DNA from: an uncultured Dongia sp.
GTDB lineage: Bacteria > Pseudomonadota > Alphaproteobacteria > Dongiales > Dongiaceae
DNA: 64,000 bases
NCBI RefSeq assembly: GCF_936916975.1
Contig: NZ_CAKZGO010000007.1
Coordinates: forward strand, 62,001-126,000
Direction: 5' to 3'
The notes beneath the pieces are model-generated. The model was not told the origin of the DNA and searched no databases. It worked only from the letters and a program-made list of their open reading frames with translations. Within the stretch, counting starts at the first letter, position 1. Every line of letters starts with the position of its first letter. Positions 1 to 64,000 of this stretch are shown in pieces. Both the position numbers and the translations under genes were made by a program.

Positions 1-54
1 GATCTCCGCCACCCGCCCCGCGGCGTCGGCCTCAGCGATGGTCTTCAGGAACAT
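1..54 (-). CDS. AhpD/carboxymuconolactone decarboxylase-like protein, 5' fragment
   Basis: Only the first 18 codons lie in the window; the gene runs off the left edge. It begins MFLKTIAEAD and reads on without a stop. The ATG is preceded at about 7 bases by AGGAG, a strong ribosome-binding site. An N-terminus of the type 'FLKTI-E-A-G-V' is common in peroxidase-related AhpD/CMD proteins, which reduce peroxides using a CxxC pair, but that pair would lie outside the window. The family call is therefore an inference from very little sequence; that a gene starts here is much better supported. Confidence 0.5.
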   Translation of the reverse strand, partial: MFLKTIAEADAAGRVAEI

Positions 55-75
55 CGAGCTCTCCTGGTGTTACGT

Positions 76-87
76 GCTGTGCACAGC
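76..87. promoter_or_regulatory. 12-bp perfect palindrome in a divergent intergenic region
   Basis: GCTGTGCACAGC is its own reverse complement. It sits 22 bases upstream of the edge gene's ATG, in the spacer shared with the divergent PAS_5 gene. The position suits an operator, but I do not recognise a known regulator for it. Confidence 0.25.
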
Positions 88-261
88 CTAGCAGAAAGGG
101 AGCAAAGGCGGGAACCCGGAGCCTGAGGATCGACGCGCGTCCAACGTCATGTGCCTGCGCGTCGGTTTGCCACTTCACCTTTCGGCAAATATGCCTTGAT
201 GCAGTCGCGAAATGACTGCAGTTTATCGATGTAAATTAGCATATTCAAACAATCGGACTCC

Positions 262-774
262 ATGGTGGCGACGGAAGAACACGACGACATCCCCAGCATT
301 CAGCGCCTCCATACCTATTGGCAAAGCCTCGCGGGTGGCGCTGTGCCTGACAGAAGCCAGATCGACCCCGCAGCAATCAAGCTGCTGCTGCCGTATATCT
401 GCATCGTCGATTTCGAGGATAATCCATTCCGGGTGTACTACCGGCTGACCGGCACCAAGGTCGACGAGTTCAACGGTTTCAACCTGACCGGCACTTATCT
501 TGACCAGCTGCTCAAGGACGACTCGAGTGGTGGTGCTGCCCATATCCAGGCCTATTACCGCCGCTGCTGGGAAACCAGTGCACCTTGTTTCAGTTCTTAT
601 CCGTGGCCGACCCGCTCCGGCGGCCATCTCAGCGTAAAATTCGCCATGTTTCCATTGAAGGTGGCGGGTGCCACAAGGCAAGCCATCGCCATCGAAGACT
701 GGGAATACTCGTTTGAACCGATCGCCACGGAAGCAGTGCCGTTGCCGGGGGATAAGCTCAAGACGGGTGATTGA
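262..774 (+). CDS. PAS_5-family (PF07310-type) PAS domain protein
   Basis: A 170-residue soluble protein resembling the single-domain PAS_5 family, which is abundant in Rhodospirillales and Rhizobiales. The recognisable layout is an N-terminal 'L--YW-SL-GG-VPDRSQIDP' segment (about residues 14-35), then 'LLPYI-IVDF' (about 46-55), 'YYRLTGTKVDEFNGFNLTG' (about 64-83) and a C-terminal strand 'AIAIEDW'. No output domain, membrane segment or signal peptide is present. The family is presumed to be sensory or regulatory, and no ligand is known. Two more members lie at 47.1-48.3 kb. The gene is monocistronic and convergent with the Spy-like gene. Confidence 0.75.
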   Translation: MVATEEHDDIPSIQRLHTYWQSLAGGAVPDRSQIDPAAIKLLLPYICIVDFEDNPFRVYYRLTGTKVDEFNGFNLTGTYLDQLLKDDSSGGAAHIQAYYRRCWETSAPCFSSYPWPTRSGGHLSVKFAMFPLKVAGATRQAIAIEDWEYSFEPIATEAVPLPGDKLKTGD

Positions 775-800
775 GGCGCGCCGATGCGCTGAGCTTCACC

Positions 801-1328
801 TCACATCATGCCCATATGGCCCAGAAGCAGTTCGTCGGCGGTCAGCTTCTGCTCCTTGGAGAGTACGGCATAGAGATCGAGAGTCGGCCCCTTGATCGCT
901 TGCATCATCTCCATATGCGCCATCATATGCTGATCCATCAACTTGAGCCGCTCCGGCAAGGGCAGGGACGCGGCATGATGCTTCATCATGCCGCCCTGGT
1001 TCATCATGTCCATTCCCATCCCTTGGCCCTGGCCCATCATACCGCTCTTCATCATGCCGTTCATGAGCTCATTCATGCGCTTGGCATTAGTGCGGCGCGC
1101 CTCGGCATAGACGTTCCATTGCGGCGCCTGGGTATCGTTGATCTTGAGCTCGGTCTTCAGGAAGGCGAGCTGTCCCTCGATATGCTGGACCCCGTGCATC
1201 ATGCCCATCGTGGGCATGCCCCCGTTCATCATACCGGGACCCATCATGCCCTGCGGGGCCTGCTGTGCGGTGGCGACGGATGTGGTGAGCAAGGCAGCGA
1301 CGACAGCGCCGAAAATCGAAGCGCGCAT
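801..1328 (-). CDS. Met-rich Spy/CpxP (LTXXQ)-like periplasmic protein
   Basis: A 175-residue exported protein with a Sec signal peptide (residues 1-21, cleavage near VATAQ). The mature part has about 30 Met and many His. Clusters of GMM/HMM lie at about residues 27-45, 90-116 and 131-143, and again at the C-terminus. The segments 'PERLKLMDQHM' and 'LYAVLSKEQKLTADE' match the paired helical LTXXQ repeats of Spy/CpxP. Spy is an ATP-independent periplasmic chaperone; Met/His-rich relatives are often metal-associated, so copper binding is a reasonable inference. A perfect FNR-type box lies 54 bases upstream. A ribosome-binding site (AGGA) precedes the ATG. Confidence 0.7.
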   Translation of the reverse strand: MRASIFGAVVAALLTTSVATAQQAPQGMMGPGMMNGGMPTMGMMHGVQHIEGQLAFLKTELKINDTQAPQWNVYAEARRTNAKRMNELMNGMMKSGMMGQGQGMGMDMMNQGGMMKHHAASLPLPERLKLMDQHMMAHMEMMQAIKGPTLDLYAVLSKEQKLTADELLLGHMGMM

Positions 1329-1381
1329 GGAATCCTCCTATGGCAGCTTCGATAAGCCTAGGCCGTCCCGGCAGAAGCACT

Positions 1382-1395
1382 TTGATCTGGATCAA
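1382..1395 (-). promoter_or_regulatory. FNR/FixK/DNR-type box upstream of the Spy-like gene
   Basis: TTGAT-CTGG-ATCAA matches the consensus TTGAT-N4-ATCAA of FNR/Anr/FixK/DNR regulators exactly. Its centre lies about 60 bases upstream of the Met-rich Spy-like ATG, which suits activation from around -41 with a roughly 20-base leader. No other perfect copy was noticed in the window. Confidence 0.6.
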
Positions 1396-1511
1396 GCGCG
1401 CCGTTCAGCTCCCTCTTCTTTCAAGGAGAGGGTTGGGGTGGGTGCTGCCAGCGACATAAAGAGCCTTGCGCGCCATGACCTGCGACCCCAGTTCCGGCAC
1501 ATCCACGCTCA

Positions 1512-2342
1512 TCACCCCTTCCGCGCCTTCACCGAGAAACTGAGCGGCAAGTTGGGCTCGCCCGCCGGCATCCTGAACATCCGGTCCGGGCCCTCAACCA
1601 GTTTCGGCCACATCGCCCAGGCGAGGCTGTCATGTTCTTTGAAATATGTGAGCATCAGGCCTGCGTCCATCAGCGCGCTGAGGATGTCGCCGATGCCGTG
1701 TATGAATTCATGGGTGCGCGTGTTAGCGAGCTTGATGTCCTCGCCGGTATAAGTCGTGTCAGCATCGAAGATGAGGGGTGCTGCCTGGAAGTAGTCGAAG
1801 GTGGGCAGCAGCGGGCCGCTGGCCGTGCTGCCCGCGTCGCGGTCGGGCTGGTCGAGGGTGAAGGCAAACGGATGGCCTTCGAGGAGATAGAGCTCACCAC
1901 CGGGCTTCAGCATTGCCGCCACCACCTTGGCCCAGCCGCGGATGTCCGGCAGCCAGTTGATGGCGCCCCAGGTGACATAGGCGCGGTCGAAGCGCTCGGT
2001 GATGAGGGCAGGGGCGTCGTAAAGATTGCCCTCGACGAAGGTCGCTTTGATCCCGGCTTGTGCCGCGAGATCCCGCGCCGACGTGACGGCATTCTTTGAG
2101 AAATCGAGCCCGGTCACCGTGGCGCCGCGGCGTGCGAGAGCCAGCGTGTCGAGGCCGAAATGGCATTGCAGATGTACCAGCGACTTGCCGCGCAGATCGC
2201 CCACTTCGGCCGCTTCGATAGGGAGCAGGATGTCTTCGCCGGCGAGGAACTCGCGCACGCGGTAGAAGGGGGAGGCGACATGGATCGCCACCACCTCGTC
2301 CCAGCGCGCCTGGTTGATCGCGAAACTCTCCTGATGGCTCAT
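1512..2342 (-). CDS. Class I SAM-dependent methyltransferase
   Basis: A 276-residue cytosolic protein with a Rossmann methyltransferase core. Motif I is 'VHLQCHFGLDTLALARRG' (about residues 56-73), followed by the acidic end of strand 2 in 'VTGLDFSKNAV', then 'FDRAYVTWGAINWLPDI' and 'LKPGGELYLLEGHPF'. Motif I has H-x-G-x-D in place of the usual G-x-G-x-G, a variant seen in one branch of small-molecule methyltransferases. The substrate cannot be predicted. The gene is divergent from the GFA gene at 2415. Confidence 0.85.
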   Translation of the reverse strand: MSHQESFAINQARWDEVVAIHVASPFYRVREFLAGEDILLPIEAAEVGDLRGKSLVHLQCHFGLDTLALARRGATVTGLDFSKNAVTSARDLAAQAGIKATFVEGNLYDAPALITERFDRAYVTWGAINWLPDIRGWAKVVAAMLKPGGELYLLEGHPFAFTLDQPDRDAGSTASGPLLPTFDYFQAAPLIFDADTTYTGEDIKLANTRTHEFIHGIGDILSALMDAGLMLTYFKEHDSLAWAMWPKLVEGPDRMFRMPAGEPNLPLSFSVKARKG

Positions 2343-2414
2343 GACCCGTCTCCAATATTCCCTGGACCATTCCTAGCACGGCCACTAAAGCTCGCAAAAG
2401 AGGGGGAGGGACGT

Positions 2415-2804
2415 ATGCCGACATGTCAAGGTTCATGCCTGTGCGGGCAGGTCTCCTATGAAGTGGACCTGCCGTTCGAAACCTACGTGAACTGTCATTG
2501 CAGTCGCTGCCGCAAGGCTAACGGAAGTGCCCACGCGGCCAACGCCACGGTATTGCCGGCGGCATTCCGCTGGCTGCGCGGGGAGGTGGTGCGCTTCGAT
2601 CTGCCAGAAGCTCGGAGCTTCGCGGTCGCCTTCTGCCGGCATTGCGGCTCGCAGCAGCCGCACGCGACCCGCAGCGGCAGCCGCGTCATCGTACCAACCG
2701 GAACACTGGATACGGACCCGGGCGAGCATCCGACCAAGCACGTGTTCTGGTCGTCACGTGCGCTTTGGAGTGGCGCTCTAGCAGATCTGCCGAAGGTCGA
2801 TTGA
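2415..2804 (+). CDS. GFA (glutathione-dependent formaldehyde-activating-like) protein
   Basis: A 129-residue zinc-binding protein of the GFA/CENP-V fold. The metal ligands are visible: 'GSCLCGQVSYEV' (CxC, residues 6-8), 'CHCSRCRKANGSAHA' (CxxC, about 28-35) and 'CRHCGSQQP'. Family members bind glutathione adducts, but most have no proven reaction, and formaldehyde activation is only the historical name. The ATG at 2415 is preferred because it follows a strong AGGGGGAGGG ribosome-binding site and gives the normal family length; an in-frame upstream extension is not credible. Confidence 0.85.
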   Translation: MPTCQGSCLCGQVSYEVDLPFETYVNCHCSRCRKANGSAHAANATVLPAAFRWLRGEVVRFDLPEARSFAVAFCRHCGSQQPHATRSGSRVIVPTGTLDTDPGEHPTKHVFWSSRALWSGALADLPKVD

Positions 2805-2814
2805 GTTTAGGTTT

Positions 2815-3165
2815 CTACCCGCGCCAGTCCCGGCCGGTGATCTGCTTGGACCAGGAGTTCGACCACTTTCCCAGCGGTTCAAGCAACACAAAGAGCTGAT
2901 GACCCGTTGCTGTGGCCTGATAGCCACCCTCGGCGTGTTCAACGAGCACGGCCTCGCGCAATTCCTTCAAGCGGGCATTGAGCACTGTCGGCGAGATGCT
3001 CTCGCACCGGGTTTGCAAGTCGCGAAAGGTGCAGGGGCCGGCTTTGCACAAGGTCCACAGGACGCCCAGGCACCAACTGCGGCCAAGCAGATCGAACAGC
3101 GCCATGATGGGTTTGCCTGAGCGTGAGCCGCGGACCGGCGTGCCGGGGGTGGGGAAGGTGGCCAT
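2815..3165 (-). CDS. HxlR-family winged-helix transcriptional regulator
   Basis: A 116-residue DNA-binding protein. The HxlR signature is visible: 'LLGRSWCLGVLWTL' (about residues 26-39), 'GPCTFRDLQTRCESISPTVLNARLKEL' (recognition helices, about 43-69) and the wing 'VEHAEGGYQATATG'. HxlR proteins are dimeric repressors or activators that often respond to electrophiles or redox stress. The gene is divergent from an EamA transporter, and a 6-bp inverted repeat lies 18 bases upstream of its ATG. It probably controls itself and the transporter. Confidence 0.85.
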   Translation of the reverse strand: MATFPTPGTPVRGSRSGKPIMALFDLLGRSWCLGVLWTLCKAGPCTFRDLQTRCESISPTVLNARLKELREAVLVEHAEGGYQATATGHQLFVLLEPLGKWSNSWSKQITGRDWRG

Positions 3166-3182
3166 TCATTCTCCAATCTCAT

Positions 3183-3201
3183 TGCTACGTATAATGTAGC
3201 A
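3183..3201. promoter_or_regulatory. Inverted repeat, likely HxlR operator
   Basis: TGCTAC-N7-GTAGCA, a perfect 6-bp-arm inverted repeat in the HxlR/EamA divergent spacer. The AT-rich spacer itself contains TATAAT. It starts 18 bases upstream of the regulator's start codon, where autorepression would act. Confidence 0.45.
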
Positions 3202-3285
3202 TTTTTTCTTGCCTTACGCAAGCCGAGAGCTATTATTTCAGTAGCGGGTGGATTTGCCGCTACCACAACCATCGCCGAGGCCGGA

Positions 3286-4182
3286 ATGCCCCTTATCGCC
3301 GTGTCGGCCGCTCTCGCGGCATCCATGATCTGGGCGGCTGGCGCACTCTTGGCGCACAAGCCGGCAACCCTGATGGGACCGTTCGAGTTCACGCGGGTCA
3401 CTCTCATAAGCGCGGCGCTGCTGCTGGCATTGATCGTCACCTGGCAAGGCAATTGGGAAACAATCGCGTGGGATTTTTTGCCAAGCCTCGCGTTAAGCGG
3501 CCTGGTCGGCGTTCTCCTGTGCAATCTCTGTTTCGTCGTCTGCCTTAGACGTGGTGGCCCGCGCCGTGCGGAATTTCTCTTCGCCATGAACACGCCCATT
3601 GCCGCCATGCTGGGCTATGCGGTCCTGGGGGAGCAGCTTTCCCTGCTATCGATCGCTGGCGCCGCATTGGTCCTGGCCGGAATCGTCCTGGCCATTCTTC
3701 ATGGTCATAAGCCTGCCGCCGAAGATGCGCTGGAAATCATCACGGGATCGATCTGGCCGATGCTGTTCTTTGGTGTTCTGTCCGGCCTCTGTCAGGCGAT
3801 CGGCTTCATTGCCGCAAAGCCCGCCTTGCTCGCTGGCACCGACCCGCTGGCCGCATCCGCGATCCGCGTGATCATCAGTGCCGTGGCGCTGGTGGTTGTT
3901 GCGTTATGGCCGGCCAGAGCTTTCGCGCCGCTCACCCAGCCGAGCGGCGCCCTGGTGCTGCGCGCGATTCCACCTGGTGTCCTTGGTTATGTCGTAGCCT
4001 CGTCGCTGTTGCTTTATGCCCTTGCCAGCTACGACACCGGCGTGGTCGTCGTCCTTGGCTCGACCGTGCCGGTCATGATCCTTCCTATGATCTGGCTCCG
4101 CACACGCAACCGGCCGCCGCTCTTGGCCTGGGTCGGGGCAGCACTTGTCGTTGCCGGCACAGCCATGATCCTGCGCGCATAA
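3286..4182 (+). CDS. EamA/DMT-family membrane transporter
   Basis: A 298-residue inner-membrane protein with about ten hydrophobic helices in two EamA halves. The first half contains 'AASMIWAAGALLAHKP' and ends near 'LVLAGIVLAILHGHKP' (about residue 145). The second begins 'ITGSIWPMLFFGVLSGLCQAIGFIAAKPAL' and ends 'AWVGAALVVAGTAMILRA'. The family exports amino acids, metabolites or drugs, and the substrate cannot be assigned. It is divergent from the HxlR gene and presumably under its control; it is convergent with the GNAT gene, 4 bases away. Confidence 0.85.
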   Translation: MPLIAVSAALAASMIWAAGALLAHKPATLMGPFEFTRVTLISAALLLALIVTWQGNWETIAWDFLPSLALSGLVGVLLCNLCFVVCLRRGGPRRAEFLFAMNTPIAAMLGYAVLGEQLSLLSIAGAALVLAGIVLAILHGHKPAAEDALEIITGSIWPMLFFGVLSGLCQAIGFIAAKPALLAGTDPLAASAIRVIISAVALVVVALWPARAFAPLTQPSGALVLRAIPPGVLGYVVASSLLLYALASYDTGVVVVLGSTVPVMILPMIWLRTRNRPPLLAWVGAALVVAGTAMILRA

Positions 4183-4186
4183 CGCG

Positions 4187-4681
4187 TTACAGCTTGCGTT
4201 CGAACATCACTTCATAGGGCGTGAAGCCGGCCTTCGCATAGGCCTTGCAGGCGAGCTGGTTGGTGGCCAGGGCGTTGAGGCGGAGGCGCGTCAGACCCTG
4301 GTCGAGGCCGCGGAAATGATCGGCCAGCGCATCGAGCAGAATGCCTGCCAACCCGGTGCCTCTTTGTTCCGGCACGATGAAGATGTCGGAGACATAGGCG
4401 TAGCGCGTGGAATCCGCTGTCTCCATCGGCCAGGGTTCGTCGACCACATGGCCGGCGACCAGTCCGACACGCCGGCCATCTCGTTCGGCGATCAGCATCA
4501 CGCCGTGGGACTCCGCCAGGGTCGCGAACAGCATGGCGAGATAGTCCTTGGAATGTGGCAGGCCTGGCAGCCTGGTATCGCTCAGGGTCCGCTCATGCGT
4601 CTGCAGGGCGACCTCGCATTCGAGCACCCAATCGTAGTCAGCAGCCCGGTATGGTCGGAGCTGGAAGTCGGCGGTTTTCAT
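4187..4681 (-). CDS. GNAT-family N-acetyltransferase
   Basis: A 164-residue cytosolic acetyltransferase. The acetyl-CoA site is visible in 'AYVSDIFIVPEQRGTGLAGILLDALADHF' (Q/R-x-x-G-x-G/A, about residues 92-120). The C-terminal 'LRLNALATNQLACKAYAKAGFTPYEVMFERKL' is typical of the fold. The substrate is unknown. I use the ATG at 4681; the longer frame would need a TTG start at 4717 and adds residues unlike the family. Confidence 0.8.
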   Translation of the reverse strand: MKTADFQLRPYRAADYDWVLECEVALQTHERTLSDTRLPGLPHSKDYLAMLFATLAESHGVMLIAERDGRRVGLVAGHVVDEPWPMETADSTRYAYVSDIFIVPEQRGTGLAGILLDALADHFRGLDQGLTRLRLNALATNQLACKAYAKAGFTPYEVMFERKL

Positions 4682-4744
4682 GGCGCCGAGAGTGCCAGCG
4701 AAGTGCCCGATCGCCAAGCCGGCCCGCTACTATTCAATATTTTC

Positions 4745-4760
4745 CATAATATATATTATG
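4745..4760. promoter_or_regulatory. 16-bp perfect AT-rich palindrome
   Basis: CATAATATATATTATG is fully self-complementary. It lies in the 194-bp divergent spacer between the GNAT and diguanylate-cyclase genes, which is far more AT-rich than its surroundings. It could be an operator or simply part of AT-rich promoter DNA. Confidence 0.35.
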
Positions 4761-4875
4761 CGACTGACGGATATACAAAAACCCCACAGAAACGGGTCTT
4801 TCTTGGGCCTGTCCCGCCTCGGCCTATCGGTCCGCAGGCAATGAAATGTTAAAGATGTGGCCATAGATTGGGCGT

Positions 4876-6555
4876 ATGCGAAACGCGAGCGACGGCACGG
4901 CAAGACAGCGCAATTCAGCCCCGGCGAAAGTCAGCGAACTGCTCGCCCTGGCGGCTGCCGCGAAGAGTTCCGGCGATTACAAATCGGGCGCCCTGCACGC
5001 CCATGCCGCAGCCGACCTCGCCCGCGCGCAGGATGATCCGGCCAGCGAGGCCGTGGCCCTGCGGCTGCTCGCCGAACAGCAGATCTGCCTCGGCGATTAT
5101 GAGGCAGCTGTCAGTGCGGCCGAAGCCAGCCTCCTCATCTGCCTGAGCCTTGGTGACGACGCCGGGACCTCGCGGACCCTCAACGTCAAGGCTTTCGCCT
5201 TGATGGAGCTGGGACTCCATGAAGAGGCTCTCTCGGCCATGTCGACCAGTCTGGAGCTGGCGAGCAAGCTGCGCGACAACGAATTGCTGTACTGGGTCTA
5301 TAACCGGACCGGGACGATCCACGCGAATTTCGGAAATTTCCAGCAGGCGGACAAGTTCCTGCTCCATGCCAAATCCTTCGCCAACAACCTCGATGCCCAG
5401 GAAAAGTTCTGTATCCTCAACAATCTGGCCGACAATGCGGTTGGCTTGGTGACCCTGCTCCGCGACCGCAAGGATGACGCTGCGGCGGCCCAGGCGCTCA
5501 TACCCGGATTGCAGAACGGTTGGGATGCGCTGGCCTTGGCGCAGGAGGCCCGCCACCCCTATCGGCAAGCAATCTCGCTCAGCAATCTTGGGCGCTTGTT
5601 GACCTTGAACAGGGAGTACGACCGGGCACTGAGCTACCTCGCTGAATCGCGGGCGATTGCGGTCCAGCACGGCTACCGATCGCTTGAACTCGATGCGATC
5701 CTGGGTGCAGCACTGGTCCAGGAAGCGGAAGGCCATTTCGATGCGGCGGTCGCGGAGCTTTCCGCCATCCTCCGATCAGCGATCGACGTGGGCGAAAAGC
5801 CGGTCATTTTGCGCACGCTGAAGGCGCTCTCCAAGGCCCATCAGGAGGCTGGCGATTTCCGCGCGGCACTTGACTATTTCAAGCAGTATCACGATCTGGA
5901 AAGCGAAATTAAGTCCGCCATTGCCGATACCCGCGCACGGCTTCTGGCCGGGCATCTCGATCTCGAGGAAGCACGGCAGGAAGTCGAACAGCATCGTCAG
6001 CGCAGCAGCGAGCTCGAGGCTGAGAAGCTGGCGCTGCAGCGGCGCGCCAGCGATCTCGACCGGCAGGCCCATCAGGACAAGCTCACCGGGTTATGGAACA
6101 GGCGGCATGTCGAGGCGGAGTTTCCCGGCCTCCTCGCCGCTGCACTGGCGAGTGGTTCCGCACTTTGCGTCGCATTGGGTGACATCGACTTTTTCAAGAC
6201 GGTCAACGATCGCCACGGCCATCCGATCGGCGACGCCGTGCTGCGCGAAGTGGCGACGATCCTGAAACATAGCAGCCGCCCAACCGACCTGGTTGCCCGT
6301 TGGGGTGGCGAGGAATTCCTCCTCATTTTCACCCGTGCCACGCCGGAGGCGGCGCAACAGGTATGCGAGCGGATGCGGTTGGCGATCGCAGGGCACGACT
6401 GGTCGCACCTTGCGGCCGGCCTTGCTGTCACCATCAGCTTCGGCCTCAGCGATCTCCGTAAAGCCGATACCTATGAGGCGTTGCTGGCGGCGGCTGATGC
6501 CCAGCTTTACGCAGCCAAGCAGAACGGTCGGAACCGCGTCGAGCCGTCGACCTGA
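4876..6555 (+). CDS. TPR-repeat diguanylate cyclase (GGDEF)
   Basis: A 559-residue soluble protein. Residues about 15-360 are tetratricopeptide-like helical repeats, e.g. 'AVALRLLAEQQICLGDYEAAVSAAEASL' cut into typical TPR pairs. Residues about 365-410 form a charged coiled coil. Residues about 415-559 are a GGDEF domain with the catalytic motif GGEEF at 477-481. The inhibitory I-site RxxD (RPTD, 468-471) is intact, so it should make cyclic-di-GMP from two GTP under product feedback. There is no membrane segment or signal peptide, so activity is presumably controlled by TPR-bound partners or peptides. Confidence 0.9.
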   Translation: MRNASDGTARQRNSAPAKVSELLALAAAAKSSGDYKSGALHAHAAADLARAQDDPASEAVALRLLAEQQICLGDYEAAVSAAEASLLICLSLGDDAGTSRTLNVKAFALMELGLHEEALSAMSTSLELASKLRDNELLYWVYNRTGTIHANFGNFQQADKFLLHAKSFANNLDAQEKFCILNNLADNAVGLVTLLRDRKDDAAAAQALIPGLQNGWDALALAQEARHPYRQAISLSNLGRLLTLNREYDRALSYLAESRAIAVQHGYRSLELDAILGAALVQEAEGHFDAAVAELSAILRSAIDVGEKPVILRTLKALSKAHQEAGDFRAALDYFKQYHDLESEIKSAIADTRARLLAGHLDLEEARQEVEQHRQRSSELEAEKLALQRRASDLDRQAHQDKLTGLWNRRHVEAEFPGLLAAALASGSALCVALGDIDFFKTVNDRHGHPIGDAVLREVATILKHSSRPTDLVARWGGEEFLLIFTRATPEAAQQVCERMRLAIAGHDWSHLAAGLAVTISFGLSDLRKADTYEALLAAADAQLYAAKQNGRNRVEPST

Positions 6556-6559
6556 AGGG

Positions 6560-7567
6560 TCAGGCGCGCTTTTGCCGAAGGTGATCCAGCCCTTCGAATT
6601 CAACGAAGCGGATCATCGCCTCCCACAGCATATCGCCGTATAGGAATGGCTCGAAGCTGCCGCCGAGGGCGGAAATCGGGGCGATCACGGCATTGACGCC
6701 AGGCTCATAAAAGAACGGCACCGAGTAGCGCGCAACATTGCCGCCGCCGATGACGCGGTGCCTTGTGGCCTTGATGCGCCCCGCCGTCCAACGCTCGAGC
6801 AGCTTGCCGAAATTGATGACGAGACTGTCTGGGCGCGGCGGCACGTCGAGCCACTCTCCGTTATTGCCAAGGGCTTGCAGGCCGGCGATGCCGTGCTGGC
6901 AGAGCAGTGTCACGAAGCCGGAATCGACATGCGCCTTGCCGACCAGATCGACCTTGCGGCCGGCATGCTCGGTCCATATCTCATCCGCGTTGACGCCGTT
7001 GAACGAATGCGGTGGGCGGATCGGGTAATGCAACAGCCGCAACGTCGAGACGCCATCCGCAAATGCTGGTGCGAATGTATCTTCAGGCAGATGCAGACCG
7101 CGTGCGATTGCCCGCAGCAAGGCCGCCCCCACCTGCTCCATCGACCTGTAATATCCGGCCATTTCATCCTGCCAGCCGGGCAGCAGGTCCGTCGGCGGCA
7201 GCGGTGTCGCCTCCTTCAGCGGATCTGCGGGATCAACGCGCGATGGTCCATAGGCGATGTCGGGACCGAGATCGTAGCCTTCCTTATAGGTCGGATGGCC
7301 ATCTTGCAGCGGGAACCAGCCGCGATAGACGTTGGCCTGCTCGGCGGCAAATTTCTGGCGCCAAAGATGCTGCGTAACCTTTTGAGGAAGATTGAAAACC
7401 CGCAGCAGCCGATCGATCTCCGGCGCGGTGATCGGCACATGTGCCGGCAGGTTGCCGAGGGTCATGAAGCCGCTCTTGGTCGCGGCATCCAGGATTGCCG
7501 CATCCGTCGAATTGCGGGCAGAACCGGGCGGGCCGAAAAGCGGGCTGGCATCGATGATCGGAATCAT
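6560..7567 (-). CDS. Isopenicillin-N-synthase-like Fe(II)/2-oxoglutarate oxygenase
   Basis: A 335-residue protein of the IPNS/2OG-Fe(II) oxygenase superfamily, starting MIPIIDASPLFG. The iron triad HxD...H is visible in 'GKAHVDSGFVTLL' and 'IKATRHRVIGG'; a downstream 'RYSVPFFYEPG' contains the R-x-S that binds the 2-oxoglutarate carboxylate. The N-terminal DIOX_N region includes 'KVTQHLWRQKFAAEQANVYRG'. The substrate is unknown. I use the ATG at 7567 rather than a GTG 24 bases upstream, because MIPIIDAS is the normal family start. It is divergent from mazG. Confidence 0.85.
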   Translation of the reverse strand: MIPIIDASPLFGPPGSARNSTDAAILDAATKSGFMTLGNLPAHVPITAPEIDRLLRVFNLPQKVTQHLWRQKFAAEQANVYRGWFPLQDGHPTYKEGYDLGPDIAYGPSRVDPADPLKEATPLPPTDLLPGWQDEMAGYYRSMEQVGAALLRAIARGLHLPEDTFAPAFADGVSTLRLLHYPIRPPHSFNGVNADEIWTEHAGRKVDLVGKAHVDSGFVTLLCQHGIAGLQALGNNGEWLDVPPRPDSLVINFGKLLERWTAGRIKATRHRVIGGGNVARYSVPFFYEPGVNAVIAPISALGGSFEPFLYGDMLWEAMIRFVEFEGLDHLRQKRA

Positions 7568-7688
7568 GGCGTCCAGGCTAACCGCGCGCACCGTTTGGAC
7601 AAGCGCGTTTTGTCGATCACCCTATCCAATTTTGGCTATAGTGCCCGGCCATTTGTCCTTTGCCGCTTTGCCTATTCTGGAAACGCCT

Positions 7689-8501
7689 ATGTCCGATGCC
7701 GCCGACGCTCTCGACCAGCTGCTTGCCATCATGGCGCGGCTGCGTGATCCGAAATCGGGTTGCCCGTGGGACCTCGCACAGAATTTCAGCAGCATCGTCC
7801 CACATACCATTGAAGAAGCTTACGAAGTGGCGGACGCCATCGAGGCCGGCGACATGCAGGCGTTGGTGGGGGAGTTGGGCGATCTCATGTTCCAGGTCGT
7901 ATTCTACGCACAGATGGCGTCGGAGGTGGGCGATTTCGCGATGACCGACGTATTAGATGCAATTAATAACAAGATGATAGAGCGTCATCCTCACGTATTT
8001 TCGAGCGTTGAGATCAACTCCGCCGCCGCCCAGACGGTCGCCTGGGAAAGCCAGAAGGCAACCGAGCGCGCCAAGCTTGCGGCCGCTGCCGGCAGGGCAC
8101 CGTCGGCGCTCGACGGCGTCATCTCAGCGCTCCCGGCCCTTGCCCGCGCTGACAAGCTGCAGAAGCGCGCCGCCCGTATCGGCTTTGACTGGCGAAATGC
8201 CGCCGAGGTGACGGCAAAGGTCGAAGAAGAACTGGCAGAGATCCGCGCCGAACTGGATGGCGAGGCACGCCCGCAGGCGATTGATGAGGAGATCGGCGAT
8301 TTGCTGTTCTCGGTCACCAACCTCGCGCGGCACCTCCATATCGAGCCAGAGGGTGCGCTCCGCCGCGCCAATGCCAAATTCGAGCGCCGCTTCCGCCGCG
8401 TCGAGGCGATTCTGCGGGCGCAGGGCATTGATCCCACTGACGCCGGCATCGACCGCATGGAAGATGCCTGGAACCAGGTCAAGGCGGAGGAGCGCAACTA
8501 A
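7689..8501 (+). CDS. mazG: Nucleoside triphosphate pyrophosphohydrolase MazG
   Basis: A 270-residue tandem-domain MazG. It hydrolyses (d)NTPs to monophosphate and pyrophosphate and is considered a house-cleaning enzyme. The N-terminal domain has 'LRDPKSGCPWDLAQNFSSIVPHTIEEAYEVADAI' features (CPWD; EExxE helices) and 'GELGDLMFQVVFYAQMA' (ExxD). The second copy has 'VEEELAEIRAEL' and 'DEEIGDLLFSVTNLARHL'. The ATG at 7689 is the start that gives family length. The 3' end overlaps the convergent histidine kinase gene by 4 bases. Confidence 0.93.
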   Translation: MSDAADALDQLLAIMARLRDPKSGCPWDLAQNFSSIVPHTIEEAYEVADAIEAGDMQALVGELGDLMFQVVFYAQMASEVGDFAMTDVLDAINNKMIERHPHVFSSVEINSAAAQTVAWESQKATERAKLAAAAGRAPSALDGVISALPALARADKLQKRAARIGFDWRNAAEVTAKVEEELAEIRAELDGEARPQAIDEEIGDLLFSVTNLARHLHIEPEGALRRANAKFERRFRRVEAILRAQGIDPTDAGIDRMEDAWNQVKAEERN

Positions 8502-10270
8502 GGGCTTTTAAATTGAATCGGCAATTCCACGACTGCCGTCGTGCCCTGCCCGTAAACGCTTTCGAGATAGACCCGGCCACCATACGCTTCGACCAGCCAG
8601 CGGGTGTTGACGAGCCCCAGGCCGACGCCGCCATGTTGCCGGCTGAGGCTCGTTTCTACCTGCGAGAAGGGCTTGAAGAGTTCCGTCATGTTTTCCGGTT
8701 TGATGCCGACACCTTGGTCTCGGATCTCGAGCCGCAACATGCCACCGGGCTTCACAAGCGCGTCGATTTCGACGGTATCCCCGGGATGAGAGAACTTGAT
8801 GGCATTGCCGATCAGATTGATGAGCACCTGCCGAAGGTGCAGCGGGTCGATTTTGAGCGGCGGCAGATCGACCAGAAGGCACGGCGCCAAATGCACCTGC
8901 TGCGATGCAGCTTTGTCTGCGAGCAGGCGCAAGCAAGCTGGCAGATGTTCGGCGAGATCGGCAACGGTATCGGCGTCGGCCAGCGTACCAGACTCAAGCT
9001 TAGCCGTTTCCAATATCTGGCTTATGATGCCGAGGAGATGCCTGCCGGAATCGCCGATGTCCTTGGCGTAGGTGCGGTAGGCCTTGGCGCCGAGTGGGCC
9101 AAATAGCTCGTTCTCCAATACTTCTGAAAAGCCGATAACAGCATTGAGCGGCGTACGGAGTTCGTGGCTCATATTGGCGAGGAAGTGCATCTTCGTTTCA
9201 TTGGCGGCTTCTGCCTTGGCCAGAGCCGTCGCCAGTTCCAGGGCTTTGGACGCGTTGCGGCGCATCAGGCCGATCAGCCAGCTACCGAGGATCATCACGA
9301 CAATCGTCGCCATCACCGCCAGCAACATCGGTACGGCGATCGCATCGCGCCATGCTATTTCGATGTCGGAAAGTTTCATGGCAACGAATACGGCCAAAGG
9401 CTCTCCATCGAAGCGGGCGTAATGGACCAGCGACTGCCCGTCGCCATCCAGCGACGGCAGGGTCAGCAGACCGGAAGATCCAGCCGGCTTGGCGGCGACG
9501 ACGTCACTCATGCCGGACATGACCTTGCCCTTAATGTTTTCGTCGATAGGCCAAACGAACAGCACAGTGCCATCCGCCCGTATCAAGCCGACAGTTGAGG
9601 GTGCCACATCGGTCAAACCGCTATAGGCGTTGGCGAAGTTCGCTTCCTTGATGATCGCTGATGCGTACTTGATGCCCAGTGTATTGGCGGCAACGCGATA
9701 GCCCACCGGCAAGACCTTGGTGCCGCTGGCCCGGCCGAGAACCGGGGTGCCGAGAAAGAACATACCGGGCGGCGCAACCCGCAACTGGCTCACATAATCG
9801 CGGTCACCAAGAAAATTATCGGCGTTCAAGGTTGCTTTCGGATGACGCCAGACGCCCGTGTCGGCCGCATTGATCAGCCGCACAGCAAATGGTTCGTGAG
9901 CGGTACCCTGCAGCGCGTCGAGCAACCTGGCGAGGTCGTCGAGCGCGCGGTAAGTGATCCGGTCATTCTGATCTGTCAACCAGTGCTCGACCACGACCAG
10001 GATACCCTTGGCGGCCTGATAGGTGCGGTTGGCATGCGCGTTCATCACGTTGGCTGCACCGCGCAGTTCCACTTCCGCCTCGTGATATGTCTCCCTATGC
10101 ACCTGAAAGACATAGCCGCCAATCGCAAGCCAGACCGCTGCAAGCACGACGAACGTGAAAAGGAACGCCGGCGCCCAACCTGCGCGCAGGATTGCCGCGC
10201 GCGATCGATCAAGAAGCCCGCTGCACCAACCCCGCGCCGACACGCCTACTACCCTCCAAGCTCCATACAC
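8498..10270 (-). CDS. Membrane sensor histidine kinase with double-Cache-like periplasmic domain
   Basis: A 590-residue sensor kinase. There is a transmembrane helix at about residues 32-54 and another at about 311-335, separated by a roughly 255-residue periplasmic domain resembling dCache (e.g. 'LGDRDYVSQL', 'VGYRVAANTLG'). The HisKA dimerisation helix carries phospho-acceptor His369 in 'NMSHELRTPLN'. The HATPase domain has an N-box 'LINLIGNAIKFS', a G1 'IRDQGVGIKPE' and a G2 'GGVGLGL'. No HAMP domain and no adjacent response regulator are visible, so it is an orphan. The start is a GTG and is uncertain by a few residues. Confidence 0.85.
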   Translation of the reverse strand: MYGAWRVVGVSARGWCSGLLDRSRAAILRAGWAPAFLFTFVVLAAVWLAIGGYVFQVHRETYHEAEVELRGAANVMNAHANRTYQAAKGILVVVEHWLTDQNDRITYRALDDLARLLDALQGTAHEPFAVRLINAADTGVWRHPKATLNADNFLGDRDYVSQLRVAPPGMFFLGTPVLGRASGTKVLPVGYRVAANTLGIKYASAIIKEANFANAYSGLTDVAPSTVGLIRADGTVLFVWPIDENIKGKVMSGMSDVVAAKPAGSSGLLTLPSLDGDGQSLVHYARFDGEPLAVFVAMKLSDIEIAWRDAIAVPMLLAVMATIVVMILGSWLIGLMRRNASKALELATALAKAEAANETKMHFLANMSHELRTPLNAVIGFSEVLENELFGPLGAKAYRTYAKDIGDSGRHLLGIISQILETAKLESGTLADADTVADLAEHLPACLRLLADKAASQQVHLAPCLLVDLPPLKIDPLHLRQVLINLIGNAIKFSHPGDTVEIDALVKPGGMLRLEIRDQGVGIKPENMTELFKPFSQVETSLSRQHGGVGLGLVNTRWLVEAYGGRVYLESVYGQGTTAVVELPIQFKSP

Positions 10271-10319
10271 GCTGGTGAAATGCGAGCTGGCACCAATCCC
10301 GCAGGTCGAACTTATGAGG

Positions 10320-10511
10320 CTAGGCGGAATTATTTAAGCAGTCGTTACGCGGCAGGTTGGTGGCATTTGACCGCCGACAATACCTTGCCGCAGATTGGTT
10401 CTGCTCGGTTGCAGTCTTTGGCGCGGCTGAGCCGGAAGAGTTTTGATTATCTTTAAAAATCAAGACTCTGATCAGCGCTTCGATGGCTGACGCGAAGGCA
10501 AGATGTCCCAT
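10320..10511 (-). CDS. Possible small protein of unknown function
   Basis: A 63-codon frame just downstream of the MarR gene. Its support is a near-ideal ribosome-binding site, GAGGAGA, 7 bases before the ATG. The predicted product has a hydrophobic-amphipathic N-terminus (MGHLAFASAIEALIRVLIF) and a polar, Asn-rich remainder. I recognise no family, and the tail composition looks partly random. It could be a third gene of the arginase-like/marR operon or a spurious frame. It occupies most of a 290-base gap that otherwise holds nothing recognisable. Confidence 0.28.
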   Translation of the reverse strand: MGHLAFASAIEALIRVLIFKDNQNSSGSAAPKTATEQNQSAARYCRRSNATNLPRNDCLNNSA

Positions 10512-10560
10512 GGCAGATTCTCCTCTGCGTTAGAACTCGGATGTCAGATAGACGGCGCCG

Positions 10561-11085
10561 CTACTGCGCGGCGGACCTGCAGCCCGGGGTCAGCGGGCAG
10601 CTCTCCTGCGGACAAGCATGCTCGTCACAAAGACGGCAGGCGGTCTCTGATGACAACTCGTCGGTGGTCAATCCTGCCAGCATCTTCTCCAGTAGATTGC
10701 CGAGAGTCTGGCGTTCGTCGGCACCAAGCGTATCAAGGGCTTGGGCGAGAACCTTCTCGCGGCCGAGCAACATAGCGCGGACCAGGCGCTGGCCGGCCGG
10801 TGTCAGCGCAAGTGGCCGAGCGCGGCGATCGACGCCTTGCTGGCGTTCGACCCGACCCTCCTCCACCAGGCGGTTGATCATGCGCACGGCACCGGGCTGC
10901 GACAGCCGCACAATGCGGGCGAGGCGATCGACGGTGATGCCCGGCGATTGCTCAAGCACGATTAGGGCCGCCCAATCGCTGTCGCAGATGTCGGTGAGCT
11001 CGCCGAGCTCCTTGCCGACCGCGTCCATCATCATCAGCGACAGGGCGCCGAGCAGATTGGCGGTGCGGGTGTCGGACTTCTTCAT
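10561..11085 (-). CDS. MarR-family regulator with cysteine-rich C-terminal tail
   Basis: A 174-residue winged-helix regulator. The MarR core is visible in 'LIVLEQSPGITVDRLARIVRLSQPGAVRMINRLVEEG' (helix-turn-helix, about residues 42-78) and the wing 'VERQQGVDRRARPLALTPAG'. The last 30 residues carry five cysteines in 'CRLCDEHACPQESCPLTPGC'. This could bind a metal or Fe-S cluster or act as a thiol redox switch; that is an inference. It overlaps the arginase-like gene upstream by 4 bases (ATGA) and probably represses that operon through the ATGCAT inverted repeat at 12035. Confidence 0.88.
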   Translation of the reverse strand: MKKSDTRTANLLGALSLMMMDAVGKELGELTDICDSDWAALIVLEQSPGITVDRLARIVRLSQPGAVRMINRLVEEGRVERQQGVDRRARPLALTPAGQRLVRAMLLGREKVLAQALDTLGADERQTLGNLLEKMLAGLTTDELSSETACRLCDEHACPQESCPLTPGCRSAAQ

Positions 11086-11996
11086 GGCTGCTGCCCTTGC
11101 AATGACGAGATCACCAGATTGGCGAGGCGCCTACCGTCGCGAAGCCCCGAATCCTTTTCCGGATTGTAGCAGGCAAGCGAGATTCCGAGCAGTTGAGGAG
11201 AGCCCGCCAAACCTCTGAAAAGACTCGCGAAGGCCTCCCAGCTGAGGCCACCGGGCATGAGGTAGTCGGTTGCCGGAAAAGCTACCTGGTCGATGATGTC
11301 GACATCGACCGCCAGCCAGAACGGCCGGCCCGCGGCCTCGAAGCTCGCGCGAACGTCGGCTGCGACTTGCGCGGCACCTTCGGCGGCGATGTCATCATTG
11401 GTCCACATCGGGATGGCCGGCGTGAAGTTTTCCGGCAGGATAGAGCCGCGGCTGGCGGCGTCCTCGACATCGCGCGGTCCCAGCAGTGCCACGTCCTCAG
11501 GCCGCAAGCTGGCGCCGCCGGCGGCATCGATCAGCTTCTTTGAGCCATGGCCAAGGACGGCTGCCAGCGGCATGTCGGCGGCCTCCCCGGTTGGCGAGGT
11601 GACACCGTCATAAAGATCGAGATGGCCGTCGAGATAGGCGACCCCTGCCCGGCCGATCGCATCGCGAACACCGGCAAGTGCACCCACGACCTGGCTGCAG
11701 CATCCACCGAGCAGGATCGGGCGATAGCCTTCGCGCAAACATGCAGCCACCTCTCGGCGGAGCACTTCCGTGACATGGATGACGTCGCGTGATCCGATGA
11801 TGCCTGTATCGGCATCGCGTACGCGGTCGCGGATATTGATGGGGAGATCGCCACGATCATGCTTCGTCACGCTGGCCCAGGGCCCTAGTTCGCGCAGATG
11901 GCCGGGGCTCAATTCCGTACCGCCCGCGCCGCCGACGGAATCAATCGGCACGCCGATCAGGGCAAAGGGTGACTTGGAGGTTATGCTGGCGATCAT
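11082..11996 (-). CDS. Arginase/agmatinase-family protein with altered metal motif
   Basis: A 304-residue ureohydrolase-fold protein. Conserved metal motifs are 'YLDGHLDLYD' (the DxHxD ligands, about residue 140) and 'LAVDVDIID' (the DxD ligands, about 227). The first motif, normally GG-D-H-S with a His ligand, is GGCCS here ('LLGGCCSQVVG'), so the usual His ligand is Cys. It may bind a different metal or hydrolyse a non-arginine substrate; activity cannot be assumed. I prefer the ATG at 11996; a longer form from 12047 would run across the inverted-repeat operator. It is co-transcribed with the MarR gene. Confidence 0.82.
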   Translation of the reverse strand: MIASITSKSPFALIGVPIDSVGGAGGTELSPGHLRELGPWASVTKHDRGDLPINIRDRVRDADTGIIGSRDVIHVTEVLRREVAACLREGYRPILLGGCCSQVVGALAGVRDAIGRAGVAYLDGHLDLYDGVTSPTGEAADMPLAAVLGHGSKKLIDAAGGASLRPEDVALLGPRDVEDAASRGSILPENFTPAIPMWTNDDIAAEGAAQVAADVRASFEAAGRPFWLAVDVDIIDQVAFPATDYLMPGGLSWEAFASLFRGLAGSPQLLGISLACYNPEKDSGLRDGRRLANLVISSLQGQQP

Positions 11997-12034
11997 GACA
12001 CAACTCGCTCGCTGGATCTGATGTATCCATTTAT

Positions 12035-12051
12035 ATGCATGACGCATGCAT
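12035..12051. promoter_or_regulatory. ATGCAT-N5-ATGCAT inverted repeat, likely MarR operator
   Basis: Two 6-bp self-complementary half-sites separated by GACGC, 39 bases upstream of the preferred arginase-like start at 11996. The size and spacing suit a MarR dimer. The autoregulated operon layout (target gene then marR) supports this. Confidence 0.5.
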
Positions 12052-12140
12052 TAGTCAAGGAAGAAAAGTATCACCCTGTTGATAATTATTTATATTTCTA
12101 TTTCATATAGATAAAGTATCTTTCTAAATTATTAGATTAA

Positions 12141-12845
12141 CTATGTATCAATTTCCATTATCACAGAATGCAATTCTCCAAGGTGTTTCAGCTCGCGAAA
12201 GCGCGGCGCCGACAATGGTGCTTCGCTGTGTTCGTGCGCCCAAGTCAGGTCATGCGGGATGTAGGTTGCCCAACTCCCCGCCTCGATTGCCGGCACGATG
12301 TCGGATTTCAAGGAATTGCCGACCATCATGCTATGGGCAGCGCCGTCGCCATGACGCTTGAAGACGGCCTGATAGGTGGCGGCCGTCTTTTCGGAAACGA
12401 TCTCGACCGCATCGAACAGGTCGCCGAGGCCGGACTGCGCCAGTTTGCGCTCTTGGTCGAAGAGATCACCTTTGGTGATCAACACCAGCTTGAAGCCGCC
12501 TGCCAGTTGTTCCAGCGTCGCGCGCGCATGGGGCAAGGTTTCGACTGGATGGGTCAGCATCTCGCGGCCGGCCGACAGGATCTCGGCAATGACCGGTGCC
12601 GGCACCCTGCCCCCGGTCAAAGTGATCGCCGTCTCGATCATGGACAGGGTGAAGCCCTTGATGCCGTAGCCGTAGAACTGCAGGTTGCGCCGTTCAACCT
12701 CCAGCAAATGCCCTGAGATTACCTCAGCCGATACATGATCGGCGAGGAGCGCTGCGAAACGCGCCTCGGTGAGCCGGAAGAACTGTTCGTTCTGCCAGAG
12801 TGTGTCGTCTGCATCGAAGCCGATCGTGGTGAGTTGGCGGCCCAT
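12141..12845 (-). CDS. HAD-family hydrolase
   Basis: A 234-residue haloacid-dehalogenase-superfamily phosphatase. Motif I is 'GFDADDTLW' with nucleophile Asp11 and acid/base Asp13, motif II is 'LVLITKGD', motif III a Lys in 'VEIVSEKT', and motif IV 'MVGNSLKSDIVPA'. The helical cap between motifs I and II suggests a small phosphorylated substrate. The ATG overlaps the stop of the upstream LysR gene by one base (TAATG), implying translational coupling. Immediately downstream is an AT-rich 95-bp stretch before the arginase-like operon. Confidence 0.87.
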   Translation of the reverse strand: MGRQLTTIGFDADDTLWQNEQFFRLTEARFAALLADHVSAEVISGHLLEVERRNLQFYGYGIKGFTLSMIETAITLTGGRVPAPVIAEILSAGREMLTHPVETLPHARATLEQLAGGFKLVLITKGDLFDQERKLAQSGLGDLFDAVEIVSEKTAATYQAVFKRHGDGAAHSMMVGNSLKSDIVPAIEAGSWATYIPHDLTWAHEHSEAPLSAPRFRELKHLGELHSVIMEIDT

Positions 12846-13819
12846 TATGCGCCTTTCGTCGCCAGTGCTTCGTCCCTGATCCAGCGGATGAACGCGCGGA
12901 TGCGTGGCTCCTCGGCGCGGCTGGTGGCATAGGCCAGCCAGTAAGCGTAAGGATCGGTGACAGCAGCCGAAAATGGCATGATCAGACGACCCGCTACCAG
13001 GTCGTCGATGACGAGGATGCGCGGTACCAGCGCCAGACCGCGCCCGGCCAATGCGGACTCGAGCGCCAGTTGTGAGGTGCCAAACAGCGGGCCGCGCTTC
13101 ACCGCCCGCGCGCTTTCGGCGCCCACCACCCCGGCGGCATGCAGCCATGCCGCCCAGTCGGCGATACCGATGGGCTCCCTGCCCGGCTGCTGCTGTGTGG
13201 CCGGAATTGCCGTGCGCAACAGAGGGTGCTGCAAGACATCTGCCGGCTCACTGAGTTTGCCGGATTGCGCAAGCGACGGCGCGCAAACGGCAATAATGGT
13301 GCCCTGTGGCCAAAGCCTTTCCGCCGTCACGCCGGTGCCATAGGTGCCTGAGCCATAGCGGAGCGCCACGTCGACATCGGCGCCGTTCGCCAGATCGACC
13401 AAGGGATCACCGGCTTGCAGACGCAGGTCGATCTTCGGATAGGCCGTTTGAAAGCGATGCAGCCGCGGAACCAGCCACCTGGCAGCGAAGGATGGGGCCG
13501 CACTGATGGACAGAGTAGATGGACCAGCCAACAGGCCGGCGGACTCCAGGTTGCGCAGGCCTTGCTCCAGCCGGCCGAACGAGTCCGCGGTGATGGCGGC
13601 CAGTCGCGCGCCCACTGGCGTCAAACGTAGGCTGCGATTGAGGCGCTCAAACAGATTGGCACCGAGGCGCCCTTCCAGTGTCTTGATCTGATGGCTGACT
13701 GCCGCCGGCGTCACGGCGAGCTCGGCGGCAGCTACTTTGAAACTGCCACTGCGTGCCGCGGCATCGAAAGCGCGCAGGGCGCTCAGGGGCAGAGATGAGA
13801 GGCGATTTTGCTGGCGCAT
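12845..13819 (-). CDS. LysR-family transcriptional regulator (GcvA-like)
   Basis: A 324-residue LysR regulator. The N-terminal helix-turn-helix is 'FKVAAAELAVTPAAVSHQIKTLEGRLG' split across residues about 27-53, followed by 'LFERLNRSLRLTPVG'. The effector domain contains 'LSISAAPSFAARWLVPRLHRF', typical of the GcvA subgroup. It is divergent from a flavodoxin-fold reductase at 13955 and coupled to the downstream HAD gene. LysR proteins usually control the divergent neighbour, so the reductase is the likely target; no binding site was identified with confidence. Confidence 0.9.
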   Translation of the reverse strand: MRQQNRLSSLPLSALRAFDAAARSGSFKVAAAELAVTPAAVSHQIKTLEGRLGANLFERLNRSLRLTPVGARLAAITADSFGRLEQGLRNLESAGLLAGPSTLSISAAPSFAARWLVPRLHRFQTAYPKIDLRLQAGDPLVDLANGADVDVALRYGSGTYGTGVTAERLWPQGTIIAVCAPSLAQSGKLSEPADVLQHPLLRTAIPATQQQPGREPIGIADWAAWLHAAGVVGAESARAVKRGPLFGTSQLALESALAGRGLALVPRILVIDDLVAGRLIMPFSAAVTDPYAYWLAYATSRAEEPRIRAFIRWIRDEALATKGA

Positions 13820-13954
13820 GCGAGATTTGGCTCAGTCGGCAGTCGTGGATTTCAGGTGAGTAAAACTATCCCGAGAGACAAGGAAAGTCGTTTGTTAAAT
13901 TGCGGCCTCGCAGGGACATTGCACTCTGCATTTTCAGTTTCCAGGAGCGTTCAA

Positions 13955-14521
13955 ATGACCGGTCACCAAGGCCAGCGCCATTTTCTGTTTCTCTCATCCA
14001 GCCGCCGCCTGGATGGCAATACCGAGACGCTGGCGCGGGAGGCCGGCAAATCCCTGCCGGCCGGCAGTTGCCAGACCTGGCTGCGGCATGCCGATCTGCC
14101 TCTGCCGGAATTCGATGATATTCGGCACGCGGGCGATGGTGTCTATCCAATGCCCACGGGAAATGCCCTTGCGTTGCTTGATGCGACCCTCACCGCCACG
14201 GATCTGGTCTTTGTGGCACCGGTCTATTGGTATGCGTTGCCGGCCGATGCGAAGCTCTATCTCGATCATTGGAGTGGCTGGATGCGTCTGCCGGGCGTCG
14301 ATTTTCGTGCCCGTATGGCCGGTAAGACGATGTGGGCGATTACCATGCTCAGCGATCACGATACTGCGCAGGCCGAGCCGCTGCTCGGCAGCCTGCAATG
14401 GACCGCAAAATATCTTGGCATGCGCTGGGGTGGATCGCTGCAGGGCTATGGCAACAAGCCCGGCGATGTCATCGCGGATAACGCCGCCTTGGCAAAAGCA
14501 GCACAGCTATTTGCCGCTTGA
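13955..14521 (+). CDS. NAD(P)H-dependent FMN reductase / flavodoxin-fold protein
   Basis: A 188-residue flavodoxin-fold protein. The FMN phosphate-binding loop is 'FLFLSSSRRLDGNTETLA' (about residues 10-27), and the flavin edge motif is 'DLVFVAPVYWYALPADAKLYLDH' in two pieces (about 88-110). Such enzymes reduce quinones, azo compounds or nitro compounds using NAD(P)H. The ATG at 13955 has an AGGAG site 8 bases upstream; the longer frame from 13808 would start inside the divergent promoter region. It is likely controlled by the divergent LysR gene. Confidence 0.82.
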   Translation: MTGHQGQRHFLFLSSSRRLDGNTETLAREAGKSLPAGSCQTWLRHADLPLPEFDDIRHAGDGVYPMPTGNALALLDATLTATDLVFVAPVYWYALPADAKLYLDHWSGWMRLPGVDFRARMAGKTMWAITMLSDHDTAQAEPLLGSLQWTAKYLGMRWGGSLQGYGNKPGDVIADNAALAKAAQLFAA

Positions 14522-14538
14522 GGTCGCCTGAATCGATC

Positions 14539-15012
14539 TCAAGCTAGAAACCGCGTCAGGGCCTCGACCACCAGGGCGTGGTCTTCCGCCTGCGGCAGGC
14601 CGGAGATGGTAACAGTGCCAACCACGCCGGTGCCAACGACGACGATGGGAAATGACCCGCCCTGGGGCGCATAGCGCATCGGGTCGAGCAGATATCGCGT
14701 GCAGAAGTCGACGCCCTTCGCCGCAGTAGAGCGTCCCATGTAAAAGGAGGAATGGCCAAAGCGCATGACTGTGGCGACCTTGCGCTTGATCCATTCGTCA
14801 TTGTCGGCCGAGCTTCCGGCAAGGGCGGCGTGGAACAATTGCTGTCCGGCGCGGGTGATATCCATGGCGACCGGCAGTGACCGCTCACGCGCTATTTCCA
14901 GCAGCAACGTGCCCAGGGCGATTGCGGTGTCGTTGTCAAAAAGTGCAAAGACCAGCCGCTTTTCCTGCGCCAGCAACTCATCGAGGAATTCCTGGCTGGT
15001 ATCGTCGTTCAT
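14539..15012 (-). CDS. UPF0303 / HbpS-like heme-binding-domain protein
   Basis: A 157-residue cytosolic protein resembling the UPF0303 family with the GlcG/HbpS ('heme-degrading') fold. Recognisable features are 'RLVFALFDNDTAIALG' near residue 20, 'FHAALAGSSADNDEWIKRK' around 60-80, and 'APQGGSFPIVVVGTGVVGTVTISGLPQ' as two pieces near 115-140. Members of the wider fold bind heme or cobalamin, but the function of UPF0303 is unproven. The start chosen is the ATG at 15012, with AGGA upstream, rather than the adjoining GTG. Confidence 0.72.
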   Translation of the reverse strand: MNDDTSQEFLDELLAQEKRLVFALFDNDTAIALGTLLLEIARERSLPVAMDITRAGQQLFHAALAGSSADNDEWIKRKVATVMRFGHSSFYMGRSTAAKGVDFCTRYLLDPMRYAPQGGSFPIVVVGTGVVGTVTISGLPQAEDHALVVEALTRFLA

Positions 15013-15118
15013 CACATTTTCCTGCCGCCGGTTGCTGCCAAAATCGGCGCAAGCCTAAGCGTCGCAGGCAAGGATGTCTATCATGCGCGTTGCAGAGGGA
15101 CCTGACTTGCGCGCCAGA

Positions 15119-15268
15119 TCAGTCGATGAGTTCGTGGGTCAGCGGATCGCGGACGGCGCCGCCGATTCCACCTCGATCAGAGCGCCAGTCGGGCCTTTCG
15201 GGGGCACAGCCTTCGACCGCCAGGCCAATGACGAAGATCAGCAACAATACATAAGGCGAGTAGCGCAT
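15119..15268 (-). CDS. Small putative lipoprotein
   Basis: A 49-residue protein starting MRYSPYVLLLIFVIGLAV and reaching a cysteine at residue 20 ('VEGCAPE'), a plausible if imperfect lipobox. The tail is short and polar with Gly/Asp/Arg. GGGGAGGAAGG lies just before the ATG, an excellent ribosome-binding site and the main reason to call the gene. The function is unknown. It lies alone between the UPF0303 and dehydrogenase genes; about 210 bases on its upstream side (15269-15477) hold nothing recognisable. Confidence 0.55.
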   Translation of the reverse strand: MRYSPYVLLLIFVIGLAVEGCAPERPDWRSDRGGIGGAVRDPLTHELID

Positions 15269-15477
15269 GCCTTCCTCCCCTATCTTGCGAGCGAGCAGAT
15301 CAGATGACAACGCACTGAATTGCCGGCGCAGAGGATATGGAACAGCGACCTGCGGCGCAGCGTCAATAGGAAGGAAGCCCGCCGTTCCTAGTGAGTCTCA
15401 TTGGGGTGCGAGGGAGCAAGATTGTCGTCACAAGCAATGACGATTTCAGGGATTGGCGACCTAACGAGGCAAGTGTG

Positions 15478-16344
15478 TCACGGCTTCGACAGGGGCTGCA
15501 TAAGGGACGACGTATCCCAGCGGCCACCGCCGCGCTTCTGGACGCGGGCATAAAACTGATCGACCAGGGCCGTAACCGGCAATTGCGCGCCGTTGCGCTT
15601 GGCTTCGGCGAGACAGATGCCGAGATCCTTGCGCATCCAATCGACGGCGAAACCAAACTCAAACTTGCCCTCTAGCATGGTGAGGGCGCGGTTTTCCATC
15701 TGCCAGGATTGTGCGGCACCCTTCGAGATCACCTCGACCACCTTGGCGCCGTCGAGGCCGGCAGCCTGCGCGAAATGCATGCCCTCGGCCAAAGCCTGAA
15801 CCAGGCCGGCGATGCAGATCTGGTTGACCATCTTGGCGAGTTGTCCTGAGCCCGCAGCGCCCAGCAGGACGCAGGCGCGGGCGTATGAATCAATGACCGG
15901 CTTGGCACGGTCGAAATCTTTCTGTGCACCGCCGACCATGACGGTGAGCTTCCCATTCTCGGCTCCCGCCTGCCCGCCGGAGACCGGCGCATCGAGGAAA
16001 CCGATTCCGGCCTTGCCTGCAGCTTCGTTGATTTCGCGGGCCACTTCGGCGGATGCCGTGGTGTGATCGACGAACAGCGTGCCCTTGCCCATGCCGGCGA
16101 AGGCGCCGTTCTCGCCATAGACGATGGAGCGCAGATCGTCATCATTCCCGACGCAGGCGAACACGATCTCCGCACCCTTGGCGGCCAAAGCCGGCGTAGT
16201 AGCGGAGGTGCCGCCATGGGTCTCGACCCATTTCGCGGCCTTGGCGGCCGAGCGGTTGTAGACCGTGACGTCATGGCCGTTGCGCTTGAGATGCCCTGCC
16301 ATCGGGAAGCCCATGACACCGAGACCCAGGAATGTGACTTTCAT
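15478..16344 (-). CDS. NAD(P)-dependent 3-hydroxyisobutyrate dehydrogenase-family oxidoreductase
   Basis: A 288-residue beta-hydroxyacid dehydrogenase. The N-terminal Rossmann motif is 'FLGLGVMGFPMAGHL', the substrate-binding signature is 'FLDAPVSGGQAGAENG' (about residues 115-130), and the catalytic Lys lies in 'GQLAKMVNQICIAG' (about 165-178). Family members oxidise 3-hydroxyisobutyrate, tartronate semialdehyde or similar short acids, or reduce succinic semialdehyde/glyoxylate; the sequence alone does not decide. It is last in a long minus-strand series, 9 bases after the IMPase gene. Confidence 0.88.
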   Translation of the reverse strand: MKVTFLGLGVMGFPMAGHLKRNGHDVTVYNRSAAKAAKWVETHGGTSATTPALAAKGAEIVFACVGNDDDLRSIVYGENGAFAGMGKGTLFVDHTTASAEVAREINEAAGKAGIGFLDAPVSGGQAGAENGKLTVMVGGAQKDFDRAKPVIDSYARACVLLGAAGSGQLAKMVNQICIAGLVQALAEGMHFAQAAGLDGAKVVEVISKGAAQSWQMENRALTMLEGKFEFGFAVDWMRKDLGICLAEAKRNGAQLPVTALVDQFYARVQKRGGGRWDTSSLMQPLSKP

Positions 16345-16353
16345 TTTCTGCCC

Positions 16354-17199
16354 CTACTTTTCGCCGAACAGCTTCGTGTGCACGTCGCGCCATACATTGT
16401 GACTGCTGGCGGCGAGGATGCCGGCGGCCTGCAGCGCCTGGCTCGGTCGGTAGCTTTCGTCGCCGCGGATATAGCCGATATGTCCGCCGAGCTCGCGGAT
16501 GATCATGGCGCCCGGTGCATGATCCCAGGGCATGATGCCGCTGAAAAAGGTGAAGTCGATTTCGCCCTGCGCCATGCGGACGTAGTCGATGCCGGCAGCG
16601 CGGGCACTTTTCACCTGTGTGAGGCGGTCGCGGCGCTGGTCGACCAGTGCCGCAATGCCGGGGACGCCGCGCGAGCCGTAGGCGAGCACACCCTTGGGTT
16701 CCGGGACATGTTTGAACGGGGCGATGGTCCTGCCGTCTATGGTGACACCGGCACCTTTCTCGGCGATGGTCATCTGGCCGGTAATCGGGTGATAGATCCA
16801 GCTCGCCAGGATATCGTCGGCGAGGATGAGCGCCAACATGGAGACGAAGCCTTCGTTGCCGCTGGCAAAGTTGCCGGTGCCGTCGATCGGATCAACCACC
16901 CAAACCGGCGCAGTACCAGCGAGAGCGTGCATCACGGAAGGGTCCTTGGCCGTCGCTTCCTCGCCGACCACGACAGAGCCGGGCAGGATTTTGAGGAGTC
17001 CTGGCGTCAGTGCCAGTTCGGCGGATTCGTCGGCGATGGTGACAAAATCGCCAGGCGATTTCTGGCGCGTGTCGCCCTCTTTCAGATTGCGAAAGCGCGG
17101 CAGAATCTCGATGGCGGCTACTTCACGGATAAGCGTCGCGACAGCTTCCCTGTCGACCTTGGGATGTGCGTCACTCGTCACTTGCGACCTTCGATCCAT
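16354..17199 (-). CDS. Inositol monophosphatase-family phosphatase
   Basis: A 281-residue Mg-dependent sugar/nucleotide phosphatase (FIG superfamily). Metal ligands are visible as 'VVGEEAT' (about residue 76), 'WVVDPIDGTGNFASG' (about 98-112) and 'GIMPWDHAPGA' (about 216-226). Possible substrates are inositol phosphates, histidinol phosphate or 3'-phosphoadenosine 5'-phosphate; the sequence does not distinguish them. It overlaps the preceding small gene by 22 bases in another frame, so the two are probably translated from one message. Confidence 0.88.
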   Translation of the reverse strand: MDRRSQVTSDAHPKVDREAVATLIREVAAIEILPRFRNLKEGDTRQKSPGDFVTIADESAELALTPGLLKILPGSVVVGEEATAKDPSVMHALAGTAPVWVVDPIDGTGNFASGNEGFVSMLALILADDILASWIYHPITGQMTIAEKGAGVTIDGRTIAPFKHVPEPKGVLAYGSRGVPGIAALVDQRRDRLTQVKSARAAGIDYVRMAQGEIDFTFFSGIMPWDHAPGAMIIRELGGHIGYIRGDESYRPSQALQAAGILAASSHNVWRDVHTKLFGEK

Positions 17200-17435
17200 T
17201 CCTTGATGTCGTTCTCGCTATGGAGATAGGCGTCACCGGATTTCACATCGAGGCTCGCTGCCAGGCGCAGCAGGTGCCACATCTGCGGATCGACGGCTTC
17301 CGGATCTTCACTCTCGATATTCTCCTGGACCTCGGCAGCCCATTCGGCAGCGGCGAGGCGGCTGCTGGTGCCCTCGAGCACAGCCATCAGGAGATCGACG
17401 ATCTCCTGATGCGTGGGTACCGGAATTCCAGTCAT
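17178..17435 (-). CDS. Conserved-looking small protein of unknown function
   Basis: An 85-residue acidic, helical protein with no signal peptide or membrane segment. It has 'HQEIVDLLMAVLEG' and 'WAAEVQENIES' helices and a Trp-rich 'QMWHLLRLAASLDVKSGDAYLHSENDIKEWIEG' tail in two pieces. I do not recognise the family. It is placed between hflX and the IMPase gene. Its ATG overlaps the hflX stop by one base (TGATG), and its 3' end overlaps the IMPase start, which supports real translation. Confidence 0.65.
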   Translation of the reverse strand: MTGIPVPTHQEIVDLLMAVLEGTSSRLAAAEWAAEVQENIESEDPEAVDPQMWHLLRLAASLDVKSGDAYLHSENDIKEWIEGRK

Positions 17436-18820
17436 CAACGATCTTCCTTGTTCAAGCTATTGGCCCTATCGGCGCCGGCTTTGTCGCTCCGCTGGCGTTC
17501 GAAACGCTGCACGTCTTCGGGCGCCAGACGCACGGTAATGTCGGTGAAATCTTCCTCATCCACGCGGCCCAGCACTTCGCCATGACTGTAGAGCCAAGCC
17601 TGCGCTGCACCTTCGTCATGGCCGAGGCGGTAGGTCTCGACGGTCCGCTGTGCGGCCAGGCGTGCATCGACCGCGGCCAACAGTGCGTCAACACCGGCAC
17701 CCGTGAGAGCCGAGATCGGCATCTGGCGCGCATCTCGGCTGGCCTGTGCCAGCAGGGCTTCGCGGGCTGGTTCGTCGAGAAGATCGGTCTTGTTGAGAAT
17801 CTCGAACATCGCTTCGGTGATCTCGGAACCGAGGCCGAGGCCGGCCAACACCGCCTCGACATCGGCCTTCTGACCATCTGTCTCCGGATGGGCCACATCG
17901 CGGACATGGAGGATGACGTCGGCTTCCAGAACTTCTTCGAGCGTCGCCCGGAAGGCCGCTACCAGTTCGGTCGGCAGGTCGGAGATGAAACCCACGGTGT
18001 CGGAGAGAATGATCTCTCGCCCCGAGGGCAGGTGTACCCGCCGCATGGTGGGGTCGAGCGTCGCGAACAACAGATCCGCCGCCATCACCGAGGCGTTGGT
18101 GAGGCGGTTGAACAAGGTTGACTTGCCGGCGTTGGTGTAGCCCACCAGCGCCACCACTGGATAGGGCACGCGCTTCCGCGCCTGGCGATGCAGCGCACGG
18201 GTGCGCTTCACATCCTCCAGATCCTTCTTGATGCGCACGATGCGCTCGTCGATCAAGCGGCGATCCATTTCGATCTGGCTTTCGCCAGGGCCGCCGATGA
18301 AGCCGAAGCCGCCGCGCTGGCGTTCAAGATGGGTCCAGGAACGGACCAGCCGGCTGCGCTGATAGGATAGCGCCGCGAGCTCGACCTGCATCTGGCCTTC
18401 ACGGGTGCGGGCGCGTTCGCCAAAGATCTCCAGGATGAGGCCGGTCCGGTCGATGACCTTTGCCTTCCATTCGGTCTCCAGGTTGCGCTGCTGCACGGGG
18501 GTCAGCGCCGCGTCGAAGACGATGAGGTCGATCTCGTCCGCCGTGATACGCTCGGCAATGCGCTCAACGTTGCCCGAGCCCATCAAGGTATTGGGCTTGG
18601 GATCGTTGATGCGCACGCATTCTGCTGCAGCGACATTGAGGTCGATGGCACGAGCCAGACCGCAAGCTTCCTCAAGCCGGGATTCTGGGGTGCGGCCGCC
18701 GCTATATTGCGCCCGCGGCCCGGTCTTGAAGACCGGGTGGATAACCAGCGTGCGATCGCCATGGCGGATACCGTCGAGGTCGAGATGTGCCCCGCCGGTC
18801 TGTTCAATGGTTGCCGTCAA
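17435..18820 (-). CDS. hflX: GTPase HflX
   Basis: A 461-residue ribosome-associated GTPase that splits stalled or heat-damaged 70S ribosomes. The N-terminal HflX domain includes 'AALTPVQQRNLE' and the glycine-rich 'GFIGGPGESQIEMDRR' (about residues 178-195). The G domain has G1 'GYTNAGKST', G2/G3 'FATLDPT' and 'DTVGFISDLP', and G4 'NKTD'. It follows hfq by 28 bases, the same order as in other proteobacteria, and is coupled to the downstream small gene. Confidence 0.96.
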   Translation of the reverse strand: MTATIEQTGGAHLDLDGIRHGDRTLVIHPVFKTGPRAQYSGGRTPESRLEEACGLARAIDLNVAAAECVRINDPKPNTLMGSGNVERIAERITADEIDLIVFDAALTPVQQRNLETEWKAKVIDRTGLILEIFGERARTREGQMQVELAALSYQRSRLVRSWTHLERQRGGFGFIGGPGESQIEMDRRLIDERIVRIKKDLEDVKRTRALHRQARKRVPYPVVALVGYTNAGKSTLFNRLTNASVMAADLLFATLDPTMRRVHLPSGREIILSDTVGFISDLPTELVAAFRATLEEVLEADVILHVRDVAHPETDGQKADVEAVLAGLGLGSEITEAMFEILNKTDLLDEPAREALLAQASRDARQMPISALTGAGVDALLAAVDARLAAQRTVETYRLGHDEGAAQAWLYSHGEVLGRVDEEDFTDITVRLAPEDVQRFERQRSDKAGADRANSLNKEDR

Positions 18821-18848
18821 TTTCCAACTTTCGTGGCTAAAACGCCTC

Positions 18849-19100
18849 TCAGGCCTCGTCGCCCTCTTTCACGGGCTCGAACAGCTGGATCGGCGTACCC
18901 GGCATGATGGTCGAAATCGCGTGCTTGTAGACCAGCTGGACATGGGAGTCGCGGCGGAGCAGCACGGAGAAATTGTCGAACCATGTGACGATGCCCTGCA
19001 ATTTCACACCATTGACCAGGAAGATCGTGACCGGGATCTTGTTCTTGCGGATATTGTTGAGGAAGACGTCCTGGACGCTTTGTGATTTTTCGTTTGCCAT
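18849..19100 (-). CDS. hfq: RNA chaperone Hfq
   Basis: An 83-residue Sm-like protein forming hexameric rings that pair small RNAs with mRNAs. The Sm1 core '[17 protein letters not shown]' and the Sm2 signature 'YKHAISTI' (about residues 59-66) are intact, as is the proximal-face 'WFDNFSVLL'. A good ribosome-binding site, AAAGGATAGG, precedes the ATG. It sits between the HAD gene and hflX in the dusB-ntr-hfq-hflX series; the 178-base upstream spacer may hold its own promoter. Confidence 0.97.
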
Positions 19101-19231
19101 CGTCCTATCCTTTTCTCGTTGGGCCTGTTTTGGGCCATTTCGTTATTTGGCGGTATTCCATCATACGCCCCGGGCACGACTATCCCGGCCGCAATGATGG
19201 CCCTGACCTAGAGGTTGGGTAACACAGAACT

Positions 19232-19253
19232 TGACAGAATGAAATCTCTGTCA
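19232..19253. terminator. Inverted repeat between HAD and hfq genes
   Basis: TGACAGA-N8-TCTGTCA, with perfect 7-bp arms, begins 26 bases downstream of the HAD stop and about 130 bases upstream of hfq. It could be a weak terminator for the transdat/HAD message or an operator for hfq. There is no clear T-run on either strand. Confidence 0.3.
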
Positions 19254-19278
19254 GTCCGGGTCGGTGTGCGGAATCGGC

Positions 19279-19944
19279 TTAAAGAGCCTTGAGCGCGGCC
19301 TGAAGTCCTGAAAGTGCAGGAAAATAGTGCTGTGGTACAGCCTCGCCGAACTCGCCACGTTGCGGCGCCTGGGGGCGGATCAGGACGGGCACGCAGCCAT
19401 TGTTGTGCCCGCAGATGAGGTCGATATCAGTATCGCCGATGAACCAGACATGCGGGCCGGGCTGCAACTTGGCCGGATCGAGGGCCAGTTGCACATGTTC
19501 GCGGGCTGGTTTGTCCTTGGCCGCATCCCCGGCACCGGCGAGCGCGGTGAAATACTTGTCCCAGCCCAGATGGGCCGCTTCCTTGCGGAGGTACGGGCCG
19601 CGCTTGTTGCTGACCACTGCCATGTAGAAGCCGGCACCGGCGGCCCAGGCAAGGAGATCCTCCGCACCCGGCAGCGGTTCAAGCTGCAGGAGATGGAGGC
19701 GCTCGAAGGCGTCGTAGAAGATCTTCTCCGCCTCGTGCCAACGATCGCCGAAGAGGCCCGGGAAACTGTCGCGGAGCGACGCGCGGATGCGGTTTTCGGC
19801 CTCTGAGCGGGACCAGCGTGGATGGCCCATGGCCTCCAGCGTGTCGTTCATGGCGGCATGGATGACGCCCCAGGAATCGACCAGGGTGTTGTCCCAGTCG
19901 AACAACAGGACAGTGGGGCGAGCAATCGGTCCAGTCGCGGTCAT
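19279..19944 (-). CDS. HAD-family hydrolase (phosphoglycolate phosphatase-like)
   Basis: A 221-residue HAD phosphatase. Motif I is 'LLFDWDNTLVDSW' (about residues 13-25), motif II 'MAVVSNKRG', motif III the Lys in 'DAAKDKPA', and motif IV 'WFIGDTDIDLICG'. The helical cap and overall length fit the Gph/PgpH-like group; the substrate is unknown. Its ATG overlaps the stop of the D-amino-acid transaminase by 4 bases, indicating a shared message. A gene of this type between dat and hfq appears part of the local conserved arrangement, but I cannot verify that here. Confidence 0.87.
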   Translation of the reverse strand: MTATGPIARPTVLLFDWDNTLVDSWGVIHAAMNDTLEAMGHPRWSRSEAENRIRASLRDSFPGLFGDRWHEAEKIFYDAFERLHLLQLEPLPGAEDLLAWAAGAGFYMAVVSNKRGPYLRKEAAHLGWDKYFTALAGAGDAAKDKPAREHVQLALDPAKLQPGPHVWFIGDTDIDLICGHNNGCVPVLIRPQAPQRGEFGEAVPQHYFPALSGLQAALKAL

Positions 19945-20804
19945 TTGGCGGCCCGGATCTGGCGGTCGACATTCTCGACATAGATCTCACGCAGTCTCTG
20001 CGTGATCGGGCCGGGCTTGCCGGTGCCGACCGGCTTGCCGTCGATCCTGGTCACCGGGACGACGAAGGAAGAGGACGAGGTGAGAAAGGCTTCGTCGGCC
20101 GTGCGGGCCTCGTCGAGCGTAAAGCTGCGCTCGACAAGCTTGATGCCGGTGCTTTTTACGAGATCGAGCAGCGAGAGGCGCGTGATGCCGCCGAGAATGT
20201 CGTTGGTCTTCGGATAGGTGATCACCTCCCCACCCTTCACGATCCAGGCGTTGGTCGAAGAGCCTTCAGTGACCGTGCCATCCGCCTCGACCAGCCAGGC
20301 TTCAAATGCCTTGGCTTCAACGGCGGCCTGCTTGGCGAGAATGTTAGGCAGTAGCGAAATCGATTTAATGTCGCGGCGCGTCCAGCGGATGTCCGGCTGG
20401 GTGGAAACGGCCACGCCATCATTGATCATGGCCGCCGAGGGCGGGTTGAGGCGCTTGGTGGTGATGACGAGCGCACTCTTGACGCTGGCCGGGAATTTGT
20501 GATCCCGCGGCGCGACACCGCGGGTCACCTGGAAATAGATTATGCCGCGGGTGAGGTTGTTCTTGGCCATCAATTCCCGCAGGATCAGTTTCAGCACCGG
20601 GCGCCTGACCGGCCAAGCGATCTTTAGTTCGCCCAGGGAATAGCCGAGGCGATCAAGGTGTGGCTCTTCGTCGACGAGAACGCCGTCAACAACGGGGACG
20701 ACTTCATAGACGCCGTCAGAAAATTGATAACCACGATCCTCGATATGGACACTGGCCTGACCGTGGGGCACATAGCGGCCGTTGACATAGGCAAGACGGC
20801 CCAT
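19941..20804 (-). CDS. dat: D-amino-acid transaminase-like class IV aminotransferase
   Basis: A 287-residue fold-type IV PLP enzyme that would interconvert D-amino acids and 2-oxo acids. It starts MGRLAYVNGRYVPH and has 'VHIEDRGYQFSDGVYEVV' (about residues 20-37). The PLP Lys lies in 'RRDIKSISLLPNILAK', the phosphate cup in 'VTEGSSTNAWIV', and a C-terminal 'TSSSSFVVPVTRIDG' completes the site. It is placed between ntrX and hfq, 29 bases after ntrX, so it is likely co-expressed with the Ntr genes. Confidence 0.88.
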   Translation of the reverse strand: MGRLAYVNGRYVPHGQASVHIEDRGYQFSDGVYEVVPVVDGVLVDEEPHLDRLGYSLGELKIAWPVRRPVLKLILRELMAKNNLTRGIIYFQVTRGVAPRDHKFPASVKSALVITTKRLNPPSAAMINDGVAVSTQPDIRWTRRDIKSISLLPNILAKQAAVEAKAFEAWLVEADGTVTEGSSTNAWIVKGGEVITYPKTNDILGGITRLSLLDLVKSTGIKLVERSFTLDEARTADEAFLTSSSSFVVPVTRIDGKPVGTGKPGPITQRLREIYVENVDRQIRAAK

Positions 20805-20832
20805 TTTCAGATGATCCTCATGTTACGTGGTC

Positions 20833-22275
20833 TTATGCGCCTTCGGGTTTCAGACCATCCGCTCGGGGGCCGTCGGCTCTGGGGCTGTCAGCGCGGTCGT
20901 TGGTGGTGATGCCGAGCGAGCGCAGCTTGCGGTGCAGCGCCGACCGTTCCATGCCGACGAAATGCGCCGTCCTGGAAATATTGCCGCCGAAGCGAGCGAC
21001 CTGGCTTTCGAGATAGCGCCGCTCGAAAATTTCACGCGCTTCACGCAGCGGCAGCGACATCACCTCCGTGCCTTCGGCGAGTGACGCCGGGGCGATAGAG
21101 ACCGAGCCGATGTCGGGCGGCAACATGTCCGCACGAATTGCCTCGTCCGGCGCGCCGCCGGTCATGATCAGGATCCAGTCGATGACATTGCGCAATTGCC
21201 GGACATTGCCAGGCCATTCATAGGCCTGCAGAATAGCCACCGCATCCTCGGCGAGTTTCCGCGCCGGCAAGCCAGTCTGTTCCGAAGCACGCGCCATGAA
21301 GAAATCGAGCAGGTCGACGATATCGTCCCGGCGCTCTTTCAATGGCGGCAGGCGCATCGGCACCACGTTGAGGCGATAGAATAGATCCTGGCGGAAACGG
21401 CCGGCGGTCATTTCCGATTGCAGGTCACGGGCCGTGGCGGCGATGACGCGGACATCGACTTCGACGCGAGTCTTGCCGCCAACACGTTCAAAGGTCTGTT
21501 CCTGCAGGACACGGAGTATTTTGCCCTGTGTCTCCAGGGGCATGTCGGCCACTTCGTCCAAAAGCAAGGTACCGCCATGGGCCTGTTCCAGGAAGCCGAT
21601 CTTAGCCGAACCTTCGGCCTCCCCGCTGCGCTCCAGGCCGAACAACTCGGTCTCGAGGCGATCCGGATGCATGGTGGCACAATTCAAGACGATGAACGGA
21701 CCGCCGGCGCGCTTGGAACGGCGATGCAGCAGGCGCGCGGCCACTTCCTTGCCGCTGCCCGGGGGACCCGAAAACAGCACGCGGCTCCCGGTAGGTGCGA
21801 CGCGCTCTATGGCAAGGCGCAGTTGCAGGATTGCCTGAGATGAGCCGATGAGGTCACCCTCCCCGCCCGTACGTTGCTTCAGATCCTCAACCTCACGGCG
21901 CAGGCGCGCAGCCTCAAGCGCGCGTTCAATGGTCAATAGCAGCCGGTCGGACTTGAACGGCTTCTCGATGAAGTCATATGCGCCGTTCTTGATAGCTGTG
22001 ACGGCGGTCTCGATATTGCCATGGCCGCTGATCATGATGACGGGCACTTCGGGGAAATCGACTTTGAGGACTTCCAAGAGGCCCATGCCGTCGAGCGTGG
22101 AGTTATTGAGCCAGATGTCGAGAATGATCAGGTTGGGGCGACGGTTGCGCAATTGTGCCAGCGCGAGGTCGCTGTCGCCAGCCTCGCGGGTCTGGAACCC
22201 TTCGTCGCCGAGAATGCCGCTGATCAGCAGACGGATGTCCGCTTCATCGTCGACGATCAAGATGTCGCGCGCCAT
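20833..22275 (-). CDS. ntrX: Response regulator NtrX (AAA+ type, lacks GAFTGA)
   Basis: A 480-residue regulator paired with NtrY. The receiver domain (1-120) has phospho-acceptor Asp53 in 'LDIWLN'. The AAA+ domain has Walker A 'FSGPPGSGKEVAARLL' and Walker B 'GTLLLDEVADMP'. The C-terminal Fis-type helix-turn-helix is 'NISRTAHFVGMERSALHRKL'. The GAFTGA loop needed to contact sigma-54 is missing: after 'ELFGLE' the sequence reads 'RSGEAEGSAKIGF'. It therefore probably acts without sigma-54. It lies 17 bases after ntrY. Confidence 0.93.
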   Translation of the reverse strand: MARDILIVDDEADIRLLISGILGDEGFQTREAGDSDLALAQLRNRRPNLIILDIWLNNSTLDGMGLLEVLKVDFPEVPVIMISGHGNIETAVTAIKNGAYDFIEKPFKSDRLLLTIERALEAARLRREVEDLKQRTGGEGDLIGSSQAILQLRLAIERVAPTGSRVLFSGPPGSGKEVAARLLHRRSKRAGGPFIVLNCATMHPDRLETELFGLERSGEAEGSAKIGFLEQAHGGTLLLDEVADMPLETQGKILRVLQEQTFERVGGKTRVEVDVRVIAATARDLQSEMTAGRFRQDLFYRLNVVPMRLPPLKERRDDIVDLLDFFMARASEQTGLPARKLAEDAVAILQAYEWPGNVRQLRNVIDWILIMTGGAPDEAIRADMLPPDIGSVSIAPASLAEGTEVMSLPLREAREIFERRYLESQVARFGGNISRTAHFVGMERSALHRKLRSLGITTNDRADSPRADGPRADGLKPEGA

Positions 22276-22292
22276 GCTTCGCTGCCTCGCTT

Positions 22293-24632
22293 CTATCTGC
22301 TGGCGATTTGCAGACCGGCCGCCGAGTTTTCGGCGGTCTGGTCAGTGGGTTGGGCAGAATTGGGCTCCTGGGATTGCTGCGCATCGATCGGGAAGGACAA
22401 CGTGATCACAGCACCACCGCCGGCGCGATCCGCCAAAGACAAACGACCACCGTGATCCTCCATGATCTTCTTGACGATCGCGAGTCCCAGCCCCGTGCCC
22501 TTGGTTCGGGTGGTAACATAAGGCTCGGTCAGGCGTTCGCGACCTTCGCTCGGCAACCCTTTACCGTTATCGGCAACGCTCAGCAGCAGCGCATTGGGCT
22601 CGCGTCTTATCCATAAATGGATATGACCCGGCGTCAAGAGTTCTTCAGCGTGGCGGTTACGCCCCTCTTCGAGCCGCCCCTCGATCGCATCGGCAGCGTT
22701 CTGCAACAGGTTGGTCAATGCCCGGTTGAACTGGCTAGAATCACATTGAATCGTGACTGGCGTTTCCGGCAACTCAACCGAGTATTCGATGGTCGGATGG
22801 GCACTTTGCTGGAGGAACACAAGTTCCTTGGCGAGTGCCACCGGGCTTTCGAGATTGAGCACCGGCGCCGGCATGCGAGCAAAGGCGGAGAATTCATCGA
22901 CCATCCGGCCGATGTCGCCGACCTGGCGGATGATGGTATCGGTGCAGACGGTAAAGGTATCCGGATCGTCGGTGATCTGCTTCAGATATCTGCGCTTCAA
23001 CCGCTCCGCCGAAAGCTGGATCGGGGTCAGCGGGTTCTTGATCTCGTGGGCGATGCGCCGGGCGATATCGGACCAGGCGGCCTTCCGCTGCGCCGACAGG
23101 AGTTCGGTCACGTCATCGAAGGTGACGACCAGGCGGGTATGGTCGTCCGCCGCCCCTTCCGATACGACGCGGACATGGAAAGTGCTGGTGGCGCCGTTTC
23201 GGCTCAGCGAGATCTGGCCGTCGGCGGTGCCCGAGGCGCGCCCCTGCGCCTGGGCCAGCAATTCGGCCATCTCCGGAACCAATTCGTCGAGCGACCGGCC
23301 AATACCGTGGTCGAGCTCCTGGCCAAGAAGGTTTGAAGCGGACCGGTTGGCGAAATCCACGATGCCGTTCTCGGTGACACCAATGACGCCGGCCGAGACG
23401 CCGGACAGGATGAGGCCGGTCAGGCGACTACGGTCGTTGAGGTCGCGGTTGGCAGAAATGAGCGCTGCCTGCTGGCTTTGCAGCTGCGAGACCATGACGT
23501 TGAAAGTCCGGCTCAAAGCGGAGAGCTCGTCGTCGCGGGCGCCGACCTTGACGCGGGCCGAGAGATCGCCGCCGCCAATTTTCTGCGCTGCCAAGGCGAG
23601 GCGCGAGAGGGGCTTCACCAGTTTGCTCGCCGAGGAAATCGCGTACCAGATAGCGCCTAAGAGCATCAGCAGAGCTAGGACGCCGTAGATGACGCCAGAG
23701 GTAATCTGCAGGGACGAGCGATCTCTTTCTATTTTACGATAGATCCTGGCGGCATCCTCCGTCCCGCGGACCGCATTCAAGACGCGATCGTCAATCAGAC
23801 GACCGGTGTAGAGATATAGACCGGCAATGGGATCAAGCGACAGCAGCGCACGGACTCTGTCTCGTGTCGGCGAAATGATGATTGCTGTTTCGCCCCTGTC
23901 CGCCTGATCGAAAGACTCCTGCGGTATGTTGAGGTCGAATTCCATCAGTACGCTAAAGCTGGAGCGCGCGACGATTTGCAGGCGGCGATCGACAATCACG
24001 CCTTCCGACAAATCTCGCAGGTTTAGCTGGCGGTCGAAAATTGCCTGGAAACGCTCCGGGTCGCCGATATCGAGAAGGCCGTTCAGCTGCAGTTCGGCGG
24101 CAATGGCCGTCGTATCTGCGCCAATACGTTGCTGAGATTCCGCGAGATAGGAATTGGCGACGTTGAGGGAGGATTCAATGGCGTTTTTTACCCGATCCGA
24201 CAGCCAGGTATTTAGGCCAAAATCCAAAAATGCCACTGAAAATACCGACACGACAATGGTCGGTATGACGGCAATGAGGCCGAACATGAGCACCATGCGT
24301 GCATGGAGCTTGGTGCCGGCCAATCCTTTGCGGCGTCCCAGCCAAAGTAAGACCGACCGTCTGGCAATGATGATCGCCAATGCCAGCGCGACAACGAGAT
24401 CGCCGATCAGCAGCCACCTGACCGTCCGAACCTGTTCGTTTGTATCCCAGACATCGGTCAGAGCGAGGTAAGTAAAAAGACCTAAGACAGCGCCAATAAA
24501 CATCAAGGCGATAGCAAAGATACGCTCTAAATCCACGACCCTGGACCATTGTCGGAAGGCCTTGGTCAGGGATCGCTTGTGAGCACGCTTGACCGTCGCG
24601 GCGTCAGCTGCCTTGGGATCATCCTCGGCCAC
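22293..24632 (-). CDS. ntrY: Membrane sensor histidine kinase NtrY
   Basis: A 779-residue inner-membrane kinase. Three N-terminal hydrophobic segments lie at about residues 35-60, 70-92 and 105-130. A periplasmic region follows, then a further membrane helix (about 310-333), HAMP ('SRLALAAQKIGGGDLSARVKVG' in two parts), a PAS domain, and HisKA with 'RIAHEIKNPLTPIQLSAERL' (H-box). The HATPase domain ends 'GTGLGLAIVKKIMEDHGG'. NtrY/NtrX respond to redox and nitrogen status in alphaproteobacteria. It starts with GTG, immediately after ntrC. Confidence 0.94.
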   Translation of the reverse strand: MAEDDPKAADAATVKRAHKRSLTKAFRQWSRVVDLERIFAIALMFIGAVLGLFTYLALTDVWDTNEQVRTVRWLLIGDLVVALALAIIIARRSVLLWLGRRKGLAGTKLHARMVLMFGLIAVIPTIVVSVFSVAFLDFGLNTWLSDRVKNAIESSLNVANSYLAESQQRIGADTTAIAAELQLNGLLDIGDPERFQAIFDRQLNLRDLSEGVIVDRRLQIVARSSFSVLMEFDLNIPQESFDQADRGETAIIISPTRDRVRALLSLDPIAGLYLYTGRLIDDRVLNAVRGTEDAARIYRKIERDRSSLQITSGVIYGVLALLMLLGAIWYAISSASKLVKPLSRLALAAQKIGGGDLSARVKVGARDDELSALSRTFNVMVSQLQSQQAALISANRDLNDRSRLTGLILSGVSAGVIGVTENGIVDFANRSASNLLGQELDHGIGRSLDELVPEMAELLAQAQGRASGTADGQISLSRNGATSTFHVRVVSEGAADDHTRLVVTFDDVTELLSAQRKAAWSDIARRIAHEIKNPLTPIQLSAERLKRRYLKQITDDPDTFTVCTDTIIRQVGDIGRMVDEFSAFARMPAPVLNLESPVALAKELVFLQQSAHPTIEYSVELPETPVTIQCDSSQFNRALTNLLQNAADAIEGRLEEGRNRHAEELLTPGHIHLWIRREPNALLLSVADNGKGLPSEGRERLTEPYVTTRTKGTGLGLAIVKKIMEDHGGRLSLADRAGGGAVITLSFPIDAQQSQEPNSAQPTDQTAENSAAGLQIASR

Positions 24633-24635
24633 GAT

Positions 24636-26078
24636 TCACCGGCCCCCGCGCGTCGGCTGCAACTCCAGTTCCTTGAGTTTCTTGCGGAGTGTGTTGCGGT
24701 TGAGGCCGAGGAGATCGGCGGCGCGGATCTGATTGCCACGGGTTGCTTCCATTGAGATCGCCAATAATGGTCGCTCAATTTCATGGAGGATGCGGTCGTA
24801 GAGACCGCGCGCCGGGAGTGCACCTTCGTGGGCGTCAAAATAGGCGCGGAGATGCCGCTCGACCGATTGACCCAAGGTCTCGTCGCTGGCTCGCGCGCCG
24901 ACATTGGCGGCCTGCTCCTGCGCCTTTAGCTGTTCGTTGACGATGCGGGCATCGATCGCCGGTTCGCTGTAGAGGACTGCGATGCGGCGCATGAGATTTT
25001 CGAGTTCGCGCACATTCCCCGGCCAGCGATGGCGCTTGAGGAGGGTTTGCGCCTCCGGATCCAGGGTTTTGAGGGCGAGGCCTTCGGCAGCGATCTGCTC
25101 CAGGAAATGGCGGGCGAGATCGGGAATATCTTCGACCCGATCGCGCAAGGGCGGCAGCGTGATCGGCACGACGTTGAGGCGGTAATAGAGATCCTCGCGG
25201 AAGCGGCCCTGCTGGATCAGCTGGCGGAGGTCGCGATGAGTCGCCGCCACAATGCGGACATCGGCGCGGATCGGGGTACGGCCACCCACCGGCGTAAACT
25301 CGCCGGATTGCAGCACGCGCAGCAAACGCGTCTGTGCTTCCAACGGCATGTCGCCGATTTCGTCGAGAAACAGGGTCCCACCGGAAGCGGCTTCAAACTT
25401 GCCGATACCGCGCTGGACAGCGCCGGTGAAGGCGCCTTTTTCATGGCCGAAGAGTTCGCTTTCAATGAGTTCGCGCGGGATCGCAGCCATGTTGACGGCG
25501 ATGAACGGCCGTTCACGCCGACGCCCGAAATCATGGAGTGCTCGGGCGACCAGCTCCTTGCCGGTGCCGGATTCGCCATGAATCAGCGCCGTCATATCGG
25601 TACCGACCAGGCGCGCCACGACGCGGTAGATTTCCTGCATCGCCGTAGAGCGGCCGATGATTGGAAGCTTTTCCTCGGCGATAGTCGTACGCGGGGGGGT
25701 GACACCACCATCGCGCGGCCGCGTCAGGGCACGCTCGACTGCAGCAGTGAGCGCGCTGAGATCGAACGGCTTCGGCAGATATTCGAAGGCGCCCCGCTCC
25801 GTCGCCTTGATGGCAGTCAGGATGGTGTTCTGCGCGCTCATCACGATGATAGGAATGTCGGGCCGCTCGGCCTTGATGCGTGGGACAAGATCGAGGCCGT
25901 CGCCATCGGGCATCATGACATCGGTGACGATGACATCGCCCTCCCCGCCCTTGACCCATTGCCACAGTGTGGCTGCGTTGGCGGCGGTCTTGACGAGGTG
26001 TCCGCGTTCAGCGAGCGCTTGGCTCAGCACCATGCGGATGGCGCGGTCGTCATCGGCGATCAGGACGGTTTTGCTCAT
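24636..26078 (-). CDS. ntrC: Nitrogen regulator NtrC (sigma-54 activator)
   Basis: A 480-residue response regulator. The receiver domain has Asp53 in '[11 protein letters not shown]'. The AAA+ domain has Walker A '[14 protein letters not shown]', an intact GAFTGA in '[13 protein letters not shown]' and Walker B '[12 protein letters not shown]'. The C-terminal Fis helix-turn-helix is '[20 protein letters not shown]'. Phosphorylated by NtrB, it activates sigma-54 promoters for nitrogen assimilation. The ATG at 26078 ([11 protein letters not shown]) is the family start; the longer frame would need TTG at 26108 inside ntrB. Confidence 0.96.
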
Positions 26079-26082
26079 AAGT

Positions 26083-27228
26083 TCATGCGTCCCCACGGGC
26101 ATCTGCAATCGGCAGAATGACCGAGAATGTTGTGCGGCCGGGCTGGCTTTCGCAATCGATCAGACCGCCATGGTCGGTGACAATTTTGGCAACCAGTGCC
26201 AAGCCTAGGCCCTTGCCGCCGGCCTTGCCGCTGACGAAGGGTTCGAAGAGCTGGGCTTTCAGCGCCTCAGGTACACCGGCGCCATTATCCTGCACGGTGA
26301 TGACCAATCCAAGACGGCGACGCGAGGCGGCACCGGGTTCACTGACCGACAGGCCTGGGCGATAGCGGGTGTTGAGCACGATGGCGCCGCCCGAAGGCGG
26401 CAGCGCTTCGGCGGCATTCTTGAAGAGGTTGAGAAACACCTGGATCAGTTGGTCGCGGTTGCCGAGCACCGGCGGCAGCGATGGATCATATTCTTCGCGG
26501 AACGCTACCGTGCGGCCGAAGCCCGCTTGCGCCAAGCGACGCACATGCTCCAGGACTTCGTGGATGTTGACCGGCTGCATCTGCGCCGGGCGTGAATCGG
26601 TGAAGACTTCGAGCCCATTGACCATACCGACGATGCGGTCAGTTTCCTCGCAGATCAGCTGTGTCAGCTGTCGGTCGCTAGCGGAGACCTTGGATTCCAG
26701 CAATTGCGCGGCACCACGGATACCGGAGAGCGGATTCTTCACTTCATGGGCCAGCATGGCGGCGATGGCCTTCGCGGAGCGTACGGCGTCGCGGCTGACC
26801 GCTTGTTGCGCAAGGCGCCATTCGAGGCCGCGATCCTGCAGCAACAATGCGACATGGCCGGCCGGATTGCTCAACGTCGCTACATCGACCGCGGCATGTT
26901 CGATCGTGAGGCGCGGGCCGGACAACGACATGTCCGATTCACCCACGGCACTGGCGCCTGCGCGGGCAGCGTCGATCAGCGCAAAAAGCGGTGAGTCGGC
27001 AGCGATATGTTCGTTGAGCGGCTTGGAGACCAATTGCGAGCGACTGAGGCCGAGCAGCGATTCAGCCGCAGCATTGACGCTCACCACATGATTATCGGCA
27101 TCGAGTGCCAGGATCGCCAGGGGCAAGGCCTCCAGCAGCGCCAGGGCATCCGGAAGCTTCGCGATACTTCGTGTCCCCGGGCTTAAGGCCAGTGTCGGAA
27201 GTGCTGCCGCGGGTGATGCGCGGGTCAT
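26083..27228 (-). CDS. ntrB: Nitrogen sensor histidine kinase NtrB
   Basis: A 381-residue cytosolic kinase/phosphatase controlling NtrC, normally regulated by PII proteins. It has a PAS domain (about residues 30-130, '[24 protein letters not shown]'-type sequence), the H-box '[19 protein letters not shown]', an N-box '[13 protein letters not shown]', a G1 box '[10 protein letters not shown]' and a G2 box '[10 protein letters not shown]'. There is no membrane segment. The ATG overlaps the dusB stop by 4 bases, and ntrC begins 4 bases after its stop, so dusB-ntrB-ntrC are translated from one message. Confidence 0.95.
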
Positions 27229-28211
27229 GCTGCCTGCCGATCAAGTTGCGGTTCGTAGAATTCGCGGATGGCGGCCTTGGCACCTTCGGGTGTCTCAAGC
27301 GAATTGATACGCACACGGAATTCAGCTGATCCGGCGAGGCCTTTGGAATACCAGGCGACATGCTTGCGCGCGATCTTGAGGCCGGTATCGGCACCGTAAT
27401 GCTCCAGCATCGCCTCGTAATGCGACATCAGCAATTCGTATTGGCGCCAAAGCGGCGGATCGCCCAAACGTTCACCGGTCTTCAGGAACTTGATCACCTG
27501 ATTGGGAAACCAGGGGCGACCATAGGCGCCGCGGCCGATCATGACGCCATCAGCGCCGCTGAGATCGAGCGCTTCCTTGGCTTTGTCGACCGTCGTGATG
27601 TCACCATTGACGATGACCGGGATCGAGACCGCTTCCTTGACCTGGCGCACGAAACCCCAATCAGCCTCGCCGCTATAGAGTTGGGCGCGCGTCCGGCCAT
27701 GGATGGTGATCATCTTGATGCCGCTGTTCTCGGCGATCTTGGCAAGGCTCGGCGCATTGAGGTTGGTCGAGTCCCAGCCCATGCGCATCTTCAAGGTCAC
27801 GGGCAGGTCGACGGCGCCCACCGTCCCTTCCAGGATCTTGCCGGCATGGACTTCGTCGCGCATCAGGGCCGACCCGGCATGGCCGTTCACGACCTTCTTC
27901 ACCGGGCAGCCGAAATTGATGTCGATGAGTGCTGCACCCCGATCGGCGTTGAGCTTGGCCGCCTCGCCCATCACCTTGGGCTCGCAGCCGGCCAGTTGCA
28001 CCGACATCGGTGCTTCCTCGGCACAATTGGTGATCATCTTCATGGTCTGGCGGGTTTGGCGGATCATCGCCTCGCTGGCGATCATCTCGGAGACGACCAG
28101 CCCTGCCCCCTCCTGCTTCACCAGCCGGCGGAACGGCATGTCGGTAACGCCGGACATCGGGGCGAGGATGACGGGATCCTCAATCTTGATTGGACCAATC
28201 TGAATGCTCAT
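27225..28211 (-). CDS. dusB: tRNA-dihydrouridine synthase DusB (NifR3)
   Basis: A 328-residue FMN flavoenzyme that reduces uridine in the tRNA D-loop. Features are '[20 protein letters not shown]' (about residues 18-37), the catalytic Cys in '[18 protein letters not shown]' (about 100-117), 'KMRMGWDS' and the FMN phosphate site '[15 protein letters not shown]'-like sequence. NifR3 is the historical name from its linkage to ntrBC in Rhodobacter and Azospirillum. It is the first gene of the ntr series, preceded by a possible -35/-10 promoter at 28250-28278. Confidence 0.95.
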
Positions 28212-28249
28212 TTTTCGGGCAGCCGATTTCTTTGCCTATTTCTTAGGCG

Positions 28250-28278
28250 ATTACTAAACTTTTCGTTCGCAATTGCAA
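28250..28278 (-). promoter_or_regulatory. Possible sigma-70-type promoter for dusB-ntrBC
   Basis: On the minus strand TTGCAA and AGTAAT are separated by exactly 17 bases, each matching the consensus at four of six positions. The -10 lies about 40 bases before the dusB ATG. The match is modest, and the call relies on position and local AT-richness. Confidence 0.3.
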
Positions 28279-28304
28279 TACAAAAGGCGATTCCGGCCGA
28301 AGAA

Positions 28305-29111
28305 TCAGCCCAGCAATACATCCTTGACGAACTTCACGCCTGGATAGCCCAGAGTCAGTAAAAGATAGCCCGCCAAGACCCAGCGCGCGGCACGGCGGCC
28401 GCGGAGTCCAGTCGCCCTGTGGATCACCAAAAGAGCAACCAAAACAGCGAAAGCTAGCAATGATAACAATACTTTATGTGTCAACTGGGGCAGTGCACCG
28501 GTTTCCATGAAAGTGGTAGCGAAGCCGCTGGCGAGCGCTGCTGCCATAAATAGGGCTGCCCACAGGAGCAGTTTGATTTGCAGGTCCTCTGCCACCAGCA
28601 GGGGCGGCAGGGCCAGTTCCGCCCAGCCGGTTCGCCGACGCTTCAATGCCCGCTCCTGCACAAGGACGGCAAGACCGGCAATAGCGCCCAAAGTGAGAAT
28701 GCCATAGCTCGCCACCGCAAGCAGCACATGGGTGCGGAACCAGACCTCCGAGGCGATGGTCGGCGCCGGCTCCTCAAAGGAAGCAAACAGCAGCGCCAGC
28801 AATGCAAAGATGATCAGGTACGGCAGCAGGAGTGCCGCCAACCGAAACGCCTCACCGTTCACCAGATTTAAGGCGGCGAAAGCCACTAACGAGATGGCGC
28901 AGCTGGCCCAGAGATTGGCGCTGAAGCCGGCCTGCCAGCCACCCTGCAACGACTGGCCGAACACGCCGAAACTGCCCGCGATGGCAGCCGCCAGGAACAG
29001 CCAAAAAAGGCCATTGCGTTGCAGCCGCGCGGTGACGGCGAGGATGGCCAACGGAAGCAGCGTGAGAAGGCCGGCGAATTGCAAATGGAGGGAGCTCGAC
29101 ATGGCGCGCAT
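28305..29111 (-). CDS. CcsA/YpjD-type cytochrome c assembly-like membrane protein
   Basis: A 268-residue polytopic membrane protein with about eight hydrophobic helices. It resembles the cytochrome-c-assembly (CcsA/YpjD) family; conserved features are 'WFRTHVLLAVASYGILTLGAIAGLAVL' as adjacent pieces (about residues 136-162), with a His in 'RTHVLLA', and 'LTHKVLLSLLAF' with another His. These histidines are heme-ligand candidates in the family. YpjD-like members have no firmly known role. It is divergent from ispDF, with only about 55 bases between starts. MRAM at 29111 is chosen; 29102 is equally possible. Confidence 0.75.
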   Translation of the reverse strand: MRAMSSSLHLQFAGLLTLLPLAILAVTARLQRNGLFWLFLAAAIAGSFGVFGQSLQGGWQAGFSANLWASCAISLVAFAALNLVNGEAFRLAALLLPYLIIFALLALLFASFEEPAPTIASEVWFRTHVLLAVASYGILTLGAIAGLAVLVQERALKRRRTGWAELALPPLLVAEDLQIKLLLWAALFMAAALASGFATTFMETGALPQLTHKVLLSLLAFAVLVALLVIHRATGLRGRRAARWVLAGYLLLTLGYPGVKFVKDVLLG

Positions 29112-29166
29112 TATGGTGAGGCGTCGCCCCCTTGGCAAACCAGATTGGATGCCCTAGAGAGCGAAC

Positions 29167-30363
29167 ATGTCAGAAGATCATAAAGCAAAACAGCCCAAGG
29201 TTATCGCCCTCATTGTCGCGGCCGGCAGCGGCAGCCGCATGGGCCAGGATTTGCCCAAGCAATATCTAAGGCTCGGCGGCAAGACGGTATTGCGCCACAG
29301 CCTGGAAACCTTCCGCAATCATCCGCGGATTGCCGGGGTACGGGTTGTCATCAATGAGAGCCTGCGCGACCTCTATGATGCGGCTGTTTTCGGCCTTGAT
29401 TTGATGGCGCCCGTGGCGGGCGGTCGGAAGCGGCAGGATTCGGTGAGGCTGGGTCTTGAGAGCCTGGCCGGAGAACATCCCGACCTCGTGCTGATTCATG
29501 ATGCGGCGCGGCCGTTCATTGACGCAGGGATCATCGATCGCACGATCGATACGCTGGCCGCGCATGATGGCGCGCTGGTTGCCGTGCCGGTGGTCGATAC
29601 CCTGAAACGCGGCGCGGATGCCGATGGCGCGACGTTCAGCGGCGTGACGGTAGATCGGAGCGGTTTGTGGCGCGCTCAAACGCCACAGGGTTTCCGTTTT
29701 GCGCCCCTGCTGCACGCGCATCGCGCGGCGGCAACTGGGCCGGAGATGACCGACGATGCCGCGGTCGCCGAAGCGGCCGGATTGAAAGTGGCCCTGGTCA
29801 TGGGGCATGAGAACAATTTCAAGATCACGGCTCCGGCCGACCTCGAACGTGCGGAGCGCATGATGAGCCAACAGATGGAATATCGAACCGGCAATGGTTT
29901 CGACGTGCACCGCCTCATTCCTGGTGACGGCGTCATCATGTGCGGGGTTACCATCCCCTATCACCAGAAGCTGGAAGGCCATTCCGACGCCGATGTCGGC
30001 ATGCATGCGCTGACCGATGCCATATTGGGTGCCATTGGCGCCGGCGATATCGGCCAGCATTTTCCGCCCAGCGACCCGCAATGGCGGGGCGCCGCGTCAT
30101 GGAAGTTCCTGGCGCATGCCGCGAAGCTGGTGGCCGACAAGGGCGGTCGCATCGCCCATTGCGACATCACGCTCATCTGCGAGCAGCCCAAGGTCGGACC
30201 GCATCGCGGCGCGATGGCGGCGAAGCTCGCTGAAATACTCGGTCTCACGATCGACCGGGTCAGCGTCAAGGCCACCACAACAGAGAAGCTGGGCTTCACC
30301 GGTCGCGGCGAAGGCATCGCTGCCCAGGCAACTGCCACCGTTGCCTTGCCTCTAGCCGAATGA
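29167..30363 (+). CDS. ispDF: Bifunctional IspD/IspF isoprenoid enzyme
   Basis: A 398-residue fusion catalysing two non-consecutive steps of the MEP pathway. Residues about 10-230 are IspD (CDP-methylerythritol synthesis) with 'IVAAGSGSRMGQDLPKQY' and 'LIHDAARPFID'. Residues about 238-398 are IspF (MEcPP synthase) with 'GNGFDVHRLIPGD', metal ligands in 'LEGHSDADVGMHALTDA', and 'ATTTEKLGFTGRGEGI'. The fusion is common in alphaproteobacteria. It heads a three-gene plus-strand operon with pncC and a DUF429 gene. Confidence 0.96.
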   Translation: MSEDHKAKQPKVIALIVAAGSGSRMGQDLPKQYLRLGGKTVLRHSLETFRNHPRIAGVRVVINESLRDLYDAAVFGLDLMAPVAGGRKRQDSVRLGLESLAGEHPDLVLIHDAARPFIDAGIIDRTIDTLAAHDGALVAVPVVDTLKRGADADGATFSGVTVDRSGLWRAQTPQGFRFAPLLHAHRAAATGPEMTDDAAVAEAAGLKVALVMGHENNFKITAPADLERAERMMSQQMEYRTGNGFDVHRLIPGDGVIMCGVTIPYHQKLEGHSDADVGMHALTDAILGAIGAGDIGQHFPPSDPQWRGAASWKFLAHAAKLVADKGGRIAHCDITLICEQPKVGPHRGAMAAKLAEILGLTIDRVSVKATTTEKLGFTGRGEGIAAQATATVALPLAE

Positions 30364-30373
30364 GGTTGTGCAC

Positions 30374-30847
30374 ATGGATGTCGCCGGCCTCCTCGATCTC
30401 TACCGACAGAAGGGCTTGAAGATCGCCACGGCGGAAAGCTGCACCGGCGGACTGGTGGCGGCGAGCCTGACCGCGGTTGCCGGCTCGTCGGATGTCTTCG
30501 AACGCGGCTGGGTGACCTATTCCAACCAAGCCAAGAGCGAAAGCCTGGGCGTCCCGCCGGAGATCATTGTCGATAAGGGCGCGGTGAGTACAGAGGTGGC
30601 TGAAGCCATGGCGCGTGGCGCGCTGCGGCGATCGCAGGCCGATGTTGCAGTGTCCATCACCGGCGTTGCCGGGCCGGGCGGTGGATCGGCGGAGAAGCCC
30701 GTCGGCCTCGTCTTCATCGGCTTGGCGCGCAAGGATGGCTGGTCGCAGGTCGAGCGCTGCCTGTTTTCTGGCGATCGTGACGGCGTGAGGGCGCAATCGG
30801 TGACACGCGCCCTCGCCCATCTCGCCACCGCGATCCTTGAGCCTTGA
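30374..30847 (+). CDS. pncC: CinA C-terminal-type nicotinamide-nucleotide amidohydrolase PncC
   Basis: A 157-residue stand-alone CinA C-terminal domain, expected to deamidate NMN to nicotinate mononucleotide in NAD salvage. The signature 'KIATAESCTGGLVAASLT' (about residues 16-33), 'SYxG'-equivalent 'GWVTYSNQAKSESLGV' and 'SITGVAGPGGGSAEKPVG' (about 96-113) are present. I choose ATG 30374, 8 bases after GAGG; the GTG at 30368 would be too close to that site. The stop overlaps the next start by 4 bases. Confidence 0.9.
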   Translation: MDVAGLLDLYRQKGLKIATAESCTGGLVAASLTAVAGSSDVFERGWVTYSNQAKSESLGVPPEIIVDKGAVSTEVAEAMARGALRRSQADVAVSITGVAGPGGGSAEKPVGLVFIGLARKDGWSQVERCLFSGDRDGVRAQSVTRALAHLATAILEP

Positions 30848-31644
30848 CCCGTATCCTGGGTGTCGATTTCAGCGGTGCCCAGGACGCCGGCCGCAAGATC
30901 TGGGTCGCCGAGGCGCGGCGCAATGATGGGCCGCTCACCATCAACGATTGCCGGCCGGCGATCGACCTGCCCGGTAGCAGCGCGAAGCCTGACATCGCTA
31001 TTGCCGCCCTCGCTCGCCACGTCGTTGCAGAACGCGACACGATCGTAGGCTGCGATTTTCCGTTCAGTCTGCCGGTCGAGTTAGTCCAGGCCAAAGACTG
31101 GCGCAGCTTTGCGCTCGACTTCACCCGCCGTTTCGTCGATCCGCTGAGCTTTCACGATCTCTGTCACCAGGCGACCGGCGGCATCGAGGTAAAGCGGCGC
31201 ACCGATCGGGAGGACCGAACGCCATTCAACTCCTTCAATCTGCGGCTCTACCGGCAGACCTGGTGGGGTATTGGCCATCTGCTGGCACCGCTGGTGGCGG
31301 CAGATTCAGCCACGATCTGGCCGCAGATGAACAAGCGTGCGGGCTGGCCCACAATCGTCGAGGTGTGTGCGGCCTGCAGCCTCATCCGCCTGGATTGTTA
31401 TCCGTCCTATAAGGGCCGGACGCTCGCTCACCGCAAGGCGCGCCAGCGCATTCTTGATCTGCTGATCGCGCACGGATTCCTGGCGCCACCCAAACGTAGC
31501 TTGCGCAGGAGGTTGCTCGACAATCAAGGCGGCGATGCGCTGGATGCCGTGATCGGCGCGATCGCCGTCAACCGCTCGGATTTCAACGCCAAACGTGATC
31601 GGGTCGATCGGCTGGAAGGCCGGGTCTATTTCGATCTCGGCTAG
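30844..31644 (+). CDS. DUF429-family predicted RNase H-like nuclease
   Basis: A 266-residue protein starting with TTG in a 4-base overlap with pncC. It begins 'RILGVDFSGAQDAGRK', the family's first acidic strand, and ends with 'GGDALDAVIGAIAVN', carrying the further conserved acids near residue 235. DUF429 is predicted to have an RNase H-like fold, but no activity is established. 'CDFPFSLP' (about 75-82) is also typical. It is convergent with ridA, the two stop codons overlapping by 3 bases. Confidence 0.78.
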   Translation: MTRILGVDFSGAQDAGRKIWVAEARRNDGPLTINDCRPAIDLPGSSAKPDIAIAALARHVVAERDTIVGCDFPFSLPVELVQAKDWRSFALDFTRRFVDPLSFHDLCHQATGGIEVKRRTDREDRTPFNSFNLRLYRQTWWGIGHLLAPLVAADSATIWPQMNKRAGWPTIVEVCAACSLIRLDCYPSYKGRTLAHRKARQRILDLLIAHGFLAPPKRSLRRRLLDNQGGDALDAVIGAIAVNRSDFNAKRDRVDRLEGRVYFDLG

Positions 31645-32024
31645 AGGACTGCGACGCAGTCGATCTCGATGCGCGCACCCAAGGCAAGACCTGCAACGGC
31701 AACACCCGAGCGAGCTGGCTGGTGCGCGCCGAAGAACTCGGCATAAATTCGATTAAAGGCCATGAAATCGGCCATGTCGGCGAAATACACCGTGCATTTC
31801 ACGACACGATCGAGGCTGGCGCCCGCAGAGGCCAATGCTTCTTTCATGTAGGTCAGTGCCTGACGTGCTTCAGGCTCCAAGCCGCCCGGAACCAGCTTCA
31901 ACTCGCCAGGCAGATGGCCGATCTGGCCGGAGACATGGACCGTGTCCCCCACCCGTGCGGCAGAACAGAATGGCAGGACCGACGGCAAGGCCGCTAAACG
32001 GAAAATTTCAATCGGAGCCGACAT
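31641..32024 (-). CDS. RidA-family protein
   Basis: A 127-residue YjgF/RidA homologue. The family removes reactive enamine/imine intermediates. Features include 'FCSAARVGDTVHVSGQIGHLPG' in two pieces (about residues 17-38), 'LEPEARQALTYMKEALASAGASLDRVVKCTVYFADM', also split, and the conserved Arg in 'PARSGVAVAGLALGARIEIDCVAVL' (about 105). The ATG at 32024 is preferred to a GTG upstream. It is last in the metG-tatD-MBL-ridA series. Confidence 0.9.
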   Translation of the reverse strand: MSAPIEIFRLAALPSVLPFCSAARVGDTVHVSGQIGHLPGELKLVPGGLEPEARQALTYMKEALASAGASLDRVVKCTVYFADMADFMAFNRIYAEFFGAHQPARSGVAVAGLALGARIEIDCVAVL

Positions 32025-32053
32025 GCCTCGCACCTTATCAAAGCTGGGTTGCG

Positions 32054-32857
32054 CTATTGCGCGCGTGGCGCATCCGGTATCTCGATAGCCAGGCCGTCAT
32101 AGGCCGGCTCGACGCCCTTGGGGCAGCGGGCCTTGATAACGTCGTAATCAACCATGTGATTCATGTGGGTGAGCACGGTGTGCTTCGGGCGCAGCATGTC
32201 GACCCAGGCCATCGCCTGGTCGAAATTCGCGTGCGTCATGTGTGGTTCAAAGCGCAGGCAATCAACGATGAAGAGATCCAGGCCTTCGAGCAGCCTGAGG
32301 CTGGCTTCGGGCAGTTCGACGCAATCGGTCGAGTAAGCCATGTTGCCGATGCGGTAGCCGGTGGTCTTGGTCCCGAAGCCGTGAGCTTGTTCGTAAGGTG
32401 TCACGTCCAGGCCCGCGACCTGGAACGTATGATCGCCAATCAGGATCGATTCCAGGAATGGCTTGTAGAGATGGCCTGACCCCTCAGTCTTCTGGGCAAA
32501 GGCGTAGCCGAAGCGGTGGCGCAAAGTGCCCAGCGTCTCGGCAGAGCCATAGACCGGTACGCGGTTCGCGATGGTCTTGTCCTTGCTGCGCACGAAGCGC
32601 AGGTCGTCGATACCTTGGGTGTGGTCGGCATGGTCGTGGGTATAAAGGACAGCGTCGAGATGATGGATCCCGGCGTCCAGCACTTGCTCGCGGAAGTCCG
32701 GGCTGGTGTCGCAGATGACGTTGGTGTGCTGCTGCTGAACCAGGATCGAGACGCGGCGGCGGCGATTCTTCGGATTGTCCGGATTGCACTCACCCCAGCC
32801 GGGCCCGATCAGGGGCACGCCACCGGAGCCACCACAGCCGAGTATCGTGACCTTCAT
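32054..32857 (-). CDS. MBL-fold metallohydrolase (PhnP-like)
   Basis: A 267-residue metallo-beta-lactamase-fold phosphodiesterase of the PhnP-like group. The metal motif HxHxDH is visible in 'LYTHDHADHTQGIDDLR' (about residues 72-88), with further ligands in 'MAYSTDCVELP' and 'VLTHMNHMVDY'. The N-terminus 'ILGCGGSGGVPLIGPGWGEC' is characteristic. PhnP cleaves phosphoribosyl 1,2-cyclic phosphate; here no phn genes are nearby, so the substrate is open. It overlaps tatD by 4 bases. Confidence 0.88.
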   Translation of the reverse strand: MKVTILGCGGSGGVPLIGPGWGECNPDNPKNRRRRVSILVQQQHTNVICDTSPDFREQVLDAGIHHLDAVLYTHDHADHTQGIDDLRFVRSKDKTIANRVPVYGSAETLGTLRHRFGYAFAQKTEGSGHLYKPFLESILIGDHTFQVAGLDVTPYEQAHGFGTKTTGYRIGNMAYSTDCVELPEASLRLLEGLDLFIVDCLRFEPHMTHANFDQAMAWVDMLRPKHTVLTHMNHMVDYDVIKARCPKGVEPAYDGLAIEIPDAPRAQ

Positions 32858-33636
32858 GCCGCCTTCGCAAACAGGCGGTCGAAATTGGCCGTCGTCGTCT
32901 GTGCGAGATCCGGTAGCGACAGGCCCAGGAAATCTGCCACATAGCTTGCCGTATGGCGCACGAAGGATGGCTCGTTCCGCTTCCCACGCATCGGGATCGG
33001 CGCCAGATAAGGCGAATCCGTCTCGACCAGCAGGCGGTCATGCGGGATAGATTTCGCCACGTCGCGAAGTGCGCCAGCGCTCTTGAAGGTGACGATGCCG
33101 GAGAGCGAGATATAGAAGCCCATCTCCAACGCGGCATCAGCGAGGTATTGCGTGGACGTGAAACAATGGATGACGCCGGTCAGGCCGCCCTTTCTGGCAC
33201 CGTCCTGCAGCAGCCGTACGGTGTCTTCGTCGGCATCGCGGCTGTGGACCACGATCGGTAAGCCGCTAACGCGGGACGCTTCGATATGGGTGGCAAAGAC
33301 CTGCTGCTGCCGCTCGCGCGGGCTCTTGTCATAAAAGTAGTCGAGGCCAGCCTCGCCGATACCGACGACCTTAGGGTGTTTGGCAAGCTCAACCAGCCTG
33401 GCGACATCAACATCCGGCTCGTGCTCAGCTTCATGGGGATGAATGCCGACGGTGCAGCGGATATTGTCATGAGCCGCGGCGATCGCCAGGACCTGGTCGA
33501 ACTTGGTCACGCGCGTGCAGATGGTCAGCATGCGTTCGACACCATTCTCCTTGGCACGGGCCAGGACGGCTTCCATGTCGCTGCCGAAGTCATCGAAGTC
33601 GAGGTGGCAGTGGCTATCGACCAGGGAGACGCTCAC
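32854..33636 (-). CDS. TatD-family metal-dependent hydrolase/DNase
   Basis: A 260-residue TIM-barrel hydrolase. Metal-binding features are '[14 protein letters not shown]' (about residues 3-16), '[13 protein letters not shown]' (about 91-103), '[17 protein letters not shown]' (about 124-140), 'GVIHCFTS' and '[11 protein letters not shown]'. TatD enzymes act as 3'-5' DNA/RNA exonucleases or quality-control deacylases. It starts with GTG in a 4-base overlap with the end of metG. The metG-tatD order is widely conserved. Confidence 0.92.
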
Positions 33637-35183
33637 GACTTGGCCTCTTCCGGCTCGACATAGCGGGGGAAGATCGCGGTGGGAGCCGGCAGTGTACCAG
33701 CTTTGAGACGTGCCTTGCCGCCGAGTTCGGCAAAGCTGCGCGCATCAGCGGGCACGCCCAGAATGTCGAGCAACTTCGCCATCGCTTCCGGCATGACCGG
33801 CTGGGTCAGGATCGCGACCTGACGCAGGACTTCTGCTGTCACCCAGAGTACGGTACCGAAACGTTCCGGATTGGTCTTCCGCAACGCCCAAGGTTCGTTG
33901 CCGGCGAAATAGCGGTTGGCCTCGGCAATCACCGACCATGTGTTGGTCAGGATCTGGTGAAGCGCAAAGTCGCCCATGCTGGTGCGCGCCTTGCCGATGA
34001 GCGCGTCCACCTCGGCCAGCATCGCTTTGTCGCCATCATCGAGCGCGCCCGGCTCCGGCAGTTGGCCGTCGAGGTTCTTGGCGATCATCGAGAGCGAGCG
34101 TTGCGCGAGATTGCCAAGATCATTGGCGAGATCGGCGTTCATGCGCTGCACGATCGCTTCCGGGCTGTAGCTGCCATCCTGGCCGAACGGCACCTCGCGC
34201 AGGAAGAAATAGCGCATCGCGTCGATGCCATAGACCTTGGCGAGATTGAACGGGTCGATCACGTTGCCGACCGATTTCGACATTTTCTCGCCCTTGTTGA
34301 ACAGGAAGCCGTGGCAGAAGACGCGCTTGGGCAGCGGCAGCCCTGCCGACAGCAGGAAGGCCGGCCAGTAGACCGTGTGAAAGCGCACAATATCCTTGCC
34401 GATGATATGCACATCCGCCGGCCAGAATTTTGCGCGCGGTCCGGTCGTGTCGGGCCAACCTGTCGCGGTCACATAATTGGTGAGCGCATCGACCCAGACA
34501 TACATGATGTGCTTGGGATTGCCCGGCACGGGGATGCCCCAATCGAAGGTCGTGCGGCTGATCGAGAGGTCCTTCAATCCGCCCTTCACGAAGCTCATCA
34601 CCTCGTTGCGGCGAGCATCCGGCCCGACGAAGTTCGGGATGCTCTCATAGAGGTCGAGCAGCTTCTGCTGATAGTTGGAGAGGCGGAAGAAATAGCTCTC
34701 TTCTTCGACCCACTCCACCGGCGTACCGCTTGGCGCCAGGCGCTTTCCATCGGCATTCTGCGTGAGCTCGCTCTCATCGTAATAGGCTTCATCGCGGACC
34801 GAATACCAGCCGGCATATTTGTCGAGATAGATGTCGCCAGCGGCCTCCATTTTTTCCCAGAGAGCAGCGCAGGTCTTGTAGTGCCGCGCCTCGGACGTGC
34901 GGATGTAGTCGTCATTCGACGAATTGAGGGCCGGGCCCATCTCTCGGAAGCGCGCCGTGTTGCGATCGGCCAATTCCTTCGGTGTCACCCCTTCCCGCTC
35001 GGCCGTCTGCTGCATCTTCTGCCCATGCTCGTCGGAGCCGGTGAGGAAGAGCACGTCGCGGCCATCGAGACGCATGAAACGCGCAATCGCATCTGTCGCG
35101 ATCAGCTCATAGCCATGGCCGATATGCGGTAAGCCATTGGGATAGGCAATGGCCGTGGTGATGTAGAAGGTTTCTTTCGACAT
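33633..35183 (-). CDS. metG: Methionyl-tRNA synthetase
   Basis: A 516-residue class I aminoacyl-tRNA synthetase. The HIGH motif is '[10 protein letters not shown]' (about residues 18-27) and the KMSKS loop '[15 protein letters not shown]' (about 300-314). Between them the connective peptide lacks the CxxC zinc knuckles ('[17 protein letters not shown]' stands where Cys pairs can occur), and there is no C-terminal tRNA-binding appendix. This is the compact zinc-free form and not a damaged gene. It follows holB after a spacer with a large nested hairpin. Confidence 0.96.
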
Positions 35184-35224
35184 ATCTTTTTCAAACCCAA
35201 ATTAAGGCAGTCGCCCTACTTTTC

Positions 35225-35329
35225 TCGTCATCCCCGCAAAGGCCGGGATCCACGAGTTTCTTTCTTCAATTGTCCACAAATTCGTGGCTGGTCGGCCTCA
35301 TCTGTTCAAGAACAGGCCGACCATGACGA
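35225..35329. repeat. Nested palindromic hairpin element between holB and metG
   Basis: Several inverted repeats are nested or adjacent: outer TCGTCAT (35225) with ATGACGA (35323), CCACGA (35250) with TCGTGG (35282), and a perfect 10-bp pair TGGTCGGCCT (35289) with AGGCCGACCA (35314). 'GTCATCCCCG' next to 'GGGATCCACGAG' resembles intergenic REP-like elements of alphaproteobacteria. No second copy was noticed in this window. It may attenuate transcription or shield the message. Confidence 0.5.
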
Positions 35330-35342
35330 CCGGGAGTGGAAA

Positions 35343-36479
35343 CTACCGGCCTGGCGCGGCTAAGACCAGCCAGGCGGTCGCCCATGCCTGCCGACGGTCG
35401 AGATTGGCGCTGGCGACCCTGGCAAACAATCGGCTGATCTTTTCCCATGATTGCAGCCAGTGATCAAGGCTGGCGGCCCCTTGCAGTCGTGCCATGAGGC
35501 CGGATTCACCGGGAAAAACCTCAGCAAACTGAAGGTCTTGAGTGGCCGACCAGCGAATGAACCGGGAAAGCCACCAGTCCAGCAGATTGACCGCGATCTC
35601 GAAACTGCCCTCGCCTCCCTTCCCTGCCAGCTTGTCGCCGAGCTTATGGAGCATCGCAGGGTCGTAATTGGGCCAGGTACCCAACAACTGGGCCATGGAC
35701 TGGAAAAGATCGAGACCGGCACTATCGCTACCGAAATCCAGCGCCCGGCCGAGCGAGCCTTCAGACAGCGCCGTGCAGAGCGCCAGTTCGGCGCTGCCCA
35801 AATCGATGCCGTGGCGCTTCATTTCGGCGGCAATGGTGGCCGGCGGCAAGGGCTCCAGCGCCAGCTTGCGGCAGCGCGACCGGATGGTCGGCAGCAATCG
35901 CCCAGGTGCATGCGAGACCAGCAGGATGACAGTGCGTGGGCGCGGTTCTTCAAGGATCTTCAGAAGTGCATTGGCGGCGTTGCGGTTGAGTTCGTCGGCG
36001 GCGTCCACGACCAGCACGCGCCAATCGGATTCACCCGGCGTCATATGCAGGAATTCGATCGCGCCACGGACCTCGTCGATGGTGATCTCGCTGCGCATCT
36101 TGCCGGTCTTCTCGTTCGGCGTCCGGCGCAGGACGCGGAGATCGGAATGTGACAGTTCGCGGACCCGGCGGAAGATGGGGTGATCGACCGGGATATCGAG
36201 GCTGGTGAGCTCAGGCGCCATTGTGGGCTTGGCAGGCGCATCGCCGAACAAGCTGATGCCGGCTGGTTCAGCGGCCGGCGCTACCAGACCATGGCTCAGC
36301 AGGAAGCGCGCCATGCGGAAGGCCAAGGTGGCCTTGCCAATCCCGCGGGGCCCGGTGATCAGCCAGGCATGTGGCATGCGGCCAGATTGATAGGCCCTTA
36401 GAAAGGAAGCTTCCGCCCCGTCATGGCCTAGCAGATGGGAGGTGGCTTCCGGTGCCGGGAAAGTTCTTTCTTCCGCCAT
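35343..36479 (-). CDS. holB: DNA polymerase III delta-prime subunit
   Basis: A 378-residue clamp-loader ATPase-fold protein. The P-loop region is 'LITGPRGIGKATLAFRMA' (about residues 39-56). The Walker B region is 'LVVDAADELNRNAANALLKILEEP' in adjacent parts, with sensor 1 'ILLVSHAPGRLLPTIRSRCRKL' likewise. Delta-prime is usually catalytically inactive but opens the sliding clamp together with delta and tau. It begins 4 bases after tmk, the common tmk-holB pairing. Confidence 0.93.
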   Translation of the reverse strand: MAEERTFPAPEATSHLLGHDGAEASFLRAYQSGRMPHAWLITGPRGIGKATLAFRMARFLLSHGLVAPAAEPAGISLFGDAPAKPTMAPELTSLDIPVDHPIFRRVRELSHSDLRVLRRTPNEKTGKMRSEITIDEVRGAIEFLHMTPGESDWRVLVVDAADELNRNAANALLKILEEPRPRTVILLVSHAPGRLLPTIRSRCRKLALEPLPPATIAAEMKRHGIDLGSAELALCTALSEGSLGRALDFGSDSAGLDLFQSMAQLLGTWPNYDPAMLHKLGDKLAGKGGEGSFEIAVNLLDWWLSRFIRWSATQDLQFAEVFPGESGLMARLQGAASLDHWLQSWEKISRLFARVASANLDRRQAWATAWLVLAAPGR

Positions 36480-36483
36480 GGGA

Positions 36484-37113
36484 TCAGAGGCTGACCCCGA
36501 AGCGGGTCCTGATCAAGCCGGCAATTTCACCCGCGATTGCTTCGCAGTCGCGGGCGGCATCAATGAGGCGACAGCGTGTTGGATCGGTCTTGGCAAGCTG
36601 GCGGAAGCCGTCGGCAAGGCGGCGGTGGAAATCGACCCCCATGCGTTCATAACGCTGTTCCGTTTCGGCACGGGCAAGTCCGCGCTCGACGGGGAGATCG
36701 AGGATGACGGTGAGACCGGGTTCGGTAGCGCCGACGATGTGACGGCGCAGCGTCCACAGCCAATCGAGCTCGAGCCCCTGGCCATAACCCTGATAGGCGA
36801 GCGTGCTGTCGGCAAAGCGATCACACAGCACCCATTTGCCGGCGGAGAGTGCCGGGCGGATGACATGGGCAAGGTGTTCGGCGCGGGCGGCAAAATGCAG
36901 CAGCGCCTCGCTTTCCGCCTGCCAGCGGCCGGCAGCTCCCTCGACCAGCAGATTGCGGATTTCCTCGGCGCCTTTGGTACCGCCGGGTTCGCGGGTCAGT
37001 TCGACCAGCTCGCCCGCCTGCCGCAAGGCGTCGGCCAGCAGACGGATCTGGGTGGATTTGCCGGCCCCCTCGCCGCCTTCAAATGTGACGAAGCGCAAGG
37101 GCCCAGCGGCCAT
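36484..37113 (-). CDS. tmk: Thymidylate kinase
   Basis: A 209-residue enzyme phosphorylating dTMP to dTDP. The P-loop is 'FEGGEGAGKSTQIRLL' (about residues 9-24), the DRx/substrate motif 'DRFADSTLAYQGYGQG' (about 95-110), 'REPGGTKGAEEIRN' binds dTMP, and the LID is 'LPVERGLARAETEQRYE'. The start used is the ATG at 37113; a longer frame would invade the upstream dac gene. It lies 4 bases after dac and 4 before holB. Confidence 0.95.
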   Translation of the reverse strand: MAAGPLRFVTFEGGEGAGKSTQIRLLADALRQAGELVELTREPGGTKGAEEIRNLLVEGAAGRWQAESEALLHFAARAEHLAHVIRPALSAGKWVLCDRFADSTLAYQGYGQGLELDWLWTLRRHIVGATEPGLTVILDLPVERGLARAETEQRYERMGVDFHRRLADGFRQLAKTDPTRCRLIDAARDCEAIAGEIAGLIRTRFGVSL

Positions 37114-37117
37114 GGGG

Positions 37118-38281
37118 TCAGTTCGATCCGAAGGCGAAGTGCTGCAAGGCCGCGGCAATACGACCACCGAAGCTGAGTTCGCCGACATCCTTGGCTGCCA
37201 CCAGCTTGGCCTTCGCCTGCGGCATGCCGGGAATGTCGATGACCAGTTCGCCGACTTCCTGGCCCTTGGCGATTGGCGCCGAAATTGGACCCTGATAGAC
37301 CGCCTTGGCGACGATCTTCTGGCGCTCGGAGCGTGGCAGGGTCACCAGCAGATCGGATTCCACCGTGAGCGGCACGGTCTTCTCAGCACCCATCCATACC
37401 TCTGCCTCGCCCAGGACGGTGCCGGGGGTGGCGATGGTGAAATTGCCGTATTCGCGGAAGGCCCAATCGAGAAGTCCGCCAGCTTCGTCGGCACGTTCCT
37501 GCATGCCGGTCAGGCCGTGCACCACCATGATAACACGGCGGCCGTCGCGGACCGCCGATGCGGTCAGGCCGAAGCCAGCTTCCTCGGTATGCCCGGTCTT
37601 CAGCCCGTCGACACCAGAACCGGTGCGGTAGAGCAACGGGTTGCGATTGCCCTGCTTGATGCCATGCCAGACAAATTCATGCTCGGAGAAGTACGGGTAG
37701 TACTCCGGGAAATCGACGACCAGGCGTTGCGCCAGGGTGGCGAGGTCCTTGGCGGTCATCAGGTGGTTGGGATCAGGGAGGCCCGAGGCGTTGGTAAAAT
37801 TGCTGTCGGTCAGGCCGATCTCCTTGGCCTTCTTGTTCATCCGGTCGGCAAAGGCTTCTTCCGAGCCGGCCAGGCCCTCGGCCACCACGACGCAGGCATC
37901 GTTGCCTGATTGGATGATGATGCCGCGGATCAGATCTTCGACCGGGATCTCGGAGTTGATCTCGACGAACATCTTCGAACCCTGGGTCGACCAGGCCTTT
38001 TCCGTGACGTGGAAGGTGTCAGTCAATTTGACGTCGCCGCGCTTCAGCGCATCGAACAGCATGTAGATGGTCATCAGCTTGCTCATCGACGCCGGATGCA
38101 GCCGTTCGCTGGCCATCTTGTCGAACAGCACGGCGCCGGTCTGGAAGTCGATGATGTAGGCATGCGCGGCATTGGTGGTGAGCGGCTCGGCCTGCGCCGG
38201 CCGGAGGCTGGCGGCCTCTCCGGCGATGGCAAGGCCGGCGGCGATCACCCCGATCATCAGAAATTTCACCTGGCGACGCAT
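37118..38281 (-). CDS. D-alanyl-D-alanine carboxypeptidase (PBP5/6-like)
   Basis: A 387-residue periplasmic penicillin-binding protein with a signal peptide ending near 'RPAQAEP' (about residue 31). The catalytic SxxK is 'HPASMSKLMTIYM' (about residues 62-74), the SxN motif is 'IIQSGNDACVV', and the KTG motif is 'VDGLKTGHTEEAGF'. After the peptidase domain comes the beta-rich PBP5_C domain, ending in an amphipathic tail 'GRIAAALQHFAFG' that could anchor it in the membrane. It trims pentapeptide side chains of peptidoglycan. It is in the rlpA-dac-tmk-holB series. Confidence 0.93.
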   Translation of the reverse strand: MRRQVKFLMIGVIAAGLAIAGEAASLRPAQAEPLTTNAAHAYIIDFQTGAVLFDKMASERLHPASMSKLMTIYMLFDALKRGDVKLTDTFHVTEKAWSTQGSKMFVEINSEIPVEDLIRGIIIQSGNDACVVVAEGLAGSEEAFADRMNKKAKEIGLTDSNFTNASGLPDPNHLMTAKDLATLAQRLVVDFPEYYPYFSEHEFVWHGIKQGNRNPLLYRTGSGVDGLKTGHTEEAGFGLTASAVRDGRRVIMVVHGLTGMQERADEAGGLLDWAFREYGNFTIATPGTVLGEAEVWMGAEKTVPLTVESDLLVTLPRSERQKIVAKAVYQGPISAPIAKGQEVGELVIDIPGMPQAKAKLVAAKDVGELSFGGRIAAALQHFAFGSN

Positions 38282-38393
38282 GTCTCGACCTCAGTTTTCT
38301 TGTTTGGATTCGCGCCCTTGGCGCGTAGGGCGGCAAATTGATCCCCGGACCCGGTAACGTCAAGGGACATCCCATCCCCCGCCATCGGCCGCT

Positions 38394-39341
38394 TCAATTG
38401 ACCGCGATCCGGGCATCCGGATGGCCGGTATCGATCAACCGCTGCAGCAATTTGTCCGCCTCCTCGACCGAGGCGATCGGGCCGAGTTGGACGCGGTAGA
38501 AGCGCTGCTGGTTAAGCATGAAGGGGGTAATACGGGTCTGGTGGCCGAGGCTGCCGAGCTTCATCTGCAGCTGCTGGGCATTGGCCTGCCGCAGGAAGGC
38601 ACCGGCCTGGATGAAGATGTTGCTGGCCTTGACGGGGACGACCGAAACCTGGCCGGTGACCTGCGGTGTCTTGATGGCACCGATGGCGCTCTGTTGGGCG
38701 GGTTTGGTGGGCGCCGCCGGGGCCGCCGCAGCACCGCCGGCCGGCGGCAAGGCCTGGGCAGTGACAGCGCCGGCCGGGGCAGCAGCGGGCGCCGGGCTCA
38801 CCGTGTCGCCACCCTGGGACGATGCTTTGGCCGCCAGCAGCATGCTTTCGTCTTTCATCAACTCGACGCGTACCTTGGCGGTCCCGTTCTGCTCGAAGGC
38901 AAGGAGCTGGGCGCCGCGCCGCGACATGTCGATGATGCGGTTGTTGACGAAGGGGCCGCGGTCGTTGATCCGCACGACGATCGAGCGGCCGTTCTCAAGA
39001 TTGGTCACCCGCACTAGGGACGGCATCGGCAGGGTCTTATGCGCCGCGGTCAGGTCGTTCTCGTCATAGGTTTCGCCATTGGCGGTCTGCTTGGCGTGAA
39101 AGCCTGGCCCATACCAGGAGGCGATCCCGGTCTCGTTGTAATTGTAGTCGGCCTGCGGGTAGTACCAGACGCCTTTGACCTGGTAGGGCTTGCCGATCTT
39201 GTACGGGCCGGATACGTCCGGATTCTTGCGGGTGACGACCTTGGTCGTCTCGACCGCCAGATTGGCCTCGGCGCAAGCAGCGAGGAGCGTCAGCAGGCCG
39301 AACAGAGCCAGATAACGTGAAAACCGACGAAACCGCTGCAT
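38394..39341 (-). CDS. rlpA: RlpA-like septal lytic transglycosylase lipoprotein with SPOR domain
   Basis: A 315-residue outer-membrane lipoprotein. The lipobox is 'LTLLAACAEA' (Cys at about residue 23). The double-psi barrel contains 'GIASWYGPGFHAKQTANGE' (about 72-90), 'AAHKTLPMPS' and 'RINDRGPFV', which match the catalytic Glu, His and Asp regions of RlpA. A Pro/Ala-rich linker (about 185-235) leads to a C-terminal SPOR domain 'NIFIQAGAFLRQANAQQLQMKL'-type sequence that binds denuded glycan at the septum. The real start is ATG 39341; the frame open further upstream is not coding. Confidence 0.9.
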   Translation of the reverse strand: MQRFRRFSRYLALFGLLTLLAACAEANLAVETTKVVTRKNPDVSGPYKIGKPYQVKGVWYYPQADYNYNETGIASWYGPGFHAKQTANGETYDENDLTAAHKTLPMPSLVRVTNLENGRSIVVRINDRGPFVNNRIIDMSRRGAQLLAFEQNGTAKVRVELMKDESMLLAAKASSQGGDTVSPAPAAAPAGAVTAQALPPAGGAAAAPAAPTKPAQQSAIGAIKTPQVTGQVSVVPVKASNIFIQAGAFLRQANAQQLQMKLGSLGHQTRITPFMLNQQRFYRVQLGPIASVEEADKLLQRLIDTGHPDARIAVN

Positions 39342-39502
39342 CTGGACCGCCCGGACCCTTGAATCATCTAGATATTGTGGAAATTTTGCGGACTTAAACC
39401 TATCCGTCCGAGCGATCTTAGGCAAGAACGGAAAGTGATTCGGGCGGGAATCACCTGGTTTTGAGGGTCCTGCTCTCGGGAAATTGATCGACGCCATCTG
39501 CT

Positions 39503-39539
39503 CAATAAAACGGGCGGCCACTCGTTCATGTGGCCGCCC
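39503..39539 (-). terminator. Rho-independent terminator of the GMC operon
   Basis: A perfect 10-bp stem GGGCGGCCAC/GTGGCCGCCC with an 8-base loop. On the minus strand it is followed by GTTTTATTG, a short T-rich tract. It lies 35 bases after the GMC stop codon. Confidence 0.85.
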
Positions 39540-39573
39540 AAGGTTCAGGTCTTCGGTCGTTCTCCTTGGGGCC

Positions 39574-41145
39574 TCAGATTTCCTTTTTCTGCATCTGGTC
39601 GGCGATGAACTCCGCCTGGCGGATGGCCAGCGCCACGATGGTGAGGGTCGGGTTCTCCGCCCCGCCGGTGGTGAACTGGCTGCCATCGGAGACGAACAGG
39701 TTTTTGATGTCGTGGGTCTGGCCATGCTTGTTGACGACGCCGTCCTTGGCCTCGGCGCTCATCCGGTTGGTGCCGAGATTATGCGTCGAGGGATAAGGCG
39801 GTGTGCGCAGCGTACGCTTGGCGCCAACGGCGTCATAGAGCGCGCTGCCTCGGCCGAAGGCATGCTCGCGCATGGCGACGTCGTTGGGATGGTCGTCGAA
39901 ATGCACGTTCGGGATCGGCAGGCCGTATGAGTCCTTCTCGCTGGCATGGAGTGTGATGCGGTTGGTCTCCTGCGGCATGTCCTCGCCCACCAGCCACATG
40001 CCGGCCATATGGTCATAACCTTCCATGGCGCTGGAGAAGCTCTTGCCCCATCCGCCGGGATCGAGGAAGGCCGCCATGAACGGAATGCCCAGGGACAGCG
40101 TCTCCATTTCATAGCCACCGACAAAGCCGCGCTTGGTATCAAGCTTGGCTTCATCGCGCACGATCCCGGCCATGGTGGTGCCGCGATACATGTGCACCGG
40201 CTTGTCGAAGATGGCGTAGACCGAGCCTGTCATGTGGCGCATGTAGTTCTTGCCGACCTGGCCCGATGAATTGGCCAGGCCATCCGGGAACATGGCCGAT
40301 GCTGAGTTGAGCAATAGTCGCGGGCTCTCGATCGAATTGCCGGCGACGCAGACGACACGTGCCTTCTGCACATGCTGCTTGCCATCCTTATCGGCATAGA
40401 GGACACCGGTCACCAACCCCTTGTCGTTGTGCTGGACCTGCAGCACCTGGGAATTGGGCCGCACTTCGAGATGGCCGGTCTCCTCGCCTTTCGGAATCTC
40501 CGTATAGAGCGTCGACCATTTCGCACCGGATTTGCAGCCCTGGAAGCAGAAGCCGATCTGCTGGCAGGAACCACGGTTGTCGCGTGGCACCGAATTGATC
40601 GCCATGTTGCCCGTATGAAAGTCGGTGTAGCCGAGCTTCTTGGCGCCGGCTGCCAGGACCTTGTAGTTGTTGTTGCCGGGCAAACGCGGGATGCCATGGG
40701 TGCCGGTGACGCCCATCTTGTCCTCGGCGCGGTCGTAAAAGGGTTCCATCTCCGCCAGGGTGATCGGCCAGTCGAGGAGGTTGGCGCCGGCGAGTTCTCC
40801 ATAGGTGGTCTTGGTCTTGAATTCATGCTCCTGGAACCGGAGCGAGGCTCCGGCCCAATGCACCGTCGAGCCACCCACCGCCTTCACGATCCAGGCCGGC
40901 AGCCCGGCGAAATCCTTGGCGACGCGCCAACTGCCCGACGTGGTGCGCTTGTCGAGCCAGGAGATCTGGCTGAAGCTGCCCCATTCGTCGTTGACGAAAT
41001 CCTCAATCTCGTGCCGGGCGCCAGCTTCGAGTACCACGACATTGACACCCTTCTGCGCCAATTCATTGGCGACCGTGCCGCCGCCGGCACCAGAACCCAC
41101 CACGACAACGACGCTGGAATCATTGAGTTCGAATTTACTTGCCAT
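39574..41145 (-). CDS. GMC-family FAD oxidoreductase (gluconate/sorbitol dehydrogenase-like)
   Basis: A 523-residue flavoprotein. The FAD motif is 'VVVGSGAGGGTVANELAQKG' (about residues 14-33), with 'VGGSTVHWAGASLRF' (about 90-104) also typical. The C-terminal GMC domain has 'STHNLGTNRM' (catalytic His) and 'TTGGAENPTLTIVALAIR' (active-site Asn). It has no signal peptide and is encoded 17 bases after a Tat-signal subunit-3-like protein, so the complex is probably co-exported. No cytochrome subunit gene is adjacent. The substrate is a sugar, sugar acid or alcohol of unknown identity. Confidence 0.9.
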   Translation of the reverse strand: MASKFELNDSSVVVVVGSGAGGGTVANELAQKGVNVVVLEAGARHEIEDFVNDEWGSFSQISWLDKRTTSGSWRVAKDFAGLPAWIVKAVGGSTVHWAGASLRFQEHEFKTKTTYGELAGANLLDWPITLAEMEPFYDRAEDKMGVTGTHGIPRLPGNNNYKVLAAGAKKLGYTDFHTGNMAINSVPRDNRGSCQQIGFCFQGCKSGAKWSTLYTEIPKGEETGHLEVRPNSQVLQVQHNDKGLVTGVLYADKDGKQHVQKARVVCVAGNSIESPRLLLNSASAMFPDGLANSSGQVGKNYMRHMTGSVYAIFDKPVHMYRGTTMAGIVRDEAKLDTKRGFVGGYEMETLSLGIPFMAAFLDPGGWGKSFSSAMEGYDHMAGMWLVGEDMPQETNRITLHASEKDSYGLPIPNVHFDDHPNDVAMREHAFGRGSALYDAVGAKRTLRTPPYPSTHNLGTNRMSAEAKDGVVNKHGQTHDIKNLFVSDGSQFTTGGAENPTLTIVALAIRQAEFIADQMQKKEI

Positions 41146-41162
41146 GAGTCAGTCCCTCCCCT

Positions 41163-41684
41163 TCACGCCTGGTCCGGCCAGGTGATTTCGTCGAAGCCGC
41201 GATGGAGATAGCCACCGAGTTCGGCGGAGGCGCCCTCATAGCCATAGATCTTCCAGACATCGGGGTTGTTGTAGATGCCGGTGACGCATTCGCCGCGCAC
41301 CGTCTGGAAGAACGGGGTGGTGTCGATGGTCTTCAGTGCGGCCTCGCGCGCATCGGCATTGAGGTCGTCCCATTTGCCGGCCTTCAACTCGGCGACACCG
41401 GCTTGCAGCATGGTCTTCATGGCCGGATCCTTGGCCGCCTTTTCATCTAGTGTCGCGACGACTTTGGCGTAGATCGCATCGTCGAGTTTTTCATGGGGAT
41501 AAAGTGCCCGGGTCATTTCGACCAGGGTCGCTGCCTCTGCGGTCGTAACGGCCTGCGGTGCGATCGCCCAGGCGGCGTTGGGCCCGATCAGGATGCCACC
41601 GGCGGTGGCGAGCATGGCAGATCCGGCGACGACGGCGGACGTGCCGGCCAGGAAATCCCGGCGGTTCAGTTTGGCTTGCCTCAT
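41163..41684 (-). CDS. Gluconate 2-dehydrogenase subunit 3-family protein, Tat-exported
   Basis: A 173-residue small subunit. The twin-arginine signal is 'LNRRDFLAGTSAVVAGSAML' (about residues 6-25) with cleavage near 'AWAIAP'. The mature part has 'MTRALYPHEKLDDAIYAKVV' and 'GECVTGIYNNPDVWKIYGY', typical of subunit 3, whose role is Tat targeting and assembly of the GMC flavoprotein. GGGAGGG precedes the ATG at 41684. It is the first gene of the two-gene operon ended by the terminator at 39503. Confidence 0.88.
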   Translation of the reverse strand: MRQAKLNRRDFLAGTSAVVAGSAMLATAGGILIGPNAAWAIAPQAVTTAEAATLVEMTRALYPHEKLDDAIYAKVVATLDEKAAKDPAMKTMLQAGVAELKAGKWDDLNADAREAALKTIDTTPFFQTVRGECVTGIYNNPDVWKIYGYEGASAELGGYLHRGFDEITWPDQA

Positions 41685-41768
41685 TTGCTTCCCTCCCAAG
41701 GGTTGATGCCGCGTTTTCGCGGTCATGCGTCGATTGGCGTGGCTATGAGTGCGGGTCTCGGTGCTGCG

Positions 41769-42164
41769 TCAGCGATAGCGTCCGTGGCGCTGCAGGACTT
41801 CGATCTTGTATCCGTCAGGATCGAGCACGAAAAAGAACTTGGCCATCAAGGCGCCGTCGCGGTGGAATTCCTTGACTGGCAGCGGATTGAGATTCAAATC
41901 GGTGAAGCGCTTGTGCTCCTGGTCGAGATTGTCGACCGCGACCGCGACATGACCATAACCGTCGCCATGGGTATAGGGCTCGGCGCGACCCTTGTTCCAG
42001 GTCAGCTCGATCTCGAAATCGTTTTCCGGGTTGCGCAGATAGACCAGCGAGAAATCGTCAAAATCGTAGCGGTCCGCCGGCTTCAGCGCAAAAGCGCGGT
42101 CATAAAAGGACAGGGCCGCGTCGAGATCGCGCACCCTGATCATGGTGTGAATCGCTTTGGCCAT
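41769..42164 (-). CDS. Glyoxalase I-like VOC protein
   Basis: A 131-residue VOC-fold protein similar to lactoylglutathione lyase (GloA). It has two beta-alpha-beta modules, 'IHTMIRVRDLDAALSFYDRAF' in two pieces (His at residue 6) and 'GYGHVAVAVDNLDQEHKRF', plus glutamates in 'FEIELTWN' and 'YKIEVLQRHGRY', giving the H/E...H/E metal set of GloA. It would isomerise the methylglyoxal-glutathione hemithioacetal; other substrates are possible. It is monocistronic. Confidence 0.85.
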   Translation of the reverse strand: MAKAIHTMIRVRDLDAALSFYDRAFALKPADRYDFDDFSLVYLRNPENDFEIELTWNKGRAEPYTHGDGYGHVAVAVDNLDQEHKRFTDLNLNPLPVKEFHRDGALMAKFFFVLDPDGYKIEVLQRHGRYR

Positions 42165-42248
42165 CCATGCCTCGGTCGTTGTTGTTGACCGAGAGTCTAG
42201 GACCGCCGTTCCGGCGCCGGGTGTTAACCGATTACTACGCTGACAAGG

Positions 42249-42626
42249 TCACGATGCGACGGCGCGGAGTTCCTTTTCCGCCGGAATGCGGTTCGCAGGA
42301 GCGGCAGTGATATCGGGCGTTCCGATACCCATATTCTGCTTGGCCTGCGCCACCGGCTGGTGGCCCTGCTGGCGTTCGATGTGAACGGCGCAGGTGACCC
42401 GCAGCAGCGACGTGAAATTGCCGACCTCGCCGCGCCGCTCAAGCACCTCGCCATAAAGCGTGCTGATGAAGCGGGGGGTGGACATGCCCTCCTGCTCAGC
42501 GATCTGGTCCAGGATCGACCAGAACAGAGCCTCCAGGCGGATGCTGGTGCTGAAGCCGTCGAGCCGGACCGAGCGGGTCACGGTGCGGTAAATGTCTGGA
42601 TCCTGGCTTGCGAAAACCTGGCACAT
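42249..42626 (-). CDS. Ribbon-helix-helix (RHH_4-like) domain protein
   Basis: A 125-residue protein starting MCQVFASQDP. The segment 'YRTVTRSVRLDGFSTSIRLEALFW'-type sequence followed by 'LDQIAEQEGMSTPRFISTLYGEV' matches the RHH_4 family of alphaproteobacteria, a beta strand plus two helices that may bind DNA. The tail from about residue 85 is Gln/Pro/Ala-rich and probably disordered. The ATG at 42626 follows GGGAGAA; the longer upstream frame is not credible. Function unknown, possibly a transcriptional regulator. Confidence 0.75.
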   Translation of the reverse strand: MCQVFASQDPDIYRTVTRSVRLDGFSTSIRLEALFWSILDQIAEQEGMSTPRFISTLYGEVLERRGEVGNFTSLLRVTCAVHIERQQGHQPVAQAKQNMGIGTPDITAAPANRIPAEKELRAVAS

Positions 42627-42894
42627 GGCGTTTCTCCCATTCGAGCCTGTTTGCTGGCCCCCCGTTGGCTCGGGTGACCTTCGTGGCGGGGCCAATTCTG
42701 GCTCCTCACCGGCGGCTTTCATGCCGCGAATCCAATCTAAACCCCTTGTCAGGCAGCGCAATCGCTTCCTGGAAAATTAGCCAAAAGGTGGGTTTCCGCC
42801 ACCGGCATGTCGGTCAAGAAAGCTGTCCTGTCTCATTTGCTTGATTTGCGGCGGCAGGATCGATAAGCACCTCCCATTGCGCTTCTGTGCGTGG

Positions 42895-42984
42895 GGAAGG
42901 GTGGCCGAGTGGTTTAAGGCTCCAGTCTTGAAAACTGGCGTGGGTGTAAGCTCACCGTGGGTTCGAATCCCACCCCTTCCGCCA
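42895..42984 (+). tRNA. tRNA-Ser (UGA anticodon)
   Basis: A 90-base class II tRNA with encoded CCA. The acceptor stem pairs GGAAGGG with CCCTTCC, followed by discriminator G and CCA (42981-42984). The anticodon stem CCAGT/ACTGG encloses loop CTTGAAA with anticodon TGA at 42929-42931. The long variable arm GCGTGGGTGTAAGCTCACC and the T-loop GTTCGAATC are present. The D-arm has GGCCGAGTGGTTTAAGGC. It is the likely insertion landmark for the low-GC Shedu-like gene that follows. Confidence 0.97.
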
Positions 42985-43019
42985 AAGACCCTTCAGGTTT
43001 CCTCATGGAGACGTACCGC

Positions 43020-44306
43020 ATGGCCTGCGACATCGCATTTTTGGGTTTCGCGGATAAGTCATTGATGAACCCGACGACCACAAAGCTCAATCTCGTTGGG
43101 TTGAGTCCGATCTTGGCTACGTACATCTTTCCGTTCGACCTCAATGGGCGCTTCATGGTCCTTGCGATACGTGGCGTGCCGACAGACCCGGTGAAGCTCA
43201 CTTTTGTATGGTCAAGTGGAGAGGTACTTGGGTCTTTTACACTAGAGCCTGAGGGTGAAGTTCGAGAAGTGAGCGATACCCAGTTTTCGCCGTGGACGAT
43301 GATGCCGATTCCGCTATCGATCAAGAGTCTGCCAGTTGACCACCCGGGAGAGGCTATCTTAAAGCAGACATTGCCCGACGGATCAGAGGTAAACATCGGT
43401 CTTTGCGAATTTGTGCAAGCCGAGGGCGAGGAATATTCAGAGCCCTTTCTTGCTGCCTTGAAACTCGATCCGCGGTCAACAAAGCTAGTGCGAATTGTTC
43501 TGCATTGTAAATCGTGCCTTGACCGAGTGGGCGCATATGTTGGAATAGAGCGTAATCCTGAATTAGAGGCGTCGGGCTTCTATTGGTTCAGGGACTTACC
43601 AGACAAGTTCCACTGTGGCTGCGGTCGATTTTCTCCCGACCTGACATCGATCAAGCGGAATCTTCACGTCTATCTAAAGGCGTCCTCTTTCAGTGACGGA
43701 CTGTTCGTAGCCGAGCCGGCGTACCTTCCAGAAGACATCAAACGAATTTCGACATCTTTTCGGCAGTTGTTGGACAGCGATCCTAGAGAGGAAGTTGTTC
43801 AGCAGTTTATCGAACATGAACCTCTCCTTCTGCATCAAATTCCCGCCAAGAAGATGTGGGTCAAGCCACCAGTACTAACGAAATACAAGTGCGACTTCGC
43901 AATTTTGACACCACAAAAGATTCTATATCTCATCGAGATCGAGGCGCCGTCGCGGAGATTGCTTGTGAAGGGCGGCGATAGGGCGGGCGATCTCAATCAT
44001 GCAATCGATCAGGTTACTGATTGGCTGCATCATGCAAACGAGCATCGCGGTGCATTTCTCGATGGACTCGGTCTGAGCAAGGACGACGTTGCCAACATTG
44101 AAGGTGTCGTGGTTATGGGGAGAGACGGACCCTATGACGCAGAGCGCCTTCGCAAACTGAAAGGCACTACATTGGGCGCTAAATTGATTACGTACGATGA
44201 TCTCCTAGAGAGCATAGATCTGTTGTCTACATCTCTCATGCGCGCTCCATCTGTGGAGTTTTTGGGCTACGGATCGCCTAGTGGTCGTTTGTCGGGTAGC
44301 GCGTGA
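43020..44306 (+). CDS. Shedu-like (DUF4263) nuclease, putative anti-phage defence protein
   Basis: A 428-residue protein. The C-terminal part (about 255-395) resembles the Shedu SduA/DUF4263 nuclease: helix 'EEVVQQFIEHEPLLLHQ', then Asp292 in 'KYKCDFAIL', Glu306/Glu308 in 'YLIEIEAPS', and 'GDLNHAIDQVTDWLHH', a PD-(D/E)xK arrangement. Residues about 1-135 resemble a beta-rich sensor domain (DUF6941-like pattern). Residues 163-201 hold a CxxC...CxC set, probably a zinc site. GC is visibly lower than neighbours, and it starts 35 bases after tRNA-Ser. ATG 43020 has GGAG upstream; ATG 43005 is the alternative. The defence role is inferred from family membership. Confidence 0.75.
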   Translation: MACDIAFLGFADKSLMNPTTTKLNLVGLSPILATYIFPFDLNGRFMVLAIRGVPTDPVKLTFVWSSGEVLGSFTLEPEGEVREVSDTQFSPWTMMPIPLSIKSLPVDHPGEAILKQTLPDGSEVNIGLCEFVQAEGEEYSEPFLAALKLDPRSTKLVRIVLHCKSCLDRVGAYVGIERNPELEASGFYWFRDLPDKFHCGCGRFSPDLTSIKRNLHVYLKASSFSDGLFVAEPAYLPEDIKRISTSFRQLLDSDPREEVVQQFIEHEPLLLHQIPAKKMWVKPPVLTKYKCDFAILTPQKILYLIEIEAPSRRLLVKGGDRAGDLNHAIDQVTDWLHHANEHRGAFLDGLGLSKDDVANIEGVVVMGRDGPYDAERLRKLKGTTLGAKLITYDDLLESIDLLSTSLMRAPSVEFLGYGSPSGRLSGSA

Positions 44307-44479
44307 GCACGTTAATCTTTGAATCATCGTTTCGAGGCAACGCCCTTGTTGAACGAGACTTCGAATTTACTCGGATGCTGCCAAACCGGAATGGCCGTCC
44401 GGTGGTTGTCGACGGCTATTGTATGCCCAAGTTAGGGTCGGCGTGGCCATTCCAGTTCATCGCCACAGTGGCCGCATGA
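44303..44479 (+). CDS. 58-residue ORF translationally coupled to the Shedu-like gene
   Basis: This frame opens with GTG overlapping the TGA of the Shedu-like gene by 4 bases (GTGA) and closes at 44479. The product begins [10 protein letters not shown] and ends QFIATVAA, with '[19 protein letters not shown]' near the C-terminus. It has no recognisable domain, signal peptide or membrane segment. Base composition is like that of the Shedu-like gene at its start and nearer the host toward its end. It may be a small accessory protein, or a truncated remnant of a larger partner gene. Confidence 0.35.
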
Positions 44480-44501
44480 AATTCACACGAAAGGATCAGC
44501 A

Positions 44502-45332
44502 ATGAGCACTGTCACTACGACGGACGGGACGAGCATCTTCTACAAGGATTGGGGTCCGCGCGACGCGCAGCCGATCGTCTTCCATCACGGCTGGCCGCTC
44601 AGTGCCGACGACTGGGATAACCAGATGCTGTTCTTCCTGGCGCAGGGCTATCGGGTGATTGCGCATGACCGCCGCGGGCACGGTCGTTCCAGCCAGACCG
44701 CAACCGGTCACGAAATGGACACTTATGCCGCCGACGTCGCGGCGCTGGCGGACGCGCTGGATCTGAAAGGCGCCGTTCATATCGGGCACTCGACCGGCGG
44801 CGGTGAGGTTGCGCACTACGTTGCACGCGCCAAGCCGGGTCGCGTCGCGAAGGCGGTGCTGGTCGGCGCGGTGCCGCCGGTCATGGTCAAATCGGCCAGC
44901 AATCCCGGCGGCCTGCCGATCGACGTTTTTGATGGCTTGCGCACGGCCCTCGTCGCCAATCGCGCGCAGTTCTACATCGACGTACCGACAGGTCCGTTCT
45001 ACGGCTTCAACCGGCCTGGCGCCAAAATCTCGCAGGGGCTGATCGACAATTGGTGGCGGCAGGGCATGATGGGGGCGGCCAACGCCCATTACGAATGCAT
45101 CAAGGCGTTCTCCGAGACCGACTTCACGGAGGACCTCAAGAAGATCAACGTCCCGGTCCTCGTGGCCCACGGCACCGACGATCAGATTGTCCCCTATGCG
45201 GATTCAGCGCCGTTGGCGGTCAAGCTGCTGAAGCACGGCACCCTGAAGACCTATGACGGGCTCCCTCACGGCATGTTGTCGACCCATCCGGAGGTTCTCA
45301 ATCCCGACATTCTTGCTTTCATAAAAGGATAA
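44502..45332 (+). CDS. Alpha/beta hydrolase (chloroperoxidase/arylesterase-like)
   Basis: A 276-residue alpha/beta-hydrolase of the cofactor-free haloperoxidase group. The catalytic triad is visible: nucleophile Ser in '[14 protein letters not shown]' (about residue 96), Asp in '[12 protein letters not shown]' (about 227), and His in '[14 protein letters not shown]' (about 256). The oxyanion region is '[16 protein letters not shown]'. Such enzymes hydrolyse esters and can form peracids; the natural substrate is unknown. AAAGGA precedes the ATG. GC content is again that of the host. Confidence 0.9.
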
Positions 45333-45340
45333 CCCTGGAC

Positions 45341-45368
45341 GCAGCGGTCCGCACCGGCGGGCCGCTGC
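45341..45368. terminator. Hairpin between convergent genes
   Basis: GCAGCGG and CCGCTGC form a 7-bp stem with a 14-base loop, 9 bases after the hydrolase stop and 20 bases before the opposite-strand stop. It could terminate both transcripts, but it lacks a T-run. Confidence 0.3.
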
Positions 45369-45387
45369 CAGCACCGTGAGAGGATTG

Positions 45388-45603
45388 CTACTTCGCCTTC
45401 CCCAGCAGCTGATCGATCTGGTGCTTGGCCGTATCGAGCGCTTTGTCCGCCGTCGTCCGCCCTTTGATCGGCTTGAGCCCGAGAGCCCGCTTGGTTGCTG
45501 GGTTGGAGCCGTTCACTTCATAGCTGGCGAACTCCTTAGGCCCTTCCCAAATGCCGGTGGTGAGCTTGATTTTGCAGCCGCGATACGGAATGACGAAGGC
45601 CAT
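45388..45603 (-). CDS. Small basic protein of unknown function
   Basis: A 71-residue protein, MAFVIPYRGCKIKLTTGIWE at its start and Lys-rich and helical toward its end ('DTAKHQIDQLLGKAK'). GGGGACACC lies just before the ATG. I recognise no family; the N-terminal beta segment and charged C-terminal helix look like a real folded small protein. It lies directly downstream of the LysR gene at 45649 in the same direction, 45 bases away, so the two may share a message. Confidence 0.55.
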   Translation of the reverse strand: MAFVIPYRGCKIKLTTGIWEGPKEFASYEVNGSNPATKRALGLKPIKGRTTADKALDTAKHQIDQLLGKAK

Positions 45604-45648
45604 CTGGTGTCCCCTTGCTCGCCGGGTGGCGACAGTTCTGGCTCAAGA

Positions 45649-46551
45649 CTACGGGGCTACATTGCCTTGCGCTACGTCTGTCATGACCCAGTTGCGTAGA
45701 ACGGCAACCTCGGGCCGGTTATCGGCACCGGTCGGACAGACGAGATAGTAGCGCAGACCCTCAAGGATCGGACCAAAGGGCTGCACGAGTGCGCCGGAGG
45801 CTAGCTCCTCGGCCACGAGCGAAAGGCTGAGCAGTGCAACGCCCTGCCCTGCGATGGCCGCCTGGATGGCGCTGTTCTCGTCATTGAAGGTAATGCCACC
45901 GTCGGGGTCCAATCCGTTGACGGCCGCCTGCGCCTGCCACGATGCCCAGGCGGGGACGCTGATCTTGCTCGCCATCGGTCCCCAGTCGAAATGAATGAGC
46001 GTCGCGCCGACGAGGTCTGCTGGCTTTTGGATGGTGAGACGCGGGCTGCAAACCGGCGCGAAATTGTCGGCGAGCAAGGGTAGCGCGGTGAGGCCGGCAT
46101 AGTGTCCGAGGCCATAACGGATGGCGGCGTCCGCTTCGCGCGCCTCAAGGTCGACCAGATCATCGGTCGCGTGCAACCGCAGATCCCAACCTGGATTGAG
46201 AGCGCGGAAATGGGCGACGCGGGGCACCAGGATTTTGGCCGTGAAGGCGACGGTCGCCGACAACGTCGCCACTTGGCGCTGCGGGCGCTGCCTGAGCGCG
46301 TCAATGGCAGTCGCCATGCCGTCCAGCGCCTGGCGCATCGCCGGATAGAGCGCCCTGCCCGCCTCGGTCAGCATGACCCGGCGCGTCTGGCGCACGAACA
46401 AAGCGACACCCAACCCCTCCTCCAACTGGCGGATCTGGTGGCTGATGGCGGTTGGCGTTACGCCCAGTTCGGCGGCGGCGCGCTTGAAGCTTTCCTGGCG
46501 TGCGGCGGCCTCGAAAGCGCGCAAGGCTCCCAACGGCGGCAGCTGGCGCAT
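45649..46551 (-). CDS. LysR-family transcriptional regulator (GcvA-like)
   Basis: A 300-residue LysR regulator starting MRQLPPLGALRAFEAAAR. The helix-turn-helix is 'FKRAAAELGVTPTAISHQIR' (about residues 22-41), followed by 'LFVRQTRRVMLTEAGRALYP'. The effector domain begins 'ATLSATVAFTAKILVPRV'. It is divergent from sugE, and the spacer carries a 7-bp-arm inverted repeat plus a repeated ATCATCTAT, both suited to LysR binding, so sugE is the likely target. ATG 46551 has GAGGA upstream; the longer frame would need TTG. Confidence 0.9.
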   Translation of the reverse strand: MRQLPPLGALRAFEAAARQESFKRAAAELGVTPTAISHQIRQLEEGLGVALFVRQTRRVMLTEAGRALYPAMRQALDGMATAIDALRQRPQRQVATLSATVAFTAKILVPRVAHFRALNPGWDLRLHATDDLVDLEAREADAAIRYGLGHYAGLTALPLLADNFAPVCSPRLTIQKPADLVGATLIHFDWGPMASKISVPAWASWQAQAAVNGLDPDGGITFNDENSAIQAAIAGQGVALLSLSLVAEELASGALVQPFGPILEGLRYYLVCPTGADNRPEVAVLRNWVMTDVAQGNVAP

Positions 46552-46649
46552 GGATTGATCCTCATAAATGAATTGCAATCATCTATTGCCTGAGAAGTTC
46601 GCGTTTGTGGCGACGCTCGTCAAGGCAATATCAAGCCGACATCAATCAA

Positions 46650-46668
46650 AGATGATTTCACATCATCT
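46650..46668. promoter_or_regulatory. LysR-type operator upstream of sugE
   Basis: AGATGAT-N5-ATCATCT, a perfect 7-bp-arm inverted repeat, ends 18 bases before the sugE ATG and abuts TATAGT (46668-46673), a candidate -10. The nonamer ATCATCTAT within it (46662-46670) also occurs at 46578-46586 near the lysR start, giving two possible sites as expected for an autoregulated divergent pair. Confidence 0.5.
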
Positions 46669-46686
46669 ATAGTAAGGAGTTGCCAC

Positions 46687-47004
46687 ATGGCTTGGGTCTA
46701 TCTGGGCGCGGCTGCCGTTTTCGAGGTCATCTTTGCCCTCAGCATGAAATATGCCGAGGGTTTCACGCGGCTCACTCCCACCATCGTGACGGTGATTTCC
46801 GTCATTTGCGGCATCGGCTTTCTGACGCTGGCCCTGAAAACCTTGCCGGTCAGCGTCGCCTATCCGATCTGGACGGCAGTGGGTACGCTGGGCACCGTGG
46901 TGCTGGGGTTTGCCTTCCTTGGTGAAGCGTTGACCATCGCCAAGATTGTCTGTGCCCTCGCCATTGTCGGCGGCGTCGCCGGGCTAAAACTCACCTCGGC
47001 CTAG
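46687..47004 (+). CDS. sugE: SMR-family exporter SugE/Gdx
   Basis: A 105-residue inner-membrane protein with four transmembrane helices, working as an antiparallel dimer. The conserved glutamate is in 'AAVFEVIFALSMKYAEGF' (Glu13), the position that couples proton entry to substrate export. 'VAYPIWTAVGTLGTVVLGF' (about residues 58-76) fits the SugE/Gdx subgroup, which exports guanidinium or some quaternary ammonium compounds. No guanidine riboswitch is seen upstream; control is probably by the divergent LysR gene. Confidence 0.9.
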   Translation: MAWVYLGAAAVFEVIFALSMKYAEGFTRLTPTIVTVISVICGIGFLTLALKTLPVSVAYPIWTAVGTLGTVVLGFAFLGEALTIAKIVCALAIVGGVAGLKLTSA

Positions 47005-47106
47005 GTCTTGCAGCCTAGACTTTTGGCTAGGTCCAACGCCATTGGCGGCGGCGGTATCGACAGCTAAGGTTGCGACGGCGCAACCGAGGCTGACGAAAGC
47101 GACGAC

Positions 47107-47718
47107 ATGGTCTGGACCACCTTGAAGCCGCGCTGCGTCGGTGGTCTTGACGAGGCCTTATCGCATTACCGCACGCCCGGCTGCCGCACCCTCGCTGAAG
47201 GGTATGGCGCGATGCTGGCTGCGTCCGGCGGGGCGGTGCCGACAAAGCACCAACTGGATCTCGGCGTATTTGTCCGTGCCATGCCGCATCTGGCATTGGT
47301 TGCGGTTACGAAGCCGGACAAGTGCATCTATCGCATCGCCGGCGAGCGGTTGAAGGAGCGTGTTGGCTTCAACATGGCTGGCCGCAACTACTATGATTTC
47401 GTGCCGCCAGAACGGCGTGCCTTTGCCGCCAGGGCCATGCATATGGTGATCGAGACACCGTGCGCTTTCCGGGCCGAGATTCAGCAGAGCTATTCCGGCG
47501 ATATCGCGCTGATGATCGAGGCCACCGGCTTTCCGCTGCGCTCAGAGGAGTCGGGAATCGACGGCTTCATCCTATTCGCTGACCAGTCCATCGAACGGGA
47601 TGCCGACTATCTCGATTCCGGACTGCAGCTCCAGGGCGCCAATGTCATGCGGCGGGACCTTATCGATATCGGGTTTGGCGTCGATGAGACGTTTGAGGAC
47701 ATGATTCAGCAAGCGTGA
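47107..47718 (+). CDS. PAS_5-family PAS domain protein
   Basis: A 203-residue soluble protein resembling PF07310. Recognisable segments are 'AEGYGAMLAASGGAVPTKHQLDL' split over residues about 30-52, 'FVRAMPHLALVAVTKPDKCIYRIAGERLKERVGFNMAGRNYYDFVPPE' in several pieces, and the C-terminal strand 'GIDGFILFADQS'. About 25 extra residues lie at each end compared with the copy at 262. It is tail to tail with another PAS_5 gene, with 7 bases between the stops. A sensory or regulatory role is presumed; ligand unknown. Confidence 0.7.
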   Translation: MVWTTLKPRCVGGLDEALSHYRTPGCRTLAEGYGAMLAASGGAVPTKHQLDLGVFVRAMPHLALVAVTKPDKCIYRIAGERLKERVGFNMAGRNYYDFVPPERRAFAARAMHMVIETPCAFRAEIQQSYSGDIALMIEATGFPLRSEESGIDGFILFADQSIERDADYLDSGLQLQGANVMRRDLIDIGFGVDETFEDMIQQA

Positions 47719-47725
47719 TGCCCGC

Positions 47726-48304
47726 CTAAACGTCGTTGAGACAGTGGCTCAGTGGAATCTCGACATGCGTATGGGTGAAGTTGCGCCAGAACGGCTGGCC
47801 ATCGTTCGACATGAAGATCGCGCCAAATACGCCAGTGAGAGTGCGTCCGTCTTCCGAAATAGGAAGATTGAGCCGTGCGTAAGCCAAATAGTCCTTGGTA
47901 TAGGATGTCATATGGTCATGACTGTAGGCGACGACGCCTGCGCTAACGATGCGGTGCGTCTCCTGGCTGGTCTGGTTGAAATCCGCCTGGCGTTCGGTCG
48001 TGACATGGCGTTGGCGAATTTCTGCGCGCGTCAATCCCGCAGGCTCAAACCCAAAGCCCTGAACGATCAGGCTGCCGGCTAGCCGATAGCGCAGGTCATC
48101 CGGCGTCGCACCAGCATCCAGTATATAGAGATGGGGCAGGATGCTGCGCAAAGCGATCGGGTCGATGTGGCGGCGCAGCGGGATGGCGCCGCCTATCGAC
48201 AAGCTGCGCCAATACCAAAACAGCGTTTTGAGTGAAGGATGCTGAACAAATGCGTCGTCCTGTCCCACGATTTCCGAGTCATCCCATCTGTCCCGCCGAC
48301 GCAT
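47726..48304 (-). CDS. PAS_5-family PAS domain protein
   Basis: A 192-residue member of the same family as the genes at 262 and 47107. It has 'KTLFWYWRSLSIGGAIPLRRHIDP' in two pieces (about residues 25-50), 'LRSILPHLYILDAGATPDDLRYRLAG' and 'FGFEPAGLT', and a C-terminal 'TGVFGAIFMSND'. The N-terminal 20 residues are Arg/Asp-rich. I use ATG 48304; a GTG two codons upstream is possible. It is convergent with its neighbour, so the two are not an operon. Confidence 0.7.
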   Translation of the reverse strand: MRRRDRWDDSEIVGQDDAFVQHPSLKTLFWYWRSLSIGGAIPLRRHIDPIALRSILPHLYILDAGATPDDLRYRLAGSLIVQGFGFEPAGLTRAEIRQRHVTTERQADFNQTSQETHRIVSAGVVAYSHDHMTSYTKDYLAYARLNLPISEDGRTLTGVFGAIFMSNDGQPFWRNFTHTHVEIPLSHCLNDV

Positions 48305-48348
48305 CGGCACAGCTTAGACAGAATATGACGCCGGAAGAAACAGCCTCG

Positions 48349-49260
48349 CTAGTTGGCGGCGACCATTTGGCGCCGCCCGGCCCCTTTCTTCTGGTTCCAC
48401 AGCCGATCGGCCGCCAGTTTAAGGACCATCACACCGCCGCCCGCCAACAGCACCCACCAGGCCGGGCGGATGTGCCGGAGATCGAAGGTCGCTCGCAGGA
48501 TGCGCTCGCCGCCGATGCCGGTTGCGAACTGATACCACGCCGCCTCACCCAACAGGGTGAGTAGGCTTGCTGCAAGTGCCAGGCTGCCCAGCTGCCAGAG
48601 CGAAAGTGCGCGTTCGCCATTCCAGCGATAGGCGAGACGATAGAGCATCAGCCAGAGGAAGATGCCGCTCATTAGAACCGGCTCGCTGACATTGATTTTC
48701 GACTGCATGAAAAAATGTGCCAGGCCCAGCATGGTCAGCGGATAGACCAGATAATGCAGGCGCTGCCATTTCTTGCCCCCCAGACGGCGCATGGCGCTGT
48801 CGGTCGAGGTCAGCGCCAGCACGAGCAGTCCAAGCAGCGCCACGAAGCCGATGGTGAGATAGATGCGCAGGATGATTTCGTTCACCACGAACAAGATGCG
48901 AAAATTCTGCTGCACGATGTAGAGGGTGAAGTGGATCGCTACATAGGCAAAGGCGGCGACACCGATCATGCGGCGCAGGGTGACAAGGCGCGGCCAGCCG
49001 CCGATGCGGCGCAAAGGCGTGATGGCGAGGGTAATTAATAGGAAGCGCACCGACCACAGGCCTATGAGGTGCAAGGCTGCGGTCACCGGCATGGCGTTGG
49101 TACCGCCGACGGCGGCTCCCAACGCGCTCGGGGTGGGCGATGCCGTTGGCTGGCCGAATGCCCAGGCGAACGCCGCCCAGCTGCCTGGCAGCAGAACGCC
49201 GAGAAAGACACCCATTTTCAGCCAGGAGAATTGGCCAGCACGGTCAAGCCAAGGATACAA
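48349..49260 (-). CDS. msrQ: MsrQ-like heme-binding membrane subunit (YedZ family)
   Basis: A 303-residue membrane protein with the ferric-reductase-like core. Heme-ligand histidines are visible in 'VAIHFTLYIVQQNF' (about residue 113), 'KWQRLHYLVYPLTMLGLAHFF' (about 167 and 180), and 'TAALHLIGLWSVRFLL' opens the core. MsrQ supplies electrons from the quinone pool to the periplasmic methionine-sulfoxide reductase MsrP. The start extension (residues 1-60) is longer than usual and contains an extra hydrophobic helix. No msrP gene is in the window, which is unusual because the two normally form an operon. Confidence 0.82.
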   Translation of the reverse strand: MYPWLDRAGQFSWLKMGVFLGVLLPGSWAAFAWAFGQPTASPTPSALGAAVGGTNAMPVTAALHLIGLWSVRFLLITLAITPLRRIGGWPRLVTLRRMIGVAAFAYVAIHFTLYIVQQNFRILFVVNEIILRIYLTIGFVALLGLLVLALTSTDSAMRRLGGKKWQRLHYLVYPLTMLGLAHFFMQSKINVSEPVLMSGIFLWLMLYRLAYRWNGERALSLWQLGSLALAASLLTLLGEAAWYQFATGIGGERILRATFDLRHIRPAWWVLLAGGGVMVLKLAADRLWNQKKGAGRRQMVAAN

Positions 49261-49499
49261 ATTCTGCTCCCTCGCCGCCCGCAGGCGGCTGTTGCGTCAG
49301 ATAGTAGTCTATGCCGATCCATTCGGCTGCGAGACCGGTTGTGTTACGGCGCAACGGTCTGTTCGGGTCTACTCAATCGGAAAAAATACAGCGAACCACA
49401 CCGCAAGTCGGCAAAATTGCCAGATAGAACAGTGGATTGACAAGAAATTCGGGCCAGCGCACAAGAGTCAGCCCTTTCCGCCACGATTTGCAGTCCATC

Positions 49500-50657
49500 A
49501 TGAACCCGATTTTTGCCCAGACCGCGACCAGTGTCTTCGAAACCATGTCGCGCCTGGCGCGGCAGTTCGATGCCGTCAATCTGGGCCAGGGCTTTCCGGA
49601 CGATCCCGGGCCGCAGGATGTCCGGCAGAAGGCGGCCGATGCGGTCATGACCGGCTGGAACCAGTATCCGCCGATGATGGGCATACCGGAACTGCGCCAG
49701 TCGATCGCACGGCACTACAAGCGTTTCCACCAGCTCGACCTCGATTGGGAAAACGAGGTGATGGTGACGTCGGGGGCTACCGAAGCCTTGGCCGGCGCCC
49801 TTCTCGCCCTGATCGAACCCGGCGACGAGGTGGTGCTGTTCCAGCCGATGTATGACGCCTATCTGCCGTTGGTGAAGCGCGCCGGGGGAATCCCACGTTT
49901 CGTCACCTTGCGGCCGCCGCATTGGCGTATTGATGAGGAACAGTTGCGGGCCGTCTTCAACAAGAAGACGCGCGTGGTACTGCTCAACAATCCGCTCAAT
50001 CCGACCGGATCGGTATTTCTCCGCGAAGACCTCGACTTGCTGGCCCGTTACGTCGTCGAACACGATTGCATCGTGGTGTGCGACGAGGTGTGGGAGCATG
50101 TCCTGTTCGACGATATTGAACATACGCCCCTACTGACGCTGCCGAGTTTGCGCAACCGGGTGGTCAAGATCGGGTCCGCCGGCAAAATATTCTCTCTCAC
50201 GGGCTGGAAGGTCGGCTTCGTTTGCGCCGCGCCGGAGATATTGCGGGTGGTGGCAAAGGCACACCAATACGTAACTTTCACCACGCCGCCCAACCTGCAG
50301 GCGGCAGTGGCTTATGGTCTCGACAAGGACGACGGCTATTTCGTGGGATCGCGGCGCGACTTCCAGGCCGCACGCGACCGCTTTGCTGCGGGGCTGGAGA
50401 AGCTGGGTCTGTCGGTACTTCCCTCTTCCGCCACCTATTTCCTCAATGTCGATCTGACCAAGGGGCGCTTTGCCGGCATGACCGATAATGCCTTCAGCAT
50501 CCGCCTGGTCGAGGAGGCGCGCGTGGCATCGATCCCGGTCAGTGCATTCTATGCGGAGGAATCGGTGACCAGCGTAGTTCGCTTCTGTTTCGCCAAAAAG
50601 TTCGAGACCCTGGATGAGGCCCTGAAGCGGCTCGATGCGTTCATGGCGCGCGCTTAG
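49500..50657 (+). CDS. Class I/II PLP-dependent aminotransferase
   Basis: A 385-residue fold-type I aminotransferase. Features are 'VNLGQGFPDDPGPQDVR' (about residues 26-42), 'VTSGATEALAGALLAL' (about 90-105), the cofactor Asp in 'IVVCDEVWEHVLFDD' (about 198) and the PLP Lys in 'KIGSAGKIFSLTGWKVGF' (about 231). The C-terminal 'VRFCFAKKFETLDEALKRL' is typical of the kynurenine-oxoglutarate/methionine aminotransferase (YbdL-like) group. The start ATG 49500 (MNPIFAQTATSVFETMS) is the family start. It precedes the dimethylformamidase genes. Confidence 0.9.
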   Translation: MNPIFAQTATSVFETMSRLARQFDAVNLGQGFPDDPGPQDVRQKAADAVMTGWNQYPPMMGIPELRQSIARHYKRFHQLDLDWENEVMVTSGATEALAGALLALIEPGDEVVLFQPMYDAYLPLVKRAGGIPRFVTLRPPHWRIDEEQLRAVFNKKTRVVLLNNPLNPTGSVFLREDLDLLARYVVEHDCIVVCDEVWEHVLFDDIEHTPLLTLPSLRNRVVKIGSAGKIFSLTGWKVGFVCAAPEILRVVAKAHQYVTFTTPPNLQAAVAYGLDKDDGYFVGSRRDFQAARDRFAAGLEKLGLSVLPSSATYFLNVDLTKGRFAGMTDNAFSIRLVEEARVASIPVSAFYAEESVTSVVRFCFAKKFETLDEALKRLDAFMARA

Positions 50658-50703
50658 GGACAATCCTTGCGGTCGAATCGCGCTCTTCTGATAGGCTCGC
50701 CCC

Positions 50704-51006
50704 ATGTTCGAGATTGACTCCAGCCGGCTCGATCTGGCCCAGGAATTCAAGCGCAAGCCGTTCGGCCGCCATAGCGCCGATCTGCAGCGCATTCTTAACC
50801 GCATGCGTTCGGAACCCTTCGAAGGCCATTACGTCCTGCTGCGCGATGGTCGCTTCGGGCCGTGGAAGCTGGCACAACTCGGCCGCCGGCCGCAGGACCC
50901 GATGACTTTGACCGGCCATATCTTTGATGATCGCCATCAGGCCGAATGGGCTGTCTTCAAGCTGCGCTGGCAGCGTTTGACGGGCCAAGAACTGCCGCTG
51001 GATTGA
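50704..51006 (+). CDS. Probable N,N-dimethylformamidase small subunit
   Basis: A 100-residue helical protein with no signal peptide. It contains 'KPFGRHSADLQRILNRMRSE' (about residues 18-37) and 'EGHYVLLRDGRFGPWKLAQLG' in two parts (about 40-60). The main support for the assignment is position: it lies 21 bases before the dimethylformamidase large-subunit gene, and known DMFases pair a roughly 15-kDa helical subunit with the catalytic one. This protein is shorter (about 11 kDa). The sequence similarity to DmfA1 is from memory and should be treated as tentative. Confidence 0.55.
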   Translation: MFEIDSSRLDLAQEFKRKPFGRHSADLQRILNRMRSEPFEGHYVLLRDGRFGPWKLAQLGRRPQDPMTLTGHIFDDRHQAEWAVFKLRWQRLTGQELPLD

Positions 51007-51027
51007 TCACCCCATGTTGAGTGCATC

Positions 51028-53247
51028 ATGCTGAAAATCGTCGGCTATACAGATCGCCCCTCGGCGCGGCCCGGCGAACAACTCGATTTCAAGGTATCGT
51101 GCGAAGGCGGTGCTAACTCGTTCGATTCGCGCATAGTGCGGCTGATCTGTGGCGATGATGGTCCGATCAGCCCTGGTTACAAAGTCGTGCCGGTCGAGGC
51201 GAAGGTCAATGGCAGCTATCCCGGACGTCAGCAGAAGATCGATGTCGGCTCCTATCTGCTGACGCAGCAACCAGTCACGTTACACGCTTCGGCAGGCTTC
51301 ACGCTTGCCGCCATCGTGCAAGGGCATTGGGTCGACAAGGAAGCGCCACAAGTCGTGCTGGCTTGCCATGATCTGGGACATGTCGGGTCCGTGCGCGGTG
51401 TTGCGCTGGGTCTCGACCGGTCCGGCGCTGGCGCTGTGACGGTCGGCGATGGACGCGGCCAGATCACACTCGGCACGGGGCGGCCGCTGCTGCCGAAGCA
51501 CTGGTATCTGCTGGCTGCAAGCTATGACGCCAATGACCGACGGTTGACCGTGATCCAGCGGCCGCTCGACCGTCAGTTTGGCGAGCCCGAGATCAGCGAG
51601 GGATCAGCCGTCATCCCGTTTAACTTGCCGGACATGACGGCAGCGACCTTGACCATCGGTGCATCATTGCTGCCTGGCTTGAGTGATCGACGGCAGTCAC
51701 AACATCATTTTGACGGTAAGATCGAGGCGCCGGCGATCTATGCCGGATATCTGGATCCGACAAAGATCAATCACCCGAGCTGGGCACCAATCCCCTGTAT
51801 CGCGCGCTGGGATTTCAGCCGCGACATCGCGGCCAAGATCGTCAAGGACCAGAGTGGCAACGGTCACGATGGCGAACTGATCAACCTGCCAAACCGCGCG
51901 GTGACCGGCGCCAACTGGCATAGCGAAACGACCAATTGGCGCGAGCGGCCTGATCTCTACGGCGCCATCCACTTCCATAGCGACGATCTCTATGACATGG
52001 GCTGGGCGACCGATTTCACCTGGGAGTTGCCAAACGACCTCGCGAGCGGGATCTATGCCTGCGAGCTCACCACCAAGGATGGCGGCGAAGACATCTTGCC
52101 GTTCTTCGTCCTGCCACCCAAGGGCAAGGTGACAGCGTCGGTCGCTTTCCTCGCCTCCACCTATACATACCTCGCCTATGCCAACTCGCATCATGGCTAT
52201 GAGGATGCGTTGTCGGAGGTCTGCTATGGCGCGCTCCTGGAATTGGGGCCGACCGAGCAGTTTCTGAAAGACCGGCGCGATTTCGGTGTCTCGCTCTATG
52301 ACCGTCATCGCGATGGGTCGGGCAGCTGCTATTCTTCCTGGCTGCGGCCGATCCTCAACACGCGGCCAAAGCGGACGATCTGGAATTTCAATGCCGATCT
52401 CCACATCACCGACTGGCTGCAGGCGATCGGCCAGCCCTATGACATCATTACCGACGACCGGATCCACGCCGAAGGCGTCGAGCTTTTGCAGAACTATCGC
52501 TGCGTGATTGCCGGCACACATCCGGAGTATCACAGCACGGCGATGCTGGATGCGTTCGAGCGCTACCAGAAAGATGGCGGGCGGCTGATCTATCTCGGCG
52601 GCAATGGTTTCTACTGGCGCATTGCGACCAATCCGGCATGGCCGGCGGCGATCGAACTGCGCCGAGGCGAAGCCGGGACACGCTGCTACGAATTGCCACC
52701 GGGCGAGCGCTATCACGCCTTCACCGGCGAGTTCGGCGGCTTGTGGCGCAGCCAGGGCCGGGCGCCGCAGAAGATGTTGGGCGTCGGCTTCGTGACCGAG
52801 GGCTTTGATGCCAGTTCCTATTACCTGCGCCTCGCCGACAGCTTCGATCCGCGTGCGGCCTTCATCTTCGATGGCATCGGGCCGGACGACCGGATCGGCG
52901 ATTTCGGCATCCTTGGCGGTGCCGCCGGGCTGGAGCTCGACGCCAGCGACCCGGAACTGGGGACGCCTGCTCACGCTTTGATCCTCGCCTCGTCCGTCGA
53001 GCACTCGAATGTCTTCCTGCTGACGCCGGAAGAAATGCTGGCTGGCTTTCCGGGCCTGGACGCGATTGAGAACGCGAAATGCCGCGCGGAGCTCGTGTTT
53101 TTTGAGACACCGTCAGGCGGCGCCGTCTTTTCGACCGGCTCGATCGGCTGGGCCAGTTCATTGAGCCACAATGGCTACGACAACAATGTTTCGCGGCTGA
53201 CGCTGAATGTCTTGCGGCGGTTTCTGGATCCTGAGCCGTTTGCCTAA
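51028..53247 (+). CDS. N,N-dimethylformamidase-like large (catalytic) subunit
   Basis: A 739-residue protein. The N-terminal half (about 1-330) is beta-rich, with a LamG-like segment 'IARWDFSRDIAAKIVKDQSGNG' in pieces. The C-terminal half has the amidohydrolase-like fold with 'IAGTHPEYHS' and 'IYLGGNGFYWR', which carry His, Glu and Asn at the same mutual spacing as His519, Glu521 and Asn547 of the Paracoccus enzyme as I recall it. Tyrosines in 'STYTYLAYANSHHGYE' and 'YDRHRDGSGSCYSSW' are candidate iron ligands. DMFase hydrolyses DMF to dimethylamine and formate; the true substrate here could be another N-substituted amide. Confidence 0.82.
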   Translation: MLKIVGYTDRPSARPGEQLDFKVSCEGGANSFDSRIVRLICGDDGPISPGYKVVPVEAKVNGSYPGRQQKIDVGSYLLTQQPVTLHASAGFTLAAIVQGHWVDKEAPQVVLACHDLGHVGSVRGVALGLDRSGAGAVTVGDGRGQITLGTGRPLLPKHWYLLAASYDANDRRLTVIQRPLDRQFGEPEISEGSAVIPFNLPDMTAATLTIGASLLPGLSDRRQSQHHFDGKIEAPAIYAGYLDPTKINHPSWAPIPCIARWDFSRDIAAKIVKDQSGNGHDGELINLPNRAVTGANWHSETTNWRERPDLYGAIHFHSDDLYDMGWATDFTWELPNDLASGIYACELTTKDGGEDILPFFVLPPKGKVTASVAFLASTYTYLAYANSHHGYEDALSEVCYGALLELGPTEQFLKDRRDFGVSLYDRHRDGSGSCYSSWLRPILNTRPKRTIWNFNADLHITDWLQAIGQPYDIITDDRIHAEGVELLQNYRCVIAGTHPEYHSTAMLDAFERYQKDGGRLIYLGGNGFYWRIATNPAWPAAIELRRGEAGTRCYELPPGERYHAFTGEFGGLWRSQGRAPQKMLGVGFVTEGFDASSYYLRLADSFDPRAAFIFDGIGPDDRIGDFGILGGAAGLELDASDPELGTPAHALILASSVEHSNVFLLTPEEMLAGFPGLDAIENAKCRAELVFFETPSGGAVFSTGSIGWASSLSHNGYDNNVSRLTLNVLRRFLDPEPFA

Positions 53248-53301
53248 AAGGTATTTCCGCCACCCCTTGCCATATCCGGCCCGGGCTCCCACAATACCGC
53301 C

Positions 53302-53949
53302 ATGCTGCTGGAAATCTTCGCCGATACCGTTTGCCCCTGGTGTTATATCGGAAAGCGCCGGCTGATGCGTGCCTTGGCCAACCGGCCGCAGCCGGATCTG
53401 GTCATTCGCTGGCGGGCCTTTCAGCTCAATCCCGGCATGCCGATGGCGGGCATCGACCGCACCCAATATATGACCGCGAAATTTGGCAGCCTGGAGCGGG
53501 CGCAGCGTGTGTTCGACAGCGTGGCACGTGTCGGGCGCAACGAAGGCATCAATTTCTATTTCGATCACATCCAGCGCACGCCCAACACGTTGCGCTCCCA
53601 CCGCCTGCTGCAGGCCGCGGCAAAGATCGGCCGCGAAAGCGCGCTGCTGGACCGCCTCTACGTCAGCTATTTCACCTATGGGGTGGATATCGGCGACCCA
53701 GAAAAACTGATCAAACTCGCCGAGGATATCGGCCTGCCAGTAGAGACCGCGCGCGCGGCCGTCGAGGGTATCCCGGAAATAGATCTAGCGCTGGCGGAGG
53801 ATTTCCAGTCGCGGCGCCTGGGGATCACGGGCGTGCCCTATTTCATCTTCAACGGGCGCTTCGGTTTGTCGGGCGCGCAGGAACCGGAAGTACTCTATTC
53901 GATGTTCGACCTCGCCCGCGAGGATGACGGCGAGCGGGTTGCTTCGTGA
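53302..53949 (+). CDS. FrnE-like DsbA-family thiol oxidoreductase
   Basis: A 215-residue thioredoxin-fold protein with a helical insertion. The active site is 'DTVCPWCYIGKRRL' (CPWC, residues 11-14), the insertion includes 'NTLRSHRLLQAAAKIGRES', and the cis-Pro is in 'LGITGVPYFIFNGRFGLSGAQ' split at about residue 180. FrnE-type members are cytosolic oxidoreductases or isomerases; no signal peptide is present. It follows the DMFase large subunit by 54 bases and overlaps the next gene by 4 bases (GTGA). Confidence 0.9.
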   Translation: MLLEIFADTVCPWCYIGKRRLMRALANRPQPDLVIRWRAFQLNPGMPMAGIDRTQYMTAKFGSLERAQRVFDSVARVGRNEGINFYFDHIQRTPNTLRSHRLLQAAAKIGRESALLDRLYVSYFTYGVDIGDPEKLIKLAEDIGLPVETARAAVEGIPEIDLALAEDFQSRRLGITGVPYFIFNGRFGLSGAQEPEVLYSMFDLAREDDGERVAS

Positions 53950-54359
53950 GGTACTGCCTGGGCGCTTTTGGATCACTGGTGCTGATCGCTGCATTTGCTG
54001 CGCCTTCATTTGCACGCATGGGCGTGCCAAAGGTGGCGTGCGAGGCCTCGCCTTCAGCAATCGTCGTTACCAGCCAGGAGTTCGTGGGGGAAAATCAGTT
54101 TCCCAATGTCCTGACGTTCAACGACAGTGGAGTACTCATCTTTACACACGGGTCGTCCAAGATTCAGTCGGACTTCACGCATGTTGTTGAGGTGCGCTAT
54201 GGGCCAGTTCCGACTGTGTTGAATCTCTTCGCGCTTTCAGTTGTGGATCGGGAAAAACGAATCCCAGCGGATCGACCGACGGCTTACATAACAGCGGACT
54301 GCCTTTCGCAGCTCATTCGGCGATTTGAAGACAGAGTCTCATTCAAAGATCACCTTTGA
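53946..54359 (+). CDS. Exported protein of unknown function
   Basis: A 137-residue protein starting with GTG in a 4-base overlap with the FrnE-like gene. It has a clear Sec signal peptide ('LGAFGSLVLIAAFAAPSFA', cleavage at about residue 23). The mature domain is beta-rich with two cysteines ('KVACEAS' and 'TADCLSQL') that could form a disulphide. I recognise no family. The codon and base composition after the signal peptide is less GC-rich than in neighbours, suggesting later acquisition or low expression. It ends 3 bases before the convergent mfd stop. Confidence 0.6.
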   Translation: MRYCLGAFGSLVLIAAFAAPSFARMGVPKVACEASPSAIVVTSQEFVGENQFPNVLTFNDSGVLIFTHGSSKIQSDFTHVVEVRYGPVPTVLNLFALSVVDREKRIPADRPTAYITADCLSQLIRRFEDRVSFKDHL

Positions 54360-54362
54360 ACC

Positions 54363-57300
54363 CTACGCCGCCATGTCGGCGAGCTTATCCATCAGTTTAC
54401 GAACGCCGCTCACGCGGGCATCGGCATCCAGCCAGTCCTGGCGATAGACCAGTTTCTGATCGGGGCGCACCGACATGATGTCGGAGCGTTTCGAGATGTA
54501 GTCGATCAAGCGATCGGGCTTGGCATAGCGGTTCTGGCGGAAGCTCAGCACAGCACCTTTCGGCCCCGCTTCGATGCGCTCAATGCCCGCGGCGCGGCAC
54601 AGACGCTTCACCGCGACGATCTTCAGCAGGTTCTCGACCTCGTTCGGCAAGGCACCGAAGCGATCGATCATCTCGGCGGCGAAAGCTTCAGCTTCCTGGT
54701 CGTTCTCCAAGGTGGCGATACGGCGATAAAGGCCGAGACGGACCGAGAGGTCGGCGACATAGTCTTCCGGGATCAGGACGGACGTGCCGAGATTGATTTG
54801 GGGCGCCCATTCCTGCTTCTGCAGGGCACGGAGATCGCCACGGGCCTCGGCAACCGCATCCTCCAGCAATTGCTGATAGAGCTCGACACCCACTTCTCGC
54901 ACTTGGCCGGATTGCTCTTCGCCCAGCAGATTGCCGGCACCGCGGATGTCCAGATCGTGGCTGGCCAGGGTAAAGCCGGCGCCTAATTGATCGAGCGTCT
55001 GCATGACATGAAGCCGCTTCTGCGCGGTTTCGGTGAGATTCTTGTTTGGCACCGTCGTCAGGTAGCAATAGCCACGCAGTTTCGATCGGCCGATCCGGCC
55101 GCGCAGCTGATAGAGTTGCGATAGGCCGAGAATGTCCGCGCGGTGGATGATCATGGTGTTGGCGCTGGGGATATCCAGGCCGGATTCAATGATGTTGGTG
55201 GCGAGCAGCATGTCATAGTTGCGGTCATAAAAAGCGGTCATCGCTTTTTCGAGCGCCGTTGCCGACATCTGGCCATGGGCGGTGACGATCTTCACTTCCG
55301 GCACCAGCTTACGCACGCGTTCTGCCACCGCTTCGAGATCCTCGATGCGGGGACAGACATAGAAGATCTGGCCGCCACGGAACTGTTCGCGCAGGATCGC
55401 TTCGCGCACCACCACGGGATCGAAGGGCAGCACGAAGGTGCGGACAGCAAGACGATCGACCGGCGGTGTGGTGATCAGGCTCATCTCGCGAATGCCGGTC
55501 AGCGCCAGCTGCAAGGTGCGCGGGATCGGCGTGGCGGTCAGGGTCAGTACATGGATGTCGCCGCGGATTTCCTTCAGGCGTTCCTTCTGGCTGACGCCGA
55601 AATGTTGCTCCTCATCAACGATCAGCAGGCCGAGATCGGCGAATTCGACCGATTTCGCCATCAAGGCATGTGTGCCAATGACGATCTCAACCCGTCCATC
55701 CTTGAGGTCCGCCTTGGTCTCTTTTGTTTCCTTGGCACCCACCAGGCGAGAGAGCTGCCGCACTCGAACAGGGAAACCACGGAACCGCTCGGTAAATGTC
55801 TTGAAATGCTGGCGGCACAGCAGGGTCGTCGGGGTCACGACCGCGACCTGCTTGCCGCTCATCGCAGCCACGAAGGCGGCGCGCAAGGCGACCTCGGTCT
55901 TGCCGAAGCCGACATCGCCGCAGACCAGGCGGTCCATCGGCTTGCCGGCGGCAAGGTCGGTCAGCACATCGTCGATGGCACGCTGCTGATCTTCGGTCTC
56001 GGCATAAGCGAAACGCGCGCAGAATTCGTCGAACAGGCCAGGTGGTGCCGTCAGAGGATCGCTCTCGCGGATGGCACGCTGGGCGGCCACTTTCAGCAGA
56101 TGCTGTGCGATATCCTTGATGCGCTGCTTGACGCGCGCCTTGCGCGCCTGCCAGGCAGCGCCGCCCAGTTTGTCGAGTTCGACATGGGCATCCTCACCGC
56201 CATACCGGGTGAGGACTTCGATGTTTTCGACAGGGACATAGAGCTTGTCATTGCCGGCATAGGTAAGGCGCAGGCAGTCATGCGGCGCGCCACCAACGTC
56301 CAAAGTCTCGAGCCCCTCATAGCGGCCAACGCCATGATCGACATGGACGATGAAATCGCCGGCGCTGAAATTGGCGAGTTCTGCCAGGAACGTCTCGGTC
56401 TTGCGCTTCCGGGTAACAGTCCGCGTGAGGCGATCGCCAAGGATGTCCTGCTCTGTAACGACGAGCAGGCCCTCGGCCGCATAGCCCTGATCCAGCGCCA
56501 GCACCGCGCGGCCCAAGGTGTCGCGCGGATAGGCCATGAATTCGGCAAGGCGGTCGATGGCGACCTGCTTCACCAGGCCATGTTCATTCAGCAAATGGCC
56601 GATGCGTTCGACGGCGCCCTGGCTGAAGGCGGTCAACAGCACGCGCTTGCCGGCCTGCTGTTCTGCACGGATCGCTTTCGCCGCCGCGTCATAGACGTTG
56701 ATATCCGGGTTGATGCGCGCTTCGGCGAAGTTCAAGCCGGGGCCACCGGTGGCGCGCAACCCGCCTTCGGTACCAGTGCCGAAATGATGGAAGGCGAAGA
56801 TGGTGTGACGCCGAGCGAGGTTCTTCCAATCTGCGTCCGTAAGATACAGTTGGCCTGGCGGCAGTGGCTTGTAAACCGCATCAGCCCGCTGCAAGTCTTT
56901 ACGTGCGGCATAGAAATCGGCGATCGTATCGAGGCGGGCACGCTTGGACTCGTCGGCCTGGTGATCGAGCGTGATGACGGCCTGCGGCAGATACCCGTCG
57001 AGCGCCACCAGCGGCGCGCCGAACAAAGGCAGCCAATGCTCCATGCCGGGATAATGCCGGCCGGCGCTGATCGCCTCGTAAAGCGGATCGTCTGAGCCGC
57101 TGGCGCCGAAGGTCTCGCGGTAGCCGGTCCGGAATGCCTCGATCGCCGCCGGCGTCAGCGTGATCTCATTGACCGGTTTGATCTGAAACGTGTCGAGCTT
57201 TTCCTGGCTGCGCTGCGTGAGCGGATCGAACTGCCGGATATCCTCGATCTCATCGCCGAAGAAATCGATGCGCAGCGGCTGAGGCGTTCCCGGCGGAAAA

Positions 57301-57839
57301 AGATCGACGATGCCGCCTCGCACGGCAAACTCGCCGGATTCAGTGACGGTGGCGTTGCGGAGATAGCCGTTGCCGAGGAGATAGGTCACGACCTCCTCCT
57401 GGCTCAGGGTCTTGCCCCGCGTCAGATCGAGGCCACTGTTCTTGAATGCCGATGCAGCCGGCACCCTTTGCAGCAACGCCGCCACGGTGGTGACGACGAT
57501 CGGCATCGGCTGGCCGCTGGCGCCAAGGGTGGCCAGAGCTGTCAGTGTCTCGATACGGGCTGCCAGGATGTCGCGGTGTGGCGATGAACGGTCATAGGGC
57601 AGGCAGTCCCAGGCCGGGAAAGCCAGGACCGGGAGTTCGGGCGCCACGAAGCGCAACGCTTCGACCATCCGTGTCATGCGCAGATCATCGCGCGCCACGT
57701 GGAGGACGCCGTGGAGTGACCGCGTCCGGGCAATGCCGGCCACCAGCTGGGCGTCATGGCCATCGGGCACGCCGCCGACGTCCTGGCGACCAGCGGCCGA
57801 GGCGTCCTTCGGCAGATCGAACGGTAAGGGTTCGCGCAT
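54363..57839 (-). CDS. mfd: Transcription-repair coupling factor Mfd
   Basis: A 1158-residue ATP-dependent translocase that removes stalled RNA polymerase and recruits UvrA. The N-terminal UvrB-like module has 'LAFPAWDCLPYDRSSPHRD' (about residues 72-90). The RNA-polymerase-interacting domain follows 'DFIVHVDHGVGRYEGL' (about 510). The motor has Walker A 'GDVGFGKTEVALRAAF' and 'DEEQHFGVSQKERL', and the translocation motif is 'REQFRGGQIFYVCPR'. The C-terminal D7 domain is present. ATG 57839 (MREPLPFDLPK) is chosen; it overlaps the sdhE stop by one base. Confidence 0.96.
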   Translation of the reverse strand: MREPLPFDLPKDASAAGRQDVGGVPDGHDAQLVAGIARTRSLHGVLHVARDDLRMTRMVEALRFVAPELPVLAFPAWDCLPYDRSSPHRDILAARIETLTALATLGASGQPMPIVVTTVAALLQRVPAASAFKNSGLDLTRGKTLSQEEVVTYLLGNGYLRNATVTESGEFAVRGGIVDLFPPGTPQPLRIDFFGDEIEDIRQFDPLTQRSQEKLDTFQIKPVNEITLTPAAIEAFRTGYRETFGASGSDDPLYEAISAGRHYPGMEHWLPLFGAPLVALDGYLPQAVITLDHQADESKRARLDTIADFYAARKDLQRADAVYKPLPPGQLYLTDADWKNLARRHTIFAFHHFGTGTEGGLRATGGPGLNFAEARINPDINVYDAAAKAIRAEQQAGKRVLLTAFSQGAVERIGHLLNEHGLVKQVAIDRLAEFMAYPRDTLGRAVLALDQGYAAEGLLVVTEQDILGDRLTRTVTRKRKTETFLAELANFSAGDFIVHVDHGVGRYEGLETLDVGGAPHDCLRLTYAGNDKLYVPVENIEVLTRYGGEDAHVELDKLGGAAWQARKARVKQRIKDIAQHLLKVAAQRAIRESDPLTAPPGLFDEFCARFAYAETEDQQRAIDDVLTDLAAGKPMDRLVCGDVGFGKTEVALRAAFVAAMSGKQVAVVTPTTLLCRQHFKTFTERFRGFPVRVRQLSRLVGAKETKETKADLKDGRVEIVIGTHALMAKSVEFADLGLLIVDEEQHFGVSQKERLKEIRGDIHVLTLTATPIPRTLQLALTGIREMSLITTPPVDRLAVRTFVLPFDPVVVREAILREQFRGGQIFYVCPRIEDLEAVAERVRKLVPEVKIVTAHGQMSATALEKAMTAFYDRNYDMLLATNIIESGLDIPSANTMIIHRADILGLSQLYQLRGRIGRSKLRGYCYLTTVPNKNLTETAQKRLHVMQTLDQLGAGFTLASHDLDIRGAGNLLGEEQSGQVREVGVELYQQLLEDAVAEARGDLRALQKQEWAPQINLGTSVLIPEDYVADLSVRLGLYRRIATLENDQEAEAFAAEMIDRFGALPNEVENLLKIVAVKRLCRAAGIERIEAGPKGAVLSFRQNRYAKPDRLIDYISKRSDIMSVRPDQKLVYRQDWLDADARVSGVRKLMDKLADMAA

Positions 57840-58120
57840 CAGGCCTCTCCGATACCGGACAGGCGCAATTTGCCAAACGCCACCAACCGGTCGGTGACCG
57901 GGCTGCGCAAATGGTCCGGCAGGGTCTCGCGGCCGGAGAGCCAATCATAGATGTCGGGGTCGATTTCGCTCAAAAAGGCACTCAAAATCCGTAATTCGTC
58001 CGCATTCATGGTCGGGAGATTGGCGTCGGCGAAGGGCCCCAGGACCAGATCGAGTTCCTTGGTTCCACGATGGCGGCATTGGAACATCAGCTTTTTGCGC
58101 TGTCGCTCCACCTCCTCCAT
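57839..58120 (-). CDS. sdhE: Succinate dehydrogenase assembly factor SdhE
   Basis: A 93-residue member of the DUF339/SDH5 family that assists covalent FAD attachment to SdhA. The signature 'CRHRGTKELDLVLGPF' (RGxxE, about residues 16-31) and 'LSEIDPDIYDWLSGRE' (about 51-66) are intact. GAGGGAAGGG precedes the ATG by 7 bases. It is coupled to mfd by a one-base stop/start overlap, an arrangement common in alphaproteobacteria, and is divergent from recG. Confidence 0.93.
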   Translation of the reverse strand: MEEVERQRKKLMFQCRHRGTKELDLVLGPFADANLPTMNADELRILSAFLSEIDPDIYDWLSGRETLPDHLRSPVTDRLVAFGKLRLSGIGEA

Positions 58121-58196
58121 GCCGATACCCTTCCCTCTTTTACGTTTGGCGCATAGAGTCCCCCCCGTTTCCAGCAGCAGCCGGACCCGGAATCCC

Positions 58197-60278
58197 TTGC
58201 GACCGCAAATCCTTTACCCGCTCTTTGCCCCGGTGACCAGCCTGCCCGGCATCGGGCCCAGGCTCGGCAAGCTGTTCGAAAAATTGACCGGTCCCAATGT
58301 GTCGGGATTGCTGTGGCATCTGCCGACGGGATTGCTCGACCGGCAGCAGGAACCACCGATCGACACAGTGCTCGACGGTGCCACGGTGACCCTGAAGGTT
58401 CAGGTGACGATCCATCTGCCGCCGCTGCGTCCCCGCCAGCCTTATCGGGTCTCCTGCGTGAACGACACCGGCGCGGTCGATCTGGTCTTCTTCAATCCGC
58501 GGGTCGACTACATCCAGAATTTGCTGCCGCCCGGCGAATGGCGAATCGTGTCCGGCCGGGTCGAGCGCTATGCCGGCACCCTCAACATGGTGCATCCCGA
58601 TTACATCCTGCCGCCCGAGCGCATCGCGGAGATCAAGCGGTTGGAACCGACCTATGGCCTCACCGCCGGCTTGACGCCGCGACTGGTCCTGAAGGCGGTG
58701 GCGGCCGCCATCGACCGCGCGCCGGACATGCCGGAATGGATCGATGCCCATGTCATGAAGCGGCATCAGTGGCCGAAATGGAAAGCCGCAGTAGAAGCGG
58801 TACATCGGCCGGCGGGTGCTACCGATCTCGAGCCTGGCACCGTGGCGCGCCAGCGTCTCGCCTATGACGAATTGCTGGCAAGTCAGGTCGCGCTCGCTCT
58901 GGTGCGCCAGCACAACCGTCGCCTTGCCGGGCGGCCATGTGTGGCGACCGGCGCCCTCACCTCCCGCGTCAAGGCACGGCTGCCCTATGACCTCACCGCC
59001 TCGCAGCGCTTGGCAATCGAGGAGATCGCCAACGACATGGCGTCGCCGCAACGCATGTTGCGCCTGCTGCAGGGCGATGTCGGCAGCGGCAAGACGGTGG
59101 TGGCGCTGTTTGCCATGCTGATCGCGGCGGAGGCCGGCGGCCAGGCGGCCTTGCTCGCCCCCACGGATCTCCTGGCACGGCAGCATTTTGCGACACTTGA
59201 GCCACTGCTGCGCGCCGCCGGATTGGAACTGCGCCTGCTGACCGGCCGCGACAAGGGCAAGACCCGCGACAAGATCCTCGCCGACCTCGCCTCCGGCGAG
59301 ACCAAGCTGGTGGTCGGCACCCATGCCTTGGTGCAGGAGAGCATCGTGTTCGATGATCTGCGCCTGGCCGTGGTCGACGAACAGCACCGTTTCGGCGTGC
59401 AGCAGCGCGTGGCGCTCTCTGAAAAGGGTAAGGGTGTCGATCTCCTAGTGATGACCGCGACCCCGATCCCCCGCACACTTACCCTCACCGCCTATGGCGA
59501 TATCGATGTCTCGCGCTTGACCGAGAAGCCGCCGGGGCGGCAGCCGATCGATACGCGCATCATTCCGCTTGATCGCTTGAACGAGGTGGCGGAAGGGCTG
59601 CGGCGCGCGACAGCACAGGGATCGAGGGTCTACTGGGTCTGCCCGCTGGTGGATGAATCGGAACTGATCGATCTCGCGGCCGCGACTGAGCGGCACGAGA
59701 TGTTGAGGATGCTGTTCGGCGATCGCGTGGGACTTGTGCATGGCCAGCAGAAGGCTGCCGACCGCGACAAGACCATGGCACAGTTCCAGGAAGGTTCGAT
59801 CGACATCCTCGTGGCAACCACCGTGATTGAGGTAGGCGTCGACGTGCCCCAGGCGACGGTCATGGTGATTGAACATGCCGAACGCTTCGGCTTGGCTCAG
59901 CTCCATCAGTTGCGCGGTCGTGTCGGGCGCGGATCGGCTAAATCGAGCTGCCTGCTGCTCTATCAAACGCCGCTGAGCGAAACCGCTAAGGCACGCCTCA
60001 ACATCATGCGCGAGACCGAGGACGGCTTCCGTATCGCTGAGGAAGATCTACGCCTGCGTGGTGCCGGCGAATTGCTGGGCACGCGGCAGAGCGGCCTACC
60101 GGAATTCCACCTCGCCGATCTGGTGGCGCACGCCGATCTTATCCAGATCGCGCGCGATGACGCGCGACTGGTTCTGGAGAAGGATCCGGAACTGGTCAGC
60201 GAACGCGGTCTCGCCTTGCGCATCCTCCTCTATCTCTTCGAGAAGGACGCGGTCGTCAAGACCATCCGTTCAGGCTGA
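58197..60278 (+). CDS. recG: ATP-dependent DNA helicase RecG
   Basis: A 693-residue branch-migration helicase. The N-terminal wedge begins 'RPQILYPLFAPVTSLPGIGPRLGKLF' in two pieces. The OB-fold follows (about residues 55-150). Walker A is 'GDVGSGKTVVALFAML' (about 292-307), Walker B 'VVDEQHRFGVQQR', with motif VI 'QLRGRVGRGSAKSSCLL' and the RecG tail 'GAGELLGTRQSG'. I prefer the TTG at 58197: it matches the normal family start and leaves a 76-bp spacer to sdhE. ATG 58119 would overlap the divergent sdhE start. Confidence 0.94.
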   Translation: MRPQILYPLFAPVTSLPGIGPRLGKLFEKLTGPNVSGLLWHLPTGLLDRQQEPPIDTVLDGATVTLKVQVTIHLPPLRPRQPYRVSCVNDTGAVDLVFFNPRVDYIQNLLPPGEWRIVSGRVERYAGTLNMVHPDYILPPERIAEIKRLEPTYGLTAGLTPRLVLKAVAAAIDRAPDMPEWIDAHVMKRHQWPKWKAAVEAVHRPAGATDLEPGTVARQRLAYDELLASQVALALVRQHNRRLAGRPCVATGALTSRVKARLPYDLTASQRLAIEEIANDMASPQRMLRLLQGDVGSGKTVVALFAMLIAAEAGGQAALLAPTDLLARQHFATLEPLLRAAGLELRLLTGRDKGKTRDKILADLASGETKLVVGTHALVQESIVFDDLRLAVVDEQHRFGVQQRVALSEKGKGVDLLVMTATPIPRTLTLTAYGDIDVSRLTEKPPGRQPIDTRIIPLDRLNEVAEGLRRATAQGSRVYWVCPLVDESELIDLAAATERHEMLRMLFGDRVGLVHGQQKAADRDKTMAQFQEGSIDILVATTVIEVGVDVPQATVMVIEHAERFGLAQLHQLRGRVGRGSAKSSCLLLYQTPLSETAKARLNIMRETEDGFRIAEEDLRLRGAGELLGTRQSGLPEFHLADLVAHADLIQIARDDARLVLEKDPELVSERGLALRILLYLFEKDAVVKTIRSG

Positions 60279-61001
60279 TGGCTTTGCCTTCACCACGGCC
60301 TTGCCGGGTGCCACGATGCCGCCAGAGACCACCAGCTTGATACCATCCTCGACCGACATGTCGAGATAGATGACATCCTTGCGCGGTACGAAGATGAGAT
60401 AGCCGGAGGTTGGGTTCGGCGTCGTCGGCACAAAGATGGTGAGCGCGTCCCCACCGATGGCCGCTGCCACTTCCGGCGGCGTCGTACCGGTGACAAAGCC
60501 CAAGGTCCAGGCGCCGGCGCGCGGAAACTCCACCAGCACGGAATCGCGAAAGGCCGAGGACTGGTTGGCCAGCACCGTTTCCACGATCTGCTTGATAGCA
60601 CTGTAGATACTGCGGATGATCGGCAGCCGGTTGAGGATGCTCTCCATCAACTGCCGTGTCAGGCGCCCGAACAGGCCCGCAGTGACGGCACCGATGAGGG
60701 TAAGGACCAGCAGCACGATGATGAGGCCAATCCCTGGAATCGAGAACGGCAGATAGTTCTCTGGATTGTATTCCGGCGGGACCAGAGGCAGCACGGTCTG
60801 GTCGACCCAGCTGATGAACAGCCAGGCGATATAGATGGTGAGGCTCACCGGCGCGGTGATGAGAATGCCAGCCAGGAAGTAGTTGCGCAGGCGCACGCCA
60901 AGGCCCAGCCGCGCCACGCGTCTTGGCGGCAGATCCTCCGGCGGCAAGGATGGTAAGGGGGAGTCGGGGCCCGGCATTTGCGGGTTCTCCGGCTGGCTCA
61001 T
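60270..61001 (-). CDS. DUF502 inner-membrane protein
   Basis: A 243-residue protein of the DUF502 family. A Pro-rich N-terminus (1-28) precedes two membrane segments, 'YFLAGILITAPVSLTIYIAWLF' in two parts (about residues 41-62) and 'IGLIIVLLVLTLIGAVTAGLF' likewise (about 90-110). Then come the family motif 'RLPIIRSIYSAIKQIVE' (about 125-141) and a cytosolic beta-rich domain ('PTTPNPTSGYLIFVPR'). The function is unknown. It is convergent with recG, the coding ends overlapping by 9 bases. Confidence 0.88.
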   Translation of the reverse strand: MSQPENPQMPGPDSPLPSLPPEDLPPRRVARLGLGVRLRNYFLAGILITAPVSLTIYIAWLFISWVDQTVLPLVPPEYNPENYLPFSIPGIGLIIVLLVLTLIGAVTAGLFGRLTRQLMESILNRLPIIRSIYSAIKQIVETVLANQSSAFRDSVLVEFPRAGAWTLGFVTGTTPPEVAAAIGGDALTIFVPTTPNPTSGYLIFVPRKDVIYLDMSVEDGIKLVVSGGIVAPGKAVVKAKPSA

Positions 61002-61316
61002 GATCTAACGTACCTTTCCATCACTAAAATCGGCCCTATCAAATAGCACTGGCCCCGTTGGCGCAACTCCGGCAGAATCGCTCGTGTTTACTGGTATTTG
61101 TCCGGATATCGGCACCCGAAATGGCTTAGTTGGATTGGATCGAGGGGCTGGTCTGTTTCGCAGCGCGCGATCAGGTCGAGTTCGCGGTGATTGCGGTCGT
61201 GGGAAACATCTGGGAAAGCTTGCGTGGCGACCGCGCCTTCCCGACTCGCGCTGAGATCGATCCCTTGGCATTTCGGTGCTAACTGCCCTACCTCTCAATC
61301 ACGGAGTTGCGCCCTG
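61002..61316. other. 315-base intergenic spacer
   Basis: This is the divergent spacer between the DUF502 gene and the Sel1-repeat gene. I see no confident gene, RNA or terminator in it. It must hold the promoters of both flanking genes, but no box is good enough to mark. An open frame continues upstream of the Sel1 gene to 61191, but it lacks a signal peptide and a ribosome-binding site. Confidence 0.5.
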
Positions 61317-62165
61317 ATGCCCTACCGTCTGATGCTATCGCTGATTGCTGTTCTTTGCATGCTGGCGCCGATGGCGCAGGCGCAGACCAGCCCAGTCGAT
61401 CCCGGTTCCGCGGCCTTCATGAGCGGCAACTACGCCTTGGCTCTGCAGGAGTGGTCGACGAAGGCGCAAACCGGCGATGCCGAGGCGATGAACAACATCG
61501 GCATCCTTTACAATAAAGGTCTCGGCGTCGAGCAGGATGAAGCCATGGCTGCGAGCTGGTATCGGCGTGCCGCCGAAATCGGCTTTGCCAATGCGCAGTT
61601 CAATCTTGCCAATCTCTATTACTCAGGCAATGGGGTCGAACGCGATCTCAAGCAGTCGGCCGGCTGGTATCACGAGGCGGCCAAACGCGGTCATCTGGGC
61701 GCCCAATACTTCCTCGGCCTGATGTATGAGGATGGCGAGGGTGTGCCGGAAGACAAGATGGAAGCGCTGAAATGGATCGTGAAAGCGGCCGATGGCGGCA
61801 ATGCCGCCGCCCAATACGAAGTCGGCCGCATGCTGGTGGGTGGCGACGGTCTGCAAGCTGATCCGGTCAAGGGCGCGGAATACACCTTGAAAGCGGCCCA
61901 TGCCGGCAACGCGAAGGCAGCGCTGCTGATGGCCCAACTCTATGCCGCCGGCAATGGCGCGGAGCAGAACGATCTGGAAGCTTATGTTTGGGCGCGGATC
62001 GCCACCGAACGCCTGAAGCCAGGGCAGGATTCGAAGAAGGCCTATGATCTGGTTGAAGAGCTGGAGGCGCGCCTCGAGGAAGGTGCGGTGAAGGCGGCCG
62101 AACGCGTCATACAAATCCGCAATCCGAAACCGGAAAGCAAAGAGGGTGAGCCCGCGCCGCAATAA
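61317..62165 (+). CDS. Exported Sel1-repeat (TPR-like) protein
   Basis: A 282-residue secreted or periplasmic protein with a signal peptide (cleavage after 'PMAQA', about residue 22). It has five or six Sel1-like repeats, recognisable by 'AMNNIGILYNKGLGVEQD', 'AQFNLANLYYSGNGVERD', 'AQYFLGLMYEDGEGVPED', 'AQYEVGRMLVGGDGLQAD' and 'ALLMAQLYAAGNGAEQ' (residues about 60-220). The tail is helical and charged. Such proteins scaffold protein interactions, often in envelope processes. GGAG lies 10 bases before the ATG at 61317. Confidence 0.88.
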   Translation: MPYRLMLSLIAVLCMLAPMAQAQTSPVDPGSAAFMSGNYALALQEWSTKAQTGDAEAMNNIGILYNKGLGVEQDEAMAASWYRRAAEIGFANAQFNLANLYYSGNGVERDLKQSAGWYHEAAKRGHLGAQYFLGLMYEDGEGVPEDKMEALKWIVKAADGGNAAAQYEVGRMLVGGDGLQADPVKGAEYTLKAAHAGNAKAALLMAQLYAAGNGAEQNDLEAYVWARIATERLKPGQDSKKAYDLVEELEARLEEGAVKAAERVIQIRNPKPESKEGEPAPQ

Positions 62166-62167
62166 CT

Positions 62168-62803
62168 CTACGGATAGGTTGACGTGGCGTAGATTTTTTC
62201 CAGCCGCGTGATCGTCTCGGCCGTTGAGAGCACCGCGTCCGACGCTGCTGGAGCCTTCACCAGATCAACGGTCAGGACAGATGTCGCCTTGCCCTTCGCC
62301 GAACGCGTTTCGGAACAGGCGTAATCGTCCGGCCAACCGTAATAGCCGCGATGATGGCGATACCCATAGCCATATCCACCATATCCATATCCGTAACCCG
62401 GATAGCCCCAGAAGCCGGGCGCACCCCAGAACGGCGCGGCCCGGCAGCGCGGGTAGGATTGCACATCGACATCGCTGTCGGTTTTTTCACTGACGATGCG
62501 GATGGCGGGAATGCCGCGCTCTTGGGCGATGCGCGCGGCACGCAGCAAGGCGAGGTCATGGACCTTTTCCTTTTCGGCGCTGATGCGGGCGTCCTCGCGC
62601 GGGGTGCGTGAAGAAACCGTCACCTCGGCACCGCGATAGGTGACCTCGACCGTATCGTCATCAACATTACGATCGCTGAAGCCAAAATTGCCGGCGACAG
62701 ATAGCGGTTGCATGGCCGGGCGCGGCGGTGCCGGGGTTGTACAGGCGGCGAGCACCAGAGCTGCGGTCGCCAGCACGGACATGTGGAATGGGTGTATTTT
62801 CAT
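62168..62803 (-). CDS. CC0125/CC1285-like lipoprotein with Gly/Tyr-rich segment
   Basis: A 211-residue lipoprotein. The lipobox is 'ATAALVLAACTTPAP' (Cys at about residue 21). The globular part includes 'VTYRGAEVTVSSRTPRED' and 'DLALLRAARIAQERGIPAIRIV' in adjacent pieces, typical of the CC0125/CC1285 group. Residues about 128-152 are a low-complexity Gly/Tyr/His run ('GYPGYGYGYGGYGYGYR'). The function is unknown. It is convergent with the Sel1-repeat gene, only 2 bases apart. Confidence 0.8.
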   Translation of the reverse strand: MKIHPFHMSVLATAALVLAACTTPAPPRPAMQPLSVAGNFGFSDRNVDDDTVEVTYRGAEVTVSSRTPREDARISAEKEKVHDLALLRAARIAQERGIPAIRIVSEKTDSDVDVQSYPRCRAAPFWGAPGFWGYPGYGYGYGGYGYGYRHHRGYYGWPDDYACSETRSAKGKATSVLTVDLVKAPAASDAVLSTAETITRLEKIYATSTYP

Positions 62804-62877
62804 GGCCTAAATATAACACCGGCGTCCACGATCGGCTCCGGACGGGATGGTACACTCAAGAAAATGTGATCGGATTC

Positions 62878-64000
62878 TTATCGCCACTCCGCGTCAGGAT
62901 TGGCGAGGACAGCCGGGCTGAGGGCAAGGCAATAACCCTTCTCCGCCCATACCTTTTTGCAGGCCTTACCCGCTTCCGCCTGATCGAGGCCGACCAGGAG
63001 GGCCGAATAGCGTGTCAGACCTTCCCAGGTGCGCTGGATAATTGCGGGGCGGCCCTTCTTGATCACGTCCTTCAGCTTCACTTTCATGCCGGCAATGGTG
63101 CTCTCAGCCTGCCCTTTTTGCGGAAAGGCGCCGAAGACAACACCCCAGCCGGAAATACGTGCGGTCGAGGTGATGGTCGAATTGCCTTCCTCCACGACAC
63201 GTTGGTTGCAATCACCACCTTTCAGCAAGGTCGGCGGCGGGCCTTGTTCAGCGGTCGAGACCTTGATGGGCATGTCCTTCAGCTTGATTCCGCCCTTGCC
63301 GTCCTCGGCAAAACCGGCATTGAGCAACTTCGTCATCAGTGCTGCCCGTTCGCCGCGATTGCTGCCGCCCAGGACGACGCCGATTAGGCGACGGCCGTTC
63401 CGCTTGGCCGACGCCACCAGATTGTAGCCGGAGCCGCAGGTGAAACCGGTCTTCATGCCGTCCGCCCCCTGATAGGAAGACAGGATGCCGTTGACCGAGG
63501 GCTGCGTCCGCCCGGCGATGGTTACCGAGCGTTTGCTGAAGAAATGATAGTGCTCCGGGTAATTGTCCAGAATCCGCATGGCGAGCAGCGCCATGTCGTG
63601 CGCGGTCGTCACCTGGCCAGCATTGGGCAGGCCCGAAGCATTGCGGAACTCGCTCCGGGTCATGCCGATGGCATGCGCGGTGTGGGTCATCATGCTGGCA
63701 AAACGCTCCTCCGTGCCGCCGATCGCTTCAGCCAGCGCCACAGCGGCATCATTGCCGGAAACCACAATCATTGCAGTAAGAGCTTGTTCCACCGTGATCT
63801 TTTGGCCGGTCTTGAGGCCGAACTTGGTCGGCGATTGACCAGCGGCAGCGGCAGAGACGGTGATCTTGTCGGCAAATTGCAGTTTGCCCGACTTGGCAGC
63901 TTCAAACACCATGAAGGCCGTCATCATTTTGGTGAGCGAGGCGGGGTACCAGAGGGCATTTGCGCCATCGGCACGTAGCACGGCGCCGTCCGTCGCATCC
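62878..64000 (-). CDS. D-alanyl-D-alanine carboxypeptidase with C-terminal SPOR domain, 5'-truncated by window edge
   Basis: The reading frame is open to the right edge, so signal peptide and start lie outside. Visible residues begin 'DATDGAVLRADG', followed by SxxK in 'LWYPASLTKMMTAFM', SxN in 'IVVSGNDAAVAL', and KTG in 'ADGMKTGFTCGSGYNL'. Instead of a PBP5_C domain the C-terminal about 90 residues ('GWGVVFGAFPQKGQAESTIAG' in two parts) form a SPOR-like domain. It would trim peptidoglycan peptides at the division site. It is a second D,D-carboxypeptidase besides the PBP5-like one at 37118. Confidence 0.9.
   Translation of the reverse strand, partial: DATDGAVLRADGANALWYPASLTKMMTAFMVFEAAKSGKLQFADKITVSAAAAGQSPTKFGLKTGQKITVEQALTAMIVVSGNDAAVALAEAIGGTEERFASMMTHTAHAIGMTRSEFRNASGLPNAGQVTTAHDMALLAMRILDNYPEHYHFFSKRSVTIAGRTQPSVNGILSSYQGADGMKTGFTCGSGYNLVASAKRNGRRLIGVVLGGSNRGERAALMTKLLNAGFAEDGKGGIKLKDMPIKVSTAEQGPPPTLLKGGDCNQRVVEEGNSTITSTARISGWGVVFGAFPQKGQAESTIAGMKVKLKDVIKKGRPAIIQRTWEGLTRYSALLVGLDQAEAGKACKKVWAEKGYCLALSPAVLANPDAEWR

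Follow-up and report, generated by a model that had tools for sequence, protein, structure and literature searches.

What is the function of the gene of markedly low GC content that follows immediately on a tRNA gene in this uncultured Dongia sp.? We have considered this question for the whole stretch of 64,000 nucleotides that was analysed (hereafter, the window), for which an earlier note had proposed that the gene next to tRNA-Ser encodes a Shedu-type nuclease with an unusual N-terminal half, possibly a sensor of phage infection. Our analysis leads to a similar view: the gene (table 1) would be a one-gene system of the DUF4263 (Shedu/SduA) family that arrived by horizontal transfer, and most likely specifies an anti-phage nuclease with an N-terminal sensor, a reading to which we assign a probability of roughly 60%.

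Table 1. Features of the Shedu-family locus (window coordinates)
Feature	Position	Strand	Basis and remarks
tRNA-Ser (anticodon TGA)	42895..42984	+	ARAGORN; suggested integration boundary at 3' end
Shedu-family (DUF4263) gene	43020..44306	+	Open frame, SduA_C match, homologues; 428 aa plus stop
Beta-sandwich, N-terminal (predicted)	43020..43427	+	Approximately residues 1-136; homologues show a faint likeness to DUF6941
C4 zinc-ribbon-like domain (predicted)	43479..43679	+	About residues 154-220; C163, C166, C199, C201
PD-(D/E)xK-type nuclease domain (predicted)	43725..44246	+	Residues 236-409; D292, E306, E308, Q331

The location and the composition of the gene are as the earlier note had described them. 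Its first codon lies 35 nt past the 3' end of the tRNA, and its GC content is only 51.0% (GC3 55.0%) against 61.1% for the window; the next gene downstream has 62.6% (GC3 79.4%). In the open reading frame list the plus-strand frame is open from 42957 to 44306, and there is an alternative ATG upstream at 43005; the start at 43020 is preceded by GGAG (43007-43010) at a spacing of 9 nt and agrees with the first residues of the aligned homologues. A search for sigma-70-like promoters and for terminators between 42780 and 44560 came up empty (shuffled sequences averaged 1.0 and 1.6), and since the gap to the tRNA (42985-43019) is so narrow and no such promoter was found nearby, the gene may be transcribed by read-through from the tRNA-Ser promoter.

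The affiliation of the C-terminal part with Shedu is clear. The SduA_C/DUF4263 model (PF14082) matches residues 256-396 with an E value of 2.6e-17 (63.9 bits, cut-off 27), 11 SduA models of PADLOC find the protein, every match beginning at residue 231 or later, and the modelled protein has a fold match to the solved Shedu structures, with a fold of the PD-(D/E)xK superfamily. The three residues singled out previously, Asp292, Glu306 and Glu308, were correctly placed and are invariant in all eight DUF4263 domains that were aligned; Q331 is likewise invariant across these ExE domains. What had been overlooked is a change in the active site. Alignment with a profile of the eight nuclease domains brings D292 and E306 into register with the Asp and the first Glu of the Bacillus cereus enzyme (BcSduA; 8ti8, 8ti9), with which the window protein has the DUF4263 nuclease core in common; BcSduA and the Escherichia coli enzyme (EcSduA; 8ps4, 8ps5), a DNA-end sensing type I Shedu, have the motif D...ExK, whereas the window protein has D...ExE. 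E308 occupies the position of the lysine found throughout the characterised branch (BcSduA, EcSduA and the Vibrio cholerae enzyme, VcSduA). Judged by its sequence, the protein is thus a member of DUF4263, in an ExE branch rather than in the characterised ExK branch, and with a glutamate at this position nuclease activity is not guaranteed.

How common such a replacement is depends on the sample. The domains that we collected comprise 13 ExE and 6 ExK rows, a proportion biased because many of the rows were gathered by searches with the window protein itself. A less biased sample comes from 385 genomes of the class, searched with Pfam; there, nine DUF4263 domains pass the cut-off, of which five have the ExE motif (L001, L082, L083, L084, L087) and four the ExK motif (L078-L081). 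In a tree of 17 of the 22 aligned rows (five rows under 120 aa were dropped), the ExE domains stand apart from the ExK domains with support of 97/99. The zinc-ribbon proteins with a nuclease domain, four in number, cluster at 93/91, just below the program's mark for strong support. The ExE branch without the catalytic lysine includes L082, L083, L003/L087, L007/L084, L010, L036, L037 and L039; several of its members are short (about 190-250 aa), with an N-terminal domain that is little developed or absent.

The exchange of the catalytic Lys for Glu, together with the separation of the two branches on the tree, would also be compatible with a DNA-binding or regulatory protein that kept the fold while catalysis was lost or changed. 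We regard this as unlikely: D292, E306, E308 and Q331 are invariant across eight divergent ExE domains, as expected of a site that is in use, and the ExE site of BamHI supports DNA cleavage. The literature searched yielded nothing on replacement of the lysine in PD-(D/E)XK enzymes.

In the same open frame, 235 residues of putative regulatory role precede the nuclease, which is the single-gene layout of type I systems, and they are kept in the homologues. Two elements noted previously in this half, a beta-rich domain and a CxxC...CxC cluster at 163-201, were borne out, the former as a predicted beta-sandwich and the latter as four cysteines that are invariant in all five aligned proteins; these candidate metal ligands would form the two knuckles characteristic of a C4 zinc ribbon. 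Residues 140-219 are modelled with a mean pLDDT of 86-95, and the CxxC lies in a turn between two modelled strands. The DNA pattern of the zinc motif occurs once in the window and in none of 100 shuffled sequences. Neither Pfam nor NCBIfam has a model that matches within residues 1-250. The sandwich of three of the four homologues has a faint likeness to DUF6941 (PF22091; L023, E 0.0025; L025, 0.0053; L024, 0.011), with scores of 16.6-18.6 bits that all remain below the 27-bit cut-off; the window protein itself has no Pfam match to DUF6941 and is not assigned to it, and no description of that family was found in the literature searched. Fold comparison of the zinc domain with the PDB turned up no match among those listed. 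Its best PDB profile match is the C-terminal zinc region of vertebrate MCM10 (2kwq), which resembles it in the W..F.C.CG spacing; the E values (0.74 and 0.18) are not significant and MCM10 is absent among the fold matches listed, so that it serves as a lead only. Pairwise identity across the homologues increases from the sandwich (16-34%) through the zinc part (28-39%) to the nuclease (30-46%). As far as sequence comparison and prediction go, the front half is a conserved two-part architecture, rarely seen.

These homologues were revealed by a degenerate DNA pattern (W-x3-[hydrophobic]-x-D-x-F-x-C-x-C-G) run on genome_contigs. It found 21 stretches, four of them true relatives, a number that is a lower bound for the group because the pattern demands exact spacing of the motif; the frames in the other 17 were judged by eye to be unrelated. 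The relatives are scattered across phyla: three come from Gammaproteobacteria, namely a Methylococcaceae MAG (L025, 426 aa), a Pseudomonadales MAG (L023, 430 aa) and a Cellvibrionaceae MAG (L024, 258 aa, truncated at the edge of its contig), and one from a CPR bacterium, a Peregrinibacteria MAG (L017), with an open frame of 341 aa and a TAA stop ahead of most of the sandwich part. Compared with residues 1-235, L025 and L023 give E values of 9e-28 and 2e-28 and the zinc part of L017 one of 4e-21; the sandwich alone finds L023 at 2e-9.

Other searches for the N-terminal half were unproductive. None of the stretches found by peptide patterns was confirmed (12 in genome_contigs, 1 and 28 in two scans of viral_contigs), and the single match of the DNA pattern in viral_contigs was due to chance. 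Single-sequence searches gave no true relative in 17 genomes of the family and order, 385 of the class and 398 of the phylum, the two hits in the latter two samples being chance matches; nor did tblastn against plasmids and phages. Profile A1, applied to 78 and 369 genomes from two more classes, retrieved nuclease domains only, and PHROGs yielded nothing convincing. When this protein alone was compared to the PDB by phmmer, no Shedu chain appeared, only TPR matches (best E 5.1e-5), which were rejected because their score is the sum of eight identical repeats worth about 2 bits each. Several weak hits were also dropped on reading: L008 and L009, a dipeptidase-like ORF on the opposite strand (L005), two glutathione-synthetase-like sequences (L012, L013) and a hit overlapping a polyhydroxyalkanoate-synthase-like ORF (L077), these names being read from the sequence and not from a family search.

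The general idea of a Shedu nuclease with a regulatory N-terminus is not new, since the published accounts describe these enzymes as a nuclease core joined to diverse N-terminal regulators, some of which sense DNA ends (PMC12137116, PMC12409362, PMC12904381). BcSduA, like the window protein, is a single gene with an N-terminal half, and EcSduA has an N-terminal clamp that binds DNA ends (PMC12904381), a feature not seen in the window protein. VcSduA (type I-D) also joins an unusual N-terminal regulator to DUF4263 (PMC12137116); there it is a GHKL ATPase domain, whereas here a beta-sandwich and a zinc ribbon are predicted. The front half that we describe is indeed unusual, as had been claimed: it is absent from the SduA models of PADLOC, and both the E. 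coli enzyme and 8ti8 align to the window-protein model over residues 233-408 only among the residues listed, without their N-terminal halves. Gu et al. in 2025 reportedly distinguished dozens of N-terminal types of Shedu in several classes, and hence the present one may already be among them. Our literature search for Shedu with zinc or a zinc ribbon found no description of this front half; as far as that literature reaches, the combination with an ExE site is undescribed and the kind of protein itself is known.

The gene was probably acquired. Universal presence in the genus would have spoken for vertical inheritance; it is carried by one genome of seven, G004 having other DUF4263 genes only. 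This distribution, the patchiness across phyla and the low GC make it very improbable that the protein is a DNA-repair nuclease with a housekeeping role in recognising aberrant ends. In the congener G002, the DNA matches positions 39513-42984 of the window at 84% and the match ends on the last base of the tRNA; a tyrosine integrase (Phage_int_M, 7e-30) begins 160 nt further on, where the contig ends. The tRNA-Ser is present in five other congeners with varying content downstream, and the window backbone resumes at 45738 (G005), 47280 (G003), 48606 (G006) or 50703 (G004); it is not resumed in G001 within the stretch compared, and the right-hand boundary was not seen on contig C189 of G002. No integrase was found among the eight window neighbours scanned with Pfam, and no duplicated tRNA end (att) in the window or the genome, where the 20-base tail of the tRNA, with 2 mismatches allowed, has copies only in tRNA-like sites. 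An integrase and a duplicated tRNA end flanking the gene, the marks of an integrative element, were thus not seen, and it is the position only that suggests insertion by an integrase at tRNA-Ser. The gene could on this basis act for a mobile element at the tRNA, keeping out rival elements or plasmids, and not for the cell, as its place at the tRNA 3' end, the integrase of G002, the low GC and the variable content in congeners might lead one to think; the lack of an integrase among the neighbours scanned or of tail copies outside tRNA-like sites, and the chromosome-type defence genes beside the L023 homologue, render this rather improbable. By virtue of the integrase in G002 and the varied content among congeners, tRNA-Ser(TGA) has the look of a hotspot for integration within the genus (window 42895-42984; L071 5404-6429).

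Defence genes lie beside some of the homologues. Seven neighbour proteins of three homologues were scanned with PADLOC, and two of the three adjoin defence genes. Next to L023 are a CBASS cyclase and a 2TM effector, and next to L017 are a Cas4-like gene and a type IIG restriction enzyme; for L025 one neighbour was scanned, which gave no match. In the window, the neighbours are RHH, glyoxalase, hydrolase, LysR, SMR and PAS genes, and Pfam found no defence gene among the eight closest. The L023 region (1450-6208) is a compact defence island in the Pseudomonadales MAG, the Shedu homologue lying about 0.6 kb before the CBASS cyclase, the 2TM effector and a DEDDh-like gene.

Our preferred reading, that of an anti-phage nuclease, builds on the observed domains, conserved residues, kinship with Shedu, patchy distribution and the defence genes beside two homologues. 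The order of conservation suits a nuclease to which a conserved zinc module links a fast-evolving recognition surface and, taken with the published N-terminal regulators of Shedu, leads us to read the protein as an immune nuclease that is autoinhibited and carries a sensor of infection. The C-terminal domain would be the cutting core, kept inactive before infection, until the N-terminal half meets some sign of infection and releases it to cut phage DNA. The beta-sandwich, as the part that changes fastest, would be the likely recognition surface; the putative zinc ribbon would most likely either contact an end or a single strand of nucleic acid or relay the signal, and the helix 237-252 would link it to the nuclease. 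Counted against this reading are E308 in place of the ExK lysine of BcSduA and EcSduA, the substitution K557A abolishing the defence activity of VcSduA (PMC12137116), and the results already given for the window neighbours (n=8), the phmmer search, the fold of the zinc domain and the neighbour of L025. A bolder proposal, which we hold only tentatively and think doubtful, is that the ExE branch forms a separate, lysine-free kind of immune nuclease, the window protein heading a cross-phylum group gated by a sandwich receptor and a C4 ribbon, with an input and a trigger chemistry unlike those of EcSduA, BcSduA and VcSduA.

Should the protein be active, DUF4263 immune nucleases would work without the lysine that the characterised members need, and a zinc-ribbon and beta-sandwich module would join the known Shedu triggers. 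The homologues being spread over Gammaproteobacteria and CPR, an assay of any one of them would be informative for a group of wide and scattered occurrence. The label Shedu is given to many genomes on DUF4263 alone; with ExE in more than half of the over-cut-off domains of the class sample, the cutting ability of this branch bears on how such annotations are read.

Two further loci illustrate the variety of these proteins. The two DUF4263 genes of G004, one ExK (L079 679-1998, a 440-aa frame) and the other ExE (L003 976-2010, 344 aa), carry different N-terminal halves. In G275, of the same class, a 683-aa open frame (L085) has an EIK DUF4263-like end, with an SduA_C score of 25.1 that is below the cut-off, and an N-terminus that appears ATPase-like by eye, in which it resembles the VcSduA type.
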